From: Celeribacter naphthalenivorans
GTDB taxonomy: Bacteria; Pseudomonadota; Alphaproteobacteria; Rhodobacterales; Rhodobacteraceae
Direction: 5' to 3'
Length of the DNA: 64,000 nucleotides
Assembly (NCBI RefSeq): GCF_020524585.1
Contig: NZ_JAIVLK010000001.1
Span: 124,001-188,000, forward strand
Shown one piece after another: positions 1-64,000 of this stretch. The notes below the pieces were generated by a model that made no database searches, had not been told where the DNA came from, and was given only the letters and a program-made list of their open reading frames with translations. Within the stretch, counting starts at the first letter, position 1; the number at the start of each line of letters is the position of its first letter. A program made the position numbers and the translations under genes.

Positions 1-97
1 CGCCGTCGTCGCGCATGAGGCGGATGGCGTTTTGCGTTGGGATCGTCTCGATCACCTCATGGGCGGCTGCGAGCAGGTCTTTGTAGTTTTTGAGCAT
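1..97 (-). CDS. Rhodanese-like domain protein, N-terminal fragment
   Basis: Only the first 32 codons lie in the window; the gene runs off the left edge. The protein begins MLKNYKDLLAAAHEVIE and continues TIPTQNAIRLMRDDG. The ATG is preceded by AGGAGA at a normal distance. This opening (a short helix, then an acidic turn before the first beta strand) resembles small single-domain rhodanese (sulfurtransferase-like) proteins of Rhodobacterales. The catalytic-loop cysteine lies outside the window, so the assignment rests on N-terminal resemblance only. Confidence 0.45.
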   Translation of the reverse strand, partial: MLKNYKDLLAAAHEVIETIPTQNAIRLMRDDG

Positions 98-166
98 GGG
101 GGTCTCCTCTTGGGGGAGAGTTAACCGGTTCGGGGTTTGGAGGGCAATGGTTTGTGGGGGAAACCA

Positions 167-214
167 AGCGATGACACAGTCATCGCTCAGCGCCTACCCT
201 CGGGTCAGGCGCTG
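167..214. repeat. Two adjacent perfect inverted repeats
   Basis: AGCGATGAC (167-175) and GTCATCGCT (179-187) form a 9-bp stem with a 3-nt loop. CAGCGCCT (188-195) and AGGCGCTG (207-214) form an 8-bp stem immediately beside it. The second stem contains the stop codon of the HEPN-like gene at 205. They may end or stabilise that minus-strand transcript, although no clear U-tract follows. Confidence 0.6.
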
Positions 215-1071
215 GGGAAGGATTTCATCGCATATTCTAGATACGTGGAAAGATCTTGATTACTCTGTTCTAAGTTTTCAATCTCATGTTTGGATAGAAC
301 CAAGTCAGAACAATTTTCTTCATCCGTAAAGATTATGACACCGTCGTGATGAAGTTCATGAAAGCCATCGAGTATATCCAGTAGCCATTTGCAGCTAGCG
401 GTACGATAATCGGCCATTTTTTGGCGAAAGCTTATGAACTCAGGCCTAATGGTTTGGATGTAGGTCAGGAGATGAAATGATACGTTAAAATTGCATTCCT
501 CGCGGGCCAAAATTTTCGCCTTGTCTGCAATTTCGTGAGGATTGTTGTTGTGAATTGGTAACTGAGCAATGCGTTCTTTTGAAAAAGAATATTCCGGGGC
601 GCTCTGATTTAGGAGGCTTTTTCGGGGATCATTAGTATAGCCGACTCCATGAATCGGAAGCATATTGTGTTGCGATTTGTTTCTTATGTGTTCAATCAGC
701 AGAAATGAAAAGTTATTGGTTTTGAGGACGTGTCTTTTAGGGAAACCCTGATCGCTAAAGTGGGTTGACCCAATGTCAAAAAAACAGCGTGACCAAGTTA
801 GAACTGACATAAGGCAAATATTCATAGCCCTGAAAGACTCGGTAAGTCTTTGTTGAGAGCCGAACATTTGAAATGAGTTACGAAGTTTATTTCTCTCACT
901 CTCGAATTCCCAGTAGCACTGGATGAGAATAATAAACAATTCATCAACTTCGGAGAGACGCCTAAGTGTTGTAAGCTTGTCTTTTATCTCTTTGAAGAGT
1001 TCTACCTCAGCTGTGGTTTGATGGTGTGGCCCTAAAAAGAGGTCAACCTGTGCACTTTTTACTGTAACCAT
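205..1071 (-). CDS. Orphan protein with HEPN-like RN-X3-H motif
   Basis: This 288-residue soluble protein is predominantly helical by composition and has no signal peptide. Its family was not recognised with certainty. Residues R130-N131-K132-S133-Q134-H135 form an R-X4-H motif after a helix, which is the catalytic signature of HEPN ribonucleases, and the surrounding context resembles uncharacterised HEPN-like proteins. The ATG at 1071 is preferred over the upstream GTG at 1083 because AGGTGGGG precedes it. The gene is clearly AT-rich compared with rimO next door, suggesting horizontal acquisition. No antitoxin-like partner is visible. A nuclease role is inference from the motif alone. Confidence 0.65.
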   Translation of the reverse strand: MVTVKSAQVDLFLGPHHQTTAEVELFKEIKDKLTTLRRLSEVDELFIILIQCYWEFESERNKLRNSFQMFGSQQRLTESFRAMNICLMSVLTWSRCFFDIGSTHFSDQGFPKRHVLKTNNFSFLLIEHIRNKSQHNMLPIHGVGYTNDPRKSLLNQSAPEYSFSKERIAQLPIHNNNPHEIADKAKILAREECNFNVSFHLLTYIQTIRPEFISFRQKMADYRTASCKWLLDILDGFHELHHDGVIIFTDEENCSDLVLSKHEIENLEQSNQDLSTYLEYAMKSFPSA

Positions 1072-1131
1072 TTTAGTCCCCACCTTTAGTCTTTAGTTGC
1101 CTTGGCACTGCCTTCGACGCTCCCGCGCGTT

Positions 1132-1172
1132 GCCTCCGAGAAATGATCCCCCAGATCATTTCTTTGGGAGGC
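1132..1172 (-). terminator. Hairpin overlapping the rimO stop codon
   Basis: The inner stem pairs GAAATGATC with GATCATTTC, and the outer stem pairs GCCTCC with GGAGGC. The rimO TGA lies inside the structure. No U-tract follows, so it may be a weak terminator or an mRNA-stabilising 3' hairpin. Confidence 0.5.
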
Positions 1173-2565
1173 AACCCCACAAATCATACTCCCCAGCCTC
1201 ATCAACCTCGACAGTCACCAAATCCCCCACGCTGAGCCCCTCGGTCCCCTCATCAATAAACAGGTTCCCGTCGATCTCCGGCGCGTCGGCCTTGGTGCGG
1301 CAGGTGGCGATGCCGTCTTCGTCAATGTCGTCCACGATGACCTGCTGCACGGTGCCGACCTTGGCTTCCAGCTTGGCCTCAGAAATCGCCTGCGCCTTCT
1401 CCATGAACCGTTCCCAGCGCTCCTGTTTCAGCTCCGGCGCGACGTGATCGGCCAGCGCATTCGAGCGCGCGCCATCGACGTTTTCGTATTGGAAGCAGCC
1501 CACACGGTCGAGTTGCGCCTCGTCCATCCAATCCAAGAGGTATTGGAATTCTTCCTCCGTCTCGCCCGGATAGCCGACGATGAATGTCGAGCGCAGCGTG
1601 ATGTCCGGCGCCATCGCGCGCCAGGCTGCAATCTCGTCCAAGACCTTTGCCGAGGCCGCAGGACGCGCCATGCGTTTGAGCGTGTCCGGGTGGGCGTGTT
1701 GGAAGGGGATGTCGAGGTAGGGCAGCACCGCGTTGCCCGCATCCGCCATCAGCGGGATCAGCTCGCGCACATGGGGGTAGGGGTAGACGTAGTGGAGCCG
1801 GACCCAGAGGTCGTCCGCCGCGCCCAGTTGGCCCAACTCGCGCGCCAGATCGGTGATGTGGCTGCGCACCTCACGGTCCTTCCACGGGAAGGCCTCGTAG
1901 CGGCGATCCAGACCATAGGCAGAGGTGTCCTGCGAGATGACGAGCAATTCCTTGACGCCCGCCTCCACAAGTTTCTCCGCCTCGCGCAGCACGGCGTGGA
2001 CCGGGCGCGATTGGAGTTTGCCGCGCATGTCCGGGATGATGCAGAATTTGCAGGCGTGGTTGCAGCCCTCAGAGATTTTCAGATAGCTGAAATGCCGGGG
2101 CGTGAGGCTCACGCCTGTGGCGGGCAAGAGGTCCACAAAGGGATCGGGCGAGGGCGGCACGGCGGCATGCACCGCGTCCAGCACCTGTTCGTATTGATGC
2201 GGGCCGGTGACGGCCAGAACCTTGGGATGCACGCCGGTGATATACTCGGGGTCAGCGCCGAGACAGCCGGTGACCAACACCTTGCCATTCTCCTGCAACG
2301 CCTCGCCGATGGCCTCCAAACTCTCCGCCTTGGCACTGTCGAGAAAGCCACAGGTGTTGACGATCACCGCGTCCGCACCAGAATAATCCGCGCTGATCTG
2401 ATAGCCCTCGGCGCGCAGACGCGTCAGGATGCGCTCGCTGTCGACCAAAGCTTTCGGACAGCCCAAAGAGACCATGCCGATGGTCGGCTGGCCGTCGCGG
2501 CGGGGGCCGTCGAACAAGGGCTTCGGGGCAAGATCGGGGCGGAGGGCTGGAGGATTCTGGCTCAT
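1156..2565 (-). CDS. rimO: Ribosomal protein S12 methylthiotransferase RimO
   Basis: RimO is a radical-SAM enzyme that adds a methylthio group to the conserved aspartate of ribosomal protein S12. The 469-residue protein has the UPF0004 domain with cluster cysteines C36, C72 and C101. The radical-SAM CxxxCxxC follows at C168, C172 and C175 (CNHACKFC). A C-terminal TRAM-like segment runs from about residue 400. [13 protein letters not shown] near residue 33 is typical of RimO rather than MiaB. The ATG at 2565 starts [10 protein letters not shown]; longer in-frame extensions upstream lack family similarity. The gene stands alone on the minus strand, divergent from the cytochrome b561 fusion. Confidence 0.95.
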
Positions 2566-2843
2566 ATGGCGCGATATACTCCGAAAGCGGCCCGCCTGAG
2601 AAGCCCTGTTGCGCGCTGGGACAATCCATCCGATGTTGGCCCCCATGTCAGCAGCCGCATCAAAGCCGGAGATGTGTCACATATCTGTCTCTGTGGGATG
2701 GACGCGCAGCTTCTGGCGTAATCTGTTCGAAATCGCACGTCGCGCGCACAGCGACTGTGCGGGCGGCGCTAGTGTTTGGGGGGCGGGCTTCGGTTAACCT
2801 TGCGTCAAACTCACACGAAAATCCATTCGCACACAGGTCGCCC

Positions 2844-4037
2844 ATGCTCTCTAACACAGCCACCCGATACGGCGCCGCCGCGCGCTTTTTCCATTGGTCC
2901 ATCGCGCTATTGATCCTCGCGGACATCGCGCTTGGCCTCATTGGCGAGAACACGCCGCGCACGGCGGAGACCGCTGAGCGGCTCCAAACCCTCTATTCCG
3001 TGCATAAAACCATCGGCATTGCCGTGCTTGGCCTCGCGGTGCTGCGTATCCTTTGGGCCTTTGTCCAACCGAAACCCGTGCCGGTGCATCCGGAGCGCAA
3101 GGCGGAGACGGTTCTGGCCGAGGTGATCCACTGGATGCTCTACGGCGCGATCCTGATCATGCCGCTGTCGGGCTGGGTGATGCATGCGGCGGAGAGCGGT
3201 TTTGCCCCGATCCTCTGGCCCTTTGGCCAAAACCTGCCTTTCGTGCCGAAGTCCGAAGACGTCGCCCATATGGCGGGCGCGGTGCATGGGCTGTCGGCTT
3301 GGGTGATTTATATCACCGTGGCGCTGCACATTCTGGGCGCGCTCAAACATGCGGTGATTGAGAAAGACGGCGTGCTGGCGCGGATGCTGCGCGGAACGGA
3401 AGCGGGGGGCGAGGGCGAGAGCCACGCCTCCGCGCTTCCTCCCGTTTTGGCCGCCGTGCTCTGGATTGCCGTCGTGTCCTTTCCCTTTGTCGCGCCAGCG
3501 CAAAAGCATGAAGAGGGCGCCAGCGCTGCACCGATGGAGCAGGTGGAGATCGCCTCCGAGCTTCCCGCATGGGCGGTGGAGCAGGGCGGCCTGACGATCT
3601 CCGTGACCCAGATGGGCGCGCCGGTCGAGGGTAGCTTTGCCAATTGGACTGCCGCCATCGCCTATGACGACGAGACCGGCACGGGCGAGGTGACCGTCAG
3701 CATCGACACCACCTCTTTGTCGCTCGGCACTGTCACGCAACAGGCGCAGGGGCCGGAGTTCTTTGACACCGAAACCTATGCGACCGCGACTTTCACGGGT
3801 GAGATCACGCGCCTTGAGGGCACATCGCATGAGGCGGTGGGCACGCTCACGCTGGTTGGCCAGACCGTGCCCGTGACGCTGGCTTTCGATCTCACAGTTG
3901 ACGGCGACCGCGCCACGATGTCCGGCACCACCGCTTTGGATCGCCGCGACTTCGGCATGGGCGCGGGCTATGAGGATGAGGGCACGGTGGGCTTTGGCGT
4001 CGAAGTCGCAACTGAGCTGACGGCGGTGCGGCAGTAA
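2844..4037 (+). CDS. Cytochrome b561-YceI fusion protein
   Basis: The 397-residue protein joins two domains. Residues 1-190 are a four-helix cytochrome b561: RFFHWSIALL at 14-23, SVHKTIG, EVIHWML and the histidine in VALHILG are the expected haem-ligand or helix positions. A fifth hydrophobic helix (about 205-225) leads into a YceI lipocalin-like domain (about 240-397), which would lie in the periplasm. YceI domains bind isoprenoid quinone-like lipids, so a membrane electron-transfer role with a tethered lipid-binding domain is plausible but inferred. In enterobacteria the two modules are encoded as neighbouring genes; here they are fused. A separate YceI gene lies convergently downstream. 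Confidence 0.9.
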   Translation: MLSNTATRYGAAARFFHWSIALLILADIALGLIGENTPRTAETAERLQTLYSVHKTIGIAVLGLAVLRILWAFVQPKPVPVHPERKAETVLAEVIHWMLYGAILIMPLSGWVMHAAESGFAPILWPFGQNLPFVPKSEDVAHMAGAVHGLSAWVIYITVALHILGALKHAVIEKDGVLARMLRGTEAGGEGESHASALPPVLAAVLWIAVVSFPFVAPAQKHEEGASAAPMEQVEIASELPAWAVEQGGLTISVTQMGAPVEGSFANWTAAIAYDDETGTGEVTVSIDTTSLSLGTVTQQAQGPEFFDTETYATATFTGEITRLEGTSHEAVGTLTLVGQTVPVTLAFDLTVDGDRATMSGTTALDRRDFGMGAGYEDEGTVGFGVEVATELTAVRQ

Positions 4038-4070
4038 GCCCGCCGCGTCCCTCAACCGAGCAAACAAAAA

Positions 4071-4100
4071 GGCCGCCGGATCGCTCCGGCGGCCTTCTTC
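4071..4100. terminator. Bidirectional terminator between fusion gene and yceI
   Basis: GGCCGCCGGA and TCCGGCGGCC form a 10-bp GC stem with a short loop. An A-run on the left and TTCTTC on the right suit termination of both convergent genes. Confidence 0.85.
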
Positions 4101-4117
4101 ATTCGGGGAGGCGAGAG

Positions 4118-4693
4118 TTACTCGGCCGGGGTGGCTTCGATGGAGATTTCGATCTCGACCTCGTCGGAGACGTAGGGGGCGAATTGGCCCATGTCGAAGT
4201 CGGAACGCAGCACGGTCAGCTCGCCGTCAAAACCAACCCAAGGCTTGTTCGCCATCGGGTGATCGCCTTTTTGGGTCATCTCGGCTTCGATCACGACGGA
4301 TTTGGTGATGCCGTTGATGGTCAGGTCGCCGGTGATGTCGGCTTCGTCTTCGTCGGTCACGGTGATGCCGGTGGAGACAAAGGAGATGGTCGGGTTCTCT
4401 TCAGCGCCGAAGAAGTCGCCGGTCAGGAAGTGCGCGGTGCGCTCGGCCCAGCCGGTGTAGAGGCTGTCGGTCGGGAAGGACACGGAGACGGAAGAGGCGG
4501 CCGGATCGGCTTCGTCGAACATGATCTCACCGTCGAAGCCGGAGAACATGCCGGTGGTGGTGGAGTAGCCGAGGTGCTCGTAAGAGAACACGATCTGGCT
4601 GTGCGACGGATCAAGCACGTATTTCACCGGCTCAGCGTTGGCGGCAGCAGCGGCGCCCAGAAGAACGGCGGTGGAGAGAAGCAGGTTTTTCAT
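4118..4693 (-). CDS. Periplasmic YceI family protein
   Basis: This 191-residue secreted protein begins with a clear signal peptide (MKNLLLSTAVLLGAAAAANA, cleavage after ANA). It continues as one YceI lipocalin-like domain: YVLDPSHSQIVFSYEHLG at the start, TGDLTINGITKSV in the middle and MGQFAPYVSDEVEIEI at the end. YceI proteins bind polyprenoid or amphiphilic lipids in the periplasm. Length matches the family. It is convergent with a cytochrome b561 protein that carries its own YceI domain, and the two probably act in the same membrane redox or lipid process, which is inference. The start is fixed by the signal peptide. Confidence 0.92.
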   Translation of the reverse strand: MKNLLLSTAVLLGAAAAANAEPVKYVLDPSHSQIVFSYEHLGYSTTTGMFSGFDGEIMFDEADPAASSVSVSFPTDSLYTGWAERTAHFLTGDFFGAEENPTISFVSTGITVTDEDEADITGDLTINGITKSVVIEAEMTQKGDHPMANKPWVGFDGELTVLRSDFDMGQFAPYVSDEVEIEISIEATPAE

Positions 4694-4865
4694 GATGTCA
4701 AAGCTTTCTTTGGCATGGATGTTTAAGATGCGACAAAGCTAACGGCTGTCCGGCCCCTCTCATATTCCGCAGTCTCAAACAGATTTTGTGCGCGGGTAAA
4801 CATATCTCCGCAAAAAACCGCTAAATATCTGCGGTTTCTGTTCATTTTTGCGTATATCAGGCCTG

Positions 4866-4902
4866 AAAAAGGCCGCCCCTCTCTCCAGAAAGGCGGTCTG
4901 TT
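4866..4902 (-). terminator. Probable gcrA terminator
   Basis: On the minus strand a CCGCC/GGCGG-centred stem is followed by a run of five T, downstream of the gcrA stop. The rest of the gap between yceI and gcrA shows no gene. Confidence 0.6.
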
Positions 4903-4949
4903 CACATGGGTTCACGAGAGCGTCAGGACCTCACGAGAGCGCGAGAGGC

Positions 4950-5531
4950 TCAGCGACGGCGGTCGCGACGCGAGGACATCGGCTGGAAGGCCACGCCGAC
5001 ATGGGCCTCGCAATAGGGCTTGCCGGCTTGCGACGGCAGGCCGCAGAACCAGAAATCGTCGGTCGCGGGATCGCCCACCGGCCATTTGCAGGTCTTCTCG
5101 GTGAGTTCCATCACCGACAGCTTCTTTGCCTTTTTCTCGACCTCATTGACCTTCGCCAGAGCTTCGGCGGGGATCTCATTGGTCGAGGGCTGCGGCGGCA
5201 ACGGTTGCCCTGCCGGAATGATCGCGCGGCGCGCCGGGCTGACCGGTTTCGGGGCGGCCTCAGAGGCAACAGGGGCCTCCGCCGGTTTCGCGGCGGGTTT
5301 CGGCTTGGCCTCGGTCTTGGGTTTCGGCGCGGCTGCGGGTTTTGGCTTGGGCGCGGCTGCGGGTTTCGCGGCGGCACCCGATCCTGCGCGGTTCGACAGG
5401 CCCAGACGGTGCACCTTGCCGATCACCGCATTGCGCGTCACACCGCCAAGCTCTTTGGCGATCTGCGAGGCGGATTGACCCTCGCCCCACATTTTCTTCA
5501 ACAGTTCGACGCGCTCATCGGTCCAGGACAT
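4950..5531 (-). CDS. gcrA: Cell-cycle regulator GcrA
   Basis: GcrA is an alphaproteobacterial transcription factor that binds sigma-70 RNA polymerase and activates cell-cycle promoters, often at CcrM-methylated GANTC sites. The 193-residue protein opens with the family signature MSWTDERVELLKKMWGEG, then ASQIAKELGGVTRNAVIGK and VHRLGLSNRAG, a helix-turn-helix. A low-complexity Ala/Pro/Lys linker (about 50-115) follows. The C-terminal region with CKWPVGDPATDDFWFCG and YCEAHVGVAFQP is the conserved RNA-polymerase-interacting part. The ATG at 5531 gives the canonical N-terminus. It is a single-gene unit. Confidence 0.95.
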   Translation of the reverse strand: MSWTDERVELLKKMWGEGQSASQIAKELGGVTRNAVIGKVHRLGLSNRAGSGAAAKPAAAPKPKPAAAPKPKTEAKPKPAAKPAEAPVASEAAPKPVSPARRAIIPAGQPLPPQPSTNEIPAEALAKVNEVEKKAKKLSVMELTEKTCKWPVGDPATDDFWFCGLPSQAGKPYCEAHVGVAFQPMSSRRDRRR

Positions 5532-5768
5532 CGTGTTTCCTTCGGTTGTCTGCTGATCCGGGCAGGGCCCGCACCATGATCACCCTTGCACAAGACATTT
5601 GCGGTCCAAATTGGCCAAAGTCCGGCAAGGCGTGCTTGAGAATTTCTTCTAACCCCTATTTTAAGCACCACGCTTGCGGTTACAAGCGGGCTGGCGGGAA
5701 AACACGAGGTTCTTCCGCTTGGCACGTCTCTTGAGGGGCGCGTGCCTATATAGCAAGGCGGATGTGGG

Positions 5769-6593
5769 ATGAACAAGGGGATGAACATGGCTGAATCTGA
5801 AATTCAGATGGGGGTGCGGCGCTTTGGTCGCGTCAATTGGCTTGGGCTTTACACGCTGATGATGCGAGAGACCCGCCGGTTTCTGGCGGTCTGGACGCAA
5901 ACGCTTCTGGCGCCTTTGGTGACGGCGGGGTTGTTCCTGACGATTTTCACGCTGGCCATCGGTCCCTCGCGCGGTGATGTGATGGGCGTGCCCTTCGTGC
6001 ATTTCCTCGCCCCCGGCATCTTGACCATGACGGTGATCCAGAACGCTTTTGCGAACACCTCGTCCTCGATCATGATTTCGAAGGTGCAGGGCAATATCGT
6101 TGATACGCTGATGCCGCCGCTGTCGCCCTCTGAGCTGGTCATCGGCTACCTCTCTGGCGGTGTGGCGCGCGGGATGGTTGTGGCTTTCGCGATCTGGGCC
6201 GTTATGGCCATCTTTGTCGGTCTGCCCCTGCATCACCCGCTGTTTGCGATTGCCTTTATCCTTCTGGGCGCTTTGTTCATCGGCGGTTTGGGCGTCTTGG
6301 CGGGTATTGTGAGCCAGAAATTCGACCATATGGCCGCGATCACCAATTTCATCATCACGCCGCTGTCCTTTCTGTCGGGCACCTTCTATTCGGTCGAAAC
6401 CCTGCCGCAGTGGTTTAAGGTGCTGACCCACCTGAACCCCGTGTTCTATCTGATCGATGGTGTGCGCTATGGCATCATCGGCACCTCTGACAGCTCGCCT
6501 TGGCTGGGTCTGGCGGTGATGACGGCGGTGACGGCCGTGGTGGTTTTCGTCGATTGGACCTTCTTCAAACGCGGCACCAAGCTGAAATCCTGA
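5769..6593 (+). CDS. ABC-2 type transporter permease
   Basis: The 274-residue integral membrane protein has about six hydrophobic helices. It contains the ABC-2 permease pattern: FVHFLAPGILTMTVIQNAFANTSSSI, KVQGNIVDTLMPPLSPSELVIGY and PLSFLSGTFYSVETLPQWF. Members of the YadH/DrrB-like group form a channel with a separate ATPase subunit for drug, polysaccharide or lipid export. No ATP-binding subunit is encoded on either side here, so its partner must be elsewhere. ATG codons at 5769 and 5787 are both possible; AAGGGG precedes the latter. A strong terminator follows. Substrate is unknown. Confidence 0.88.
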   Translation: MNKGMNMAESEIQMGVRRFGRVNWLGLYTLMMRETRRFLAVWTQTLLAPLVTAGLFLTIFTLAIGPSRGDVMGVPFVHFLAPGILTMTVIQNAFANTSSSIMISKVQGNIVDTLMPPLSPSELVIGYLSGGVARGMVVAFAIWAVMAIFVGLPLHHPLFAIAFILLGALFIGGLGVLAGIVSQKFDHMAAITNFIITPLSFLSGTFYSVETLPQWFKVLTHLNPVFYLIDGVRYGIIGTSDSSPWLGLAVMTAVTAVVVFVDWTFFKRGTKLKS

Positions 6594-6680
6594 CCCGCTG
6601 ACGTCGGGGTGACCGATTCGCCAAAGAGTGCCTGAAACAATATTAGCCCTTAGCTTTTATTGCTCCCGATGTGGAAACGG

Positions 6681-6714
6681 CCCCCTTCGCAGTTCGCTCT
6701 GCGGAGGGGTTTTT
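6681..6714 (+). terminator. Rho-independent terminator
   Basis: CCCCTTCGCAG and CTGCGGAGGGG form an 11-bp stem (one G-U) around a short loop, followed by TTTTT. It ends the permease transcript. The rest of 6594-6861 shows no gene. Confidence 0.85.
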
Positions 6715-6861
6715 CGATGTATTTTTCAGCAACATTCTGAGGCTTGTCGATTTGGGGGTGAGCATAAAAGGATGGGGCGTTGTGAACTTATTGCTGTTAT
6801 GATGTATTTAATATGCACGTTAAGGTTGATTGGGGTAATACTTAGTACTTTAGGATATATT

Positions 6862-7899
6862 ATGGTACAGCGCACGCTCGACAATGTTTACATGTACAAC
6901 GGCTCGCTTTTGAATGCCGAAGGTCTGTTGGACACGATGCTGCTCAACTCCTTCTCGGGGCCGCAAACCGGCACTCTGGATGTGAGTGACACCGACAGAG
7001 ACCTGAATTGGGACAGCACGGAAAATGCGACCTGGAATGACGCCAATGCCACCTTCATCGGCAGCGGTGAAGCGAGCGTCAGCGTCACGATCCTGGGGAT
7101 AACGCTGTCGCTGTCCTCCTCCGTGCCTTTCAATGCATGGGAGGTCGATGGTCAGACGTATATCGAGTATCCGGAGGACGGTCCGGCGGCGCTTTTGGAT
7201 GGGCTGTTGTCCGAGGCGCTCGACATTCCTTTGTTGAACCTCCTCGGGGTGTCGCAGTTGATCACAAGGATCGAGCAGAATGCGATCTTGGATTTCGACC
7301 TCACGAACCAAAATGAAATCGACTTGCCGGTCTGTTTCGCCAAGGGCACGCGGATCAAGACCCTTGGCGGTTGGGAGGTGATCGAAAATATCAAGGCGGG
7401 CGATCTGGTGATGACACAGGATCACGGCGCGCAGCCCGTGCGCTGGATCGGGCATGCGACGGCCAAAGCACAAGGCGCGTTTGCGCCGGTGGAAATCGAT
7501 CAGGGTGTCTTGGGCAATGATCGACCGCTGGTGGTGTCGCAACAGCACCGTGTGCTCCACCGCAGTGTCGCGGCTGAACTCTTGCTCGACGCTCATGAGG
7601 TGCTCATGGCGGCCAAGCATCTTGTGAATGGCACCACAATTCGCCTGCGCGAAACTGGATCTGTGACCTATTATCACATGCTGTTCGATCAACACGAGTT
7701 GGTGTTCTCGGAAGGCATTGTTTCGGAGAGCTTTCACCCGGGCGCCATGGCGCATCATGCCTTGCGGCGTGCGGAATGTGATGAGTTGTTCGGTCTCTTT
7801 CCGGAGCTGCAAACTGATTTCAACAACTACGGGCAAGCCGCGCGCAAAATTGCGAAAAGCTATGAGGCCGAATTGTTGGCTGCCAATACCGCTATGTGA
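6862..7899 (+). CDS. Hint-domain protein (Hint_2 type)
   Basis: The 345-residue protein has an N-terminal region (1-150) of unknown function rich in Asp, Asn, Ser and Thr. A Hedgehog/intein (Hint) domain begins at C158 in VCFAKGTRIKT. Further Hint blocks are IENIKAGDLVMTQDHGAQPVRWIG and PLVVSQQHRVLH, with the C-terminal block ending near LFPELQTDFNNYG. Such proteins are frequent in Rhodobacterales and are often predicted to be secreted through type I systems and self-process at the cysteine; that is family knowledge. The ATG at 6862 is preferred because AGGA lies 8 nt upstream, and the longer in-frame extension is AT-rich and unlike the family. Confidence 0.85.
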   Translation: MVQRTLDNVYMYNGSLLNAEGLLDTMLLNSFSGPQTGTLDVSDTDRDLNWDSTENATWNDANATFIGSGEASVSVTILGITLSLSSSVPFNAWEVDGQTYIEYPEDGPAALLDGLLSEALDIPLLNLLGVSQLITRIEQNAILDFDLTNQNEIDLPVCFAKGTRIKTLGGWEVIENIKAGDLVMTQDHGAQPVRWIGHATAKAQGAFAPVEIDQGVLGNDRPLVVSQQHRVLHRSVAAELLLDAHEVLMAAKHLVNGTTIRLRETGSVTYYHMLFDQHELVFSEGIVSESFHPGAMAHHALRRAECDELFGLFPELQTDFNNYGQAARKIAKSYEAELLAANTAM

Positions 7900-7986
7900 C
7901 GTCCGAGCCGACACTCGGCAGCGGCATCAAAGTTTTGCCAGATTTAATCATTAAGCCATTGCGATATCTTGTCATAAAGGCTCGCA

Positions 7987-8826
7987 ATGGTTTTGAGGAA
8001 ATGCGCAACGACAGTCTTTGCCTGTCTGTTTATGGTAGGGGCTGCACAGGCCTCCGACAGCCTGCCGTCCGAATTGGACAGCGCCGACCGGCGTGCCGAG
8101 TTGATCGGCTGGGAGGGGGTCGGGCGGCTCGATATTGCCGGGCAAAGCACCTGTTCCGGGGCCTTGATCGCCGCCGATCTCGTGCTGACGGCGGCGCATT
8201 GTGTGGTGGCCGAGGATAATACGCCGTTTCCTGCCGGGCAGATTCTGTTTCGTGCGGGGCTCAGGAATGGCGACTATATCGCCGCCTCTCGTGGCTATGC
8301 CGTGGCGGTCTCGCCGGGCTATGAGGCGCAGCGTGAGGTGACCGCCGCGAACATCCGCAACGATGTAGCTCTGATCAAACTGGCCTCTCCAATTCCTGCG
8401 GCGCTGGCGCGGCCCTTCGCGGTGCATCGCAGCTCAAAACCCCGTGGCGAGCTGATGGTCGCCTCCTACGGGCGCGGGCGCAACGCGGCGCTCTCTATTC
8501 AGCGCGAATGTCATGTGCTGGACTATTCCGACGACATCTACAGCTTTGATTGCGACATTACCTATGGCTCCTCCGGCGCGCCGGTCTTTGCCTATGACGG
8601 GGTGCGGCCCGCGATCGTCTCGGTCGTCTCCTCCCTCGGCACGCGAGGTGACCGCAAGGTCGGATTTGGCATGTCGCTGATCGGCCAAGTGTCTGCGCTC
8701 AAGCGCCAAATTGCGCTTGGTGCGCCGCAAGTGGCCGCCAAACCTGCGGTGACAAAACGCATTACGGTCGGCGGGGGGGCATCCTCGCGCGCGGTCGGCA
8801 ATTCCAAATTCCTCTCGGCAGACTGA
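7987..8826 (+). CDS. Secreted trypsin-like serine protease
   Basis: This 279-residue S1-family protease has a signal peptide (about 1-22, ending AAQAS). The catalytic triad is complete: H71 in TAAHC, D126 in NDVALI and S196 in GSSGAP. Cysteines C56/C72 and C175/C189 sit where S1 disulfides are expected. A C-terminal tail of about 40 residues beyond the protease fold is Ala/Lys rich. It would act in the periplasm or outside the cell; the substrate is unknown. It stands alone between the Hint protein and the arginine operon, with the ATG at 7987. Confidence 0.9.
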   Translation: MVLRKCATTVFACLFMVGAAQASDSLPSELDSADRRAELIGWEGVGRLDIAGQSTCSGALIAADLVLTAAHCVVAEDNTPFPAGQILFRAGLRNGDYIAASRGYAVAVSPGYEAQREVTAANIRNDVALIKLASPIPAALARPFAVHRSSKPRGELMVASYGRGRNAALSIQRECHVLDYSDDIYSFDCDITYGSSGAPVFAYDGVRPAIVSVVSSLGTRGDRKVGFGMSLIGQVSALKRQIALGAPQVAAKPAVTKRITVGGGASSRAVGNSKFLSAD

Positions 8827-8845
8827 GCACCTCTCCAAATATCCT

Positions 8846-8875
8846 TTGACAGCGCCCGCGCTTTGCCCGTAAAGC
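8846..8875 (+). promoter_or_regulatory. Candidate argDF leader promoter
   Basis: TTGACA (8846-8851) is a perfect -35 element. A weak -10, TAAAGC (8870-8875), follows at an 18-bp spacing. Transcription would start about 8882-8883, exactly at the leader-peptide ATG, giving a leaderless mRNA. The start site is inferred. Confidence 0.5.
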
Positions 8876-8882
8876 GCATCTT

Positions 8883-8939
8883 ATGAACATGATCCGCACA
8901 TATGCCCGTATCATCCGACGTCGACGCCGTACCGCGTAA
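8883..8939 (+). CDS. Arg-rich leader peptide of argDF
   Basis: An 18-codon reading frame encodes MNMIRTYARIIRRRRRTA, with seven Arg codons, five of them consecutive (CGA CGT CGA CGC CGT). It lies 160 nt upstream of argD in an otherwise non-coding 273-bp gap. That is the layout of an attenuation leader peptide sensing charged Arg-tRNA. There is no ribosome-binding site, but the candidate promoter would place +1 at the ATG, so it may be translated as a leaderless mRNA. The second codon copy of GACGTC (8940-8945) can pair with 8917-8922 inside the Arg run. Function is inference from position and composition. Confidence 0.65.
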   Translation: MNMIRTYARIIRRRRRTA

Positions 8940-8953
8940 GACGTCCGTTCAAC

Positions 8954-9000
8954 TGTGCCAAGACGTGATGTCCACGGCACAAAACGCGCCAAACTGGCGC
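8954..9000 (+). promoter_or_regulatory. Hairpins following the Arg leader peptide
   Basis: TGTGCC (8954-8959) can pair with GGCACA (8976-8981), and GCGCCA (8986-8991) with TGGCGC (8995-9000). GACGT at 8962-8966 offers an alternative partner for 8940-8945. This set of mutually alternative stems fits an attenuator or translation switch, but no U-tract follows. Confidence 0.45.
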
Positions 9001-9072
9001 AAAGCTTGCAAAATACCGCAAAATCCCCGTCCCACCCGTTGACAGGCCCGCTGGCTTTCGCCACCCATGAGG

Positions 9073-9089
9073 CCTCTCATTTTCAGAGG
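9073..9089 (+). promoter_or_regulatory. Hairpin sequestering the argD ribosome-binding site
   Basis: CCTCT (9073-9077) pairs with AGAGG (9085-9089), and the second arm is the argD Shine-Dalgarno sequence AGAGGA. Opening this stem would be needed for efficient argD translation, which suits control by the upstream leader. It is a short stem and needs structure probing. Confidence 0.45.
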
Positions 9090-9099
9090 AATAAGACCG

Positions 9100-10266
9100 A
9101 TGATCACACCCGTTCTGCCGACCTACAACCGGGCTCCCTTGTCCTTCGTCAAAGGCGAAGGCTCCTGGCTTTTCGAGGCGGACGGGCGACGTTTCCTCGA
9201 TCTGGGCGCGGGCATCGCGGTGAACACGCTGGGCCATGCCAACCCGGAACTGGCCGAGACACTGAAAGCCCAGGCCGACACGCTCTGGCACGTCTCGAAC
9301 CTTTACAAGATCCCGGCGCAGGAAGCTCTGGCCGACAAGCTGGTCGAGCTGACCTTTGCCGACACTTGTTTCTTCACCAACTCCGGCACCGAAGCCGCCG
9401 AGCTGGCGATCAAGATGGCGCGCAAATATTGGTATGAAAAAGGCCAGCCGGAAAAGATCGAGATCATCACCTTCGAGGGCTGTTTCCATGGCCGCTCCAC
9501 CGGCGCGATTGCCGCCTCCGGCACCGACAAGATGGTCAAGGGCTTTGGCCCCTTGATGCCGGGGTTTGTGCATCTGCCGTTTGGTGAGTGGGACACTGTG
9601 GCCGATCATGTGTCTGAGAACACGGCGGCGATCCTGATCGAGCCGGTGCAGGGCGAGGGCGGCATTCGTGTCGTCCCCGACGAGGCGCTGAAACTGTTGC
9701 GCGAGATTGCGCAGAGCAAAGGCTGTCTGTTGATTTTCGACGAGGTGCAATGTGGTGTCGCGCGGACCGGCAAGTTGTTCGCCCATGAATATGCGGGCGT
9801 GACGCCGGACATCATGATGGTCGCCAAAGGCATCGGCGGGGGCTTTCCTTTGGGGGCTGTTCTGGCCACCGAAGAGGCCGCTTCCGGCATGACCGCAGGC
9901 ACCCACGGGTCGACCTATGGGGGCAACCCGCTGGGCTGTGCCATCGGGCTCAAGGTCATGGAGATCGTCTCCGATCCCGCCTTCCTCGCCGAGGTGAACC
10001 GCAAGGCGGGGCTGATGCGTCAAAAGCTCGAAGGCCTCGTGGCCGATCACCCGGATGTTTTCGAAGGCGTCCGTGGCGAGGGCCTCATGCTGGGCCTTAA
10101 ATGCAAAATCGCGCCTGCCGATCTGGTGGGCAAAGGCTATGAGCAAGGTGTCCTCACCGTGCCCGCCGCCGACAATGTGGTGCGGCTTTTGCCCGCGCTC
10201 AATATCACCGACGAAGAGATTGCCGAGGCCGTGTCGCGGATTGATGCCGCCGCCAGCGCGCTCTGA
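9100..10266 (+). CDS. argD: Acetylornithine aminotransferase
   Basis: ArgD is a PLP-dependent class III aminotransferase. It converts N-acetylglutamate semialdehyde to N-acetylornithine in arginine synthesis and often also serves lysine synthesis. The 388-residue protein starts [14 protein letters not shown] and carries [15 protein letters not shown]. It has the cofactor-site blocks [10 protein letters not shown] and [15 protein letters not shown], and the PLP lysine in [27 protein letters not shown] is the class III closing motif. The ATG at 9100 has AGAGGA upstream. argF follows 20 bp downstream in one operon, and an Arg-rich leader peptide precedes it. Confidence 0.96.
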
Positions 10267-10286
10267 CAGACGAAGAGACCAGACCT

Positions 10287-11216
10287 ATGAACCACTTCCT
10301 CGACATTCACAAAACCTCCGCGCAGGATCTGCACCGGATCATCGAAACCGCGAAACTGACGAAGAACGCGCGTCACGACAAACCGAAGGCGGCTTTGGAT
10401 GCGGAGCAGCCGCTCAAAGACAAAATGGTCGCGCTGATTTTCGAGAAACCCTCGACCCGGACCCGCGTGTCTTTTGATGTGGGCGTGCGCCAAATGGGCG
10501 GACAGACCATGGTGCTTTCGGGCGCGGATATGCAGCTGGGTCACGGCGAGACCATCGCCGACACCGCGCGGGTTTTGTCGCGCTACGTCGACATGATCAT
10601 GATCCGCACCTTCGAGGAGCAGACGCTTTTGGAGATGGCGGAATATGCCTCCGTGCCGGTGATCAATGGCCTCACGAACCGCACCCATCCTTGTCAGATC
10701 ATGGCCGACATCCTGACCTATGAGGAACATCGCGGCTCGATCAAGGGCAAGAAAGTCGTCTGGCTGGGCGACGGCAACAATGTCTGCGCGTCCTTTCTGC
10801 ACGCCGCCGGTCAGTTCGGGTTTGATATGACCTTTGCAGGTCCCGAGCCACTCGATCCCGAGATGGGGTTTGTCGAGGAGGCGCGTGCCAAAGGGTCCAA
10901 GATCGAGATCACCCGCAACGCCGAAGAGGCTGTCGCAGGCGCCGATCTTGTCGTCACCGACACCTGGGTCTCGATGCACGATCCGGCTTCGGCCCGCGAA
11001 CGTCGTCACAACCAGCTTCGGCCCTACCGGGTGGACCGCAAGCTGATGTCCTTTGCGCATCCCGACGCTTTGTTCATGCATTGCTTGCCCGCGCACCGCG
11101 GTGATGAGGTGACGAACAACGTGATGGACGGCCCGCAATCGGTGATTTTCGACGAGGCGGAAAACCGTCTCCACGCGCAAAAATCCATCATGCGCTGGTG
11201 TGTCGAGAGCAAATAA
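10287..11216 (+). CDS. argF: Ornithine carbamoyltransferase
   Basis: ArgF condenses ornithine and carbamoyl phosphate to citrulline in the cytoplasm. The 309-residue length is normal. Carbamoyl-phosphate-binding [11 protein letters not shown], the HPCQIMAD motif, the domain-linking [12 protein letters not shown] and the ornithine-site [12 protein letters not shown] are all intact. The ATG at 10287 lies 20 bp after argD, so the two genes form one arginine-biosynthesis operon. A terminator follows. Control is likely shared with argD through the leader region. Confidence 0.97.
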
Positions 11217-11236
11217 AAGTGCTTTCAAAGATTTAG

Positions 11237-11263
11237 ACGGGGTGCGGTGACGCGCCCCGTTTT
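11237..11263 (+). terminator. argDF operon terminator
   Basis: ACGGGG and CCCCGT enclose a GCG/CGC inner stem and are followed by TTTC, just after the argF stop. The convergent LysR gene ends two bases later. Confidence 0.8.
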
Positions 11264-11264
11264 C

Positions 11265-12131
11265 TTATGTGACAAGGTGATCGATCAGCGCGCGCAACCG
11301 GCGGGGCAGGGCGCGCGAGGCGGGCCAGACGAGGTAGAACATGCCGTCTTCGCCCATCTCATCGGCGAGAACCTGTGTCAGACGCCCTTGGGCCAAGTCC
11401 TCCTGCACCACGAAATCCGGCAAACAGGCAATCCCAAGACCCAGCCGCGCGGCGTTCCGGGCACTGTCGATCGCATTGACGATGAGCCGCGGCGCGGTCA
11501 GGGCCAAGGGCCGCCCGTCGCGCCGCAACCACGGCTGAATCACGCCGGAGGTGCTGAGCCGCAACGCGATGCGCGGATGATCGGGCAGGGTGGCGAGGCT
11601 CGGGGCGCCATGTTGTGCCAGATACTCGGGCGAGGCGTAGAGGCGGTGGTGATAGGGCCGGAACGGCCGTTGTTTCAGCGTGCTGTCGCGCAGAGGCCCG
11701 TTGCGAATGCCTAGGTCGACGCCTTGGGATATCAGATCAACCACCTGATCTTCATAGCGAATTTCCAGCGTCACATCAGGGGTCTTGCGCAGAAACGCAC
11801 TGAACGCGGCGTCCAGCATGTGATGCCCGGCCAAAGGCACGCTGACCGTAAGCGGCCCCTCGATCCGCCCCGTCCGGTCGCGCAGGGTCTCGACGGTCTC
11901 CCCCAAGGCCTCCAGCGCAGGCGAGACCCCGGCCAGCAACAGCCGTCCGTCTTCGGTCAGGGACACCTGCCGCGTGGTGCGTTGAAACAGGGTGACGCCC
12001 AACTCTTCTTCCAGCCGTTGAATGGATTTCCCGATGGCGGAAGAGGACACCCCGAGCCGCCGCCCGGCCTCCGCAAAAGAGCCGGCACGGGCGGTGGTCA
12101 TGAAACTTTCGAGCAGGGTCAGACTGGGCAT
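11265..12131 (-). CDS. LysR family transcriptional regulator
   Basis: This 288-residue LysR-type regulator has an N-terminal winged helix-turn-helix (MPSLTLLESFMTTARAGSFAEAGRR, then LGVSSSAIGKSIQRLEEELG). The type 2 periplasmic-binding-protein-like effector domain spans about 90-288. LysR proteins commonly control a divergent neighbour, here an MFS exporter starting 104 bp away. An inverted repeat with LysR-box geometry lies in between. The effector is unknown. The ATG at 12131 gives the standard short N-terminus before the helix-turn-helix. Confidence 0.92.
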   Translation of the reverse strand: MPSLTLLESFMTTARAGSFAEAGRRLGVSSSAIGKSIQRLEEELGVTLFQRTTRQVSLTEDGRLLLAGVSPALEALGETVETLRDRTGRIEGPLTVSVPLAGHHMLDAAFSAFLRKTPDVTLEIRYEDQVVDLISQGVDLGIRNGPLRDSTLKQRPFRPYHHRLYASPEYLAQHGAPSLATLPDHPRIALRLSTSGVIQPWLRRDGRPLALTAPRLIVNAIDSARNAARLGLGIACLPDFVVQEDLAQGRLTQVLADEMGEDGMFYLVWPASRALPRRLRALIDHLVT

Positions 12132-12142
12132 ATTGGCAACTT

Positions 12143-12165
12143 TATATCCGGAATGTGCGGATATA
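12143..12165. promoter_or_regulatory. LysR-type operator in lysR/MFS intergenic region
   Basis: TATATCCG (12143-12150) and CGGATATA (12158-12165) are perfect 8-bp arms with a 7-bp spacer, centred 23 bp upstream of the lysR ATG. The AT-flanked symmetric arms fit a LysR autoregulatory and activation site shared with the divergent transporter gene. Confidence 0.65.
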
Positions 12166-12234
12166 CTGCCATATTCACGATAATTTTGTCATGAGTATTT
12201 TCCGGTCATCATTTCTGCGCTTCAGGAGCCCTTC

Positions 12235-13698
12235 ATGACCGATCTCACACAGACCTCATCGCACATCCACGTCCCAACGCCCACCACCCGCATGATCGTT
12301 TCCATCTGCCTCGCCGCGATGGTCCTGCCGCTGACCTTCGCGGGCGGGGCCATTGCCACACCGGATTTGGGGCGCAGTTTCGGCCAAACCGGCCCGCTGC
12401 TGAGCTGGGTGGTCAATGCTTTTATGCTGGTTTTCGGGGCCTTGCCCTTGGTGGCAGGAACGCTGGCGGACCGCATCGGGCGGCGCAAAGTGTTTCGCAT
12501 CGGCCTTGTGGGATTCGTCCTCAGCGGGCTCCTGTTGATTGTCGCGCCCTCGCTTTTGGTGATCGACATTTTGCGCGGCGCGCAGGGGCTATTTGCGGCG
12601 GCGACCTTGGCCGGAGGCACCGCCGTTCTGGCGCAGCTCAAGGACGAAACCCAGCGGCGCAGGGCGTTTTCTTTGATCGGCGCGACCTTTGGGGTCGGGC
12701 TGGCCTTCGGTCCGGTGATGGCGGGAGCGGTGCTCGAAGTGGCGGGCTGGCGGGCGGTCTTCGGGCTGGCCTCTGGTCTGGCGTTTCTGGCGCTGATCCT
12801 CGGGATCGGTGCCTTGCCCGAAAGCCGAACGCCCGCCGCGGGACGTTTCGATTGGCTGGGCGCAGGGCTCTTTGCCACGGCGCTGATCGCGATCACGGTC
12901 TGGGCCATTCTTTTGCCGACGCGCCGCGCAACCGATCCTGTCGAACTGGCGCTTTTGGTCGCCACTGTGTTGAGCGGTGCAGGCTTTGTCTGGCGCGAAT
13001 TGCGCTGTGCGGCGCCGATGTTCGATCTTGGCCTGTTGCGCGATCCGGCGTTCCTTGGGGTACAAATCCTGCCGATTGCCACCTGTTTTTGCTTCGTGTC
13101 GCTCCTGGTCGTGGTGCCGCTGCAATTGATCGGCGCGGGCTATTCGGAATTTTCCGCAGGCCTGATTTGCCTGGCGCAATCCATACCGGTCTGTGTGATC
13201 TCCGTGATTTTTGCGCGCAGGCCTGTGCGGAACCGGCGGGGTATGATCCGGATCGGGTTGGTCATCGCGGCGTTGGGTCTGGTAGGGCTGGCGATTTCAC
13301 CACTGAGCGGGCCTTTGTTGCCGGTTCTGGTGTCGCTGGGGCTCGTGGGAGTGGGCACCGCTTTGCCTTGGGGGCTGATGGACGGCTTGGCTGTCGAGGT
13401 CGTGCCGCGCGAGAAGGCCGGTGTCGCGACCGGCATGTTTTCGACCGTGCGGGTTGCCTCGGAAGGCGTGGTTCTGGCGCTGGTCAGCGCGCTTCAGGCC
13501 CGGCTGATCGTGGGCGTTGGCGGGCTTTCAGAAGCGGATGCCCTCTCCATCGTCGCGGGCGGGCCGTTGCAGGACACGATGCAGACCCCGGTCGCGGAGG
13601 CTTCTCGTATCCTGTTTTTGCTGCTGGCTGCCTTGACGGTCATCGTCAGCCTGTCGATCCCTAAGGCCTTGTCGCTCTTGGACGCCCCCCGTGTTTGA
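12235..13698 (+). CDS. MFS transporter, DHA2-type multidrug exporter
   Basis: The 487-residue membrane protein has about 14 hydrophobic helices, as in the drug:H+ antiporter-2 group. Typical signatures are WVVNAFMLVFGALPLVAGTLADRIGRRKVF (motif A between helices 2 and 3) and FGPVMAGAVLEVAGWRAVFG (motif C region). It likely exports toxic or signalling compounds by proton exchange. It is divergent from the LysR regulator, which probably controls it. CAGGAG precedes the ATG. It converges with pit, whose stop lies six bases away, and no terminator separates them. Confidence 0.9.
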   Translation: MTDLTQTSSHIHVPTPTTRMIVSICLAAMVLPLTFAGGAIATPDLGRSFGQTGPLLSWVVNAFMLVFGALPLVAGTLADRIGRRKVFRIGLVGFVLSGLLLIVAPSLLVIDILRGAQGLFAAATLAGGTAVLAQLKDETQRRRAFSLIGATFGVGLAFGPVMAGAVLEVAGWRAVFGLASGLAFLALILGIGALPESRTPAAGRFDWLGAGLFATALIAITVWAILLPTRRATDPVELALLVATVLSGAGFVWRELRCAAPMFDLGLLRDPAFLGVQILPIATCFCFVSLLVVVPLQLIGAGYSEFSAGLICLAQSIPVCVISVIFARRPVRNRRGMIRIGLVIAALGLVGLAISPLSGPLLPVLVSLGLVGVGTALPWGLMDGLAVEVVPREKAGVATGMFSTVRVASEGVVLALVSALQARLIVGVGGLSEADALSIVAGGPLQDTMQTPVAEASRILFLLLAALTVIVSLSIPKALSLLDAPRV

Positions 13699-13703
13699 CC
13701 GGC

Positions 13704-15185
13704 TTACCCGGCCAGATGCGACAGCACCCAGAACACGATGGCCGACAACAGGGCTGCGGCCGGAACCGTGATCACCCAGGCGGCGACGATGGTCATGAAA
13801 TGGCTGCGGCGGACCAGTTTGCGGCGGCGACGTTCCTCGGCGGCGATGCGCAGGTCTTTTTTCTTGCGCATCGTCTCGTCGAGGCGTTTCTCGTGATACC
13901 ATTCGCGGAAAAAGCCGACGCCAAACACCCCGCCCACGGCGATATGGGTCGAGGAGACCGGCAGGCCCAGCCAGCTTGCGACGATGACGGTGATCGCGGC
14001 GGAAAGCGCCACGCAATAGGCCCGCATTGGGTTGAGTTTGGTGATCTGGCTGCCAACCATTTTGATCAGTTTCGGGCCGAACAGGATGAGGCCGAAAGAA
14101 ATGCCGAAGGCGCCGATCACCATGACCCAATGGGGGATGGTGACGCTTCCGGCGAATTCACCGGAGGCATTGGCGTGCACGATGGCGGCCAGCGGGCCGA
14201 CCGCATTGGCGACGTCATTGGCGCCATGGGCAAAGGACAAAAGCGCGGCCGAAATGACCAGCGGCAGGCCAAAGAGCGCCTTGAGAGACTTGTTGCGGTT
14301 CTCCAGGCCTTCGGACTGGCGGCGCACCAATGGCGCGGAGGCCACATAGGACAGCGCGCCCACGGCCAGACCGATCAGAACTGCCGACAAAAGATCGATT
14401 TGGATGATTTTATTGAGGCCCTTGATGGCGAGATAGGTCGCGAATGTGCCCATCATAATGCCGATCAGCACCGGCACCCAACGACGCGCGGCGGCGATCT
14501 TGTCGGGCTGATACATGATCCGGGCCTTGATGAACCACAGGAACCCTGCGGCGACCACGCCACCCAAGAGGGGTGAGATCACCCAGCTCAATGCGATCAG
14601 TCCCATCGAGCCCCAGTTCACCGTGGCAAAGCCCGCAGCCGCAATGCCTGCGCCCATGACGCCGCCGACAACGGAGTGCGTGGTGGAAACCGGCGCGCCG
14701 ATCCAAGTGGCGAGGTTGACCCAAAGTGCCGAGGACAACAGCGCGGCCATCATCGCCCAAATGAAGACCTGCGTGTTGGCCACCGCGCTTGGGTCGATGA
14801 TGCCTTTGGAGATGGTCGAAACCACATCGCCGCCCGCCAAAAGCGCGCCCGCACTTTCGCAAAGCGCGGCAATCACGATCGCCCCACCCATGGTCAGCGC
14901 ATTGGCGCCGACCGCAGGGCCCATGTTGTTGGCGACATCGTTGGCGCCGATGTTGATCGCCATATAGGCGCCCAGAGCGGCGGCGGCGATCACCACGGCA
15001 GAGCCGGGTTGCCCGCCAAAGACCAAGGCGGCAAACAGCCCCGCGACGATGATAAAGGCCAAGGCGACCCCAAGCCCCACCATGGGACGCGCGATGTGAA
15101 ACGTGGCCAACTCGATCTGACTGATCCGGTTAAGATCCTTATCGAGGGTTTTCCACTGTTTTCCGTGCTCTTCGCTCTCAGACAT
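13704..15185 (-). CDS. pit: Inorganic phosphate transporter (PiT family)
   Basis: The 493-residue integral membrane protein belongs to the PiT family of H+- or Na+-coupled phosphate transporters. Two PD001131-like signatures occur: IGANDVANNMGPAVGANALTMGGA in the N-terminal half and SFAHGANDVANAVGPLAAI in the C-terminal half. WIGAPVSTTHSVVGGVMGAG and WLGLPVSSTHIAVGGVFGVG are the paired internal-repeat motifs. A long charged cytoplasmic loop (about residues 430-465) follows. No PhoU-like partner gene is adjacent. The start is MSESEEHGKQW at 15185. Confidence 0.94.
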   Translation of the reverse strand: MSESEEHGKQWKTLDKDLNRISQIELATFHIARPMVGLGVALAFIIVAGLFAALVFGGQPGSAVVIAAAALGAYMAINIGANDVANNMGPAVGANALTMGGAIVIAALCESAGALLAGGDVVSTISKGIIDPSAVANTQVFIWAMMAALLSSALWVNLATWIGAPVSTTHSVVGGVMGAGIAAAGFATVNWGSMGLIALSWVISPLLGGVVAAGFLWFIKARIMYQPDKIAAARRWVPVLIGIMMGTFATYLAIKGLNKIIQIDLLSAVLIGLAVGALSYVASAPLVRRQSEGLENRNKSLKALFGLPLVISAALLSFAHGANDVANAVGPLAAIVHANASGEFAGSVTIPHWVMVIGAFGISFGLILFGPKLIKMVGSQITKLNPMRAYCVALSAAITVIVASWLGLPVSSTHIAVGGVFGVGFFREWYHEKRLDETMRKKKDLRIAAEERRRRKLVRRSHFMTIVAAWVITVPAAALLSAIVFWVLSHLAG

Positions 15186-15289
15186 CGTGGCTTCGATCCG
15201 TTGTCAATCTGTTACAAACGGCGAAGCGCTAACGTGCCCGGCCTTGCAATGCAAGCCTTTCGCGTCTCTTGAGCGCAGGGTAAATCGTT

Positions 15290-15748
15290 TCAGAAGTCGA
15301 GAAGCAACTCTCGCAGCTCCGGCTCATCGACCAGAGCGGCGGCCTGTTTCGGCGACATCCAGCTGCGTTTGCGCTGGCTTTTTTCCGGGAAATCATCCTC
15401 GAGATAATCGACCTCGATCAAGTAGACCGTGGCCTCAACCGGCGCAGGCAAACCGTTGTCGAGCTTTTTGGTATAGTGATAAAGGCCCAGCGGCTTGGTC
15501 TTGCTCGTGACAGGTTTTACGCCGGCTTCTTCCCAGGCTTCCTGTGCCGCCGTGCCAGCTCCATCAAGCCCCCGGATCGGCCAGCCCTTTGGGATGATCC
15601 AACGCCCGCTGTCACGCGAGGTGATCATCAGAACTTCCTTACCTTTCTTGCCGTTACGCCAACAAAGCGCCGCAGATTGCACGCGGTCGGGACGACGAAG
15701 GAGGGGGTCGAAAACGCCCGTCCAAGCGGATTTGAGTAGGGGAACCAT
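15290..15748 (-). CDS. NUDIX hydrolase
   Basis: This 152-residue NUDIX protein probably cleaves a nucleoside- or inositol-linked diphosphate. The Nudix box begins at the GLDGAGTAAQEAWEEAGV stretch. It keeps the glycine, the E-x-x-E-E glutamates (QEAWEE) that bind metal and the following AGV. The opening RVQSAALCWRNGKK and RWIIPKGWP resemble diphosphoinositol-polyphosphate-phosphohydrolase-like (DIPP) members, common in Rhodobacterales. The substrate cannot be fixed. The ATG at 15748 has a weak ribosome-binding site. It is a single gene, divergent from gnd. Confidence 0.88.
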   Translation of the reverse strand: MVPLLKSAWTGVFDPLLRRPDRVQSAALCWRNGKKGKEVLMITSRDSGRWIIPKGWPIRGLDGAGTAAQEAWEEAGVKPVTSKTKPLGLYHYTKKLDNGLPAPVEATVYLIEVDYLEDDFPEKSQRKRSWMSPKQAAALVDEPELRELLLDF

Positions 15749-15996
15749 GAACTGAACTTGTGCCTGTTTTTGTCTATATTGCGTATATACATAGGGCGGG
15801 AACCGGAAAATTGCAAGCCATTCGCAGGAAACTTCCGGTTTCGGCTATCTTTGGGAGGGCAAAAGCGGCTTTTTTAGGCGCTCTTGTCAGACGCGGTTTT
15901 TGCCATAAGTTGAACCGCGACAGGCACCGATGATCCCCCCGTGGATCCCCCCCTGTGCCTCTATCCGTCCCAAAGCCCGCGATCAAGGAGCGCCCC

Positions 15997-17415
15997 ATGT
16001 CTCAAATCACCACCAAAGCCCGCATCGGTCTCGTCGGATTGGGCGTTATGGGGGCGAACCTCTCGCTCAACATCGCGGAAAAAGGCTTTCCCATCGCCGT
16101 GTTCAACCGCACCGGTTCCGTGACCGATGAGTTTATCGCCGAAAGCGGTGATCTGCGGGAGGCCTTGGTGCCGACCAAAACCTACGAAGAGCTTGTCGCT
16201 GCGCTTGAGGCCCCCCGCGCCGTGATCATCATGGTCAAGGCGGGCGGCCCGGTCGATGCGGTGATCGAAGCACTCACGCCCCTCTTGGAAGAGGGCGACA
16301 TGATCATCGACGCGGGCAATGCCGATTTCCACGACACCCGGCGTCGTGAGGCTGCTCTGCGTGAAAAGGGGCTGAATTTCATCGGCATGGGCGTGTCGGG
16401 CGGCGAGGAAGGCGCGCGTCATGGGCCGTCGATCATGGTCGGCGGCAACCCGGCCTCCTATGAGACGATCCGCGACATCATTGAGGCGATTTCCGCGAAA
16501 CATGACGGCGATCCCTGTGCTGCGCATTTCGGTCCGGACGGGGCGGGGCATTTCGTCAAGACCGTACATAACGGCATCGAATATGCCGATATGCAGATGA
16601 TCGCCGAGATTTACGGCCTCCTGCGCGACGGCGCACATAGGGCCCCCGAAGAAATCGGCGCCCTGTTCGAGCGCTGGGACAAAGGTCCGCTCAACTCCTA
16701 TCTCGTGGAAATCTCCGGCAAGGTGCTTCAGACCTCCGATCCTGAAACCGGAAAGCCGATGGTCGAGGTCATCGTCGACAAGGCCGGGCAAAAAGGCACT
16801 GGGCGCTGGACCGCGATCGAGGCACTCACTTTGGGGCAATCGCCCTCGACCATTGAGGCCGCCGTGGCGGCGCGTTCCTGGTCCTCGGAAAAAGAGACAC
16901 GTTTGGCGGGGGCGGAGATTTTCGGCACCGAGCCCGAACATAACCTGACCCTGCCCAAGGAAACGGACTTCGAACAGGCGCTTTTGGTGGCCAAACTCGT
17001 GGCCTACGATCAGGGGTTCAAGCTTTTGAAAGCCGCCTCCGATCACTATGACTGGGGTCTCGATCTGGCCCGAGCGGCCGAGGTCTGGCGCGAGGGCTGC
17101 ATCATCCGCTCCGCACTTTTGGACGATATGGCCGCCGCCATCCGCAACGGTCTGCCGCAGGATCAGCTCATCTTTAGTGCGGACTTCATCGCCCATATGA
17201 AAACCGGCCTTCCCGCCCTGCGCCGTGTGGTCTCCTACGCCACCTCTGCGGGCCTTCCGGTCCCGGCGCTCGCCAACGCGTTGGCCTATTTTGACACTAT
17301 GCGCCAAGGTCGCGGCACCACTGATCTCATTCAGGCACAACGCGATTTCTTCGGGGCCCATGGATTTGAACGCATGGATGGCGGCGAAGGGCAGCACGGC
17401 CCGTGGCATGGGTGA
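15997..17415 (+). CDS. gnd: 6-phosphogluconate dehydrogenase, decarboxylating
   Basis: Gnd oxidises 6-phosphogluconate to ribulose 5-phosphate and CO2 with NADP+ in the pentose phosphate pathway. The 472-residue protein has the N-terminal Rossmann motif IGLVGLGVMGANLSLNIAEKG and VFNRT. The substrate-site signature GVSGGEEGARHGPSIMVGG and the catalytic HFVKTVHNGIEYADMQ follow, then an all-helical C-terminal domain ending near GQHGPWHG. Length matches the long bacterial form. AAGGAG lies 7 nt upstream of the chosen ATG; a longer upstream extension lacks similarity. Confidence 0.96.
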   Translation: MSQITTKARIGLVGLGVMGANLSLNIAEKGFPIAVFNRTGSVTDEFIAESGDLREALVPTKTYEELVAALEAPRAVIIMVKAGGPVDAVIEALTPLLEEGDMIIDAGNADFHDTRRREAALREKGLNFIGMGVSGGEEGARHGPSIMVGGNPASYETIRDIIEAISAKHDGDPCAAHFGPDGAGHFVKTVHNGIEYADMQMIAEIYGLLRDGAHRAPEEIGALFERWDKGPLNSYLVEISGKVLQTSDPETGKPMVEVIVDKAGQKGTGRWTAIEALTLGQSPSTIEAAVAARSWSSEKETRLAGAEIFGTEPEHNLTLPKETDFEQALLVAKLVAYDQGFKLLKAASDHYDWGLDLARAAEVWREGCIIRSALLDDMAAAIRNGLPQDQLIFSADFIAHMKTGLPALRRVVSYATSAGLPVPALANALAYFDTMRQGRGTTDLIQAQRDFFGAHGFERMDGGEGQHGPWHG

Positions 17416-17524
17416 GCCGACAGGTTTGTTTTGCCTCTTTTATCTTGCCTGTGCCCCTGAAATTGTGATTTCCCAAAGCTGACGCGCCCCAGTATTGGTG
17501 CGCCGCGTGACAAGGTGGGCGGGA

Positions 17525-18952
17525 ATGAGCTTCGTCATCTTCATCAATGGTTTGGTCATGGTCTTTTTTGCCGCCCTCATGGGCGTGGTGGCCTTGGCCT
17601 TTCCCGACACGGCGTCGGTGTTCGAGGAATCCGCCTTTTTCTTCGGGTTTCTGGGCGGCGCTCTGGCGCTGGCCTCCTCGCCGCGCACCGAAGACCTGCG
17701 CCCTCTGCACACGTTTCTCCTGACCTCCTCGGTCTGGATGGTTGCGGCCCTTTGCGGCGCGGGGCCTTTGCACCTCTACAATCTCTCGCTCACCGACGCG
17801 TTTTTCGAGGCCATGTCGGGGATCACCACCACCGGTTCTACCGTCATGTCCGGCCTCGACGACACCCCGCGCGGCATCATTCTCTGGCGTGCGATATTGC
17901 AGGCGGTCGGCGGTGTCGGCTTTATCGTCACAGGGATCGCGCTCTTGCCGATCCTCAAGGTGGGCGGGATGCAGCTTTTCCGCTCGGAAAGTTCAGAGAC
18001 TGGCGAGAGAGAGCTGCGCAATGCAACCATGTTCGCCTCCGCCACCTTGCAGATCTATTTCGCGCTCATCGTCCTCTGTGGCCTGCTCTATCTCTTGGGC
18101 GGCATGTCGCCCTTCGACGCGCTGACCCATGCTTTGACCACGCTTTCGACCGGCGGCTATTCGGGTTATGATGCCTCTTTCGGCCATTTCCAAAGCGGCT
18201 TTCTGCAATGGACGTGCACGCTCTTCATGTTGGCCGGCGCCCTGCCTTTTTCCTGGTATATCAGAGGGATGCGTCACGGAAATTGGCGTTCTGAACAGGT
18301 CGTGGCGATGCTGAAATCTCTCGGCATTTCGATTGCGGTCCTCGCGGTCTGGCTGATGTATGCGCGTGATGAAACGCTGCCTGATGCGCTGCGCCTCGTG
18401 GCGTTCAACGTTGTCTCCGTGGTCACGACCACGGGCTATGCGACGACGGATTACACGCTTTGGGGACCTTTTGCGGTCGCCGCGTTTTTTGTTTTGACGG
18501 CAGTCGGAGGGGCCACGGGGTCGACGGCAGGGGGTGCCAAAGCCATGCGTTGGCTCGTGGCCTTCCGTGCCCTTTTGGCGCAAATCCGCATGAGTTTCGC
18601 GCCGCATCGGATCACTTTTGTCAAATACGAAGGCCGCCCCGTCGCCCCCGATGCGCTCTCCGGTGTGATCGCATTTTTCGTGCTTTATGCGGCCACTTTC
18701 GGTGTGTTGGCCTCGCTCTTGAGCTTTTTCGGCGCCGATATGTCGACCGCCCTCTCGGGCGCTTTGACCGCTCTGGCAAACGTTGGCCCGGGGGTTGGCG
18801 ATGTCATCGGTCCTGCGGGCAATTTTGCCAGTTTGGATACGGCCTCCAAGCTTGTCCTGAGCTTCGGCATGTATCTCGGGCGGCTCGAAATGGCGACGGT
18901 TTACGCGCTCATGGCGCCGCTGTTTTGGCGGGAGCTGGTGGCCAACCGCTAA
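17525..18952 (+). CDS. trkH: TrkH family potassium uptake protein
   Basis: The 475-residue integral membrane protein is the K+-translocating subunit of a Trk system. Four pore-loop-like repeats can be seen, including FFEAMSGITTTGSTVMSG, HALTTLSTGGYSGYDASFG and NVVSVVTTTGYATTDY, with a later LANVGPGVGDVIGPAGNF. The NAD-binding regulatory subunit TrkA is not encoded nearby. TTG 17495 and GTG 17498 starts are possible; the ATG at 17525 (MSFVIFINGL) is chosen because a GGTGGGCGGGA stretch precedes it and it starts the first helix. It may be cotranscribed with gnd. Confidence 0.92.
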   Translation: MSFVIFINGLVMVFFAALMGVVALAFPDTASVFEESAFFFGFLGGALALASSPRTEDLRPLHTFLLTSSVWMVAALCGAGPLHLYNLSLTDAFFEAMSGITTTGSTVMSGLDDTPRGIILWRAILQAVGGVGFIVTGIALLPILKVGGMQLFRSESSETGERELRNATMFASATLQIYFALIVLCGLLYLLGGMSPFDALTHALTTLSTGGYSGYDASFGHFQSGFLQWTCTLFMLAGALPFSWYIRGMRHGNWRSEQVVAMLKSLGISIAVLAVWLMYARDETLPDALRLVAFNVVSVVTTTGYATTDYTLWGPFAVAAFFVLTAVGGATGSTAGGAKAMRWLVAFRALLAQIRMSFAPHRITFVKYEGRPVAPDALSGVIAFFVLYAATFGVLASLLSFFGADMSTALSGALTALANVGPGVGDVIGPAGNFASLDTASKLVLSFGMYLGRLEMATVYALMAPLFWRELVANR

Positions 18953-19101
18953 GGCTGTTCCATGCCTTTTTCACGCGTTATCCTTAATCATATTAACCTT
19001 AACACCCTGTCATAAAGGGCGGAGCAAAGGTTAAAATCCTGTCATATTTCGACCTATCCGACTGTCACAGTCTTTAAGGTTTGGTAAATGCCAAGGCCCA
19101 C

Positions 19102-21516
19102 TTATGTGCCTCGCCGCTTTGCGCGCAGCGTCGGATCGGCCTCCGTCGGGTCCTCTGGCCAAGGGTGTTTCGGATAGCGCCCACGCATATCCTTGCGCAC
19201 ATCGGCATAGGAGGTCGTCCAGAAATTCGGCAGATCCATCGTCACTTGAACTGGACGATGCGCAGGTGAGGTCAGCACGACTTTCAAAGGTACATGGTTC
19301 GGCCCCACGGTCGGATGCCGCGTGGTGCCGAAAAATTCCTGAAGCCTGCCCGTGACTTCCGGGTGCTCACCGGAATAATCAATCGGCAGTTTCCGCCCGA
19401 CCGGGCTTTCGAAGTGCCCCGGAACCTCTCGATCGAGCTGTTGCATCTGGTCCCAATCCAACATGGCCCGCAGCGCGTCGGTGATGTCCAGCGCCCGCAG
19501 CGCCGCCTCGGTTTTGGCGCCTTTGAGATAGGGCAAAAGCCAGTCTTCAAGCGTGGTGAGCAGCGCCTCCTCCGACATGTCGGGGTAGCTGTCGCCCATG
19601 AGGCGGACGCGCGCGGCAAAGCGTTTCGCCGCATCGCTCCACGGCAGCCCGATCTGACGCAAGCCCACCAAGGCGCCGCGGGCCAGTGCCTCTTTCGGGG
19701 CATCTTTCCACTGACGATCGTCCAGCACCAAGGCGCCGAACATTTCACGTCGTCGCGCCACCACGCGTTTCTCGCGTTTGTCCCAATCACAGACATCGTG
19801 CCATTTGATGTGATCGCCATAAAGGCCACGCAACTCGCTTTCGCTGATCTGAACGGCCTGCCGAATGCGTGCATCTCGTGCGGCGCCGTCGGTGTCCGTC
19901 ACCACGATCAACCGGGCAGAGGCCAAATCGTCGCTCTCCGGCATCACGGCGCCTTTGCCGCCGGACAAAAGATAGCGTGGCTGGTCGCTCGCCCGCCGCA
20001 GGCCGACGCGGTCCGGATAGGCCAGTACGGCCATTTCGCCGAGGCTCATCGGCTCCAAGTGTGGCAGGCCTTGCCGCAAACGCTTGGCCTCTTGTTTGAC
20101 GCGTTCAATCACGCCGCGATCGGCCGTGCCTGGGCTTTGCAAGGCCCGCATTCGTAGGGACAGATCCACGCCCGCGCCGCGCAAAGGATCGCGTTCGTTC
20201 AACATTGCGGCCAAATCCGCCGCCTGATGCCCCGCTATTTGTAGCATATGTGCAAGTCTAGGATGCAGTGGTTTGGCAGATAGTGCTTTGCCGTGCTCGC
20301 TGATCCGCCCCTCAGAATCGAGCGCGCCGAGGTTTTGGAGGAGCAGACGCGCCTCACTCAAGGGCCCCGGCGGGGGCGGCGTGAGAAAGGCCAAATCCCC
20401 CTCAGCTGCGCCCCAAAGCGCCAATTCCAAAGCCAGCCCTGTAAGGTCCGCTGTTTCAATCTCGGCCGGCGCAAAGCCGGACAGCGCGCCTTCCTCGCCC
20501 TTGGTCCAAAGCCGATAACACACCCCTTCGGAGACGCGGCCCGCGCGACCGCGACGTTGTTCGGCCTCGGCTTTTGACGCCCGCTCCGTGACCAGTCGCG
20601 ACATGCCCGACGCCGGATCGAACCGCGCGCGGCGCGCGCGCCCTGCGTCCACCACGATGCGCACGTCTTCGATGGTGAGAGAGGTCTCCGCAATCGAGGT
20701 GGCCAACACGATCTTGCGCCCATCTTGTGTGGGGGCGATGGCCGCGCGTTGGTCGGCGAATTTCATCGCGCCGAACAGGGGGCGCAGAGTGCAATCTGGC
20801 GGCACGCGGCCTTCCAAAAGGCTCAGAACGCGGCGGATTTCGCCTTCGCCGGGCAGAAAGACCAATGCGGAGCCTTCGGCCTCTGCGACGGCTTTGAGTG
20901 TGAGATCGGCGATGGCTTGTTCCAGGCGCTGGGTCTTCGGAACCGGCGCATCGAGCCAGCGGGTTTCGACCGGATAGGCGCGGCCTTCGGAGCGGATCAC
21001 GGGGGCGTCGTCCAGAAGGGCGGCGACGGGGGCGGCGTCCAAGGTCGCGGACATGACCACGAGCGCGAGATCATCGCGAAGCGCCTGCCGCACCTCCCAA
21101 GTGAGCGCGAGGCCGAGATCGGCGTTCAGGCTGCGTTCGTGGAATTCGTCAAAGATTATAGCGCCAATCCCGGTCAATTCAGGGTCGAATTGTAGCATTC
21201 GTGTAAGAATACCCTCGGTCACCACTTCGATCCGCGTGGCTTTCGAGACCTTCGCTTCGCCCCGGATGCGATAGCCGACGGTCTCGCCTGCGCGTTCTCC
21301 CAAGGTTTGCGCCATACGTTCCGCCGCCGTGCGCGCGGCCAGACGTCGGGGTTCTAGCATGACGATTTTGCCCTTGATGAAGGGCAGCAATGCCAGAGGC
21401 ACGCGGGTGGTTTTCCCGGCCCCGGGCGGCGCCATGAGCACTGCGCGACCGTGAGCCCTAAGGGCGTCGGTCAAGTCGTCGAGTACGTCATCGATGGGCA
21501 GGCGAGGTGTGAACAT
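19102..21516 (-). CDS. hrpB: ATP-dependent RNA helicase HrpB
   Basis: HrpB is a DEAH-box helicase of the bacterial HrpA/HrpB group, thought to act on RNA. The 804-residue protein carries Walker A APPGAGKTTRVPL near residue 30 and MLEPRRLAARTAAERMA. The DEFH box is in IIFDEFHERSLNADLGL, and SAT is in VVMSATLDA. Motif V/VI is ATSIAETSLTIEDV and QRRGRAGRVSEG. The HrpB-specific C-terminal domain ends around LPNFWTTSYADVRKDMRGRYPKHPWPEDP. Length is normal. It is divergent from meaB with a short shared promoter region. Confidence 0.96.
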   Translation of the reverse strand: MFTPRLPIDDVLDDLTDALRAHGRAVLMAPPGAGKTTRVPLALLPFIKGKIVMLEPRRLAARTAAERMAQTLGERAGETVGYRIRGEAKVSKATRIEVVTEGILTRMLQFDPELTGIGAIIFDEFHERSLNADLGLALTWEVRQALRDDLALVVMSATLDAAPVAALLDDAPVIRSEGRAYPVETRWLDAPVPKTQRLEQAIADLTLKAVAEAEGSALVFLPGEGEIRRVLSLLEGRVPPDCTLRPLFGAMKFADQRAAIAPTQDGRKIVLATSIAETSLTIEDVRIVVDAGRARRARFDPASGMSRLVTERASKAEAEQRRGRAGRVSEGVCYRLWTKGEEGALSGFAPAEIETADLTGLALELALWGAAEGDLAFLTPPPPGPLSEARLLLQNLGALDSEGRISEHGKALSAKPLHPRLAHMLQIAGHQAADLAAMLNERDPLRGAGVDLSLRMRALQSPGTADRGVIERVKQEAKRLRQGLPHLEPMSLGEMAVLAYPDRVGLRRASDQPRYLLSGGKGAVMPESDDLASARLIVVTDTDGAARDARIRQAVQISESELRGLYGDHIKWHDVCDWDKREKRVVARRREMFGALVLDDRQWKDAPKEALARGALVGLRQIGLPWSDAAKRFAARVRLMGDSYPDMSEEALLTTLEDWLLPYLKGAKTEAALRALDITDALRAMLDWDQMQQLDREVPGHFESPVGRKLPIDYSGEHPEVTGRLQEFFGTTRHPTVGPNHVPLKVVLTSPAHRPVQVTMDLPNFWTTSYADVRKDMRGRYPKHPWPEDPTEADPTLRAKRRGT

Positions 21517-21625
21517 GCCCCTCTATATGGTCGAAAGCTGAGGGGCCGAAAAGAGGGCAGGGGTGGACAAAGCGGCGAGCCTGCGTGAAAAACTGCATCA
21601 ACGCTCCGCAACCCGGAAGGTCATC

Positions 21626-22603
21626 ATGGACATCAAAGAGCTTGCCGAACAGGTCATCGCAGGGAACCGCCGGGCGCTGGCGCGGGCGATCACATTGGTC
21701 GAAAGCGCGCGGGCGGATCACCGGGCGCAGGCGATTGAGCTGATGGAACTGATCGGACAAAGCGGGCGTCAGGCGTTGCGGCTTGGGCTGTCTGGGACGC
21801 CGGGCGTGGGGAAATCCACCTTTATCGAGAGCTTTGGCATGATGCTGATCAAAGAGGGGCTAAAGGTCGCTGTGCTGGCCGTCGATCCGTCTTCGTCGCG
21901 CTCGGGCGGCTCCATTTTGGGTGACAAAACGCGGATGGAGATGCTGTCGCGGGAACGCGATGCCTTTATCCGACCTTCGCCGTCGCAATCTGAATTGGGC
22001 GGCGTGGCGCGGCGCACGCGGGAGGCGGTCGCGCTCTGCGAGGCGGCTGGATATGATCTGATCCTGATCGAGACCGTGGGCGTGGGGCAGTCCGAGACCG
22101 TGGTTTCTGAGATGTCCGATCTGTTTTTGCTTCTGCTGGCGCCTGCGGGCGGCGATGAATTGCAGGGCGTCAAACGTGGCATCATGGAGATGGCCGACCT
22201 GATCTTGGTGAATAAGGCCGATGGCGATTTGAAACCTGCCGCGCAACGGACCTGTGCCGATTACGCGGGCGCGCTGCGGCTGATCCGCAAACGCCCGCAA
22301 GACCCGCAGGATTTTCCCAAGGCGATGACTGTCTCCGCGATTGAGGAAAAGGGCCTGCGAGAGGCCTGGGGGGAAATGACTGCGCTGGCGAATTGGCGGC
22401 GTGAGAATGGGTTCTTTGACAAACGCCGCTCCGAGCAGGCGGAATATTGGTTCGGACAGGACATCCGTTTTGGGCTTTTGTCGCAGCTTGAAAAAGAGCC
22501 GCTCAAATCGATGATTTCGGGGCTGGCGCAAAAGGTGGCCAAAGGCGAGACCACACCGGGTCATGCGGCGGCGGATGTTTTGGCGGCCCTTCAGCACGGC
22601 TGA
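21626..22603 (+). CDS. meaB: Methylmalonyl-CoA mutase-associated GTPase MeaB
   Basis: MeaB is a G3E-family P-loop GTPase that protects and reloads methylmalonyl-CoA mutase with adenosylcobalamin. The 325-residue protein starts MDIKELAEQVIAGNRRALARAIT. It has Walker A GTPGVGKSTF, the VLAVDPSSSRSGGSILGDKTRM block, ETVGVGQSE (switch II region) and the guanine-specificity motif NKAD. GGAAGG lies just upstream of the ATG at 21626. The mutase itself is not in the window. Its presence agrees with prpE at 40 kb in indicating propionate use through methylmalonyl-CoA. Confidence 0.94.
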   Translation: MDIKELAEQVIAGNRRALARAITLVESARADHRAQAIELMELIGQSGRQALRLGLSGTPGVGKSTFIESFGMMLIKEGLKVAVLAVDPSSSRSGGSILGDKTRMEMLSRERDAFIRPSPSQSELGGVARRTREAVALCEAAGYDLILIETVGVGQSETVVSEMSDLFLLLLAPAGGDELQGVKRGIMEMADLILVNKADGDLKPAAQRTCADYAGALRLIRKRPQDPQDFPKAMTVSAIEEKGLREAWGEMTALANWRRENGFFDKRRSEQAEYWFGQDIRFGLLSQLEKEPLKSMISGLAQKVAKGETTPGHAAADVLAALQHG

Positions 22604-22840
22604 GCGTAGAGAGGACTTGACGATTCTCCTGGGATCGCCTATGCACCGCGAACTGAATTTCGGGCACGGCTCTCAGGCGGTGTCCTTTTCTGTTGGAAAT
22701 CGGTGTTTTCCCGTGTTTCCCATTGCTTTTCGGACTTGCGTCCGGGGCGAGGGTGCGTAAAAGAGGGCCGAATAAGACAGAAACGAGTCTTTTAAACTGC
22801 GAGAGCTAAAGCTTTCGAAAGTAGAAACGAGGATGAACCC

Positions 22841-23128
22841 ATGTCGCGTCGTTGCGAACTGACCGGTAAAGGCCCGATGACTGGCAACAATGTCAGCCAC
22901 GCCAAAAACAGAACCCGCCGCCGTTTCCTTCCGAACCTCAACGATGTGACGCTGATTTCGGAAGCCCTCGGCCGTTCTTTCAAACTGCGGATTTCCGCCG
23001 CTGCTCTGCGTTCCGTTGACCACCGCGGTGGTCTGGACGCCTTCCTTGCAAAAGCCAAGGACGAAGAGCTGTCGGATAACGCTCTGAAAATCAAGAAAGA
23101 CATCGCGAAAGCTCAGGCCGCCGCGTAA
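22841..23128 (+). CDS. rpmB: 50S ribosomal protein L28
   Basis: This 95-residue basic ribosomal protein is a standard component of the large subunit. [33 protein letters not shown] is the conserved alphaproteobacterial L28 start, and [20 protein letters not shown] is the C-terminal core. Only one cysteine remains of the zinc-binding set seen in some L28 forms. GAGGA precedes the ATG. It is a single-gene transcript with a strong terminator; the 237 bp upstream contain no gene. Confidence 0.97.
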
Positions 23129-23150
23129 TCCTTTCGGATGTGACAGATTG

Positions 23151-23184
23151 AACCCCGCGAAAGTTATGCTTTCGCGGGGTTTTC
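23151..23184 (+). terminator. rpmB terminator
   Basis: AACCCCGCGAAAG and CTTTCGCGGGGTT form a perfect 13-bp stem with a 5-nt loop, followed by TTC. It lies 20 bp after the rpmB stop. Confidence 0.9.
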
Positions 23185-23250
23185 TCTGTGGCGCGATGTG
23201 TCATTTGGTCTCTTTCCTTTCGCGCGATCTTCGCTAGAGTGCCCGATACC

Positions 23251-23652
23251 ATGCGTCTACCTCGCACGATAAAGGCCGTTCTGGTCGCGCTTTTGCTCAT
23301 CGTCACGTCCCAATCCATGGCCGTGGCGCGGGGCACCATGCGTGATGCGACAGGCTCCGTGGTGCTCTGCACCGGCACCGGGCCGATCACGGTTTTGACC
23401 GATGCGGATGGGCAGCCGATCGGACCGACGCACATCTGTCCCGACTGTGCCCTGTCGGTGATCGCGGGGCTGGCGGAGGCATTCGACCTGCCGACGCCTG
23501 CGCAAAACGAGCTGCGCTTTGCCCCGCCGAACCTGTCCTATCAAGCGCATGATACGGTGCCACCGCGCCCGCGTGCGCGCGCGCCTCCTGTGGTCTGCGT
23601 TCTCCCCTCCAAAACTCTTAAAAGACCACAAGGACCTGAAAATAATGTTTAA
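23251..23652 (+). CDS. Small Cys-containing exported protein upstream of PCuAC
   Basis: A 133-residue protein with an N-terminal hydrophobic segment (about 8-26, signal peptide or anchor), then a periplasmic domain. Cysteines occur in VVLCTGTG and in HICPDCALS, a CxxC in a context resembling DUF2946-type copper-associated proteins. The C-terminal part is Pro/Arg rich (PPRPRARAPP). It overlaps the next gene, a PCuAC copper chaperone, by 8 bp and is thus translationally coupled. Role in copper handling is inferred from this pairing. The ATG at 23251 is chosen to place the signal segment at the N-terminus. Confidence 0.75.
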   Translation: MRLPRTIKAVLVALLLIVTSQSMAVARGTMRDATGSVVLCTGTGPITVLTDADGQPIGPTHICPDCALSVIAGLAEAFDLPTPAQNELRFAPPNLSYQAHDTVPPRPRARAPPVVCVLPSKTLKRPQGPENNV

Positions 23653-24121
23653 AATGACTCTCTTGGCCGGGCTTGCCTGCGCCTTTGCCCTGCCTGCCTT
23701 TGCCGATATCACCATCACCGACGCCTATGCGCGCTCTTCCGGGATGATGGCGAAAACGGGTGCCGCCTTTTTTGTCATCGAAAATTCTGGCGATGAAGGC
23801 GATCAGCTGATCGACGCCAAGGCCGACTTCTCCAAAATTACGGAATTGCACACCCATAAGGATATGGGGGACGGCATTATGAAAATGATGCATGTGCCTG
23901 AAGGCTTTTCCATTCCGGCGCATGGCAAGCACGCTTTGGCACGCGGCGGCGATCATGTGATGTTCATGGGGCTTTTGAAGCCGATGGCCCAAGGTGATAT
24001 CGTCAACGTGACCCTGACCTTTGAGAAGGCCGGTGACATCACCGTCGAGATTCCCGTCGATCTGGAGCGCACGGAAATGGAGATGCCAATGGAGCATGAC
24101 CATGGTGCCATGAGCAACTGA
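23645..24121 (+). CDS. Periplasmic copper chaperone PCuAC
   Basis: This 158-residue protein has a signal peptide (MFKMTLLAGLACAFALPAFA) and a PCu(A)C domain. These domains bind Cu(I) in the periplasm and deliver it to the CuA site of cytochrome oxidase. The H-X10-M-X21-H-X-M type metal site is visible: the HTHKDM region, KMMHVPEGF, then GGDHVMFM. A His/Met-rich tail (EMEMPMEHDHGAM) could add a metal site. The ATG at 23645 overlaps the preceding gene by 8 bp. A good terminator follows. Confidence 0.9.
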   Translation: MFKMTLLAGLACAFALPAFADITITDAYARSSGMMAKTGAAFFVIENSGDEGDQLIDAKADFSKITELHTHKDMGDGIMKMMHVPEGFSIPAHGKHALARGGDHVMFMGLLKPMAQGDIVNVTLTFEKAGDITVEIPVDLERTEMEMPMEHDHGAMSN

Positions 24122-24144
24122 TGTTCATGGGGTTGAAATTTCAA

Positions 24145-24170
24145 AGGCACGCCGCGCGCGTGCCTTTTTT
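24145..24170 (+). terminator. Terminator after the copper-chaperone pair
   Basis: GGCACGC and GCGTGCC form a 7-bp stem with a short GC loop, followed by six T. Confidence 0.9.
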
Positions 24171-24269
24171 CTTGCGCGAATTTTAAAATGGCTTAGAGGA
24201 CGCATTTGAGCGAGGCGGGACATTACCGACCCGAGTCGCGCCCTTTCTGGACAATTGAAGAGACCGATC

Positions 24270-24821
24270 ATGCTGAACGTCTATGCGTTCCCGGAGGCGT
24301 TTTCGCCTGCCGAATGTGATGCGATTGTGATGCTCGCGCGCGAAGAAGAACTCGCGGACGCTGGGCTGGTGAAAAACCGTTCCGATCATAACCTACGGCG
24401 CGCCGATTTGGCCTGGCTCGATGAGCGCGACGGGGGGGAATGGATCATGGAGCGGATCATGATGCTGGTGGCCGAGGCCAACCGCACGCATTTCGATTTT
24501 GCTCTGACCGAGTTTGGCGAAAGCCCGCAGGTCGCCCGCTATGGCGCCGAGCGTCAGGGGCATTTCACATGGCATTCTGACATCGGCGAGGGCGCTTTGG
24601 CTTCGCGTCGCAAACTGACCATGGTGGTGCAGCTGTCAGAGGCCTCTGACTACCAAGGCGGCGCTCTCGAATTGCAACCCGACGCCAATATTCGCGAAGC
24701 CGCCCGTGCCAAAGGCTCTGCGGTTCTGTTCCCGTCCTTCGTGTTGCACCGGGTGACCCCCGTGACCTCGGGAGAGCGCTTTTCCCTGTCGACTTGGGTG
24801 CATGGACCGGCGTTTCGCTGA
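24270..24821 (+). CDS. 2OG-Fe(II) oxygenase
   Basis: The 183-residue protein belongs to the Fe(II)/2-oxoglutarate dioxygenases, close to PiuC/PKHD-type prolyl-4-hydroxylase-like members. The iron ligands are the H-x-D of FTWHSDIGEG and the distal histidine of FVLHRVTPV. The 2-oxoglutarate arginine is likely that in GERFSLSTWVHG. The substrate is unknown; such proteins may hydroxylate protein side chains. The ATG at 24270 is preferred over an in-frame TTG at 24255. The stop codon overlaps the first bases of the repeated structured element that fills the gap to cobB. Confidence 0.88.
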   Translation: MLNVYAFPEAFSPAECDAIVMLAREEELADAGLVKNRSDHNLRRADLAWLDERDGGEWIMERIMMLVAEANRTHFDFALTEFGESPQVARYGAERQGHFTWHSDIGEGALASRRKLTMVVQLSEASDYQGGALELQPDANIREAARAKGSAVLFPSFVLHRVTPVTSGERFSLSTWVHGPAFR

Positions 24822-25015
24822 GTATTTTTCCAGCAAAGGAAACGACACGTTAACCCTCAAAGGCTTAAGCTGAGCCCACGGTACAGGCGGGAGCGCCGAT
24901 GACCGTCAGCGAAGGAGACGCCCCGGCCCGTGTGGCCGAAATCCCTTCTGGTGACGCGACAGTGCTATGAACCGGCGGCCGGGGCGCATTTGTTTCCTTT
25001 GCTGTGCAAATACTC
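24820..25015. ncRNA. Structured intergenic element, copy A
   Basis: A 196-bp element whose ends are a near-perfect inverted repeat: 24820-24843 pairs with 24992-25015 (3 mismatches in 24). A second helix pairs CGCCCCGGCC (24919-24928) with GGCCGGGGCG (24977-24986). A small conserved hairpin GGC-GGGAGC-GCC (24886-24897) lies inside and is followed by GATGACCGTC. A second copy at 58615-58810 keeps every helix at the same relative position with different stem sequences. It fills the space between two convergent genes. Strand and expression are unknown; it could be an RNA, a terminator-like element or a mobile-derived repeat. Confidence 0.6.
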
Positions 25016-25023
25016 AACTTCGC

Positions 25024-25713
25024 TCAGCGGCACAGAACTTTGTCCACCCATTGCGGCACAACCGTGCTCGCAAGCCCTTCACGCACCTCGTCAAACCGTC
25101 CGCCGGAGGCCTCCAGGTTCAGTTCCATCGTGCGAATGCCAAGCTGGCGTGCCATTTGGCTGAACCCAGCAGCGGGGTAGACGACGCCGGAGGTGCCGAT
25201 GGAGACGAACAGATCGCTGTCTTCCAAAGCCTCCTGGATCGTGTCCATGTGATATGGGATTTCGCCGAACCAGACGATGTCTGGCCGGGTTGCGGGCGCG
25301 CCGCAGGAGGGGCAGGGGGCTGTCACGTCCATCACCATAGGCGCGGGCCAGCGGTGGCCGCAGGCGGCACAAAGCGCGTCTTTCAGAGCGCCATGCATAT
25401 GGATCACGTCGCGCGCGCCTCCACGTTCCAAGAGGTCATCGACATTCTGGGTCACGAGGTAAACCGGCGCATCATGGTCGGCCTGAAGTCGCGCCAGCGC
25501 CTGATGCGCCGCATTGGGGGAGGCCTCTGCCGCCTGAGCACGGCGCATGTTGTAGAAGGTCTGCACAAGTTCGGGGTCGCGGGCAAAGGCCTCTGGCGTG
25601 GCGACATCCTCGACCCGGTGATCCTCCCAGAGCCCGTCCTCGGCGCGAAAGGTTTTGAGGCCGCTTTCTGCCGACAATCCGGCGCCCGAGAGAATGAAAA
25701 TTCCGCCTGTCAT
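25024..25713 (-). CDS. cobB: NAD-dependent protein deacylase (sirtuin)
   Basis: CobB removes acyl groups from protein lysines using NAD+. The 229-residue protein has the NAD-binding ILSGAGLSAESGLKTFR, TQNVDDLLERGG and the catalytic histidine in VIHMHGAL. The zinc ligands are two Cys pairs, CAACG and CPSCG. GEIPYHMD and SIGTSGVVYPAA complete the Rossmann part. Class III sirtuins with desuccinylase activity carry Tyr and Arg in the acyl pocket; YNMRRAQ fits that pattern, so desuccinylation is plausible. AAGGAG lies upstream of the ATG. The gene is divergent from the phosphatase gene. Confidence 0.94.
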   Translation of the reverse strand: MTGGIFILSGAGLSAESGLKTFRAEDGLWEDHRVEDVATPEAFARDPELVQTFYNMRRAQAAEASPNAAHQALARLQADHDAPVYLVTQNVDDLLERGGARDVIHMHGALKDALCAACGHRWPAPMVMDVTAPCPSCGAPATRPDIVWFGEIPYHMDTIQEALEDSDLFVSIGTSGVVYPAAGFSQMARQLGIRTMELNLEASGGRFDEVREGLASTVVPQWVDKVLCR

Positions 25714-25791
25714 CTAAGGTCTCCTTTTTCACCACCCTGCCTTGTGCCCGACACGCGGGCAAGGGTAGCGTATCGTCAAACAGGAGCCCTC

Positions 25792-26244
25792 ATGCATAAA
25801 ATCCTTTTCGTCTGCCTCGGCAATATTTGTCGCTCTCCCTCCGCTGAGGCGGTGTTTGCCGCCAAGGCGAAACACGCGCGTCTTCCTGTCGTCGTGGACA
25901 GCGCGGGCACCGGGGATTGGCATGTCGGCGAGGCGCCTTATGGCCCGATGCAGGCGGCGGCGAAGCTGCGGCATTACGACCTTTCCTCCTTGCGGGCGCG
26001 TCAGTTCACAGTGGAGGATTTTAACCACTTCAATCTGATCTTGGCGATGGATGAGGCCAATCTGCGCGACATCGAGCGGCTAAGACCCGCAGGCAATGAC
26101 ACGCCCGTCACGCTGATGATGAGCTATGCGCCGCAGACGAGGGTGATGGCGGTGCCCGATCCCTATTACACCCGTGATTTCGATGAGGCGCTCGATCTGA
26201 TCGAGGCGGCCTCCGATGGACTCTTGGCAGAATTACAAGCGTAG
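25792..26244 (+). CDS. Low-molecular-weight protein-tyrosine phosphatase
   Basis: This 150-residue cytoplasmic phosphatase has the P-loop C-X5-R motif at C8-LGNIC-R14-S near the N-terminus. The general acid aspartate is in VPDPYYTRDFDEALDLIE. DSAGTGDWHVGEAPYGP is the family-typical second block. Substrates may be phosphotyrosine proteins or other phospho-compounds. CAGGAG lies upstream of the ATG at 25792. Its last 12 bases overlap the convergent DUF4336 gene. Confidence 0.94.
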   Translation: MHKILFVCLGNICRSPSAEAVFAAKAKHARLPVVVDSAGTGDWHVGEAPYGPMQAAAKLRHYDLSSLRARQFTVEDFNHFNLILAMDEANLRDIERLRPAGNDTPVTLMMSYAPQTRVMAVPDPYYTRDFDEALDLIEAASDGLLAELQA

Positions 26245-26967
26245 CCAACGAAAGGCGCGTTTCAGCTCTTCCGTGCCGTTCTCGGAATACCAGCGCCCGT
26301 GGCTGAGGATCACCTTGTCCGGGGCCCAGCCGATCACTTCGCGGATCACCGCACGGGCTTTCTTTTTGGATTTGAACGAGGCGCGCATGTCAGCGGGCGC
26401 CTTGCCGTCCGGGTCGAGAATACCAGCTATCCGCATCATAAAAGCTTTCACTTTTCCAACCTTTTCTGCCTCAAAATTCTCGATCAGATCGGTCAAAATG
26501 AGAGTTTTCGAACCTTCGTGGAAAAACACCACCTCGTGCAGAAAGCGATGCCCTTTGACCACGCGCTGGCGGATCGCGCTGGCATAGCCTTCGGGCGCCT
26601 CATCGGTCAAAACCTCATGTGGGGGGACAGGCACATTGAATTTGCGTGCACGCTCTTTGACGCCCGGAGCCGCCAAAACTTGTGCCGCCGGAAAGCGTTT
26701 GTGCCAAGCGTTCAGCGAGACGTAATGGATAGGATTGGGGGCGATCAGCCAGCCGATGGGGCCGAGGGCGGCCATCTCGTCCAAGAGGCCCTCATCCAGC
26801 GCGATAGGCGAATGCACCCAAAGTTTGCCGCCCACGCGCACCACTGTCATCCGGGTCGGAAAATTCATCCCGTAGAATGGCACAGGCGGCCCGTCGGCGA
26901 GCCAGATATCCGGGCCGACAGGTTTGAGCGTGTTGAGCGGCGGGTAGAGGTTTTCGGGCTTAGCCAC
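26233..26967 (-). CDS. DUF4336 (metallo-beta-lactamase-like) protein
   Basis: A 244-residue cytoplasmic protein of the DUF4336 group, related to the metallo-beta-lactamase fold. It carries LNTLKPVGPDIWLADGPPVPFYG, IGWLIAPNPIHYVSLNAWHKRFP, TLILTDLIENF and DKVILSHGRW. Several metal-ligand histidines of classical beta-lactamase-fold hydrolases (HxHxDH) are not present, so hydrolase activity is doubtful. The GTG at 26967 is the likely start: it overlaps the stop of the preceding gene, giving translational coupling. A TTG at 26991 is the alternative. The 3' end overlaps the phosphatase gene. Function unknown. Confidence 0.8.
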   Translation of the reverse strand: MAKPENLYPPLNTLKPVGPDIWLADGPPVPFYGMNFPTRMTVVRVGGKLWVHSPIALDEGLLDEMAALGPIGWLIAPNPIHYVSLNAWHKRFPAAQVLAAPGVKERARKFNVPVPPHEVLTDEAPEGYASAIRQRVVKGHRFLHEVVFFHEGSKTLILTDLIENFEAEKVGKVKAFMMRIAGILDPDGKAPADMRASFKSKKKARAVIREVIGWAPDKVILSHGRWYSENGTEELKRAFRWLRL

Positions 26968-27277
26968 AGTATTGCGCAGCGGTTTCCCCAAATGCTTTGT
27001 AACGACGCCAGAAGGCCTCGTGGCTCGTGTTGTCCGACTGGCGAATGTCCTGCGCCTTTTGCGGGTTCTTGAAGAACTTCGCGGCCTGACGCTGGTCGCT
27101 GTTGGACAGGGTCAGATCGGCGGCTTGCTGAATGCAACCACAGAGCGCGCGGTTGTTCGCAGCCCGGTCAGACGCCATGCAGGCGCGCTCGATGGCGCCT
27201 GCGGAGGCGCTCATGGGCGAAAGCGTCGCGGTGAAACCGGCGGCGATCAGGGTCAATACGGTCAAGGATTTTTTCAT
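26960..27277 (-). CDS. Small exported protein with four cysteines
   Basis: This 105-residue protein has a clear signal peptide (about 1-26, ending ASA). The small mature domain holds cysteines in RACMAS, ALCGCIQQ and the C-terminal AQYCG. Similar Rhodobacterales proteins are often labelled 'arginine transporter', which its size and lack of membrane helices make unlikely. Cysteine spacing suggests a small disulfide-stabilised helical periplasmic protein. It is upstream of and overlaps the DUF4336 gene. Function unknown. Confidence 0.8.
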   Translation of the reverse strand: MKKSLTVLTLIAAGFTATLSPMSASAGAIERACMASDRAANNRALCGCIQQAADLTLSNSDQRQAAKFFKNPQKAQDIRQSDNTSHEAFWRRYKAFGETAAQYCG

Positions 27278-27474
27278 GTCTCTGCCTCTCGTAGTGCCAA
27301 GACGTGGCCCCGTCTTTTCGATGCTTTCACATCCGCAGGGTCCACCGTTTTGGTGAAGATGCGGTTAAAATGCCTGAGTCTGCGGTTTGACGCAATTGCG
27401 GAGTTTGTCGCGGGCGGGGGATGGGCGGAGGGGTGCTTATGTTCGGGTGGGATCATCATTCGCGCCCCCCAATA

Positions 27475-28317
27475 CTATCTCGATTCTGATAGCTCGATAA
27501 GTCGGTCACTAACCTGAAGCGGCCCCTTTTGGTATTCCTCTGAAACGTACTGAAGATCGTTCAGTGTTTTCTCGTCAAATTCGATGGTAATGTCGAAATT
27601 TTGCTCGAGAACGTTTTTTGCTTTTAGACCCCAATCGATTATGTATCGTGCAAGATCGTCTTTCTCTGCAATGGAGAAAAGATCTTTTATGTTTTCGGGT
27701 ATTTCACGCAGTTGTTGCCTTCTCGCGCCATATTCGGCAGCATTTTGAATTGGCTCTGGAAACTCTCTCTTGATTTTCCTTTCTGCGTCGACACGTGCTA
27801 TCGAGACGGCGTCTCCAAGTTTTGGATAAAGTTCCGAAGTTATGTCGAAGATAAAATAGACGTCCATTTGACGTTTTGTTTCTGACAAATCAATGGTCTG
27901 CCCAAGGTCTTCGTGAGCTCCTTTAAGCTCGTCAAAAAGTTTCCAATGATTTTTCCATTCAGGGCCAGACGTAAATCGGTTTTGCTTCACTTTTCCTAAT
28001 AATATTTCTTTCGAAAAGGAGGAAGTTATTGTGTTTAAACGTTTTATGAGGTCCTCAGCTTCTTTTTTCTTGTCGTCCCAAAGCTCGGCTTCAAAGCCAA
28101 GGCCTTTGAAGCGTTTAAATCTAGCGATGTTGGAATAGAAAAAGCTAAAGAAGCTCATCGCAAATGTTGCTGAGCTTCCTGCGATGTCACCCATCACAAG
28201 TTGTCGAAACGAAAACGTCAAGAACGCGAGGCCAACAAGTGCAAAAAAAGCCTGTTGCCAATTGGTCTTAATGAATTTCCACAAAGTCCGCGTCCTTCTG
28301 CCCTGAGTGTAAAGCAT
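27475..28317 (-). CDS. AT-rich two-helix membrane protein of unknown function
   Basis: Not recognised. The 280-residue protein has two transmembrane helices near the N-terminus (about 20-36 and 42-62: FFALVGLAFLTFSF and SATFAMSFFSFFYS). A charged, largely helical cytoplasmic domain of about 210 residues follows. The gene is AT-rich and uses codons rare in its neighbours, so transfer is likely. Membrane anchor plus soluble domain resembles accessory effector or sensor proteins, but no catalytic motif is visible. The ATG at 28317 is chosen; an in-frame TTG lies at 28341. It is divergent from lepA. Confidence 0.75.
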   Translation of the reverse strand: MLYTQGRRTRTLWKFIKTNWQQAFFALVGLAFLTFSFRQLVMGDIAGSSATFAMSFFSFFYSNIARFKRFKGLGFEAELWDDKKKEAEDLIKRLNTITSSFSKEILLGKVKQNRFTSGPEWKNHWKLFDELKGAHEDLGQTIDLSETKRQMDVYFIFDITSELYPKLGDAVSIARVDAERKIKREFPEPIQNAAEYGARRQQLREIPENIKDLFSIAEKDDLARYIIDWGLKAKNVLEQNFDITIEFDEKTLNDLQYVSEEYQKGPLQVSDRLIELSESR

Positions 28318-28435
28318 GCGCAAACTAAGTAATTTTAGCAATCAGAAGATGATTGCTTTAGGTGTTCTGGGCTTGCCATTCCCCCCCTTTCCCCGCATAG
28401 AACTCAGCCAAACCTTCACGCGCTAAAGGCCTGTC

Positions 28436-30235
28436 ATGACCGAGCTGAAAAACATCCGGAACTTCTCCATCGTGGCCCATATCGACCACGGCAAATCGAC
28501 GCTTGCCGACCGGTTGATCCAGCTTACAGGCACGGTGGCCGAGCGGGATATGCAGGCGCAGATGTTGGACTCGATGGATATCGAGCGCGAGCGTGGGATC
28601 ACGATCAAGGCGAACTCCGTGCGGATCGAATATCCGGCCAAGGACGGCGAGACCTATATTCTGAACCTGATCGACACCCCCGGCCACGTCGACTTTGCCT
28701 ATGAGGTGAGCCGCTCGATGCAGGCTGTCGAGGGCTCTCTTTTGGTGGTGGACGCGACGCAGGGCGTCGAGGCGCAGACGCTTGCGAACGTCTACCAAGC
28801 CATTGATGCCGACCACGAGATCGTGCCGGTTCTGAACAAGATCGACCTCCCGGCCGCCGAGCCGGAGCGGGTCTGCGAGCAGATCGAAGATGTCATCGGC
28901 ATCGACGCCTCGAACGCCATTGAAATCTCCGCCAAGACCGGCATCGGCATTCCTGACGTTCTGGAAGCCATCGTCACCCGTCTGCCTGCGCCGAAAGGCG
29001 ATCGCGACGCGCCGCTTAAGGCCATGCTGGTCGACAGCTGGTACGATCCGTATCTTGGCGTCGTCGTGATGATCCGCGTCATCGACGGGGTGGTCAAAAA
29101 GGGCGACCAGATCCGCATGATGCAGACCAAGGCGACCTATAAGATCGACAAGCTCTCGGTGCTCAAACCGAAGATGGTCGACATCGCCGAGCTGGGGCCG
29201 GGCGAGATCGGTATTTTCACCGCCTCGATCAAACAGGTGCGCGACACTAAGGTGGGCGACACGATCACCCATGAGAAAAAGCAATGCGACACGCCGCTGC
29301 CGGGCTTTAAACCTTCGATCCCCGTGGTCTTCTGTGGCCTCTTCCCGGTCGATGCCAACGACTTCGAAGACCTGCGCACCGCGATTGAGAAACTGCAACT
29401 GAACGACGCGTCGTTCAGCTCGGAGATGGAAACTTCTGCCGCTCTGGGGTTTGGCTTCCGCTGTGGCTTCCTCGGTCTGTTGCACCTCGAAGTGATCCGC
29501 GACCGTCTGGAGCGCGAATATGATCTTGATCTGATCACCACCGCGCCTTCCGTGGTCTATAAAATCTACATGAAGGACGGCACGGTTGAGGACCTGCACA
29601 ACCCCGCCGACATGCCCGATCTGACCTATGTCGATCACGTCGAAGAGCCGCGCATCAAGGCGACGATCATGGTGCCCGACGAATATCTGGGCGATGTTCT
29701 CAAACTCTGTCAGGATCGCCGCGGCATCCAGATGGACCTGACCTACGCCGGCACCCGCGCGATGGTTGTCTATGACCTCCCGCTCAACGAAGTGGTGTTC
29801 GATTTCTACGATAGGCTCAAATCCATTACCAAAGGGTATGCGTCGTTTGACTATCAATTCACCGAGTATCGCGAGGACAACCTTGTGAAGATGCAGGTGC
29901 TGGTGAACGACGAACCTGTGGATGCGCTCTCGATGATGGTCCACCGCGACCGTGCTGAGTCCCGTGGTCGTGCGATGTGTGAAAAGCTCAAGGAGCTGAT
30001 CCCCCGCCACATGTTCAAAATCCCGATCCAGGCCGCGATTGGCGGCAAGGTGATCGCGCGCGAAACCCTCTCCGCGCTGCGCAAGGACGTGACGGCGAAA
30101 TGTTACGGCGGCGACGCGACCCGGAAGAAGAAACTTCTGGAAAAGCAGAAGGCTGGTAAGAAGAAGATGCGCCAGTTCGGGAAAGTGGAAATCCCGCAGG
30201 AAGCGTTTATTAACGCGCTGAAAATGGACAGTTAA
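28436..30235 (+). CDS. lepA: Elongation factor 4 (LepA)
   Basis: LepA is a ribosome-associated translational GTPase that helps stalled or initiating ribosomes. The 599-residue protein has G1 AHIDHGKST, switch-region [21 protein letters not shown]3 DTPGHVDF, G4 NKID and G5 SAKTG. Domains II and III are EF-G-like, and the LepA-specific C-terminal domain ends [17 protein letters not shown]. Length is normal. AAAGG lies upstream of the ATG. A strong terminator follows. It is flanked on both sides by AT-rich accessory genes. Confidence 0.97.
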
Positions 30236-30238
30236 AAA

Positions 30239-30263
30239 GAGCCCCGCGAGAGCGGGGCTTTTT
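30239..30263 (+). terminator. lepA terminator
   Basis: AGCCCCGC and GCGGGGCT form an 8-bp stem with a GAGA loop and a T-run, immediately after the lepA stop. Confidence 0.92.
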
Positions 30264-30438
30264 GCTATTCAGGTTCATATGTAGTGCGAAGAAATGTCTT
30301 GCGATGGTAGACTCTTGACACCGCGCCTTGTGGGCTGGACTCCTTTACTAAGTGTTAGTTCAGTTTCTCTAGCCTTGATGATAAAACCTGTTTGTGATCA
30401 GGCTTTTGGATTTAAAACCGCTATTGCAGGAATATTAA

Positions 30439-30858
30439 ATGCTGCGACGTTTTCAAAAAGACCCGTTAAAATATGCGCTAGACTTGGCTTCATTCTCGAT
30501 CTTGTGGAATGTTATCTTGACGTTCGCCGTGGTCTTAACTTGGAATAGCTATGGTAATATTCCAGATGACAATCATATTTCGGTTGGATTGACGACAATT
30601 GAAATCTTTTTGGTCGTGGTGGCGCTTTCTGGCTTCTGGATGCTTCGCACAATCGTCGCTGAGACGGCATATGAACAAGCAAGTATTGCTGCGTATGAAG
30701 CCGTAAAAGAAATGGATCCTCAAATTCGACGCCAAGTAGAGCAACTGGTGAAAGAGGAACTTGAAGAACAGAAAAGAAATAACAATATTGTCTCTCAGAA
30801 GAACGGCGAGGCGGGTTATGATCTAGCGAAAGCCATGTCAGAGGATGAAACGGAATGA
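30439..30858 (+). CDS. AT-rich two-helix membrane protein, coupled to ImmA/IrrE
   Basis: A 139-residue protein with two transmembrane helices (about 13-34 and 53-71) and a cytoplasmic tail rich in Glu/Gln/Lys. The tail (about 85-115: DPQIRRQVEQLVKEELEEQK) looks like a coiled coil. AGGAA precedes the ATG. Its stop overlaps the start of the metallopeptidase gene (ATGA), so the two are translationally coupled. The base composition is AT-rich, unlike lepA upstream. No family recognised. A membrane partner or substrate of the peptidase is a reasonable guess but unproven. Confidence 0.8.
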   Translation: MLRRFQKDPLKYALDLASFSILWNVILTFAVVLTWNSYGNIPDDNHISVGLTTIEIFLVVVALSGFWMLRTIVAETAYEQASIAAYEAVKEMDPQIRRQVEQLVKEELEEQKRNNNIVSQKNGEAGYDLAKAMSEDETE

Positions 30859-31358
30859 TCATTCAGCAATCAGAGACTGAGATTCTGAAAGATTTTATGT
30901 CACGCGCTGGCGATAGCTTGGAAAAGCTCATCGAAAGGTTAGGCGTGCGTTTCGTTCGCGACACGGACCTGGGCGAAAAATCTGGCCAAATTGAATTCGA
31001 CGGAAAACAATATACAATCTCGGTGAATGCTCTTGAGAACCGAGGACGTCAACGTTTTACGGCTGCGCATGAGATCGCTCACTATGTCCTACATCGTGAT
31101 CTTCTGAGGAAGAAAGGAGTGCTCAACCGGCATACAGATACGCTATTCGATGAGCCTTCCCTGAATGAAGTGGAGCCGTTTACTAAGCAGCACGAAATTC
31201 AAGCCAATAAGTATGCCGCACGTTTGCTAATGCCTGCACCGTTGGTTCGTGAAATGGTCAGTGACGGTAAAAATATTTCTGAAATGGCGGAAGCATTTCG
31301 AGTTTCCAAGCCTGCAATGGAAATTAGGCTGAAGAACCTAGGTTTGAATACTGAGTAA
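30855..31358 (+). CDS. ImmA/IrrE family metallo-endopeptidase
   Basis: The 167-residue protein has a zinc-peptidase core: HEIAH at H72-H76 and a third ligand E114 within HEIQANKYAARLLMP. Family members cleave repressors, e.g. ImmA cleaving ImmR of ICEBs1 or IrrE/PprI cleaving DdrO. Usually they are encoded beside an XRE-type repressor; here the partner is a membrane protein overlapping by 4 bp. A winged-helix-like C-terminus (ISEMAEAFRVSKPAMEIRLKNLG) may bind DNA or protein. The gene is AT-rich, suggesting acquisition with its neighbour. Confidence 0.9.
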   Translation: MIIQQSETEILKDFMSRAGDSLEKLIERLGVRFVRDTDLGEKSGQIEFDGKQYTISVNALENRGRQRFTAAHEIAHYVLHRDLLRKKGVLNRHTDTLFDEPSLNEVEPFTKQHEIQANKYAARLLMPAPLVREMVSDGKNISEMAEAFRVSKPAMEIRLKNLGLNTE

Positions 31359-31419
31359 GAAATCTGTGCGTGTTAGAAATACCGCAATGCTCCTTAGTTC
31401 AATTCTAAGCGGGATTAAA

Positions 31420-31449
31420 CAAAAAACGCCCACCCAACCGGGCAGGCGC
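31420..31449 (-). terminator. Terminator of the entericidin-like pair
   Basis: On the minus strand CGCCTGCCC pairs with GGGTGGGCG (two G-U pairs) around GGTT, followed by TTTTTT. It lies downstream of the second lipoprotein gene. Confidence 0.8.
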
Positions 31450-31479
31450 TTTCCATAATTCCCCGAGCGGCAACCCCGC

Positions 31480-31617
31480 TCACATCTCACTCTGCACTTC
31501 CCGGCTCTCCTGCGAAATCGCGGACCCGGCTTTGGAAATATCCTGACCTGCGCCTTCAATCGTTTCACAGGCGGCAAGGGACAAAAGCACAGCGCCCAAA
31601 ATCATCACACGTTTCAT
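31480..31617 (-). CDS. Entericidin-like lipoprotein, copy 2
   Basis: A 45-residue lipoprotein reading MKRVMILGAVLLSLAAC then ETIEGAGQDISKAGSAIS. The lipobox LAAC gives a mature peptide starting at Cys17, followed by the entericidin A/B family core. Entericidins are tiny membrane lipoproteins, described in enterobacteria as an antidote/toxin pair under starvation and osmotic control. GAGAGA-type purine-rich sequence precedes the ATG. It lies 67 bp downstream of a paralogue of identical length, suggesting tandem duplication. Confidence 0.85.
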   Translation of the reverse strand: MKRVMILGAVLLSLAACETIEGAGQDISKAGSAISQESREVQSEM

Positions 31618-31684
31618 CACTCTCTCCTTTGATTGCTTAGGAGAGAAACGCGCGGGCGGGCGGTCGGTTCCCGACCTCGTCCAA

Positions 31685-31822
31685 TCAGAGGTTCGATTGC
31701 ACGTCGCGGCTGGCGCTGGAGATCGCTTGTCCGGCGGTCGAGAGGTCGCGTCCTGCGCCGTCGATGGTTTCGCAGGCGGCGAGGGCGAAGAGGGTGAGGC
31801 CGATCAGGATTGTGCGTTTCAT
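31685..31822 (-). CDS. Entericidin-like lipoprotein, copy 1
   Basis: A 45-residue lipoprotein reading MKRTILIGLTLFALAAC then ETIDGAGRDLSTAGQAIS, with lipobox LAAC and the same core as its downstream paralogue (about 60 percent identical by eye). It is expected to be processed by signal peptidase II and anchored in a membrane. The two genes are in tandem on the minus strand with one terminator after the second. Whether they form an antidote/toxin pair as in Escherichia coli EcnA/EcnB is unproven. Confidence 0.85.
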   Translation of the reverse strand: MKRTILIGLTLFALAACETIDGAGRDLSTAGQAISSASRDVQSNL

Positions 31823-32002
31823 AGGGGTCTCCAAGATATATCGTAATGTCGTAGCGCCGTTCCGGGGAGGGGGCAATATCGGAGAGGTGTATGGGGGCGG
31901 ATGTCATGCCGCGTACCAGATCGCGATTTGACGCCGATCAAAGCGACATCGCGGAATCACCTTAAAGTCACATGCGCGCGATCGAATATGAGGGAGAGAC
32001 CC

Positions 32003-32191
32003 ATGAACCGACTTGCCGGTATCCTGTTTTCGTTGATTTCCACCACCTTGATGGGCACCGCCGTCGTCGTGGCGCTGACGATGGGCAAGGACACGCTTCA
32101 GCCCATCCTGATCGCGGCGGCCATCGGCTTTGTCGTGTCGGTCCCGGTGACGTGGGTTGTCACCAAGAAAATCCTGAAAGAGTTCTCTTAA
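32003..32191 (+). CDS. Small conserved two-helix membrane protein
   Basis: A 62-residue protein that is almost entirely two transmembrane helices (LAGILFSLISTTLMGTAVVV and ILIAAAIGFVVSVPVTWVV) with a basic C-terminus (TKKILKEFS). AGGGAGAG precedes the ATG. Similar short proteins in Rhodobacterales are sometimes labelled 'CTP synthetase', which cannot be right at this size. Function unknown. The stop overlaps the convergent hydrolase gene by 4 bp. Confidence 0.8.
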   Translation: MNRLAGILFSLISTTLMGTAVVVALTMGKDTLQPILIAAAIGFVVSVPVTWVVTKKILKEFS

Positions 32192-32970
32192 GCCTTCGCG
32201 TCGACGGCATGCATCCAGGCCCGCATCGCGGCCTCGAATTCGCGGGGTTTCTCGGCATGAAGCCAATGGCCCGTGCCGGGGATGGAGGCGAATTTGGCCT
32301 CTGGGAAGAGCGCCTTGGAGCGCGCGCGGTGGTCGCGTTCGACATAGGTGCTTTCGCCGCCGGAGAGGAAGAACGTGGGGCCATGATACTGCCCGGAGAC
32401 CTCGGGGAAAGCGGTGATCTTCGGCATCTCGGCTTCCAAGACGTCGAGGTTCAAAAGCCAGCGTTTCTCTTTGACCACAAGGCTTTGCAGCAAAAACGCC
32501 CGCACGCCCGCGTCCAACACGTCGCGGGCGAGTTGTTTGTCGGCGTCCGAACGTTTCTCCACGATGGACAGATCAATCCGGCGCATCGCCTCAATCAAAG
32601 GCGTGTTGTCATGACTGTAGGTGACGGGCGAAATATCGGCCACGACCAGCGATTTGATCAGCTCAGGTCGCTCAAGCGCCAGCACCATCACCGCCTTGCC
32701 GCCCATGGAATGCCCCATGACGTGGCACGGCCCATGTTCGGCCACCAAAGGCTCCAAAACCTCGGCCAGATCAGCCGCCATGTCGGGATAGCTTTGCGTC
32801 GGAAAGCGCGGGCTTGCGCCGTGGTTGCGCTGGTCGACGGCGACGACAAGGCGTTCATCGGAGAGGCGTTTCGAGATCACGCCCCAGTTGCGGGCGGAGC
32901 CGAAGAGGCCGTGGACGATCAAAAGGGGTGAGGCGTCGGTCGGCTGACCGTTCAAGTCAATGTGCAACAT
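32188..32970 (-). CDS. Alpha/beta-fold hydrolase (YbfF-like esterase)
   Basis: The 260-residue cytoplasmic hydrolase opens LLIVHGLFGSARNWGVISKRL, containing the oxyanion-hole HG. The nucleophile serine is in the elbow GHSMGGKAVM, and the catalytic histidine is in GTGHWLHAEKP. The acid residue is probably in VVADISPVTY or a later Asp. Closest in style to YbfF acyl-CoA or short-chain esterases. Substrate unknown. It is divergent from the small gene at 33023. Confidence 0.88.
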   Translation of the reverse strand: MLHIDLNGQPTDASPLLIVHGLFGSARNWGVISKRLSDERLVVAVDQRNHGASPRFPTQSYPDMAADLAEVLEPLVAEHGPCHVMGHSMGGKAVMVLALERPELIKSLVVADISPVTYSHDNTPLIEAMRRIDLSIVEKRSDADKQLARDVLDAGVRAFLLQSLVVKEKRWLLNLDVLEAEMPKITAFPEVSGQYHGPTFFLSGGESTYVERDHRARSKALFPEAKFASIPGTGHWLHAEKPREFEAAMRAWMHAVDAKA

Positions 32971-33022
32971 GGTTGAGAGATAGCGCCTTGGCGCCCAGCG
33001 GCAAACCCCCTAAAAGAGGCGC

Positions 33023-33394
33023 ATGGAGCATTCCGTGACGCAGAGATCAGACGAGCTTGCCGTGCTTTTGCGCGACCATCTGGGCGTGCGCATGGGAGAG
33101 GGCTTCGAGGCCAAGGTGAAACACGCCGGACGCCGCCTGCCGCGCTGGGCGCGTCGGAAATCGGCGGTGATTGTCGAGGCGCTTGCCCTTGAGGCGCATC
33201 CGAAACTGGCGCAGCAGGTGCCGCATAAAAAGGTCGATAAGGCCTTCAAGGAATTGCGGTATTTCCTCGAGCGTCAGGATGTGAAAACCCGACGCAAGAA
33301 TCGGGTTTTGGACCTGATCGCGACGGTTGGCTTTGTTGTCTTTGCCACCATCGCGCTTGCGTTGGTCGTCATGATCTGGCGCGGTCTGGTGTAA
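33023..33394 (+). CDS. Conserved small protein with C-terminal membrane helix
   Basis: A 123-residue protein: a basic, helical soluble part (1-95, with RRLPRWARRKSAVIVEA and KKVDKAFKELRYFLERQD) followed by one C-terminal transmembrane helix (about 97-119, VLDLIATVGFVVFATIALALVV). It resembles conserved Rhodobacterales hypothetical proteins. Tail-anchored topology is likely. The last 26 bases overlap the convergent DUF817 gene. No function can be assigned. Confidence 0.8.
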   Translation: MEHSVTQRSDELAVLLRDHLGVRMGEGFEAKVKHAGRRLPRWARRKSAVIVEALALEAHPKLAQQVPHKKVDKAFKELRYFLERQDVKTRRKNRVLDLIATVGFVVFATIALALVVMIWRGLV

Positions 33395-34217
33395 AAGCGC
33401 GCGGGTGCAATGCATCGCGCTGTACCAAGGTGACCGTCACAAAGCTGACGTAAAGCAGCAAATACCACGACCCCATTTTCGAAAAACTGACCATCTCGCC
33501 GGAGACCTGACCGTTGTAGAGCCAGATCCGTGTCGCCGTGCCGATGTTCTCGGCGATCCAGAGGAAAAAGGCGGAGAGCACGGCGGCGAGAGGCAGGGGC
33601 ATCCAGTGCCAATGTCCGATGCGATACCAGACGCGGGTGCGGGCAAAGAGGATCAGAGAGGCAATGAAAAGCCCGATGCGGATGTCCGGGCCGAAGTGAT
33701 GCGTGAAGAAGTTCAGATAGATCGCGAGCGCAAACAGCAGCGAGGCCCAATAGGGCGGGTAGGGCGCGAACCTCATGTCGAAGAGGCGGATCGCACGGGC
33801 CATGAAACTGCCGACGGAGGCATACATGAAGCCCGAAAACAGCGGCACGCCGCCGATCTTGATCACGCCAGCGCCGGGGTAATCCCAACTGCCCATGTGG
33901 AGTTTGAAAATCTCCATCACGGTGCCGGTGATATGGAACAAGAGGATGACTTTGGCCTCAGTGAGGGTTTCCAGCCGAAAGATCAGAAACAGGATTTGCA
34001 GACCGAGCGCGTAGAGCAGCAATGCGTCATAGCGCGCGATCGGCCAGTCGTCCTGCCAGATCGCATGGGTCGCGAGCATGGCGATCAACAAAAGCCCGCC
34101 AAAGAGCGAGGCCCAGCCCATTTTGACGGTGAACATCACAAGTTCGGTGAGCGCATGCGGCAGACGGGCGCGGAGCCAGTCGCCGAGACGGCGTTCAAGT
34201 GTGGTGGGCTGAGACAT
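33369..34217 (-). CDS. DUF817 membrane protein
   Basis: The 282-residue integral membrane protein of the DUF817 family has about seven to eight hydrophobic helices. Family-like blocks include KVILLFHITGTVMEIFKLHMGSW, DYPGAGVIKIGGVPLFSGFMYASVGSFMARA and WHWMPLPLAAVLSAFFLWIAENIGT. The invariant-looking His and Asp residues facing these helices may bind a cofactor or metal, but no biochemical role is known to me. The ATG at 34217 (MSQPTTLERR) is chosen. The 3' end overlaps the opposite-strand small gene. Confidence 0.9.
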   Translation of the reverse strand: MSQPTTLERRLGDWLRARLPHALTELVMFTVKMGWASLFGGLLLIAMLATHAIWQDDWPIARYDALLLYALGLQILFLIFRLETLTEAKVILLFHITGTVMEIFKLHMGSWDYPGAGVIKIGGVPLFSGFMYASVGSFMARAIRLFDMRFAPYPPYWASLLFALAIYLNFFTHHFGPDIRIGLFIASLILFARTRVWYRIGHWHWMPLPLAAVLSAFFLWIAENIGTATRIWLYNGQVSGEMVSFSKMGSWYLLLYVSFVTVTLVQRDALHPRAFTPDRARS

Positions 34218-34241
34218 CGGGCAACATCGCAATTGTGAAAG

Positions 34242-34262
34242 AAAAAGGGGCCCGAAGGCCCC
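34242..34262 (-). terminator. glyA terminator
   Basis: On the minus strand GGGGCC-TTCG-GGCCCC, a perfect stem with a stable UUCG tetraloop, is followed by TTTTTC. It is downstream of glyA and separates it from the DUF817 gene. Confidence 0.92.
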
Positions 34263-34287
34263 TCAATCTGTCTTGAATGTTCGAAAC

Positions 34288-35583
34288 TTACAAGTTCGGA
34301 TAGAGGGGGAATTTCTCGCAAAGCGCCTCGACCTCGGCTTTAACCTTGGCTTCGACCTCTGCATTGCCCTCTTCGCCATTGGCGGCAAGACCATCGACCA
34401 CTTCGACGATCCAGTCGGCGATCTGACGGAATTCCGCTTCACCGAACCCACGCGTCGTGCCCGCAGGCGTGCCGAGACGGACGCCGGAGGTGACCATCGG
34501 CGGCTGCGGGTCAAACGGGATGCCGTTTTTGTTGCAAGTGATATGCGCACGTTCCAGCGCCTTTTCCGTGTCCTTGCCGGTCACGTTTTTGGGGCGCAGG
34601 TCGACGAGCAGAACGTGGGTGTCGGTGCCGCCGGTGACGATGTCCAGGCCGCCCTTCATCAGCTGATCGGCCAGCGCTTGGGCGTTGACGATCACCTGCT
34701 TGGCATACTCTTTGAACTCGGGACGCAGAGCCTCACCAAAGGCCACGGCTTTCGCGGCGATGACATGCATCAGCGGGCCGCCCTGAATGCCGGGGAAGAT
34801 GGCGGAGTTCACCTTTTTGGCGATCTCGACATCATTGGTGAGGATCATGCCGCCGCGCGGACCACGCAGCGTCTTGTGCGTCGTGGTGGTCGCCACATCG
34901 GCATAGGGGAAGGGCGACGGGTGCGCACCACCGGCCACGAGACCGGCGAAGTGGGCCATGTCGACCATCAGGATCGCGCCGACTTCATCCGCAATCTCAC
35001 GGAATTTCGCAAAGTCGATCTGGCGCGGAATGGCGGAGCCACCGGCGATGATCAGCTTCGGCTTGTTCTCGCGCGCCAGCTCGGCGACGGCATCGTAGTC
35101 GATGCGCTGGTCTTGCTGACGCACGCCGTATTGCACGGCTTTGAACCATTTGCCGGACTGGTTCACGGTCGCACCGTGGGTCAGGTGGCCACCGGAGGCG
35201 AGGTTCATACCGAGGATCGTGTCGCCCGGCTGCAAAAGCGCGTTGAACACGCCTTGGTTCGCCTGAGAGCCGGAGTTCGGCTGAACGTTCACATACTGAC
35301 AGCCGAACAGCTCTTTCGCGCGATCACGGGCGAGGTTCTCGGTGATGTCGACGAACTGACAGCCCCCATAGTAACGACGGCCCGGATAGCCTTCGGCGTA
35401 TTTGTTTGTGAGGACGGAGCCCTGGGCCTCCATCACGGCGGCGGAGACGATGTTCTCAGAGGCGATCAATTCGATCTCGTGGCGCTGACGGCCAAGCTCT
35501 TTGGTGATGCTGTCGAACAGCTCGGGGTCGCGGGAGGCGAGCGCCTCGGTGAAGAAACCGGAATCGCGGACATTGGCCGTCAT
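34288..35583 (-). CDS. glyA: Serine hydroxymethyltransferase
   Basis: GlyA interconverts serine and glycine with tetrahydrofolate, supplying one-carbon units. The 431-residue PLP enzyme has [14 protein letters not shown] at the N-terminus and the [10 protein letters not shown] motif. The cofactor lysine is in [42 protein letters not shown] completes the C-terminal part. Length is normal. The start [15 protein letters not shown] at 35583 fits family N-termini. It is transcribed alone, divergent from nadK; the 267-bp gap between them shows no further gene. Confidence 0.97.
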
Positions 35584-35850
35584 GATATGCTCCTTGGCAG
35601 GCTGGGAGTGTCGCGGCTGTCTTAGCCATTCTGTCACATTTGGAAAACCCTTTGTCGGCGCATAATGATCATGAATCCGATCCCGCGTAGGCCTTTTGTG
35701 GAGACGAAAGTTTCCGATGCGCGCCCGCGCGTCCGTCTGGGGGCACAATTTCGATGACAGGAGGATTGCGCAACCCCGCAGGAATTCAGGTGAAATCCCC
35801 AATCAGCTTTGATACTGAAAACCAAACACTGGTTCTGAAAGGGACACATC

Positions 35851-36609
35851 ATGGTTAAAATCGCCTTTGCCGCAAGCGATGCCCAGATCGCGCAGCGCGC
35901 GTTTGAGCGGCTGTCTGCGCAGTATAAGGCGGTGCCGCTGGAAGAGGCGGAGGTGATCGTGGCCTTGGGCGGCGATGGTTTCATGCTTCAGACCCTGCAC
36001 GGGACCATGCATCTCGACACGCCGGTTTACGGCATGAATTGCGGCACCATCGGCTTTTTGATGAACGAATTTCGTGAGGACGATCTGATCGAACGGCTGC
36101 GCGAGGCCGAGGAAGAGGTGATCAACCCGCTCTCCATGGTGGCCTGTGGTGAGGATGGGCGCGAACATAAGGCGCTGGCGATCAACGAGGTGTCTTTGCT
36201 GCGCGCGGGTCCGCAAGCGGCGAAACTTCGCGTCTCGATTGACGGCAAAATCCGCATGGAAGAGCTGATTTGCGACGGGGTGCTTGTGGCGACGCCCGCC
36301 GGGTCCACGGCCTATAACTACTCCGCGCGCGGGCCGATCCTGCCCATCGGCTCCGATGTTCTGGCACTCACCGCGATGGCCGCGTTCCGGCCCCGGCGCT
36401 GGCGCGGGGCCTTGTTGCCCAGTGCCGCCAAGGTGCGGTTCGATGTGCTTGAACCGGAAAAACGCCCGGTCATGGCCGATGCCGACAGCCGCCACACGGA
36501 TAAGGTGCTCTGGGTCGAGATTGCCTCGGAACCCAAGGTCAAACACCGCATTCTCTTCGATCCGGGGCACGGGCTCGAAGAGCGGCTGTTGCGCGAACAA
36601 TTCGTCTGA
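35851..36609 (+). CDS. nadK: NAD kinase
   Basis: NadK phosphorylates NAD+ to NADP+. The 252-residue protein has the GGDG motif at residues 40-43 (VALGGDGFMLQTLH), the NxxxxGFL-type block GMNCGTIGFLMNEF, INEVSLLRAGP and the TPAGSTAYNYSARGPILPIGSDVLALT signature. It lacks the N-terminal extension of some orthologues, as is usual in alphaproteobacteria. The ATG at 35851 has GGGA upstream. It stands alone, convergent with the response-regulator gene. Confidence 0.95.
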   Translation: MVKIAFAASDAQIAQRAFERLSAQYKAVPLEEAEVIVALGGDGFMLQTLHGTMHLDTPVYGMNCGTIGFLMNEFREDDLIERLREAEEEVINPLSMVACGEDGREHKALAINEVSLLRAGPQAAKLRVSIDGKIRMEELICDGVLVATPAGSTAYNYSARGPILPIGSDVLALTAMAAFRPRRWRGALLPSAAKVRFDVLEPEKRPVMADADSRHTDKVLWVEIASEPKVKHRILFDPGHGLEERLLREQFV

Positions 36610-36624
36610 GATCAGGCGCTTGCC

Positions 36625-38016
36625 TTAGCTTTTGCGGGCGCCTCGCACGGGTTTGCCCCAGGTTTCAAGCTTGCGATAGAGCGTCGAGGGCGAGACATCG
36701 AGCACCCGTGCCGCCGCCGGGATCGACCCGTCCGTCGCTTGGATTGCGGCCTCAATCGCCTGTTTTTCGATCTCCGCCAAAGTGCGCCCCTGAAAGGGAT
36801 CGGCGCGTCCGGGGAACCGTGGCGGCGCGCTCTCGGCGCCCTGCGACGGAGCGGTGCCAATGCCGCGCAGATAGGGCGGCAGGTCGGAAATTTCCACGAC
36901 AGGCCCATCGTTCAAAAGCGCGACATTCCAGATCACATTCATCAGCTCGCGAATGTTGCCGGGCCAGTTGTGGTCGAGAAAGATCGCCTTGACCCCGGTC
37001 GAGAGCGTCCGGAAATTCCGCCCCTCCTGCGCACAGAGGCGATCCAGTTCGGTCTCTGCAATCTCGACCACTTCCAATCCGCGTTCGCGCAGCGGCGGGA
37101 GATGGATTGGCACAACGTTCAACCGATAGAACAAATCCGCACGAAAACGGCCATGGGCCACCTCTTCGGTCGGGTCGGGCGTCGAGGAACAGATCAGGCG
37201 GAAGGAGACGGGCAGGGGCGTGTCGCCACCGAGGGGGGTGATCTCGCCGGTTTGGAGAATGTTCAAAAGCCGCGCCTGCATCGCCGGGGACAGGGCGCAG
37301 ACCTCATCGAGCAAAAGGGTGCCGCCATTGGCGCGCTCGACAGCGCCGGGCTTGGCGGGGCTGTCCGCTGTCGCGACATGGCCGAGAAGCTCTTCTTCGA
37401 TCCGGTCCGGGTCGGCGGTGGAACAGTCGAGTTTGACAAAAGCGCCGGTGTTGAACCCGGATTGCGCATGGATGGTGGCGGCGGCCTTGACCTTGCCGGT
37501 GCCGCTTTCGCCGGTGATGAACACCGAGGCAGCCGATCCCGCCACGGCGCGGATGGTCGCATAAACGTCTTTCATCGGCTTCGAGGAGTTGATCGCGCCT
37601 TCCAAACCATCGCCGTGCCCGATCGCTTCGCCGGGCAAAGTTCCGATGCTGCGCCCGGCAAGCGCATTGTTGATCGCGGAGATCAATTGATCCGGGGTCA
37701 GCGGTTTGACCAGGAAATCGACGGCGCCGTTGCGCATTGCGGCCACCGCGCGGTCGACCGTTGCAAAGGCGGTCACGGCAATGGCCTTGAGCTCCGGGCA
37801 GCGGGAGGTCAAGGCCTCGATCAATTCCGCCCCGTCGCCATCCGGCAGCACGAGATCGACCAAGGCAATCCCTGGCGCATGGTTTTGCGCCAGTTCCAGC
37901 GCTTCTTGTTTGCTGCGGGCGGTGAGGACGACATGTCCCTCGGCTTCTAAAGTGGCAGAAAAGAGGGTCAAATGGGTCGCGACGTCATCGACGATTAAAA
38001 TGGGTGGGTGGCACAT
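36625..38016 (-). CDS. NtrC-like response regulator lacking GAFTGA
   Basis: The 463-residue protein has a receiver domain (1-118; acidic pocket D10/D11, phosphoacceptor D54 in VDLVLPDGDG, Lys in FLVKPLTP). An AAA+ domain (about 140-360) and a Fis-type helix-turn-helix (about 415-455, IPAAARVLDVSPSTLYRKLETWG) follow. Walker A is GESGTGK and Walker B is GGTLLLDEV. The sigma-54-contacting GAFTGA loop is absent; the position reads GHVATADSPAKPGAV, so it probably does not activate sigma-54 promoters. It overlaps the hybrid kinase gene by 32 bp and is its likely partner. Target genes are unknown. Confidence 0.9.
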   Translation of the reverse strand: MCHPPILIVDDVATHLTLFSATLEAEGHVVLTARSKQEALELAQNHAPGIALVDLVLPDGDGAELIEALTSRCPELKAIAVTAFATVDRAVAAMRNGAVDFLVKPLTPDQLISAINNALAGRSIGTLPGEAIGHGDGLEGAINSSKPMKDVYATIRAVAGSAASVFITGESGTGKVKAAATIHAQSGFNTGAFVKLDCSTADPDRIEEELLGHVATADSPAKPGAVERANGGTLLLDEVCALSPAMQARLLNILQTGEITPLGGDTPLPVSFRLICSSTPDPTEEVAHGRFRADLFYRLNVVPIHLPPLRERGLEVVEIAETELDRLCAQEGRNFRTLSTGVKAIFLDHNWPGNIRELMNVIWNVALLNDGPVVEISDLPPYLRGIGTAPSQGAESAPPRFPGRADPFQGRTLAEIEKQAIEAAIQATDGSIPAAARVLDVSPSTLYRKLETWGKPVRGARKS

Positions 38017-39574
38017 CTGTGTCCATCTCGCGCGTTAAGATCGAATGAATTGCAGTTTGAATATTTGAGGCATATTGCCGGAGTTGCCTGAGAATTTCAA
38101 TGATGTCAGATGGCGGCATCTGATCTGAACGCTCAGACAGGACACGCGAGGCCCGCTGGGCCGTCTTCATATTGACTGTGGCAAAGAGCGCCGACAAAGA
38201 ATGGCAGGCCCGCGACACCTGGGCATGCCGTTCCAGACCGTCCTGATCTTGCATCGCGCGGGTGGCCTCATCGAGATAGCGATCCAGATCGTCAGACATC
38301 TGGGTCAGTACCTCTCGCGCTGTCGGGCAGGGCAGGTGGGCGATCAGCCTGTCCAGACAGTCTGCCAGCACATCTTGGGGCAGGGCGACGCGCGCAGGCC
38401 GGGCGTAGAACATGGGCTGCGCGGGCGAGAGCGGGTGATCTAACTCAAGCGCGGTGGCGATGGCCTCGAGAATATCGCGCTGGGCGCTGACGGGTTTTCT
38501 GAGCACCGTCTTGACGCCATGCGACAGGATGGTCTGACGGTTCACCATGAACACATGCGAGGTGATGGCCACGGTTGGGGGAACGCTTTGGTCCTGTGCA
38601 CGGAGCCGTGACAACACCTGAAGCCCCGACAGCAGGGGCAATTCGATGTCGAGAAACACGATATCGATGTGGGTCTTTGGGTCGGTGAGGCGTTCGAGCG
38701 CTTCGATGCCGTCATGCGCCTCGATCACCGTCAGGCCAAGCGCCTCAAGATCGTGACGCAGTCCAAGCCGCAAAGCGGCGCTGTCTTCGACCAAAAGCGC
38801 CACCAGCCCTTCGGGCAGGTGCTGCGACTGTGCGATGGTGTCGGTGTTGGCCGTGTTGGGACGTGGAAAGGGCAGCGTCAAACAGGCTTCCGCGCCGCCA
38901 TCCGGCGGGTTCTGCAGTTTCAGTTTGCCATTCAAACGACGGGTCGCGTCAAAGGCCACATGCAGGCCGAACCCCGATCCCGGCTCCCCCGCGCCGATGG
39001 GGGGGGGCGCCAGCGCCACGGAGCCCAAAACAGAGGGCGGGTAGCCCGGCCCAGAGTCGCGAATGCGGAACACAAGTTCTTCCTGCGCGTCCTGGCCAGA
39101 GCGCGCAATATCGATGGAGATCGGCCCGGGACCGGCATGATGCAGCGCGTTGGACACGAGGTTCGAGAGCACCTGTTCCAGCGCCAGCATATCGAGATCC
39201 GCAATGTCGGGCAGATGATCCGTCCCGCTGAGCAAAAGTTCGGAACCGAGCTTTTCGGTGATCCTCTGCCAGCGTTGCACAAGCCCCGTCAGGACCAGTC
39301 GCGGCGCGCTGCTGAGAACGGGCGGCGGGCGTTTCTGATGGTCGTGAAAGATCGCCTCGGAGACCTCATCGAGCAAGCGGCCCAGATGCGCGCCGGTATG
39401 GCTCAACCGCGACAGCTCATTCTGGAGGCGCTGAGGAAGATGCGCGTCCTGTGCCAACATCTTCAGCGCGCTTTGCAATTCCCCATACGTCGAGCGAATA
39501 TCATGTGACAACAGGGAGATACGCCCTGCATCCTCGATCTGAAGCGTGTGGCTTTGTTCGTTCCCCTGAGTCAA
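37985..39574 (-). CDS. Soluble hybrid histidine kinase (HK-REC-Hpt)
   Basis: The 529-residue protein has no transmembrane or obvious sensor domain. H24 in LLSHDIRS is the kinase histidine. The ATPase has N-box LEQVLSNLVSNALHHA, G1 RDSGPGYP and G2 GSGFGLHVA. A receiver follows (about 255-375; LLVEDSAALR, IVFLDIELPLLSG, LRKPVS), then an Hpt domain with H458 in RACHSLSALF. A complete internal phosphorelay is thus encoded. The only start upstream of the H-box is TTG at 39574, with AAGGGGA just ahead. The response regulator follows with overlap. prpE ends upstream behind its own terminator. Confidence 0.88.
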   Translation of the reverse strand: MTQGNEQSHTLQIEDAGRISLLSHDIRSTYGELQSALKMLAQDAHLPQRLQNELSRLSHTGAHLGRLLDEVSEAIFHDHQKRPPPVLSSAPRLVLTGLVQRWQRITEKLGSELLLSGTDHLPDIADLDMLALEQVLSNLVSNALHHAGPGPISIDIARSGQDAQEELVFRIRDSGPGYPPSVLGSVALAPPPIGAGEPGSGFGLHVAFDATRRLNGKLKLQNPPDGGAEACLTLPFPRPNTANTDTIAQSQHLPEGLVALLVEDSAALRLGLRHDLEALGLTVIEAHDGIEALERLTDPKTHIDIVFLDIELPLLSGLQVLSRLRAQDQSVPPTVAITSHVFMVNRQTILSHGVKTVLRKPVSAQRDILEAIATALELDHPLSPAQPMFYARPARVALPQDVLADCLDRLIAHLPCPTAREVLTQMSDDLDRYLDEATRAMQDQDGLERHAQVSRACHSLSALFATVNMKTAQRASRVLSERSDQMPPSDIIEILRQLRQYASNIQTAIHSILTREMDTDVPPTHFNRR

Positions 39575-39641
39575 ATTATCCCCTTACGTCCCACCAGACG
39601 CTCAACCTATGCAACATTTGCCGATCGCATTGTCGGACAAG

Positions 39642-39668
39642 AAAAAACGCGGCCAAATCGGGCCGCGT
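39642..39668 (-). terminator. prpE terminator
   Basis: On the minus strand CGCGGCC and GGCCGCG form the stem, followed by TTTTTT. It separates prpE from the downstream kinase gene. Confidence 0.9.
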
Positions 39669-39671
39669 CGA

Positions 39672-39719
39672 TCCCCGGCGAATTGGTTTACAAAGTCTTA
39701 ACCAACCTTGCGCCGGGGA
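39672..39719 (-). ncRNA. Long 3'-UTR hairpin between prpE and its terminator
   Basis: On the minus strand TCCCCGGCG and CGCCGGGGA pair over 9 bp. After a small internal loop TTGGTT and AACCAA add 6 bp. Together with the terminator just downstream this makes a two-hairpin 3' UTR, a layout typical of stable 3'-derived small RNAs. Function is not known. Confidence 0.5.
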
Positions 39720-39740
39720 ACAGAGATTTTTGGTTAAAAT

Positions 39741-41633
39741 TTACTCTTTTGCGTACCCAAGTCCCTGAAGCGCCAGTTTGATCTCGTCCAGAATGGCCGG
39801 ATCGTCGATGGTCGCGGGCATTTTGAACGGTTGGCTGTCCGCGATTTTCACCATCGTGCCGCGCAGGATTTTACCCGAGCGGGTTTTCGGCAAACGATCC
39901 ACGACACAGGCCATCTTGAACGCCGCGACAGGGCCGATGTCCTTGCGGACCGAGGCGACCACTTCTTTGACGATCGTGGCATGATCGCGGTCGCACCCGG
40001 CGTTGAGGCACAAGAAGCCCAGCGGCGATTGCCCCTTGAGCTGATCCGCCACGCCGATCACGGCACATTCTGCCACGTCCGGGTGGTTCGCCAGAACCTC
40101 TTCCATCGCGCCGGTCGAGAGGCGGTGCCCGGCGACGTTGATCACGTCATCGGTGCGGGCCATGATGTAGACATAGCCGTCCTCATCCTTGATGCCCGCA
40201 TCGCCCGTCTCGTAATAGCCCGGAAATGTCGTCAGGTAGCTCTTTTTGTAGCGGTCTTCGGCATTCCAAAGCGTCTGCAACGTACCTGGCGGCAGCGGCA
40301 GTTTGATCGCGATGGCGCCCAGCTCGCCGTCGGCCACCGGATGACCCGCCTCGTCGAGAATGTCGATGTCATAGCCCGGCATGGCCACGGACGGCGAGCC
40401 GATCTTGACTGGCAATTCCTCGATCCCAAGCGGGTTCGCGGCGATGGCCCAGCCGGTTTCCGTTTGCCACCAGTGGTCGATCACCGGCACGCCGAATTTC
40501 TCCTGCGCCCATTTGATCGTGTCGGGGTCTGCACGTTCACCAGCGAGGAAAATCGCCTGAAGCTCATGTGCCTTATAGCGTTTGATCCACTCGCCATTCG
40601 GGTCCTCGCGCTTGATCGCGCGCAGGGCGGTTGGCGCCGTAAAGAAGGACTTCACCCGCTGGTTCTGGATGATCCGCCAGAACACACCAGCATGCGGCGT
40701 GCCGACCGGCTTGCCTTCAAAGACGATGGTCTGCGCGCCTTTGATCAGCGGTCCGTAGCAAATGTAGCTGTGGCCCACGACCCAGCCCACATCGGAGGCC
40801 GCCCAGAACCGGTCGCCCGCCTCGATGTTGTAGATATTCTTCATCGTCCAGTTCAGCGCCACAAGGTGCCCGCCGGTGGAGCGCACCACGCCTTTCGGCG
40901 CGCCGGTGGTGCCGGAGGTGTAGAGAATATAGGCCGGGTGGTTGCCCTCGACCGGCACGCATTCTGCCGGTTTGACGCCGTATTGGAAGCCATGCCAAGA
41001 GAAGTCACGCCCCTCGATCAGCTTGGCCACCTCTTGTTCACGTTGAAAAATCACGCAGAATTCGGGTTTGTGTGTGGCCTGCTCAATGGCTTCGTCCAAA
41101 AGCGGTTTGTAATGCACCACGCGGTTGGGCTCGAGTCCGCAGGACGACGCGATGATCGCTTTCGGCGTACAGTCGTCGATCCGAACCGCCAGTTCATGCG
41201 CCGCAAAGCCGCCGAAGACCACCGAATGCACCGCACCGATCCGGGCACAGGCCAGCATTGCCTCAAGCGCCTCGGGCACCATCGGCATATAGATGATGAC
41301 GCGGTCGCCTTTCTCGACGCCGCGCATTTTGAGCGCGCCCGCCAGGGACGACACGCGGGCCTGCAATTCCTTGTAGGTGATGCCCTTGGTCGCATGGGTG
41401 ATCGGGCTCTCGTGCATGATCGCGATCTCGTCGCCGCGACCGGCTTCGACATGGCGGTCCACTGCATTGTAACAGGTGTTGGTCAACCCGTCCGAGAACC
41501 ATTCATAAATCGGGGCCTTGTCGTCAAACAGCGCCTTCGTGGGCTTTTTGAACCAATGAACCTCCTCTGCGGCCTCCATCCAGAATGCTTCCGGATCGGA
41601 TTTCCAGGCCTCGTAAACGTCTTTATATGCCAC
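39741..41633 (-). CDS. prpE: Propionyl-CoA synthetase
   Basis: PrpE activates propionate to propionyl-CoA with ATP and CoA. The 630-residue adenylate-forming enzyme has the P-loop YILYTSGTTGAPKGVVR, the DHWWQTETGW block, YYETGDAGIKDEDGYVYIMARTDDVINVAGHRLSTG and the acylated lysine in PKTRSGKILRGTM. The start MAYKDVYEAWKSDPEAFW (GTG codon, GGAGGA upstream) and overall sequence match roseobacter PrpE rather than acetyl-CoA synthetase. Sites resembling the short-chain fatty acyl-CoA regulator motif lie 160-220 bp upstream. With MeaB it indicates propionate assimilation through methylmalonyl-CoA. Confidence 0.9.
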   Translation of the reverse strand: MAYKDVYEAWKSDPEAFWMEAAEEVHWFKKPTKALFDDKAPIYEWFSDGLTNTCYNAVDRHVEAGRGDEIAIMHESPITHATKGITYKELQARVSSLAGALKMRGVEKGDRVIIYMPMVPEALEAMLACARIGAVHSVVFGGFAAHELAVRIDDCTPKAIIASSCGLEPNRVVHYKPLLDEAIEQATHKPEFCVIFQREQEVAKLIEGRDFSWHGFQYGVKPAECVPVEGNHPAYILYTSGTTGAPKGVVRSTGGHLVALNWTMKNIYNIEAGDRFWAASDVGWVVGHSYICYGPLIKGAQTIVFEGKPVGTPHAGVFWRIIQNQRVKSFFTAPTALRAIKREDPNGEWIKRYKAHELQAIFLAGERADPDTIKWAQEKFGVPVIDHWWQTETGWAIAANPLGIEELPVKIGSPSVAMPGYDIDILDEAGHPVADGELGAIAIKLPLPPGTLQTLWNAEDRYKKSYLTTFPGYYETGDAGIKDEDGYVYIMARTDDVINVAGHRLSTGAMEEVLANHPDVAECAVIGVADQLKGQSPLGFLCLNAGCDRDHATIVKEVVASVRKDIGPVAAFKMACVVDRLPKTRSGKILRGTMVKIADSQPFKMPATIDDPAILDEIKLALQGLGYAKE

Positions 41634-41793
41634 TCTTCGCGTCCTCCTCGCTGACTTGGCGTGATTGGCTCAGTCAGTGATTCCCTGCGGGGCTAGGTAG
41701 GAATATCACGCGCAACAATCACGGGGGCCGCTGGTAATTTGGCCCGCTCCGGCAATGTTGTTACCAGAGCGCGCCACAAATGTTTATATAAAA

Positions 41794-41854
41794 TTCGCAA
41801 ACAGCTCTAGAAATGTAGTTTGCAAACTTTGATACAAGAGATTGATGTTGCAAA
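41794..41854 (-). promoter_or_regulatory. Candidate ScfR/PccR-type operator cluster upstream of prpE
   Basis: TTCGCAAA (41794-41801), TTTGCAAA (41819-41826, inside the 12-bp palindrome AGTTTGCAAACT) and TTGCAAA (41848-41854) cluster upstream of prpE. ScfR-family regulators such as PccR of Rhodobacter sphaeroides bind paired TTTGCAAA boxes at propionyl-CoA genes. Spacing here is wider than the reported 4-bp gap, so the match is partial. Confidence 0.55.
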
Positions 41855-41857
41855 TAG

Positions 41858-41885
41858 AAACGCCCCCGCGACGAGGCGGAGGCGT
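41858..41885 (-). terminator. maeB terminator
   Basis: On the minus strand CGCCTCCGC pairs with GCGGGGGCG (one G-U) and is followed by TTTC, just downstream of maeB. Confidence 0.8.
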
Positions 41886-41910
41886 TGCAAATCTGGTCTG
41901 TCGTCTAGAC

Positions 41911-44193
41911 TTAGCCGTAATGCGCGACCGGGGTCCCTGCGATGGCGGACATGTTCAAAAGCCCGCGCGAGGTGATCGAGGGCGTGACGATATGCGCCTT
42001 GTTTGCCATCCCCATCAGGATCGGGCCGACTTCCAAGCCGCCGCCTTTCGTCTTTAGGATGTTGCGCACGCCAGAGGACGCATCGGCAATCGCAAAGACC
42101 AGCGCATTGGCCGGGCCTTCAAGCCGCGAGTGCGGGAAGTTGCGTTCGCGCAAATCCGGGGTCAGGGCGCTGTCGATGTGCATCTCGCCCTCGTATTTGA
42201 AATCCCGGGGTTCGGCGTCGAGAATCTCCATCGCTTCGCGCATGTGGCGCCCCGTCATGCAATTGAGGTTGCCGAACTCCGAATGCGAACACAGCGCAAT
42301 GTTCGGCTCGATCCCGAAGCGGCGCACATGGCGTGCCGTGGCGATCACGGTTTCGGCGATCTGCTGCGGCGTCGGCTCTGTATGCACATGGGTGTCGGCG
42401 ATGAACAACGGGCCGTCCTCTTGGATCATGAGAGACAGCGCGCCGACCGGCTGGCGCTCCTTGGTGCCGAGAATTTGCGTCACATAGTTGAGGTGCCACA
42501 GATATTGTCCGAAGGTGCCGCAGATCATGCTGTCTGCGTGGTCCTGTTGCACCATGATGGCGCCAATCGCCGTGGTGTTGGTGCGCAGGATCGCTTTTGC
42601 CAAATCTGGCGTCACACCTTTGCGGGCCATCAGGTCATGATAGGCCTGCCAATATTGTTTGTAGCGGCTGTCGTTTTCCGGGTTCACCACCTCGAAATCA
42701 ATGCCGGGGCGGATTTTCACGCCAGCGCGCTCGGCCCGCATGGCGATCACCTCTGGGCGACCGATCAGGATCGGTTTGTCGGTGGTTTCCTCGATCATGC
42801 CTTGGGCGGCGCGCAGCACGCGCTCGTCTTCGCCCTCTGCAAAGGCGATGCGGCGCTCGGCATGGCTTGCGGCGGCAAAGACCGGGCGCATGATCAGCGC
42901 GGATTTGAACACCGAGCCGTCAAGCGCGTCCTTATAGGCCTTCATGTCCGGCACAGGTTTCGTCGCCACGCCGCTCTCCATCGCGGCCTTGGCGACCGCC
43001 GAGGCGACAACGCCCATGAGGCGCGGATCGAACGGTTTCGGGATCAGATAATCTGGCCCGAACTCCATCCGCTCGTCCTGATAGGCAGCGGCGGCTTCGG
43101 CGCTGGTGGTGGCCCGTGCAAGGGCCGCGATCCCCTCGATACAGCCGAGCTGCATCTCGTCGTTGATCTCGGTGGCGCCCACATCCAGCGCGCCGCGGAA
43201 AATGAAAGGGAAACACAGCACGTTGTTGACTTGGTTGGGATAATCCGACCGGCCCGTTGCGATGATCGCGTCAGGGGCGACCCTTTTGACCTCATCCGGC
43301 ATGATCTCCGGCGTCGGGTTGGCGAGCGCGAAAATGATCGGTTGTTTGGTCATTTTCTTGACCATCTCGGGCTTCAACACACCCGGACCGGAGAGGCCGA
43401 GGAACATATCCGCACCTTCGATTGCCTCATCCAGCGTCCGCAGGTCGGTCTTTTGCGCAAACGCCGCCTTTTGCGGCGTCATCTCTTCCTCGCGGCCCTC
43501 GTACACCAGCCCTGCGATGTCACAGAGCCAAACATTTTCGCGTTTGAGGCCGAGTTTCAGAAGCATGTTGAGACAGGCAATCCCCGCCGCCCCGCCGCCG
43601 GTGGAGACCACTTTGATGTCTTCGATCTTCTTGCCCGACACTCGCAAAGCGTTGGTCGCGGCGGCGCCGACGACAATGGCGGTGCCATGTTGGTCGTCGT
43701 GGAACACCGGAATGTTCATCTTCTCGCGGCAGAGTTGTTCAACGATAAAACAATCCGGCGCCTTGATGTCTTCGAGGTTGATCGCACCGAAGGTCGGCTC
43801 CAGCGCACAGACGATGTCGGCCAGTTTTTCCGGGTCGCTTTCGTTCACTTCGATGTCGAAACAGTCGATGTTGGCGAATTTCTTGAAGAGCACGGCCTTG
43901 CCCTCCATCACCGGTTTCGACGCGGCGGCGCCAATGTTGCCAAGGCCCAAAACGGCGGTGCCGTTCGACACCACGGCGACCAGATTGCCGCGCGCGGTGT
44001 AACGGCTCGAGGAGGTCGGGTCGGCCTTGATCTCCAGACAGGCTTCGGCGACGCCGGGGCTATAGGCCCGCGCGAGGTCGCGGCCGTTGGCCATCGGTTT
44101 GGTGGCGCGAATTTCCAATTTCCCCGGTTTAGGGAACTCGTGATAGTCGAGCGCGGCTTGTCTCAGGCTGTCGTTGCGCGTGTCCGTCGCCAT
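41911..44193 (-). CDS. maeB: NADP-dependent malic enzyme with phosphotransacetylase-like domain
   Basis: MaeB decarboxylates malate to pyruvate, producing NADPH. The 760-residue protein has a malic-enzyme half (1-430) with AYSPGVAEACLEI, FHDDQHGTAIVV and the Rossmann STGGGAAGIACLNMLL. The C-terminal phosphate-acetyltransferase-like half (about 440-760) is a regulatory domain in this class, not usually an active enzyme. A perfect 18-bp palindrome lies 56 bp upstream of the ATG. Neighbouring prpE suggests both serve carbon flow between C3 and C4 acids, but each has its own terminator. Confidence 0.95.
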   Translation of the reverse strand: MATDTRNDSLRQAALDYHEFPKPGKLEIRATKPMANGRDLARAYSPGVAEACLEIKADPTSSSRYTARGNLVAVVSNGTAVLGLGNIGAAASKPVMEGKAVLFKKFANIDCFDIEVNESDPEKLADIVCALEPTFGAINLEDIKAPDCFIVEQLCREKMNIPVFHDDQHGTAIVVGAAATNALRVSGKKIEDIKVVSTGGGAAGIACLNMLLKLGLKRENVWLCDIAGLVYEGREEEMTPQKAAFAQKTDLRTLDEAIEGADMFLGLSGPGVLKPEMVKKMTKQPIIFALANPTPEIMPDEVKRVAPDAIIATGRSDYPNQVNNVLCFPFIFRGALDVGATEINDEMQLGCIEGIAALARATTSAEAAAAYQDERMEFGPDYLIPKPFDPRLMGVVASAVAKAAMESGVATKPVPDMKAYKDALDGSVFKSALIMRPVFAAASHAERRIAFAEGEDERVLRAAQGMIEETTDKPILIGRPEVIAMRAERAGVKIRPGIDFEVVNPENDSRYKQYWQAYHDLMARKGVTPDLAKAILRTNTTAIGAIMVQQDHADSMICGTFGQYLWHLNYVTQILGTKERQPVGALSLMIQEDGPLFIADTHVHTEPTPQQIAETVIATARHVRRFGIEPNIALCSHSEFGNLNCMTGRHMREAMEILDAEPRDFKYEGEMHIDSALTPDLRERNFPHSRLEGPANALVFAIADASSGVRNILKTKGGGLEVGPILMGMANKAHIVTPSITSRGLLNMSAIAGTPVAHYG

Positions 44194-44527
44194 TGGTGAT
44201 CTCCCAATCTTGTCTGCGGCCTTATCTGCGGTCGTGTGCGTAGGGGTATTGTTTAATGTTAAACAACTTTGCCCTAATGTGCCTCAAGGCCTCTCCCTCG
44301 GCAAGCCTCTACGCCTCTCGAAGGGGCCGATGCAAGGGGAGACGTATAAAATGGGGGTCTTGTGTCAGGGCGCCATTCGAGGCGCGTAAAAGACAAGCAA
44401 ACCTGTGCGAAGAACCGCACAATCGGTAAGCCCCTGCGTCAGGCCCGCGTGCCGGGCGTGTATCGCGCTTGCATCTGGGCGGGCGAGGCTTCACTCTGGA
44501 CCGAATAGTCAAAAATGAGGGTTTCCC
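44194..44527. other. Intergenic region maeB/cdd
   Basis: This 334-bp divergent region contains no convincing gene. It holds the maeB-proximal palindrome at 44249-44266 and a hairpin TGTGCG (44404-44409) / CGCACA (44416-44421) on the side of the nucleoside operon, whose promoter should also lie here. Confidence 0.6.
44249..44266. promoter_or_regulatory. Perfect palindrome upstream of maeB
   Basis: TTGTTTAATGTTAAACAA is an uninterrupted 8+2+8 palindrome, AT-rich and centred 64 bp upstream of the maeB ATG. Its length and position fit the operator of a dimeric repressor or activator, identity unknown. Confidence 0.55.
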
Positions 44528-44926
44528 ATGTCTGCGCCCACCTCTCTCTTGGATGAAGCCGCGAAAATTCAGGACAAAGCCTATGCGCCCTATTCCAACT
44601 TTCGCGTCGGGGCCGCGATCCGCACCGCGTCGGGCGCGATTTTTACTGGCGTGAACGTGGAAAATGCCGCCTATCCCGAAGGCACCTGTGCCGAAGCCGG
44701 GGCCATCGCGGCCATGGTTTTGGGGGGTGAAACAGAGATCGCCGAGGTGGCCGTGATCGGAGACAGCGACGAGCCGGTGCCGCCCTGTGGCGGCTGTCGC
44801 CAGAAAATTCGCGAATTTGCGGCGCCGGAGGTGCAGGTCTCGATGATGTCGCGCACGGGCAAGGTGCTGACCATGACGGTGGGCGAACTTCTGCCGGGCG
44901 CCTTCACGCCGGATCATATGGACTGA
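44528..44926 (+). CDS. cdd: Cytidine deaminase
   Basis: Cdd hydrolytically deaminates cytidine and deoxycytidine to uridine forms. The 132-residue protein is the short tetrameric type. Zinc ligands are C54 (in CAE, with E56 as proton shuttle), C87 and C90 (PCGGCRQ). YAPYSNFRVGAA and VNVENAAYP form the nucleoside site. It is the first gene of cdd-deoA-deoB-add-upp; deoA begins 5 bp downstream. The ATG at 44528 follows a 334-bp promoter-containing gap. Confidence 0.95.
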   Translation: MSAPTSLLDEAAKIQDKAYAPYSNFRVGAAIRTASGAIFTGVNVENAAYPEGTCAEAGAIAAMVLGGETEIAEVAVIGDSDEPVPPCGGCRQKIREFAAPEVQVSMMSRTGKVLTMTVGELLPGAFTPDHMD

Positions 44927-44931
44927 GCCTC

Positions 44932-46248
44932 ATGAGTTTCGATGCACGCCAAATCATTGAAAAATTACGGGACAAACGCGAGTTGTCGCCCACTGAGCTG
45001 ACCGGCTTTGCGCAGGGTCTCGCCAGTGGCGCTGTGACCGATGCACAGGCCGGGGCCTTTGCCATGGCCGCTTTGCTGAACGGCATGTCCGACCCGGATC
45101 GCGTGGCGTTGACGCTTGCGATGCGCGACAGCGGCGAGGTGATGCGCTGGGACCTGCCGTCGCCCGCGATTGACAAACATTCCACCGGCGGCGTCGGCGA
45201 TTGTGTCTCGCTTTTGCTTGCGCCTGCTCTGGCGGCTTTGGGTGCTTGCGTGCCGATGGTCTCGGGGCGCGGGCTTGGTCACACCGGCGGCACATTGGAC
45301 AAGCTCGAATCCATTCCGGGCCTCAAAACCGAGGTTACGGACGCGCGGTTTCATGAGATCGTCGAGCGCGTCGGCTGTGCCATCGTCTCCGCCTCTGGCT
45401 CCATCGCGCCCGCCGACAAACGGCTCTACGCGATCCGCGACGTCACCGGCACGGTAGAAAGCATCGACCTGATCACCGCCTCGATCCTGTCCAAAAAACT
45501 CGCCGCAGGCCTTGAGGCACTCGTGCTCGACGTCAAATGCGGCTCGGGCGCTTTCATGACCACGCCCGAGGACGCCCGCGCTTTGGCGCAAAGCCTCGTG
45601 ACCACAGCGAATGGCGCAGGCTGCAAGACCTCCGCGCTGATCACCGACATGAACCAACCGCTCTGTCCGACGCTGGGCAATGCCTTGGAAATCATGACGG
45701 TGATGGAGGCGCTGACCACGGGCGAGGTGGACAATATCTTGTGCGATGTGACCTGTGCCTTGGGGGGCGAATTGATGGTTCTGGCCGGATTGGCCGAGGA
45801 TGCGGACCAAGCCGCCTGGGCCGTGCGCGACACGCTCACAGATGGCTCCGCCGCGGAACGCTTTGGTCAGATGGTCGCAGAACTTGGCGGGCCTGCCGAT
45901 TTCGTCGATCACTGGCGTGACCGCTTGCCCTCGGCCCCGGTGGTGCGCGATGTCCTGTCGCAAGAGCCGGGCTATGTGTCCGAGATGGACGGCCACGCGC
46001 TTGGCATGGCGGTGGTGCATCTGGGCGGCGGGCGCATGAAAGGCGGCGACAAAGTCGATCCGGCGGTGGGGCTTTCCAATTGCTGCATGATCGGGGAGTA
46101 TCTCGATGCGGACAACCTGATTGCCACCATCCATGCGAAATCCGTGGAGGAGGCCGATCAGGCGGAGGCCGCGATCCGTGCGGCGATCCGGCTGGCGCCT
46201 GAGGCCCCCGACGAGCCGCCTTTGGTCTATGAAAAGGTATCGGTATGA
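44932..46248 (+). CDS. deoA: Thymidine phosphorylase
   Basis: DeoA splits thymidine and deoxyuridine with phosphate into base and 2-deoxyribose 1-phosphate. The 438-residue length is typical of DeoA. SPAIDKHSTGGVGDCVSLLLAPALAALG is the phosphate/nucleoside signature, SGRGLGHTGGTLDKLESIPG the family motif, and VKCGSGAFM lies in the alpha/beta domain. It starts 5 bp after cdd and overlaps deoB by 4 bp (ATGA), so all are cotranscribed. Its product is the substrate of DeoB. Confidence 0.96.
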   Translation: MSFDARQIIEKLRDKRELSPTELTGFAQGLASGAVTDAQAGAFAMAALLNGMSDPDRVALTLAMRDSGEVMRWDLPSPAIDKHSTGGVGDCVSLLLAPALAALGACVPMVSGRGLGHTGGTLDKLESIPGLKTEVTDARFHEIVERVGCAIVSASGSIAPADKRLYAIRDVTGTVESIDLITASILSKKLAAGLEALVLDVKCGSGAFMTTPEDARALAQSLVTTANGAGCKTSALITDMNQPLCPTLGNALEIMTVMEALTTGEVDNILCDVTCALGGELMVLAGLAEDADQAAWAVRDTLTDGSAAERFGQMVAELGGPADFVDHWRDRLPSAPVVRDVLSQEPGYVSEMDGHALGMAVVHLGGGRMKGGDKVDPAVGLSNCCMIGEYLDADNLIATIHAKSVEEADQAEAAIRAAIRLAPEAPDEPPLVYEKVSV

Positions 46249-47456
46249 GCAGGGCATTTTTGATCGTGGTGGACTCGGTGGGCCTTGGCGGCGCACCGGA
46301 TGCGGACAAGTTTTTCAACGGTGAGCGGCCCGACACGGGGGCGAACACCATCGCCCATATCGCGCAGGCCTGTGCCGAGGGGCGCGCCGAAGACGGTCGC
46401 TCGGGGCCGCTGCATCTGCCGAACCTCGATGCGCTTGGCTTGGGCGCGGCGATGGCGCATGCGACCACGGACCCGGCGCCGGGGCTGGAGGCTCTGCCAG
46501 AAGGACTTTATGGCGTTGCTGCCGAGATCAGCCCCGGCAAGGACACGCCTTCGGGCCATTGGGAATTGGCCGGTGTGCCTGTGCCTTGGGATTGGCATTA
46601 TTTCCCGGATGAGCAGCCGTCTTTCCCGCAGGATTTGATGGAGAAGGCGGCGGAGTTGTGCGGGGCAGGGGGCACTTTGGCGAATTGCCACGCTTCCGGC
46701 ACGGAAGTCATCAAGGAGTTCGGCGCGCAGCATATCGCGACCGGTTGGCCGATTTGCTACACCTCTGCGGATTCCGTGTTTCAGATCGCCGCCCATGAGG
46801 ATCATTTCGGCCTCGACCGGTTGCTGAAGCTCTGCGAAGACCTCGCCCCCACGCTCCATGCGATGAAGATCGGGCGTGTCATTGCCCGGCCTTTCATCGG
46901 CACGCTGGAAGACGGGTTCACCCGCACTGGCAACCGCCACGACTACGCCATCGCGCCGCCCAGCCCGACGATTTGCGATTGGGCGAAATCCGCCGGGCGT
47001 GCGACCTATGCTGTTGGGAAGATTGGCGATATTTTCTCGATGCAGGGCTTGGATGAGGTCCGCAAGGGCAACGATCATCTGCTTTTCGACCACCTCTGCG
47101 ACGTGATGGGCGAGGCGCCTGACGGGTCCTTCACCTTTGCCAACTTTGTCGAATTCGATAGCCTCTATGGGCATCGCCGAGATGTCTCCGGCTATGCCCG
47201 CCATCTCGAATGGTTTGACGCCCAGATGCCGCGCCTGTTTGAGCGGGCGCGCGAGGGCGATCTTTTGATTTTCACCGCCGACCATGGCAACGACCCGACC
47301 TGGTCGGGCACGGACCACACCCGCGAACAGGTGCCGGTGCTGGGCTATGGTGTCGGCCTCAAACCCATTGGCCCTGTGGCCTTTTCCGATGTGGCGGCCT
47401 CGATTGCGGCGCACCTCGGGATCGAGGCGCAAGGGCCCGGACGGAGTTTCCTATGA
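46245..47456 (+). CDS. deoB: Phosphopentomutase
   Basis: DeoB converts (deoxy)ribose 1-phosphate to the 5-phosphate, linking nucleoside breakdown to the pentose pathway. The 403-residue alkaline-phosphatase-superfamily enzyme has the metal-binding VVDSVGLGGAPDADKF start with phosphoacceptor region GKDTPSGHWELAGV. NFVEFDSLYGHRRDV and TADHGNDPTWSGTDHTREQVPVL supply the other metal ligands. It overlaps deoA and add by 4 bp each, giving tight translational coupling. A deoC aldolase gene is not in the operon. Confidence 0.97.
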   Translation: MSRAFLIVVDSVGLGGAPDADKFFNGERPDTGANTIAHIAQACAEGRAEDGRSGPLHLPNLDALGLGAAMAHATTDPAPGLEALPEGLYGVAAEISPGKDTPSGHWELAGVPVPWDWHYFPDEQPSFPQDLMEKAAELCGAGGTLANCHASGTEVIKEFGAQHIATGWPICYTSADSVFQIAAHEDHFGLDRLLKLCEDLAPTLHAMKIGRVIARPFIGTLEDGFTRTGNRHDYAIAPPSPTICDWAKSAGRATYAVGKIGDIFSMQGLDEVRKGNDHLLFDHLCDVMGEAPDGSFTFANFVEFDSLYGHRRDVSGYARHLEWFDAQMPRLFERAREGDLLIFTADHGNDPTWSGTDHTREQVPVLGYGVGLKPIGPVAFSDVAASIAAHLGIEAQGPGRSFL

Positions 47457-48445
47457 GCATCACGGATATGCCGAAAATCGAGTTGCACATGCATCTCGAA
47501 GGGGCCGCGCCCCCCGCCTTCATTCGCGGCTTGGCGGCTGAGAAAAAGGTCGATCTCTCGGGCGTTTTCGATGAGAGAGGCGCCTATAAATACAAAGACT
47601 TCTGGGATTTTCTCAAGGTCTATGAGGCCGCCACCTCGGTCCTCAAAACGCCGCAGGATTACTACCGCCTGACCCGTGCCGTGTTGGAAGAAAGCGTGGC
47701 GTCGAATGTGATCTACACCGAAAGCTTCCTCGCGCCTGATTTCTGTGGCGGTGGCGATGTGTCGGCGTGGAAAGACTACCTCGCCGCGATCAAACAGGCC
47801 GCTGATGAGATGGAGCGGGAGGCCGGCATCGTGATGCGCGCGATCCCGACCTGTGTCCGCCATTTCGGGCCGGATCAAGCCAAGAAAACCGCTGCTTGCG
47901 CTCAAGAGACCGTGGGCGATTTCGTCACCGGTTTTGGCATGGGCGGTGATGAGGCGATGGGCAAACAGGGGGATTTCAAATACGCCTTCGACATGGCGCG
48001 CGAGGCGGGGCTGCGGCTGACCTCTCATGCGGGCGAATGGGGCGGGCCGGAGAGTGTCCGCGACGCCATTCGCGACCTCAAGGTCGAGCGCATCGGCCAT
48101 GGTGTACGGGCCATCGAAGACCTCGCGCTGGTCGATGAGATTGCCGAAGCGGGGATCGTGTTGGAGGTTTGTCCGGGCTCGAACATTGCGTTGGGTGTCT
48201 ATCCGAAATGGTCCGATCACCCGATCGCCAAGCTGCGCGCGCGCGGTGTGAAGGTGACCGTTTCCACGGACGATCCGCCGTTCTTCCATTCCACAATGCG
48301 CTATGAATTCGACCGCCTCGCCGAGACCTTCGGCTGGGAAGAGGATGATTTCAAAGACTTGAACAAGGTCGCGATTGAAGCGGCCTTCTGCGATGAGGCG
48401 ACCCGTGGAATGGTCGCCAAGAAACTGGAGCCTACCGATGCTTGA
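47453..48445 (+). CDS. add: Adenosine deaminase
   Basis: Add deaminates adenosine and deoxyadenosine to inosine forms. The 330-residue protein has the zinc histidines in [23 protein letters not shown] with the catalytic Glu-type position, [10 protein letters not shown], and the metal aspartate in VSTDDPPFF. Adenine or aminodeoxyfutalosine deaminase relatives share these motifs, but the nucleoside operon favours adenosine. It overlaps deoB by 4 bp and upp by 8 bp. Confidence 0.93.
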
Positions 48446-49070
48446 TCATTTGACCGTCGTGAAACACCCGCTGGTGCAACACAAACTGACCATCATGCGC
48501 GACAAGGAGACCTCGACCGCCGGGTTCCGCCAGCTGTTGCGGGAGATTTCCCTTTTGCTCGCCTATGAGGTCACGCGCGAGCTGGACATGACGGAAAAGA
48601 CCATCGAGACGCCGATGCAACCCATGCAGGCGCCGACTTTGGACGGCAAAAAACTGGCGCTGATCTCGATCCTGCGCGCAGGCAACGGCTTGATGGACGG
48701 CATTCTGGAGCTGATCCCCTCGGCGCGTGTCGGGTTCGTGGGCCTGTACCGCGATGAAGAGACGCTTGAGCCGGTCGAATATTATTTCAAAGTGCCCGAA
48801 GACTTGGGCGACCGCTTGGTGATCGCTGTCGATCCGATGCTCGCCACGGGCAACTCCTCGGTCGCGGCCATTGATAAGCTCAAAGAGGCGGGCGCGAAAA
48901 ACATTCGGTTCCTTTGCCTTTTGGCGGCGCCCGAAGGGGTCAAACGCATGAAAGAGGCGCATCCCGACGTGCCGATCGTCACAGCGGCAGTGGACGAAAA
49001 GCTGAACGAACATGGATATATTGTCCCCGGGCTAGGGGATGCGGGCGATCGCATGTTTGGCACAAAATAA
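48438..49070 (+). CDS. upp: Uracil phosphoribosyltransferase
   Basis: Upp makes UMP from uracil and PRPP, salvaging the base released by the phosphorylase. The 210-residue protein begins [27 protein letters not shown]. The PRPP loop is [22 protein letters not shown], and the C-terminal uracil-site block is [19 protein letters not shown]. The ATG at 48438 overlaps add by 8 bp; an upstream in-frame extension is entirely within add and unlikely. It is the last gene of the salvage operon, and no clear terminator is visible. Confidence 0.97.
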
Positions 49071-49138
49071 GCGATTTCCCCTCTTAACAGCGAATCAGTT
49101 CTGCGCTAGTCTGTGCACAATATCTTGTGCGGGGCATC

Positions 49139-50653
49139 ATGATGCAGGGTTTGAGAACGATTTCCGTCGCCGTGATGGTTGCGACTTTGGGCGTGTCCGC
49201 CGTCGGTCTTTCAGAGGCCGGGGCGCGCGCCCTTTCTAATGCAGATCATCCGGCGGAATTTCCGCCTGCATCTTACAAAGGGTCGCAATATGTCGACAGC
49301 CGGGGCTGTGCCTATGTGCGCACAGGCTCCGGTGCCGCGGTGCAATGGGTGCCGCGCGTGTCGCGGGATCGTCAGGTGCTCTGCGGCTTCAAACCGACCC
49401 TTGCTCAGATCGAAGACAGCTTGCCGGTCATTCCCGATCCCGTGAGCCCGACGCCGACCACGACTGTGGCGGCGGCTGCGACCCCTGCGCCGAAACAACC
49501 TTCTACGGTTCACGTGTCGGCGCCCACCCCCGCCCCCCAAGCAGCGCCGGTCGCTGCAAAAGCGGCGCCCGCTCCGCAACCCAGCCTGCCGCCGCTTGAG
49601 CAACTCGCCGGTAAAACTGTGGGCGAACGCGGCTGTGTGGCCTCTGTCACGGGCGGTCAGCTGCGGTGTGAGACCGGGACGGTCGAATATATTCTCAAGC
49701 GCCTGCCTGCAGGCGTCACGGTGCGCACTGCCGATGGCGGTCGGATGAAATTGACCGAGCCGACGTTGGTGCGTGTGCCGGTCAAACGCGCAGCACCTGT
49801 TCAGGCTCCGGTCGAGGCCCCCGCGACGATCATGGTCACGGCTGCCGCCCCCGCCACTGTTGCACCAACAGCCACGGCGGCCCTGACGCAATGTGGCGGT
49901 CTCTCCGGCAATGCAGCGCAATATATGAACACGAACGGGCGTTATGCCGTGCGGTGCGGCCCGCAGGCCGTGCACCCCTCCGCCTATATTCAGCGCAACG
50001 CGCAGGCGCGTTTGTCGACCCAAAGCGCCAATCAGCTTGCCGTGGCGCGTGCCGCCGGGATCGATCCCTACGCGCTGCCGCGTCCGGTGGCGGGCAGCTT
50101 GCCGGATGGCTACAGCCGCGCTTGGACCGATGGGCGCCTCAACCCGCACCGTGGTCCGCAAACCGCCCGCGGTGATTTGCAAATGGCACAGGTCTGGACC
50201 CAGACCACGCCCGCCTATGATCTCTATGCGCCGCGCAAAAAGACCTTCTGGGAATGGCTCTTTGGCACGCCTTTCAAGACCCGGAACACCGTCACGGTTC
50301 AGGCCCAGCACTACGCGGGGCAAGGTCAGGCGCCGGTTCAAATTTCGACCAAATCGGCGGTGCCCGCGCGCACGCCCGGTGTGGCCAAACCCGCTTTGGC
50401 GCAGGTCCAACCCCAACAGGCGCAGGCTCTGCGCTATGTCCAGGTGGGCACCTTTGGTGTCCCCGAAAATGCCGAGCGCTCAATCGCGCGTCTTTCGGCC
50501 ATGGGCTATCCCGTCTCCTCGCAGGTGCTGCACCGAGGTGGAAAGCCTTTGAAGATTGTTCTGGCCGGCCCCTTCGCCCGGCCCGAGCAAACCCTGTCCG
50601 CTTTGTCTGCCGTTCGTGGGGCAGGCTACGGGGACGCATTCGCGCGCAAGTAG
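49139..50653 (+). CDS. SPOR-domain cell-envelope protein
   Basis: A 504-residue exported protein with an N-terminal hydrophobic signal (about 8-25). It has long low-complexity Ala/Pro/Thr stretches (about 105-165 and 225-265) that look like periplasmic linkers. A C-terminal SPOR domain follows (about 425-504, YVQVGTFGVPENAERSIARL through KIVLAGPFARPEQTLSAL), which binds denuded septal peptidoglycan. Cysteine-containing repeats such as RGCAYVRTG and ERGCVASVTGG sit between linkers. It probably acts at division sites. ATG 49139 is chosen; GTG 49127 is possible. It follows upp but probably has its own promoter. Confidence 0.88.
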   Translation: MMQGLRTISVAVMVATLGVSAVGLSEAGARALSNADHPAEFPPASYKGSQYVDSRGCAYVRTGSGAAVQWVPRVSRDRQVLCGFKPTLAQIEDSLPVIPDPVSPTPTTTVAAAATPAPKQPSTVHVSAPTPAPQAAPVAAKAAPAPQPSLPPLEQLAGKTVGERGCVASVTGGQLRCETGTVEYILKRLPAGVTVRTADGGRMKLTEPTLVRVPVKRAAPVQAPVEAPATIMVTAAAPATVAPTATAALTQCGGLSGNAAQYMNTNGRYAVRCGPQAVHPSAYIQRNAQARLSTQSANQLAVARAAGIDPYALPRPVAGSLPDGYSRAWTDGRLNPHRGPQTARGDLQMAQVWTQTTPAYDLYAPRKKTFWEWLFGTPFKTRNTVTVQAQHYAGQGQAPVQISTKSAVPARTPGVAKPALAQVQPQQAQALRYVQVGTFGVPENAERSIARLSAMGYPVSSQVLHRGGKPLKIVLAGPFARPEQTLSALSAVRGAGYGDAFARK

Positions 50654-50687
50654 CGTTGAGTTAGACGAGGCAGAACAATAAAAAGAA

Positions 50688-50715
50688 ACCCCCGCATCTG
50701 GCGGGGGTATTCTTT
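50688..50715 (+). terminator. Terminator after the SPOR gene
   Basis: ACCCCCGC and GCGGGGGT form an 8-bp stem with a 5-nt loop, followed by a T-rich stretch. An A-rich left flank suggests it may also serve the convergent gene. Confidence 0.85.
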
Positions 50716-50738
50716 TGTTTCTGGTGTCGTGTGAGGTG

Positions 50739-51764
50739 TTAGCCGCCACAGACCCCTTGCAACGCGACCCAATCGCCATCTGAGAGCACAGGCCGCGTGG
50801 TCTCGATCTGCACGCCATCGGCCTCGATCAAGGGCAGGACGCTTTCGCCGGTGATGTCGCGGGCATAGGCGTAGGGGGCGCTGTGGACTTCTGCTCCGGC
50901 AAAGGCAGCGATCAGGTGATCGTTTTCCACCGGCGTCACGGGGGCCGTCAAAAGGCTTTCGGCATGAGCGTCGAGGATTTCGGGCGGAATATGCCCGGTG
51001 GTCAAAAGTCTGAGCGAGGTGGTGAGCCCCGCATCCTGCAACAGGCGTTCCAGCGGATCTTGCTCCTCTGCGCGCACCAGCTCGGCCAAAACATAGCCGG
51101 CCAAGACATCGGGGTCCTCGTGATCTTCGACCAGCGCACGGTTCAACAGGATGATCTTGCCGGGCAGGTGCTGTGACTGGGCGACGCCACTGGTGAGCAC
51201 AACGATCTGACCGGAACCTCCGGGAATGAGGCGGTTTTTCAACGTGTTGAGCGCGCGGGCGCCATGCACCGTATCACAGGGCGCACCAGACAGGCGTTTG
51301 ATCCGTTCCAAAAGCTCTTCGCCGATTTCAGCGCGGGACACAGGCGGCACGATGGTGACGGCCTGACGAATGAGCGCGCCGGGCAACCAGAACACGCCCA
51401 GCCCGAGGATCGCAGCCGCCCCCAGTCCGATCATCACCCCACGCAGTCGCCCCGGATGCGGGCGGGCACGGTCGATGGCGCGACGAATGCGGTCGATCGC
51501 TTCGATCATCAGCGCGTCGTCGATCTCCAACTCTTCACTGCTGTCAGACGCGGGACGGTAGCGGGCCGGGGTCTCGCCCTCGGCGGTGATGCGTTCGATG
51601 GCGGGCAGCGACCAATGGGTCAGGGGCCGACCATCGGTGCGATCATCGCTCAGCGTTAGCGTCGCCTCGCCCACGGAAACGATCACGGAACGGCGCTGGC
51701 TGTCCCCTTCGGGAAGCCAGAGACCGGGGGCTTCGAGCCGTTCGAATTCCGTAAGCGCGATCAT
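50739..51764 (-). CDS. Membrane-anchored M48-like protein without HExxH
   Basis: A 341-residue protein with a cytoplasmic N-terminal part (1-105), one transmembrane helix (about 108-132, LRGVMIGLGAAAILGLGVFWLPGAL) and a periplasmic domain. That domain resembles M48 peptidases in layout: ISRAEIG-type helix, GAPCDTVHGARALNTLKNRL, GKIILLNRALVEDHEDPDVLAGYVL. At the zinc-motif position it reads LAELVRAEEQDP instead of HExxH. It would therefore be a pseudopeptidase. The relationship is inferred from motif order only. The gene is convergent with the SPOR gene and divergent from the sulfotransferase gene. Confidence 0.75.
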   Translation of the reverse strand: MIALTEFERLEAPGLWLPEGDSQRRSVIVSVGEATLTLSDDRTDGRPLTHWSLPAIERITAEGETPARYRPASDSSEELEIDDALMIEAIDRIRRAIDRARPHPGRLRGVMIGLGAAAILGLGVFWLPGALIRQAVTIVPPVSRAEIGEELLERIKRLSGAPCDTVHGARALNTLKNRLIPGGSGQIVVLTSGVAQSQHLPGKIILLNRALVEDHEDPDVLAGYVLAELVRAEEQDPLERLLQDAGLTTSLRLLTTGHIPPEILDAHAESLLTAPVTPVENDHLIAAFAGAEVHSAPYAYARDITGESVLPLIEADGVQIETTRPVLSDGDWVALQGVCGG

Positions 51765-51867
51765 GCGCGGGCTGCTCTTTTCATCGTTGTTTCGGGCAAT
51801 CTATCGCGGAACGCCGGGCGCTACAATCGTTCTGGGAACCGAAGGGAAAAGGCTTTAGTATTTTGCC

Positions 51868-52515
51868 ATGATCATCTCACCGGGCCGCCGCTATATCTTT
51901 GTTCACATTCCCAAAACCGGGGGCACGGCGCTGGCGCAGGCGCTGGAGACGCGGGCCATGGCCGAGGACATCTTGATCGGTGACACGCCCAAAGCGGTGA
52001 AGCGGCGCGGGCGGGTCAAGGGGCTGACGGCGGCGGGGCGGTTGTGGAAACATTCCCGGCTGGCGGACATCGAGGGGCTGGTGGCGCGCGAGGATTTCGC
52101 GGATCACTTCATCTTCACCCTCGTGCGCAATCCCTGGGACCGGTTCGTGTCCTATTATCACTGGCTCAGAGGGCAGAGTTTCGATCATTCTGCGGTGACT
52201 TTGGCCAAGTCCACGGCGTTCTCCGGCTTTCTCAATGCGCCCGAGACGGTGAAGAGCCTCTCGGTGCCGTCGCGCAGCTATATGTGCGACGGGGCAGGGC
52301 AGGATCGGGCCGATCTTTATGTGCGGCTGGAGGCTTTGGACGAGGATTTGGCGCCGCTGTGGGATCATCTGGGGTTTGACCTTTCGCCGATTGCGCCGGT
52401 GAATGAATCCCAGCGCGCCCGCGATTTTCGCACTTATTACTCGGAGGCCGATGCGGAGTTGGTGGCCCGGATCGCGGCGGAAGACATTGCCCAATTTGGC
52501 TATGGTTTTGACTGA
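51868..52515 (+). CDS. Sulfotransferase family 2 domain protein
   Basis: The 215-residue protein has the two PAPS-binding elements of carbohydrate-type sulfotransferases: the 5'-phosphosulfate loop YIFVHIPKTGGTALA near the N-terminus and the 3'-phosphate motif TLVRNPWDRFVSYYHW around residue 90. It probably transfers sulfate from PAPS to a glycan or lipid; the acceptor is unknown. No glycan gene cluster is nearby. It is compact compared with eukaryotic members but typical for marine alphaproteobacteria. The ATG at 51868 is the only good start. Confidence 0.88.
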   Translation: MIISPGRRYIFVHIPKTGGTALAQALETRAMAEDILIGDTPKAVKRRGRVKGLTAAGRLWKHSRLADIEGLVAREDFADHFIFTLVRNPWDRFVSYYHWLRGQSFDHSAVTLAKSTAFSGFLNAPETVKSLSVPSRSYMCDGAGQDRADLYVRLEALDEDLAPLWDHLGFDLSPIAPVNESQRARDFRTYYSEADAELVARIAAEDIAQFGYGFD

Positions 52516-52877
52516 GCGCGCGTTGAAACTGAGGCTGAAATGCGGCGGGCTGGGGGAGATTGCCTGAGGTTTTGCGCCTGTGAGGGGGGATTCGGCGTCG
52601 AATCGTGGGGACATCCGGCAAAGCATTCCTTTGAGAGAGGGCCGCTAACCCCAAGAATTCTTGGTTGAACCTGAGTGAACTCCGAATTTTCTTAACGGAC
52701 TGTTACCAAATTCGAGAACAATTGAATGAAATCCCCGACATTTGCGCCGATGTCGGGATTATGCCCCATTTGCGTCCCATTCGCGTCGAACTGTGACCCC
52801 ACCGGCCACCTTTTCATGATCTCACAGATCGCAGAGCTCGGGCTGCCACCCGAAAAGAGCCTGATGGGGATGAGACG
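52516..52877. other. Intergenic region with palindromes
   Basis: No gene is apparent in 362 bp. CCAAGAATTCTTGG (52651-52664) is a perfect 14-bp palindrome. A hairpin at 52730-52759 pairs TCC-CGACAT with ATGTCGGGA. A purine-rich ribosome-binding region precedes the second Hint gene at the right end. Confidence 0.6.
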
Positions 52878-53597
52878 ATGATGAAACTGGGTCAGATGTT
52901 GCGAAAAGAGCCGGTCCATGATGCGGGCGGGCGCTCTGGCGTATGGGATGGGGCGTGTCATGGTGGGCATGCGGCGCAGACCTCGGGCCTCATCGCCGGG
53001 ATGCAGGTGGCGACCAGCACCGGCTGGCGCGATGTGGCTGCTCTGCAAGAGGGCGATAAGGTGCTGACCTTTGACGAATGCCTTCAGACCGTGCGTCGGA
53101 TCATCAAACGTTGGACCTACACGGATCAGGGCAGGACTCCCGCGCATCTCTGGCCGCTCTTTGTGCCCGCGGGCGCCTTGGGCAACCGCTCGGAGATGAC
53201 ACTTTTGCCGGAGCAGGCGGTGATGGTGGAAAGCGATGCGGGCGAGGCGATGTTTGGCGATCCTTTCACTTTGATGCCAGCTTTGGCGCTTGAGGGCTAT
53301 AAGGGTATCGAGCGTATGTGGGCGCGCAAACCGGTCGAGGTCGTGATCCTGCATTTTGACAGGGAACAAGTGGTGTTCGGCAATATCGGCGCGCTGTTTC
53401 ACTGTCCGGCCGAGGAGACCGTCACCATCGCCGGATTGATGGAGGCGCGCGACCAGCCGGGCTATGAGGTCATGTCGCTGACCCAGGCGCGGATGTTCGT
53501 GGATGCGCTGATCGATGAGGACGCGCAGGATAGCGTTTGGATGCAAGAAGAGCAGCGGCACAGAGGTCAGACCACATCGCGGCGCTACGCGTCCTGA
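52878..53597 (+). CDS. Degenerate Hint-domain protein
   Basis: A 239-residue protein resembling Rhodobacterales Hint-domain proteins. GLIAGMQVATSTGWRDVAALQEGDKVLTFDECLQTVRR matches the first Hint block, and LLPEQAVMVESDAGEAMFGDPFTLMPA matches the second. The nucleophilic Cys that normally precedes the GT/GM position is replaced (SGLIAG), so autocleavage is not expected. The C-terminus is charged and Gln/Arg rich. ATG at 52878 or 52881. It differs from the intact Hint protein at 6862. Role unknown. Confidence 0.78.
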   Translation: MMKLGQMLRKEPVHDAGGRSGVWDGACHGGHAAQTSGLIAGMQVATSTGWRDVAALQEGDKVLTFDECLQTVRRIIKRWTYTDQGRTPAHLWPLFVPAGALGNRSEMTLLPEQAVMVESDAGEAMFGDPFTLMPALALEGYKGIERMWARKPVEVVILHFDREQVVFGNIGALFHCPAEETVTIAGLMEARDQPGYEVMSLTQARMFVDALIDEDAQDSVWMQEEQRHRGQTTSRRYAS

Positions 53598-53807
53598 TGC
53601 GAAATCGAGACGTCTTTTCGATTTTGAGAGCTGTTTCTTGGGCTTTCGCGGCTGAAATTGCCTAGGAAAGTATCATTTCTTTGTGGGGATTGCTGCGGCG
53701 CAGCATTTGTTGGGCGCTGTCGAAGAGGCTGGCGATTATGATGAGATCATGCCTCGTGTGGGAGGGCTTATCAAGGCGCGAGGGGTCACCAAAACGGAGC
53801 CCGATCC

Positions 53808-54005
53808 ATGTGTATTTCCGCCGAAGCGCTCGCGCTTTTCCTTAATCTCATCGCTGCGCCGATTTCCTCGGAGCCGGGGCGGATCATCGTCCATGCCACG
53901 GAACAGGACGCCCATTGGGTGCAGGTCGAAGACCGTTGGTGCACCATGGCGCCGCAGCTTCAAGGACGCGACATGTTTGCTGAATTGGCCAAGGATGACG
54001 TATAA
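53808..54005 (+). CDS. Small hypothetical protein
   Basis: A possible 65-residue protein starting MCISAEALALFLNLIAAPISSEPGR. It has GC-biased codon use, a weak purine-rich stretch upstream and a terminator immediately after its stop. Mildly hydrophobic at the N-terminus but not a convincing signal peptide. No family recognised. It may be real because it ends cleanly at the terminator and reads in the same direction as the Hint gene, but chance is not excluded. The 210 bp before it hold only a small GCTGC/GCAGC hairpin. Confidence 0.5.
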   Translation: MCISAEALALFLNLIAAPISSEPGRIIVHATEQDAHWVQVEDRWCTMAPQLQGRDMFAELAKDDV

Positions 54006-54034
54006 AAAAAGCCCTCCCCGAAGTGGGAAGGGCT
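54003..54034. terminator. Bidirectional terminator before fadJ
   Basis: AGCCCTCCCC and GGGAAGGGCT form a stem with a GAAG-type loop, and a run of seven A on the left gives a T-run on the minus strand. It ends the fadA-fadJ operon. Confidence 0.85.
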
Positions 54035-54054
54035 GAGTGTCATGTGGGGCGCGC

Positions 54055-56262
54055 TCAGGCGGCTTTGCTGTCCACGCCTGCGCCGAAGCGGCCGTAGAAG
54101 GTCTCGCCAGAGGCCGCCATCTCGCGCAGGAGGGTCGGCGTCTCGAACCGCGGCCCGTGCGTTGCGGTGAGATTGTCGCAAATCTCGACGGCTTTCGCCG
54201 CCCCGATGATGTCGAGCCAAGAGAACGGACCACCGGACCAAGGTGCAAAGCCCCAGCCGAGGATGGCGCCGACGTCGCCTTCGCGGATGTCTTCCAACAC
54301 GCCCTCTTCGAGTGCGCGCACGGCTTCCAGAACCTGCGCCATCATCAGACGGTGCTGGACCTCGTCGAGATCGGGCTGGGCGTCGGCCACCGGGAACTCT
54401 GCGTTGAAGCCCTCCCAGAGATAACCGCGTTTGCCCTTCTCGTCATAGTCGTAAAAGCCCGCATTGGCCTTTTTGCCCAGACGCCCCTGATCGAACATCC
54501 AGAACACCACCTCATCGACGGCCTCATCCGGGTAAGCATCGCCCATCGCGGCCTTCGTCGCCTTGGCGATCTTCACGCCGAGATCAATCGAGGTTTCGTC
54601 GATGAGTTGAAGCGGCCCGAGCGGGAAGCCCAGAAGTTTTGCTGCATTCTCAATGAGCGGCAGGTCCACGCCCTCGGCGGCCATGCGCACACCCTCGTTG
54701 ATGTAGGGGATGATGCAACGGTTGGCGTAGAAGAACCGCGCGTCATTCACGACGATCGGCGTCTTGCGGATCTGGCGCACATAGTCGAGCGCTTTCGCCA
54801 CGGCGACATTGCCGGTCTCTTTGCCCTTGATGATCTCCACGAGCAGCATCTTGTCGACGGGGCTAAAGAAGTGGATGCCGATGAACTGCTCCGGGCGCAC
54901 AGACGCCTTGGCCAGCTCGGTGATCGGCAGGGTCGAGGTGTTTGACGCAAAGATGCAGTCCGGGCCCACGATGGCTTCGACTTTCTTGGTCATCTCCGCT
55001 TTCACGCCGATGTCTTCGAACACGGCCTCGACAATCAGGTCACAGCCTTTCAGAGCGTCGAGATCGGTGGTCGCGGTGATGCGCGACAGCACTTGCTCTT
55101 TCTTCTCCGGCGTCACCTTTTTGCGGGAAATGCCTTTGTCGAGGATGGCCTCAGAGTAAGCTTTGCCCTTGTCCGCGGCCTCTTGTTTCATGTCGATCAA
55201 CACGACCTCGATGCCCGCATTGGCGGAGACATAAGCAATGCCAGCCCCCATCATGCCCGCGCCCAAGACGCCGACTTTTTTGACGGTCTGGTCCGCGACC
55301 TCGGGACGGTTGGCACCTTTTTCCAAAGCCTCCTTGTTGATGAACAGGGACCGGATCATCGACGACGACGACGGGTTCATCAGCACATGGGTGAACCACC
55401 GCGCTTCGATCTTAAGCGCGGTGTCAAACGGCACCTGCGCGCCTTCGTAGACGGCCGAGAGCAACGCTTTCGCCGCCGGGTAGACGCCCTGGGTGTTGCC
55501 GTTGACCATGGCGGAGGCGCCGACGAAGGTCATGAAACCGGCCGGGTGATAAGGCGCGCCGCCGGGCATTTTCCAGCCCTTCGCGTCCCAAGGTTTCACG
55601 ATGTCCGCGTCTTTCGCGGAGAGCACCCATTCTTTCGCCTTCGCCAGCAATTCGCCGGGCTCTACGACCTCTTGAATGAGGCCCGCGCCCTTGGCTTTCT
55701 TCGGGTCCAGCATCTTGCCTTCGAGAAGGATCGGTGCCGCCGCCATTGCGCCGACCATGCGCGAGACACGCGTGGTGCCGCCCATGCCGGGGAAGATGCC
55801 GACTTTGATCTCCGGCAGGCCGATCTTGGCCTTCGGATTGTCGGCGGCAAAGATGCGGTGGCAGGACAGAGGCAGCTCCAAGCCGATGCCAAGCGCCGTG
55901 CCGGGCAGAGCCGCCGCGACCGGCTTGCCGCCCTTGTTGGTCTTCGGATCCATGCCCGCACGTTCCAGCTTGCGCAGGATCGCGTGCATGTTCATCAGCC
56001 CGTCAAACAGACCTTTGGCCGGATCGTCCCCCGCCGCGTCCTTCATCTTGGCGATGATGTTCAAATCCATCCCGCCGGCAAAGGTGTCCTTGCCGGAGGT
56101 GATCACGATGCCTTTCACGGCCTCGTCGCCCAAGGCCTTGTCGATACAGGCGTCCAGTTCGGAAATTCCCTCCATCGAAAGCACGTTCATGCTCTTGTTC
56201 GGGATGTCCCAGGTGATGACGGCCACGCCGTCGCTGTCTACGTCGTAATGAAAATCAGTCAT
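54055..56262 (-). CDS. fadJ: Fatty-acid oxidation multifunctional protein (enoyl-CoA hydratase / 3-hydroxyacyl-CoA dehydrogenase)
   Basis: The 735-residue protein hydrates enoyl-CoA and oxidises 3-hydroxyacyl-CoA in beta-oxidation. The N-terminal crotonase domain (1-190) shows the DTFAGGMDLN and LPGTALGIGLELPLSCHR blocks. The NAD-binding domain (about 325-510) starts KKVGVLGAGMMGAGIAYVSANAG and has the catalytic block FIGIHFFSPVDKMLLVEII. Two C-terminal dehydrogenase domains follow, including LLGFPLGPLQLIDETSID and NAGFYDYDEKGKR. Its ATG overlaps the stop of the NTF2-like gene by 4 bp, and fadA is further upstream in the same operon. Confidence 0.95.
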   Translation of the reverse strand: MTDFHYDVDSDGVAVITWDIPNKSMNVLSMEGISELDACIDKALGDEAVKGIVITSGKDTFAGGMDLNIIAKMKDAAGDDPAKGLFDGLMNMHAILRKLERAGMDPKTNKGGKPVAAALPGTALGIGLELPLSCHRIFAADNPKAKIGLPEIKVGIFPGMGGTTRVSRMVGAMAAAPILLEGKMLDPKKAKGAGLIQEVVEPGELLAKAKEWVLSAKDADIVKPWDAKGWKMPGGAPYHPAGFMTFVGASAMVNGNTQGVYPAAKALLSAVYEGAQVPFDTALKIEARWFTHVLMNPSSSSMIRSLFINKEALEKGANRPEVADQTVKKVGVLGAGMMGAGIAYVSANAGIEVVLIDMKQEAADKGKAYSEAILDKGISRKKVTPEKKEQVLSRITATTDLDALKGCDLIVEAVFEDIGVKAEMTKKVEAIVGPDCIFASNTSTLPITELAKASVRPEQFIGIHFFSPVDKMLLVEIIKGKETGNVAVAKALDYVRQIRKTPIVVNDARFFYANRCIIPYINEGVRMAAEGVDLPLIENAAKLLGFPLGPLQLIDETSIDLGVKIAKATKAAMGDAYPDEAVDEVVFWMFDQGRLGKKANAGFYDYDEKGKRGYLWEGFNAEFPVADAQPDLDEVQHRLMMAQVLEAVRALEEGVLEDIREGDVGAILGWGFAPWSGGPFSWLDIIGAAKAVEICDNLTATHGPRFETPTLLREMAASGETFYGRFGAGVDSKAA

Positions 56263-56684
56263 TGTTTTCCCTCTCTCGCAGGGCTGGTGCCGGTCCAGGG
56301 GTGATGCCCGCGCGCATTCATGATGGAGGACATTTTGTACCCCCCGTCGGTGGCGTGGATCAGCGCGGAGGAGGTGAAAGGCTCCGTCGCGCGATGTCCG
56401 TGGCTCAGCAGTTCAGTCTCATAGGTTCCGATGAAGGTCCCGTCGCGACAATCCTCCAAAGAGATCGGGCGGCGATAAATCTCGTCCAGCCTCATGACCG
56501 CGCAGGCCTGAAGGTAGAGATCGAAATTCTCGCTGAGCTCTCGAAGGGTTGTCATGAAAACGGGGCCTTGTTGTGTCACCATGGAAAAGGGCAGGAGGAT
56601 GCGCGAGGCCCAGAGATCGAATTCGCCTGTGATGAAACAGGTGGAAATATCGTCCAGAAACTCGCGAAACTCTGCCGCGTTCAC
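56259..56684 (-). CDS. NTF2-like protein inside the fad operon
   Basis: A 141-residue protein starting at GTG 56684, three bases after the fadA stop, with AAGGA upstream. Its length and composition (an N-terminal helix EFREFLDDISTCFITGEFDLW, then ILLPFSMVTQQGPVFMTTLRELSENFDLYLQA and a beta-rich C-terminal half) suggest an NTF2-like cone fold. No catalytic residues can be assigned. Its stop overlaps fadJ (ATGA). Position between thiolase and FadJ suggests an accessory role in fatty-acid degradation, which is inference. Confidence 0.75.
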   Translation of the reverse strand: MNAAEFREFLDDISTCFITGEFDLWASRILLPFSMVTQQGPVFMTTLRELSENFDLYLQACAVMRLDEIYRRPISLEDCRDGTFIGTYETELLSHGHRATEPFTSSALIHATDGGYKMSSIMNARGHHPWTGTSPAREGKQ

Positions 56685-56686
56685 AT

Positions 56687-57898
56687 TCAGATCCTTTCGA
56701 TAATCGTCGCCGCTCCCATACCGGATGCGATACAAAGCGTGGCGAGACCCGTGCCTTTGCCGGTGCGCTCCAACTCGTCCAGAAGCGTGCCGATGATGAT
56801 CGCCCCGGTTGCGCCAAGAGGGTGGCCCATCGCGATGGAACCACCGTTAACGTTAACTTTCGATGAATCAACATCGAATGCCTGCATGAAACGCATGACG
56901 ACGGAGGCGAAGGCCTCGTTGACTTCGAAGAGGTCGATGTCGGAAATCGACATGCCGCTGTCGCGCAGAATTTTCTCGGTCACAGGCACGGGGCCGGTGA
57001 GCATGATGGTCGGATCGGTGCCGATCTTGGCGGTCGCCCGGATGCGGGCGCGCGGTTTCAGGCCGTATTTCTCGCCGAACTCCTTGTTGCCGATCAGCAC
57101 GGCGGCGGAGCCATCGACGATGCCCGACGAGTTGCCCGCATGGTGGATGTGGTTGATCTTCTCGAGATGTGGATATTTCATCAGCGCGATCTTGTCGAAG
57201 CCCGGCATGACCTCGCCCATCTCTTTGAACGAGGCTTTGAGTGCCCCCAGTGCCTCGACCGAGGTGCCCGGACGCATGTATTCGTCATGATCCAGAATGG
57301 TCAGCCCGTTGATGTCCTTGACCGGCACGATGGATTTCGCAAAACGGTTGTCCTTCCACGCCGCTTCGGCGCGGTTTTGGGACTCGACTGCCAGCGCGTC
57401 GGCCTCTTCGCGGGTGAAGCCGTATTCGGTGGCGATGATGTCCGCCGAGATGCCCTGCGGCACGAAATAGGTCTTCATCGCAATCGCCGGATCGACAGCA
57501 ATCGCCGCCCCGTCCGATCCCATGGCGACCCGGCCCATCATCTCGACGCCGCCGGCGATATAGGCCATGCCCGCCCCGCCTTTGACTTGGTTGGCGGCGA
57601 GGTTCACGGCTTCCATGCCCGAGGCGCAGAAGCGGTTGATCGCGAGGCCGGGGATGGATTGGTCCAACTCGGAGGCCAAAACGGCCGTGCGCGCAAGGCA
57701 ACCGCCCTGTTCGCCCACTTGGGTCACATTGCCCCAGATCACATCCTCGACGGCATGGCCCTCAAGTCCGTTGCGCTCCTTGACGGCGTTCAGCATCTGC
57801 GCGGAGAGCGCGGCCGAGGTCACCTCGTGCAGGCTCCCGTCCTTGCGCCCTTTCCCGCGCGGGCTGCGCAGGGCGTCGTAAATATAGGCTTCGGTCAT
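56687..57898 (-). CDS. fadA: Acetyl-CoA C-acyltransferase (3-ketoacyl-CoA thiolase)
   Basis: FadA cleaves 3-ketoacyl-CoA with CoA in the last step of beta-oxidation. The 403-residue thiolase has the acyl-Cys in INRFCASGMEAVNLA, the FEVNEAFASVVMRFMQAF block, and the C-terminal NVNGGSIAMGHPLGATGA and CIASGMGAATIIER, in which the second cysteine lies. GGAGGA precedes the ATG at 57898. It is the first gene of fadA / NTF2-like / fadJ. GST is upstream with a 30-bp gap, so it may be cotranscribed. Confidence 0.96.
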   Translation of the reverse strand: MTEAYIYDALRSPRGKGRKDGSLHEVTSAALSAQMLNAVKERNGLEGHAVEDVIWGNVTQVGEQGGCLARTAVLASELDQSIPGLAINRFCASGMEAVNLAANQVKGGAGMAYIAGGVEMMGRVAMGSDGAAIAVDPAIAMKTYFVPQGISADIIATEYGFTREEADALAVESQNRAEAAWKDNRFAKSIVPVKDINGLTILDHDEYMRPGTSVEALGALKASFKEMGEVMPGFDKIALMKYPHLEKINHIHHAGNSSGIVDGSAAVLIGNKEFGEKYGLKPRARIRATAKIGTDPTIMLTGPVPVTEKILRDSGMSISDIDLFEVNEAFASVVMRFMQAFDVDSSKVNVNGGSIAMGHPLGATGAIIIGTLLDELERTGKGTGLATLCIASGMGAATIIERI

Positions 57899-57928
57899 AG
57901 TCTCCTCCAAAGTCTTGGCAGTGGCGTT

Positions 57929-58567
57929 TCAGGCCCGGTCCAAAGGGTTTCCGGGCATCATGTCGTAAGGGTGTTTCCAGCCGGGCAGGGCGCTGATGCG
58001 CGTGAGCCAGGCGTCGATTTGGGGCCAGTCGGCACGGTCAAATCCGAAAGGCTCCGGGTAAAAGAGATAGGAACAACAGGACAGATCGGCGGCGCTGATC
58101 TCCTCCGTTCCGGCCAACCATGTGCGATCCGCAAGCGTGTCGTTCAGGACGGTAAAGGCGGCTTTGAGGCGGCCCTGCGTGAAGGCGATCACCTCGGCGG
58201 GGCGTTTGTCCTCAGAGAGGAAGTTCATCAGGAACCGCGCTGTGCCAGCCTGCGAGGACATCTTGTGATTGTCCCACAAAACCCAGCGCAACACCTCGCG
58301 CCGCTCTGCTTCGCTTTGGCCCTGAAACTTGCCGGTCTCTCTGGCGATATAGTCAAGGATCACGCCCGATTGCGTCAGCACCAGATCGCCGTTCACATAG
58401 ACCGGGCATTCCCCCATCGGATTGAGCGCGCGAAAGGCTTCGGATCGCGCCTCTCCGCCAAAGAAATCGACATAGACCGGCGACCAGTCCAGCCCCGCGA
58501 GTGTCAGGCCAAGCGCCACCTTGTAGGAATGGCCGCTCTCTCCAAAGCAATAGAGTTGAATGCTCAT
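57929..58567 (-). CDS. Glutathione S-transferase family protein
   Basis: The 212-residue cytoplasmic protein has an N-terminal thioredoxin-like GSH domain (1-80; MSIQLYCFGESGHSYKVALGLTLAGLDW, NPMGECPVYVNGDLVLTQSGVILDYIA) with the cis-proline and QSG GSH motif. An all-helical C-terminal domain follows. The N-terminal Ser or Tyr likely activates glutathione. The substrate is unknown. It lies just upstream of fadA on the same strand and downstream of structured element copy B. Confidence 0.9.
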   Translation of the reverse strand: MSIQLYCFGESGHSYKVALGLTLAGLDWSPVYVDFFGGEARSEAFRALNPMGECPVYVNGDLVLTQSGVILDYIARETGKFQGQSEAERREVLRWVLWDNHKMSSQAGTARFLMNFLSEDKRPAEVIAFTQGRLKAAFTVLNDTLADRTWLAGTEEISAADLSCCSYLFYPEPFGFDRADWPQIDAWLTRISALPGWKHPYDMMPGNPLDRA

Positions 58568-58614
58568 CGCGCGTCTCCTCTCGGGACACAGGTAGTGCGA
58601 CCGGCATTGGTTTT

Positions 58615-58810
58615 GAGTATTTTCGCCAAGAAAAAGTCAGGACGCTTACTCAAAGTTAACCTTACCGGATCATGTTCGGAGCTGCGGAACAGGCTGGAGA
58701 GCCGATGACCGTCCAAGGAAAAGTCGCGTGAAGGCCTCAAGGCGGGGCGCAGGCCTGCGGTCGATCGGCTTTCGCGCGCATTTTCGGCTTTTTCTTGGCA
58801 GAAATACTCA
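58615..58810. ncRNA. Structured intergenic element, copy B
   Basis: The second copy of the element at 24820-25015, same length. End helix 58615-58636 pairs with 58789-58810 (2 mismatches in 22). The inner helix pairs CGCGTGAAGG (58725-58734) with CTTTCGCGCG (58770-58779). The conserved hairpin GGC-TGGAGA-GCC (58692-58703) is followed by GATGACCGTC. Stem sequences differ from copy A while pairing and spacing (11 nt from GACCGTC to the inner helix) are kept. It lies between the genes at 58878 and 58567. Confidence 0.6.
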
Positions 58811-58877
58811 TGAAGAAGAGAATTCGGACACATCATCGGCCGCGCGCGGGCCGGGTGATTATGATGCGCCACAAAAC

Positions 58878-59090
58878 TCATCTCTTTCTCGTCTCCAAAT
58901 CCGAATTGAACAGGCGCAAGCGGTGCGTCAGCTTTTCTTCATCCGTGACGGAGGTGAAATTCTCGAACAGGAAAGACAGCGCCTCTCCCTCGTCCAAGCC
59001 CGCCTCCCTCGCGAACTGTCTAAGACGACGATACCCGTCTTCGGTCATGGAAACAGGAAAACGCCGCGTCATTCTGAATCGCTTTGCCAT
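58878..59090 (-). CDS. Small basic protein, possibly RHH-like
   Basis: A 70-residue protein starting MAKRFRMTRRFPVSMTEDGYRRL. The beta-strand-like opening, followed by helices (YRRLRQFAREAGLDEGEALSFLFENF), resembles a ribbon-helix-helix or small adaptor protein. GGAG lies 8 nt upstream of the ATG. It is between element copy B and the acyl-CoA dehydrogenase terminator. No certain family; DNA binding is only a guess from its shape and basic N-terminus. Confidence 0.7.
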   Translation of the reverse strand: MAKRFRMTRRFPVSMTEDGYRRLRQFAREAGLDEGEALSFLFENFTSVTDEEKLTHRLRLFNSDLETRKR

Positions 59091-59130
59091 GGTTACGCTC
59101 CGTCATTTCGCCATTTTGTGGCGCTGCAAA

Positions 59131-59158
59131 AGAAAAGGCCCCCGCCGGGGCAGGGGCC
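59131..59158 (-). terminator. Terminator of the acyl-CoA dehydrogenase operon
   Basis: On the minus strand GGCCCC and GGGGCC flank a GC-rich loop and are followed by TTTTCTTTT, just after the dehydrogenase stop. Confidence 0.85.
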
Positions 59159-59181
59159 TCATGTCTCGGGTTGGGCGCAGT

Positions 59182-60954
59182 TTAGAACGCCTCGGCGGGG
59201 AGAGTCATCACCGGATCGGCACCGGATTCGATGCGTTTCAAAAGCGTGCCGGTCATCGGCAGTTGGCGGGCCATGTAATAGCGCGCGGTGGTGAGCTTGT
59301 TCTGGTGGAACTCCGCGTCATCCGTGCCGTTTTCCAGAGCGGCGAGCGAGACTTTCGCCATCCGCGCCCACATCAGGCCAAGGCAGACGTAGCCAAACAG
59401 ATGCATGAAGTCATAAGAGCCCGAGAGCGCCGCATTCGGGTTTTTCATGCCGTTCTGCATGAAGAACATGCCCGCGCCCTGAAGGTCTTTCGAGGCGGCT
59501 TTCAGCGGATCGACAAATTCGGCCATATCGCCTTCGCCGTTCTCTTTGCAGAAACTCTTCACCATCTCGAAGAAGGCCATGACGTGTTTGCCGCCATCGG
59601 TCGCCAGTTTGCGGCCCACGAGGTCGAGCGCCTGAACGCCGTTGGCGCCTTCGTAGATCATGGCGATCCGGGCATCGCGAGTGAATTGCGACATGCCCCA
59701 TTCTTCGATATAGCCGTGGCCGCCGTAGACCTGCTGCGCATTGACCGTGGCTTCATAGCCTTTGTCGGTGAGGAAGCCCTTGAGCACCGGGGTCATCAGA
59801 GAGATGAGGCCATCGGCGTCCTTGTCTTCGGAACGATGCGCCTGGTCGATGAGCTGCGCGCCCCAAAGCATGAAGGCCCGCGCGCCCTCGATAAAACTCT
59901 TTTGATCCATCAGGTTGCGGCGAATATCGGGGTGGACGATCAGCGGATCGGCGGGGCCGTCCGGGTTTTCGGCACCGGTCACGGCGCGGCCCTGAAGGCG
60001 GTCCTTGGCATAGATCACCGCGTTCTGATAGGCGGCTTCGGCCTGCGCGAGGCCCTGCATGCCGACGCCCAGACGGGCTTCGTTCATCATGGTGAACATG
60101 GCGCGCATGCCCTTGTGCTCGGTGCCCAAGAGGTAGCCGGTCGCCTCGTCGTAGTTCATCACACAGGTCGAGTTGCCGTGGATGCCCATTTTTTCTTCGA
60201 TGGAGCCGACAGACACACCGTTGCGCGCACCCGGGTTGCCGTCCTTATCGACGATGAATTTCGGCACGATAAAGAGCGACACACCTTTGATCCCCTCAGG
60301 GCCGCCGACGATCTTGGCCAGCACGAGGTGGATGACGTTTTCGGACATGTCGTGATCGCCCGCCGAGATGAAAATCTTCTGGCCGGAGATTTTATAAGAC
60401 CCGTCCGCTTGCGGTTCGGCTTTCGTGCGCATGAGGCCCAGATCGGTGCCGCAATGCGGTTCCGTCAGGTTCATCGTGCCGGTCCAGTCGCAGGACGTCA
60501 TCTTCGGCAGGTAGGTGGCCTTTTGCTGATCCGTGCCATGGGCGAGGATCGCGGAAGCGGCACCATGGGTCAGGCCCTGATACATGGTAAACGCCTGGTT
60601 CGCGGCGGAGAACATCTCGCCCACGGCGGTGTTGATCACATAGGGCATGCCCTGACCGCCGAATTCCTCCGGCATGTCGAGACCGGGCCAGCCGCCCTCT
60701 TTCACCTGCTCGAAAGCCTCCTTGAAACCGGTCGGCGTGGTGACAACGCCGTTCTCCAGCGTACAGCCTTCCTGATCGCCCACGACGTTCAACGGCGCGA
60801 TCACCTCGGAGGCCAGTTGGCCGGCAGCGTCGAAAATGGCTTCGGTGAACTCGGGCTCAAGGTCCGCGTAGCCCGGAATGTCGGAGCCCGAAATGTTCAG
60901 CACATCGTGCAGAACATATTGAATGTCTTTGGTCGGAGCCGTGTAGCTCGGCAT
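59182..60954 (-). CDS. Acyl-CoA dehydrogenase (large, C-terminal extended)
   Basis: The 590-residue FAD enzyme dehydrogenates acyl-CoA at the alpha-beta bond. It belongs to the long acyl-CoA dehydrogenase group with an extra C-terminal domain (FadE5/DmdC-like). [22 protein letters not shown] is the FAD/substrate block, [20 protein letters not shown] the central beta domain, and [40 protein letters not shown] the C-terminal block, with the catalytic Glu in YEGANG. GGGAGA precedes the ATG at 60954. It is downstream of a MerR regulator on the same strand. Confidence 0.93.
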
Positions 60955-60992
60955 GGCGTGTCTCCCTTTGCACAGCGCGCGGGAGACATCTG

Positions 60993-61406
60993 TCACCCCT
61001 CGCGTTTCAATCCTTCGATTTGCCCTTCGACAAATCCGATTTCATCCTCCAGATCGGTCATGACCGCGATCAGCGCCTGTTTCTGCGCCTCCATTTCCGC
61101 GCGCTTCACGTGATAGGCCGCAAGGGTCTCACGCAATTGCTTTTCACCGCGATCTTCCTCCTTGTAGAGATCGAGCAGCTGCCGGATCTCTTCAAGGGCA
61201 AAGCCAAATTTCTTGCCGCGCAGGATCAGCGTCAATCGCGCCCGGTCCCGTTTGGTAAAGAGCCGCTTCTGACCCTCGCGGATCGGAAACAAAAGCTCCT
61301 TGGCCTCGTAAAAGCGCAATGTGCGGGGCGTCACGTCGAACGCATCACACATTTCACGGATCGTCATAACCTCATTCGTCACGTCGGCGTGCTCCGGTCT
61401 CGTCAC
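60993..61406 (-). CDS. MerR family regulator 1 (upstream of acyl-CoA dehydrogenase)
   Basis: The 137-residue regulator has a MerR winged-helix domain ([26 protein letters not shown], then [26 protein letters not shown]). A coiled-coil dimerisation tail (about 95-137) follows. No cysteine metal site is present. Its stop is 39 bp from the dehydrogenase ATG, so both are in one operon and it probably controls it. Alphaproteobacterial MerR proteins of this form are known regulators of acyl-CoA catabolism. The start may also be ATG 61367. It is a clear paralogue of the MerR at 61801. Confidence 0.9.
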
Positions 61407-61800
61407 TTGGGTCGCTGGTTCCGGGCGAGGATAATCCCGCTGGAGCTGGCTTCCTGTTATGAGGCCCGCAGCTTGCGCCGTCGCCTCACTCTAATCTTAT
61501 CATAGAGACCTCTTTAATCGAAACGTGGCGTCACTTTTTGAGCCATGATTGGGGGCGGAGGTCCGTTGAACTCTGTCAAAATATTCTTTCGTGGCAGGCA
61601 ATGCAAACGGTTTGGTTTAGATAATGGGACGCGAATGTTTTGCCTTGTTCCGTTTGACTTAAAGCGCTTTGGGTATTGGTCCTATTTGAGAGAAAGACCA
61701 ACATGTGCGCTGTCGTTGGTCGCGTGCTGACGCGAATGCACGAACAAGCCGGTCCGAAATAGGAACGTAACGTCGCAAGTTTGCGCAGGCGGGACCCGCG
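61407..61800. other. Intergenic region between the two merR genes
   Basis: 394 bp with no convincing gene. A possible hairpin pairs TTGGTC (61676-61681) with GACCAA (61696-61701), and TTGGTC recurs near 61715. The region should hold the merR1 promoter and the merR2 3' end. It might encode a small RNA, but nothing supports that strongly. Confidence 0.5.
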
Positions 61801-62172
61801 TCAGGCGGAGACGCTTTTGACGGTCTCCGCGCGCAGCTCCGTAAGCTCCGCAATCGCTTGATCAAGCTCGCGTTTCTGCTCTTCGAGGGCCATCAACTGA
61901 CGGTCGGCCAGCTCGAGAAAAGCCTGCGCCTGCGCCGCTGTGCCCTTTTCCTCGTAAATCAAAAGCCACTGGCGGATTTCTTCCAGAGAAAACCCGTATT
62001 TACGTCCACGCAAAATAAGCGTCATACGCGCCACTTCGCGCGGCGTATAAAACCGTGACCGGCCTTCCTTTTCAGGCGCCAGCAACTCGATATATTCATA
62101 ATAGCGCAGCGTGCGTGGGGTCACATCGAACTCGGCGCACATCTCTTTGAACGTGAGACGTTGATCGGACAT
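61801..62172 (-). CDS. MerR family regulator 2
   Basis: The 123-residue regulator shares its winged-helix domain with MerR 1: [26 protein letters not shown] and VARMTLILRGRKYGFSLEEIRQWLLIYEEKG. A C-terminal coiled coil (about 80-120) follows. The ATG at 62172 has GAGGAGAG upstream. A perfect inverted repeat AAACTGA/TCAGTTT lies just ahead of the gene, a likely operator. It is divergent from the two thioesterase genes, which it may regulate together with fatty-acid genes. Confidence 0.9.
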   Translation of the reverse strand: MSDQRLTFKEMCAEFDVTPRTLRYYEYIELLAPEKEGRSRFYTPREVARMTLILRGRKYGFSLEEIRQWLLIYEEKGTAAQAQAFLELADRQLMALEEQKRELDQAIAELTELRAETVKSVSA

Positions 62173-62198
62173 GGCTTCTCTCTCCTCACGTCGCATCT

Positions 62199-62217
62199 AA
62201 ACTGATTGGTTCAGTTT
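62199..62217. promoter_or_regulatory. Candidate MerR operator
   Basis: AAACTGA (62199-62205) and TCAGTTT (62211-62217) form a 7-bp inverted repeat with a 5-bp spacer, 27-45 bp upstream of merR2. A related TGATTGG-pyrimidine-TCAGT string occurs just upstream of prpE (41662-41674). Confidence 0.55.
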
Positions 62218-62421
62218 CGCAACTCAATTTCGCCGTTATGCGCGACCATAGCCATCCGCGCGGGGGCGGATCAAGCCATGTTCGGCGCACAGGTTTCCCA
62301 CATGGGTTTCGTGGCGTCAGTTTGGCGCAGCTGTCCCCATTGCTCGCGATTTTCTCCTTGCAGCCAGATCGGCAGGTCACATTATAAACGCGCCCATACC
62401 GCGCTCATAAAGAAGAAGATC

Positions 62422-62850
62422 ATGCCCGCCGACCGCACAGAAATCGCCCGCCAATTCATCGCGAGCCTGCCGCATTGCGAGGCGCTGGGCATGGTTCTGA
62501 CGACCATCGGCGCGGGCGAGGCCGAGATTTACATGCCCTATTCGGAAAAGCTGATCGGGGACCCGGAAAGCGGCGTGATCCATGGCGGCGCCGTTTCGGC
62601 CCTGATGGACACCTGTGCTGGGGCGTCGGTGATGAGTCATCCGAACGCAGGGCTTGCGACCGCCACACTCGATCTCAGAATCGACTATATGCGTGCGGCG
62701 AAACCCGGCGCGACGATCACCGCCCATGCGATTTGCTATCACATGACGCGTGCCGTGGGATTCGTGCGGGTCTCCGCCACAGATGGCACCTCCGACGTGC
62801 CGGTCGCCGCCGCCACGGGCGCCTTTACCGTCGAAAGGGGCAACTCATGA
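62422..62850 (+). CDS. PaaI-type hotdog thioesterase 1
   Basis: A 142-residue hotdog-fold protein of the PaaI/YbdB type that likely hydrolyses acyl-CoA thioesters. The family signature GVIHGGAVSALMDTCAGASV contains the oxyanion-hole HGG and the catalytic acid position (D). LATATLDLRIDYMRAA is the second block. The substrate is unknown. It overlaps a second hotdog gene by 4 bp and is divergent from merR2. The ATG at 62422 is chosen; a longer in-frame upstream extension lacks similarity. Confidence 0.9.
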   Translation: MPADRTEIARQFIASLPHCEALGMVLTTIGAGEAEIYMPYSEKLIGDPESGVIHGGAVSALMDTCAGASVMSHPNAGLATATLDLRIDYMRAAKPGATITAHAICYHMTRAVGFVRVSATDGTSDVPVAAATGAFTVERGNS

Positions 62851-63359
62851 GCCGCGCCAAACCCGAACCGATTCAGGTCGTCAAAGAACGCCGTGATGCC
62901 GCGCTTTCTGCCCTGGTGGCGCGCGTGCCTTATATCTCTTTCATGGGCTTCGAGTTTGAACGCCGCGGCGATGAGCTGACCGCGGTGATGCCCTATCGCC
63001 CCGATTTGATCGGCAATCCGGCGCTGCCCGCGCTGCATGGCGGGGCCTTGGCAGCCTTTCTTGAAGTCACCGCTTTGATTACGCTGAGCTGGTCGATGGT
63101 CTGGCCGAAGATCGAAGCGGGCGAGACCGTGGATGTCCTGCCGAAATTCCCGAAAACCATTGATCTGACAGTGGATTACCTGCGCTCCGGTCTGCCGCGC
63201 GATGCCTACGCCCGCGCCGAGATCACCCGCGCCGGGCGGCGTTATGCCTCGGTGCAGGTCGAAGCCTGGCAAGACAACCGCGCGCGTCCGACCGTGCATG
63301 CGACGGGGCATTTCCTGATGCCTGTCCTGATGCCGGACAATCGCACGTCCAATGACTGA
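62847..63359 (+). CDS. PaaI-type hotdog thioesterase 2
   Basis: A 170-residue hotdog-fold protein related to its upstream neighbour. Blocks are ELTAVMPYRPDLIGNPALPALHGGALAAFLEVTALITL and KTIDLTVDYLRSGLPRDAYARAEITRAGRRYASVQVEAW. The usual catalytic Asp after HGG is replaced by Glu (LEVTA), which is acceptable in the family. The ATGA overlap with thioesterase 1 and an 8-bp overlap with the MATE gene show one operon. Two tandem hotdog proteins could form a heteromer. Confidence 0.9.
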   Translation: MSRAKPEPIQVVKERRDAALSALVARVPYISFMGFEFERRGDELTAVMPYRPDLIGNPALPALHGGALAAFLEVTALITLSWSMVWPKIEAGETVDVLPKFPKTIDLTVDYLRSGLPRDAYARAEITRAGRRYASVQVEAWQDNRARPTVHATGHFLMPVLMPDNRTSND

Positions 63360-64000
63360 AGCGCTGCCTCTGACCCATCGGCGGGTCCTGAAAATCGCGC
63401 TGCCCATTGTTTTGTCCAACGCCACCGTGCCCATCTTGGGCGCGGTCGACACCGGCGTCGTGGGGCAAATGGGGGAGGCGGCGCCCATCGGCGCTGTCGG
63501 GCTTGGCGCGATCATTCTGGCCTCTCTTTACTGGGTCTTCGGCTTTCTGCGCATGGGCACGACCGGCATGGTCAGTCAGGCGCGGGGCGCTGGCGACACC
63601 GGCGAGGTGGCCGCGCTTTTGACCCGCGCGCTGATGATCGGCGTCCTCGGCGGCGGGCTTTTGATCCTCTTTCAAGCGCCGCTCCTCTGGGCGGCGTTTC
63701 AAGTGGCGCCGGCGTCCGATGAGGTCGAAAGCCTCGCCCGCAGTTACATCGGCATCCGCATCTGGTCCGCGCCGTTTAACATCGCGGTTTTTGGCCTCAC
63801 CGGCTGGCTCATCGCACAAGAGCGCACGACCGGGGTCCTGCTGTTGCAACTCTGGATGAACGGTCTCAACATTGGGCTCGATCTCTGGTTCGTGCTTGGG
63901 CTGGGCTGGGGCGTCGAAGGCGTGGCGATTGCGACCGTGCTGGCCGAGGTCTCCGGTGCGGGGTTTGGCCTCTGGCTCTGTCGCGATGCCTTCAAAACCA
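63352..64000 (+). CDS. MATE family efflux transporter, N-terminal part
   Basis: The gene continues beyond the right edge; 216 codons are visible. The protein starts MTEALPLTHRRVLKIALP and has at least six hydrophobic helices. IVLSNATVPILGAVDTGVVGQMG is the DinF/MATE first-helix signature, and FGFLRMGTTGMVSQARGAGD the conserved loop. These are Na+- or H+-driven multidrug exporters. The ATG overlaps thioesterase 2 by 8 bp, so it is translated from the same mRNA. The substrate is unknown. Confidence 0.9.
   Translation, partial: MTEALPLTHRRVLKIALPIVLSNATVPILGAVDTGVVGQMGEAAPIGAVGLGAIILASLYWVFGFLRMGTTGMVSQARGAGDTGEVAALLTRALMIGVLGGGLLILFQAPLLWAAFQVAPASDEVESLARSYIGIRIWSAPFNIAVFGLTGWLIAQERTTGVLLLQLWMNGLNIGLDLWFVLGLGWGVEGVAIATVLAEVSGAGFGLWLCRDAFKT

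Follow-up and report, generated by a model that had tools for sequence, protein, structure and literature searches.

A candidate two-part guide RNA whose hairpin loop and internal guide match dispersed gene-end addresses in Rhodobacteraceae and beyond

Two intergenic elements in the window, the 64-kb stretch of DNA analysed here, belong to a family of structured RNA elements whose hairpin loop and internal guide match short sequences, or addresses, dispersed at gene ends of the same genome. We propose, with a probability of roughly 0.6, that these elements specify a two-part guide RNA that would recruit a partner to gene ends. Each element would be the gene for a short non-coding guide RNA (~75-115 nt), whose transcription, judging from the positions of boxes and helix, would start at the core hairpin, run through an 11-nt guide and end at a terminator-like helix. 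The RNA would read a 22-nt address, XYZTATTT-N3-arm, in two parts, one with a loop triplet and one with the guide, and both would pair, in order and antiparallel, with the complementary strand of the address. Such pairing is possible along one path because loop and guide are both address-sense and stand in the same order. The constant TATTT-N3 would span the length of the core hairpin, and guides keep a G that would face T/U, for the most part at position 5 or 6 and frequently at position 11. A partner protein would be likely to contact the invariant TATTT and the core's ACA/GATG internal loop, and the complex would act on DNA at gene 3' ends. DNA is suggested as the thing read because addresses point either way with respect to the genes, and, as two address copies flank most RNA genes, the RNA could also act on its own locus. 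The three-base loop contact is very short, which counts against the two-part reading.

Copy A (24820-25015) has the length of 196 bp that the initial annotation gave for both elements, and copy B (58615-58809) measures 195 bp. As had been described, the GTTAACC box and the core ACAGGC-N-GGAG-N-GCCGATGACCGTC are present in both copies, and the outer inverted repeat is CAGCAAAGGAAAC in copy A and CCAAGAAAAAG in copy B. The plus strand of copy A begins with a left address (O; 24820-24843) composed of the octamer GAGTATTT (24820-24827), the spacer TTC and the arm CAGCAAAGGAAAC (24831-24843); it overlaps the stop codon of the upstream gene, a 2OG-Fe(II) oxygenase according to Pfam, and addresses of the same class are dispersed in its own genome, G000. 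Downstream on this strand are TTAACC (24850-24855), the second of two TTAA-like promoter boxes, of which the first is unrecognisable in copy A, and the core hairpin (24878-24906), where the RNA is predicted to start. The loop GGAG (24890-24893) of this hairpin holds the triplet GAG (24891-24893), which equals the first three bases of the address. The internal guide CAGCGAAGGAG follows (24907-24917), with a G in place of the addresses' A at 24911 and 24917, and then the terminator-like inner helix (24919-24986), in which 24919-24928 pairs with 24977-24986 through 10 Watson-Crick pairs and after which comes CATTTGTTT. The right address (T; 24992-25015) is inverted and lies on the minus strand, with the arm at 24992-25004, the spacer TGC and AAATACTC at 25008-25015. 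Beside it, a convergent Sir2-family gene ends at 25024.

Copy A thus takes up the interval between the stop codons of two convergent genes, and this position, like that of the addresses at gene ends, would suit a bidirectional terminator or a 3'-end stabiliser serving a convergent gene pair. Such a role would leave the genome-wide matching of guides and addresses and the loop rule, both described below, unexplained, and we consider it highly improbable.

On the plus strand of copy B, the left address (58615-58638) consists of GAGTATTT (58615-58622), the spacer TCG and the arm CCAAGAAAAAGTC (58626-58638), and the promoter-like boxes (58646-58661) are TTAC (58646-58649) and TTAACC (58656-58661). 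The core hairpin (58684-58712) has the loop GGAG at 58696-58699 with the triplet GAG at 58697-58699, and the internal guide CCAAGGAAAAG (58713-58723) carries a G at 58718 in place of the A of the address. The inner helix (58725-58778) is formed by 12 pairs between 58725-58736 and 58767-58778, including the ten bases quoted by the initial annotation, all of them paired and two of these in G-U pairs, and it is followed by a T-rich stretch. The right address (58786-58809), inverted on the minus strand, comprises the arm at 58786-58798, the spacer CAG and AAATACTC at 58802-58809. G000 has four copies in total: A and B in the window and two more, on contigs C8 and C5. The last of these (L335, C5:144335-144413, outside the window) is of the other type and has the loop GGGA, the left end GGATATTT and a 'CCCCCGGGATATTT' context. 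A small reading frame starting from the ATG of GATGACC (GGAG, 5 nt, ATG) was taken as coincidence, because its length and sequence differ among copies A, B and the C8 copy.

The evidence supports that the element is a structured RNA under selection. In an alignment of 65 copies, which was fitted to the model and so leans towards it, 95.7% of the pair cells were standard pairs and 19 of the 24 pairs had changed on both sides, while only 35-51% were paired in slid-partner controls. None of 500 shuffles reached any of five pairing or covariation measures, in agreement with the selection on RNA structure that the initial annotation had proposed from two copies. RNAalifold predicted the same two hairpins from this alignment without a given structure. 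Folding of single sequences was mildly better than that of shuffles and unremarkable (z -2.07 and -1.37). The plus strand would be the RNA, since G-U pairs were frequent and A-C pairs rare in the 65-copy alignment. No Rfam 15 family matched the window or 15 homologous loci at the gathering threshold, and around copies A and B nothing credible appeared with E up to 10; the initial annotation, too, had not recognised the element as a named family.

Analysis of 168 upstream regions aligned on the core start revealed two TTAA-like boxes ~11 nt apart, with A at -36 in 85%, T at -27 in 85% and A at -25 in 95% of the regions. T[AT]A was found at -38 in 84 of the 168 regions, the second box in 126 and both boxes in 55, and the box background further upstream was about 0.6 per offset. 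A weak -10-like signal was seen, with T at -7 in 69% and A at -11 in 48% of the regions and an exact TAnnnT in 13 of the 168. Two TTAA half-sites at such a spacing are the form of a CtrA box, and our guess is that CtrA may control the RNA gene. Judged by the box positions, transcription would begin close to the 5' end of the core hairpin, and the 5' arm would then fall outside the RNA. The sequence after the inner helix is 39% T, and TTT occurs within 12 nt in 31 of the 65 copies, which makes a weak T-rich tail; a clear, plain T run follows the helix in L157, L160 and the distant L357. From this arrangement we infer an RNA of ~75-115 nt made up of a 29-nt core hairpin, the 11-nt guide and a terminator-like hairpin. 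As the promoter-like boxes are located downstream of the 5' arm and upstream of the core, the RNA probably does not include the outer helix, which was one of the two helices originally reported to have matching partner changes and would instead represent two inverted copies of the dispersed address.

The loop of the core hairpin is a tetraloop G-XYZ, in which XYZ equals the first three bases of the terminal octamer XYZTATTT. The loop-triplet pairs were GGAG/GAG, GGGA/GGA, GAGG/AGG, GGGG/GGG, GGCG/GCG, GGCA/GCA and GAAG/AAG, and the loop GCCG goes with CCG at the left end only. The hairpin exposing GGAG, initially described as kept, is indeed kept in copies A and B, and family-wide the loop varies along with the terminal octamer. 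Loop and address triplet agreed at 144 of 152 right ends and 135 of 146 left ends, compared with means of 102 and 93 and maxima of 114 and 105, respectively, in 20,000 shuffling trials. For loci fetched from genome contigs by a GGAG-fixed pattern the comparison is a one-way test, whereas the other loops provide a free test; loops other than GGAG agreed at 22 of 26 right ends and 24 of 26 left ends, which none of 20,000 shuffles reached. Outside the family, seven of the eight loci in which an address was visible by eye obeyed the rule (L357, L373, L361 at the right end only, L370, L364, L366 and L371) and L368 did not; no address was visible in L360 and L363. On plasmids, the rule held at five of five loci (L355, L435, L437, L438 and L441), and no matching address was in view at four other plasmid loci.

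Elements with both flanks have three copies of the arm: one in the left flank, one immediately downstream of the core and one, inverted, in the right flank. Both the third, internal copy and the link between loop and terminal octamer were absent from the initial annotation. The outer arms covary because the same sequence is found in the internal guide and in dozens of dispersed addresses. The right arm was present in 152 of 188 distinct cores and absent in 36 by a criterion that misses some of these, for example L138 and L335 with altered ends. Among the 152 elements, guide and right arm were identical at positions 1-4 and 7-10 in 145-152 of them, an identity inflated by picking the right arm by best complementarity and then AATA, with the address triplet having no part in the choice. 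The guide had G where the arm had A at position 6 in 113 elements, at position 5 in 30 and at position 11 in 52; since the counted copies are often related, these counts do not stand for independent events. In one locus (L050:1492-1619, G002:C11) the guide region is in tandem duplicate, with two guides after the core.

A plain miniature inverted-repeat element or a cruciform, without RNA function, would likewise have inverted terminal repeats and dispersed relatives and could occur in both orientations at one locus. It would not, however, be expected to carry promoter-like boxes, many G-U and few A-C pairs, an internal guide with directed A-to-G changes, or a loop that follows a rule, and the cores L157 and L160 have no right-hand address copy alongside. 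We regard this explanation as very unlikely and continue with the two-part guide RNA.

The addresses, of the form XYZTATTT-N3-arm, are scattered as units without an RNA gene beside them. The arm pattern with up to three mismatches gave 39+33 matches in G000 versus 7+10 for the reversed pattern, which ruled out random background, and GAGTATTT with a near-free tail gave 105 matches versus 43 for its reverse, chance sites included. The spacer was 3 nt long in 101 of 113 matched units, 4 nt in 11 and 2 nt in 1; its sequence varies, and the idea that it is templated from the element found no support by eye. With neighbour genes called as the longest open frames, the 61 units of G000 and G016 comprised 27 between convergent genes, 32 between tandem genes, 1 between divergent genes and 1 with one neighbour called. 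In these two genomes many addresses, whichever way they point, begin no more than 15 nt from a stop codon. It is mostly the GAG end that lies at the stop codon in G000 and G016, and mostly the arm end that abuts the gene in G029 and G287, where 5 of 60 units had divergent neighbours. In the latter two genomes (L374-L433), mostly CCCCCG- or CGGCGG-like/GCCTCCGGCGG bases directly precede GAGTATTT and by eye form the foot of a GC-rich hairpin, a larger REP-like context beside the address that is not general in G000. At about position 1500 of L082 and L205, an address seems to overlap N-terminal codons of a reading frame, and an arm switch there appears to alter residues (ILTAKETAK versus ILAKKKTAE, by-hand translation).

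Trans-acting bacterial sRNAs have their own promoter, a 5' hairpin, an exposed seed, a terminator-like 3' helix and many targets. The element resembles them in its promoter-like boxes, 5' hairpin, exposed guide, terminator-like helix with the T run of L157, L160 and L357, and many addresses, and a tentative alternative, which we hold to be possible, is a trans-acting regulatory sRNA of the Hfq type. Its seed would pair with mRNAs, or with antisense transcripts, that carry an inverted address after the stop codon, and selection would keep the addresses. Many addresses do hug stop codons, and a few address-bearing gene ends are common to different genera, the overlap with the G000 set being 5 of 37 loci in G029 and ~3 of 23 in G287 as raw counts with no chance level. 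Against a regulatory sRNA stand the mixed orientation of the addresses, from which the mRNA in G000 and G016 mostly receives the guide-sense rather than the complementary sequence, and the fast joint change of many targets documented below, which would be hard for selection alone. Unlike those of known trans-acting sRNAs, moreover, the targets here are many, near-identical, short and in both orientations, and a second, loop-encoded specificity is added.

The correspondence between guides and addresses was measured on 194 units of seven genomes, found by a guide-independent pattern and sampled rather than total (35 in G000, 31 in G015, 31 in G016, 38 in G029, 23 in G287, 16 in G160 and 20 in G393); units flanking an RNA were left out, two in G393 and likewise elsewhere. 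G029, G287, G160 and G393, which represent other genera, were chosen for their many units from ten RNA-bearing genomes. Four of these ten had few units of the GAGTATTT pattern (5 in G365, 4 in G318, 1 in G387 and 2 in G022), the ten pattern units of G344 resembled chance, and G296, with 32 units, was left out of the comparison. A guide counted as fitting if it matched the address throughout its 11 positions, A in place of G being tolerated at 5, 6 and 11 alone. Wobble allowed anywhere had produced false cross-matches (28 of 38 G029 addresses against G000 guides), and the comparison was therefore rerun with this restriction and with one more G287 guide.

Guides of the own genome fitted 143 of the 194 addresses, whereas guides of congeners fitted in 37 of 194 comparisons (46/1164 off-genome minus 9/970) and guides of other genera in 9 of 970 comparisons. 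The remaining 51 of the 194 addresses fitted no sampled own-genome guide, the guide sample of these genomes being partial. In G160, 13 of 16 addresses fitted G160 guides, and the fitting guide was that of core L157, which has no right-hand address copy. The match between guide and address is therefore not a by-product of local inverted duplication, and the case of L157 suggests that the RNA may act in trans. Opposite the central G of the guide, A was kept in 54 of 56 units for guides of classes a-d (G000, G015 and G016) and in 28 of 30 units for the main G029 guide, at a position where G would pair better.

Comparisons within the genus further showed how guides and addresses changed. Twenty-three copies of the element occupy four orthologous loci, in either orientation and with differing arm classes; the guide at locus C is of class b in G000 and of class c in G015 and G016, and that at locus A is of class a in G000 and class d in G016. 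Among 30 loci of each genome, 17 G015 units and 14 G016 units had an orthologous counterpart in G000, in surroundings 85-93% identical. From G000 to G015, class a remained a in six pairs and became f in one, b became c in three and remained b in one, e and e2 were unchanged in one pair each, and four pairs had one side unclassified; class a was thus kept in 6 of 7 pairs and b replaced by c in 3 of 4. From G000 to G016, b became c in four pairs and g in one (b to c in 4/5), a became d in four, stayed a in two, became c in one and unclassified in one (a to d in 4/8), and e was unchanged in one. These switches leave the octamer, the sequence past the arm and in many cases the spacer unchanged, and ~6 of 13 arm positions change, mostly in register, where neutral drift at ~10% divergence would alter ~1 of thirteen. 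Guides and addresses match and have changed together. A simple version of this account is opposed by G015, which retains ~15 class-a addresses although none of the three RNAs found in its 96%-complete assembly is of class a; one class-a RNA (L481) is present in G019, a relative of G015.

As a separate observation, congeners differ in the direction of the element within its flanks (copy A locus 24820-25015; L033, L044, L047 and L048), and the inversion boundaries lie at GAGTATTT/AAATACTC, as if the interior could flip or be exchanged.

REP sequences have RAYT (Y1) transposases as their partner. The addresses are similar to REP sequences in being short repeats, specific to a genome and placed at gene 3' ends either singly or as inverted pairs, and they could be part of an RNA-programmed selfish repeat, in which REP-like mobile addresses would be spread or rewritten by a protein with RNA-derived specificity. 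This would account for genome-specific repeat families with matching RNAs, for arms swapped at orthologous sites with unchanged flanks, for whole elements at one locus that are inverted and of another class, for the GC-rich hairpins that adjoin addresses in G029 and G287, and for the core on plasmids. However, orthologous arms differ mostly by in-register substitutions without a clean insertion, no target duplication was evident at the orthologous sites compared, and no partner was found. The sharing of a neighbour gene cluster by 74 to 94 of 172 loci also argues that the RNA gene itself is not very mobile. We regard a selfish repeat as unlikely. Specificity here, unlike in the REP/RAYT system, matches an RNA and not a protein, and RAYT was rejected as a required partner because Y1_Tnp (PF01797), detected in 31 of 394 family genomes, was not found in G000 and G029, which are full of addresses.

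The two-part guide RNA was also compared with RNAs that read sites in two segments. Bridge RNA has two separate loops, for target and donor DNA. It is described as encoded by IS110 elements together with a recombinase (PMC11208160, PMC11208158). The RNA proposed here resembles bridge RNA as a non-coding RNA with separate programmable segments for short DNA sites, RNA and sites changing together. It differs from bridge RNA in that it would have one variable loop, variable in the triplet only, and one guide, both reading one strand, and in that the sites sit at gene ends. No IS110 protein was found by Pfam among 22 ORFs (20 at distant loci and 2 beside copy A), most chromosomal neighbours having only been clustered.

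In group II introns, the EBS/IBS interaction uses two RNA segments, one of them in a hairpin loop, that read neighbouring stretches of one strand. The two-segment reading with one segment in a hairpin loop is shared with the present RNA, which is, by contrast, only ~100 nt long, and no intron family appeared in the Rfam scans; readings as a self-splicing intron or a retron were set aside for want of family support. No description of the RNA or the address was found among the matches listed in the open-licence full-text literature. A loop-encoded triplet combined with a separate short guide that matches genome-wide addresses fits none of the kinds compared.

Few systems of sequence-specific recognition programmed by small RNAs are known in bacteria. 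The address code described here can be read from genomes alone, leading from loop triplet and 11-nt guide to address, and it holds across Rhodobacteraceae and beyond, with other letters in each genome examined. It offers a handle on the old question of short genome-specific repeats kept at bacterial gene ends, and the protein partner it implies is a testable search target that could become a programmable tool.

The core pattern with up to one mismatch was present in 11 of 20 congeneric genomes. A covariance model (R1) built from 17 congeneric copies matched 299 of 394 Rhodobacteraceae genomes, a sample with close to one genome per genus, and found between 1 and 7 copies in each genome matched; the model search suggested in the initial annotation thus yielded further homologues with compensatory changes. 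A second model (R2, 65 copies) matched 13 of 385 class-wide genomes, 8 of the 13 outside the family, and the core was visible by eye in 7 of these 8 and not in loci L362 and L367. Good matches to the 30-nt core were found in intergenic plasmid DNA of Cereibacter, Paracoccus, Leisingera, Phaeobacter, Mesorhizobium, Rhizobium, Shinella, Azospirillum and others, and on plasmids of the gammaproteobacteria Legionella and Thiothrix; nine plasmid loci were looked at individually. The initial placement as a structured RNA or dispersed repeat of Rhodobacterales is therefore retained for the structured RNA and widened beyond that order. The Streptomyces matches among those listed were weak and inside genes, and Agrobacterium rows were also counted. 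The core was not found in 50,697 phage records (E up to 1), nor its exact GGAG form in 2.9 million viral contigs.

Clusters of neighbouring genes in 172 sampled loci reached 74 loci for a GST-like gene and 85 to 94 loci for others, the latter obtained by single linkage with antisense frames included. The conserved neighbours identified by Pfam (L218-L334 and L115-L169) included GST-like, acyl-CoA dehydrogenase and FadJ-like genes, the last two of fatty-acid oxidation. A conserved fatty-acid gene was considered as the partner, and this neighbourhood was read as the ancestral location instead. Among 20 selected ORFs at distant loci, Pfam identified Rep3, RPA, MobA/MobL, ParA, ordinary transposases and unrelated enzymes, none of them common to all loci. 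The neighbour clusters speak for the RNA gene being an old resident, and the plasmid copies for one that also travels on plasmids. Tentatively, the two-part guide RNA may be extended to an RNA-guided DNA system, in which the ~100-nt RNA would direct a protein to gene-end addresses and keep or rewrite them while plasmids carry RNAs between hosts; we put this forward as a possibility, and a doubtful one. On plasmids or plasmid-like contigs (L357, L360, L373, L364 and L436-L441), the RNA gene was often near genes for a replication initiator, ParA or a relaxase. In the small genome G641, three contigs each carry a similar copy of the RNA.
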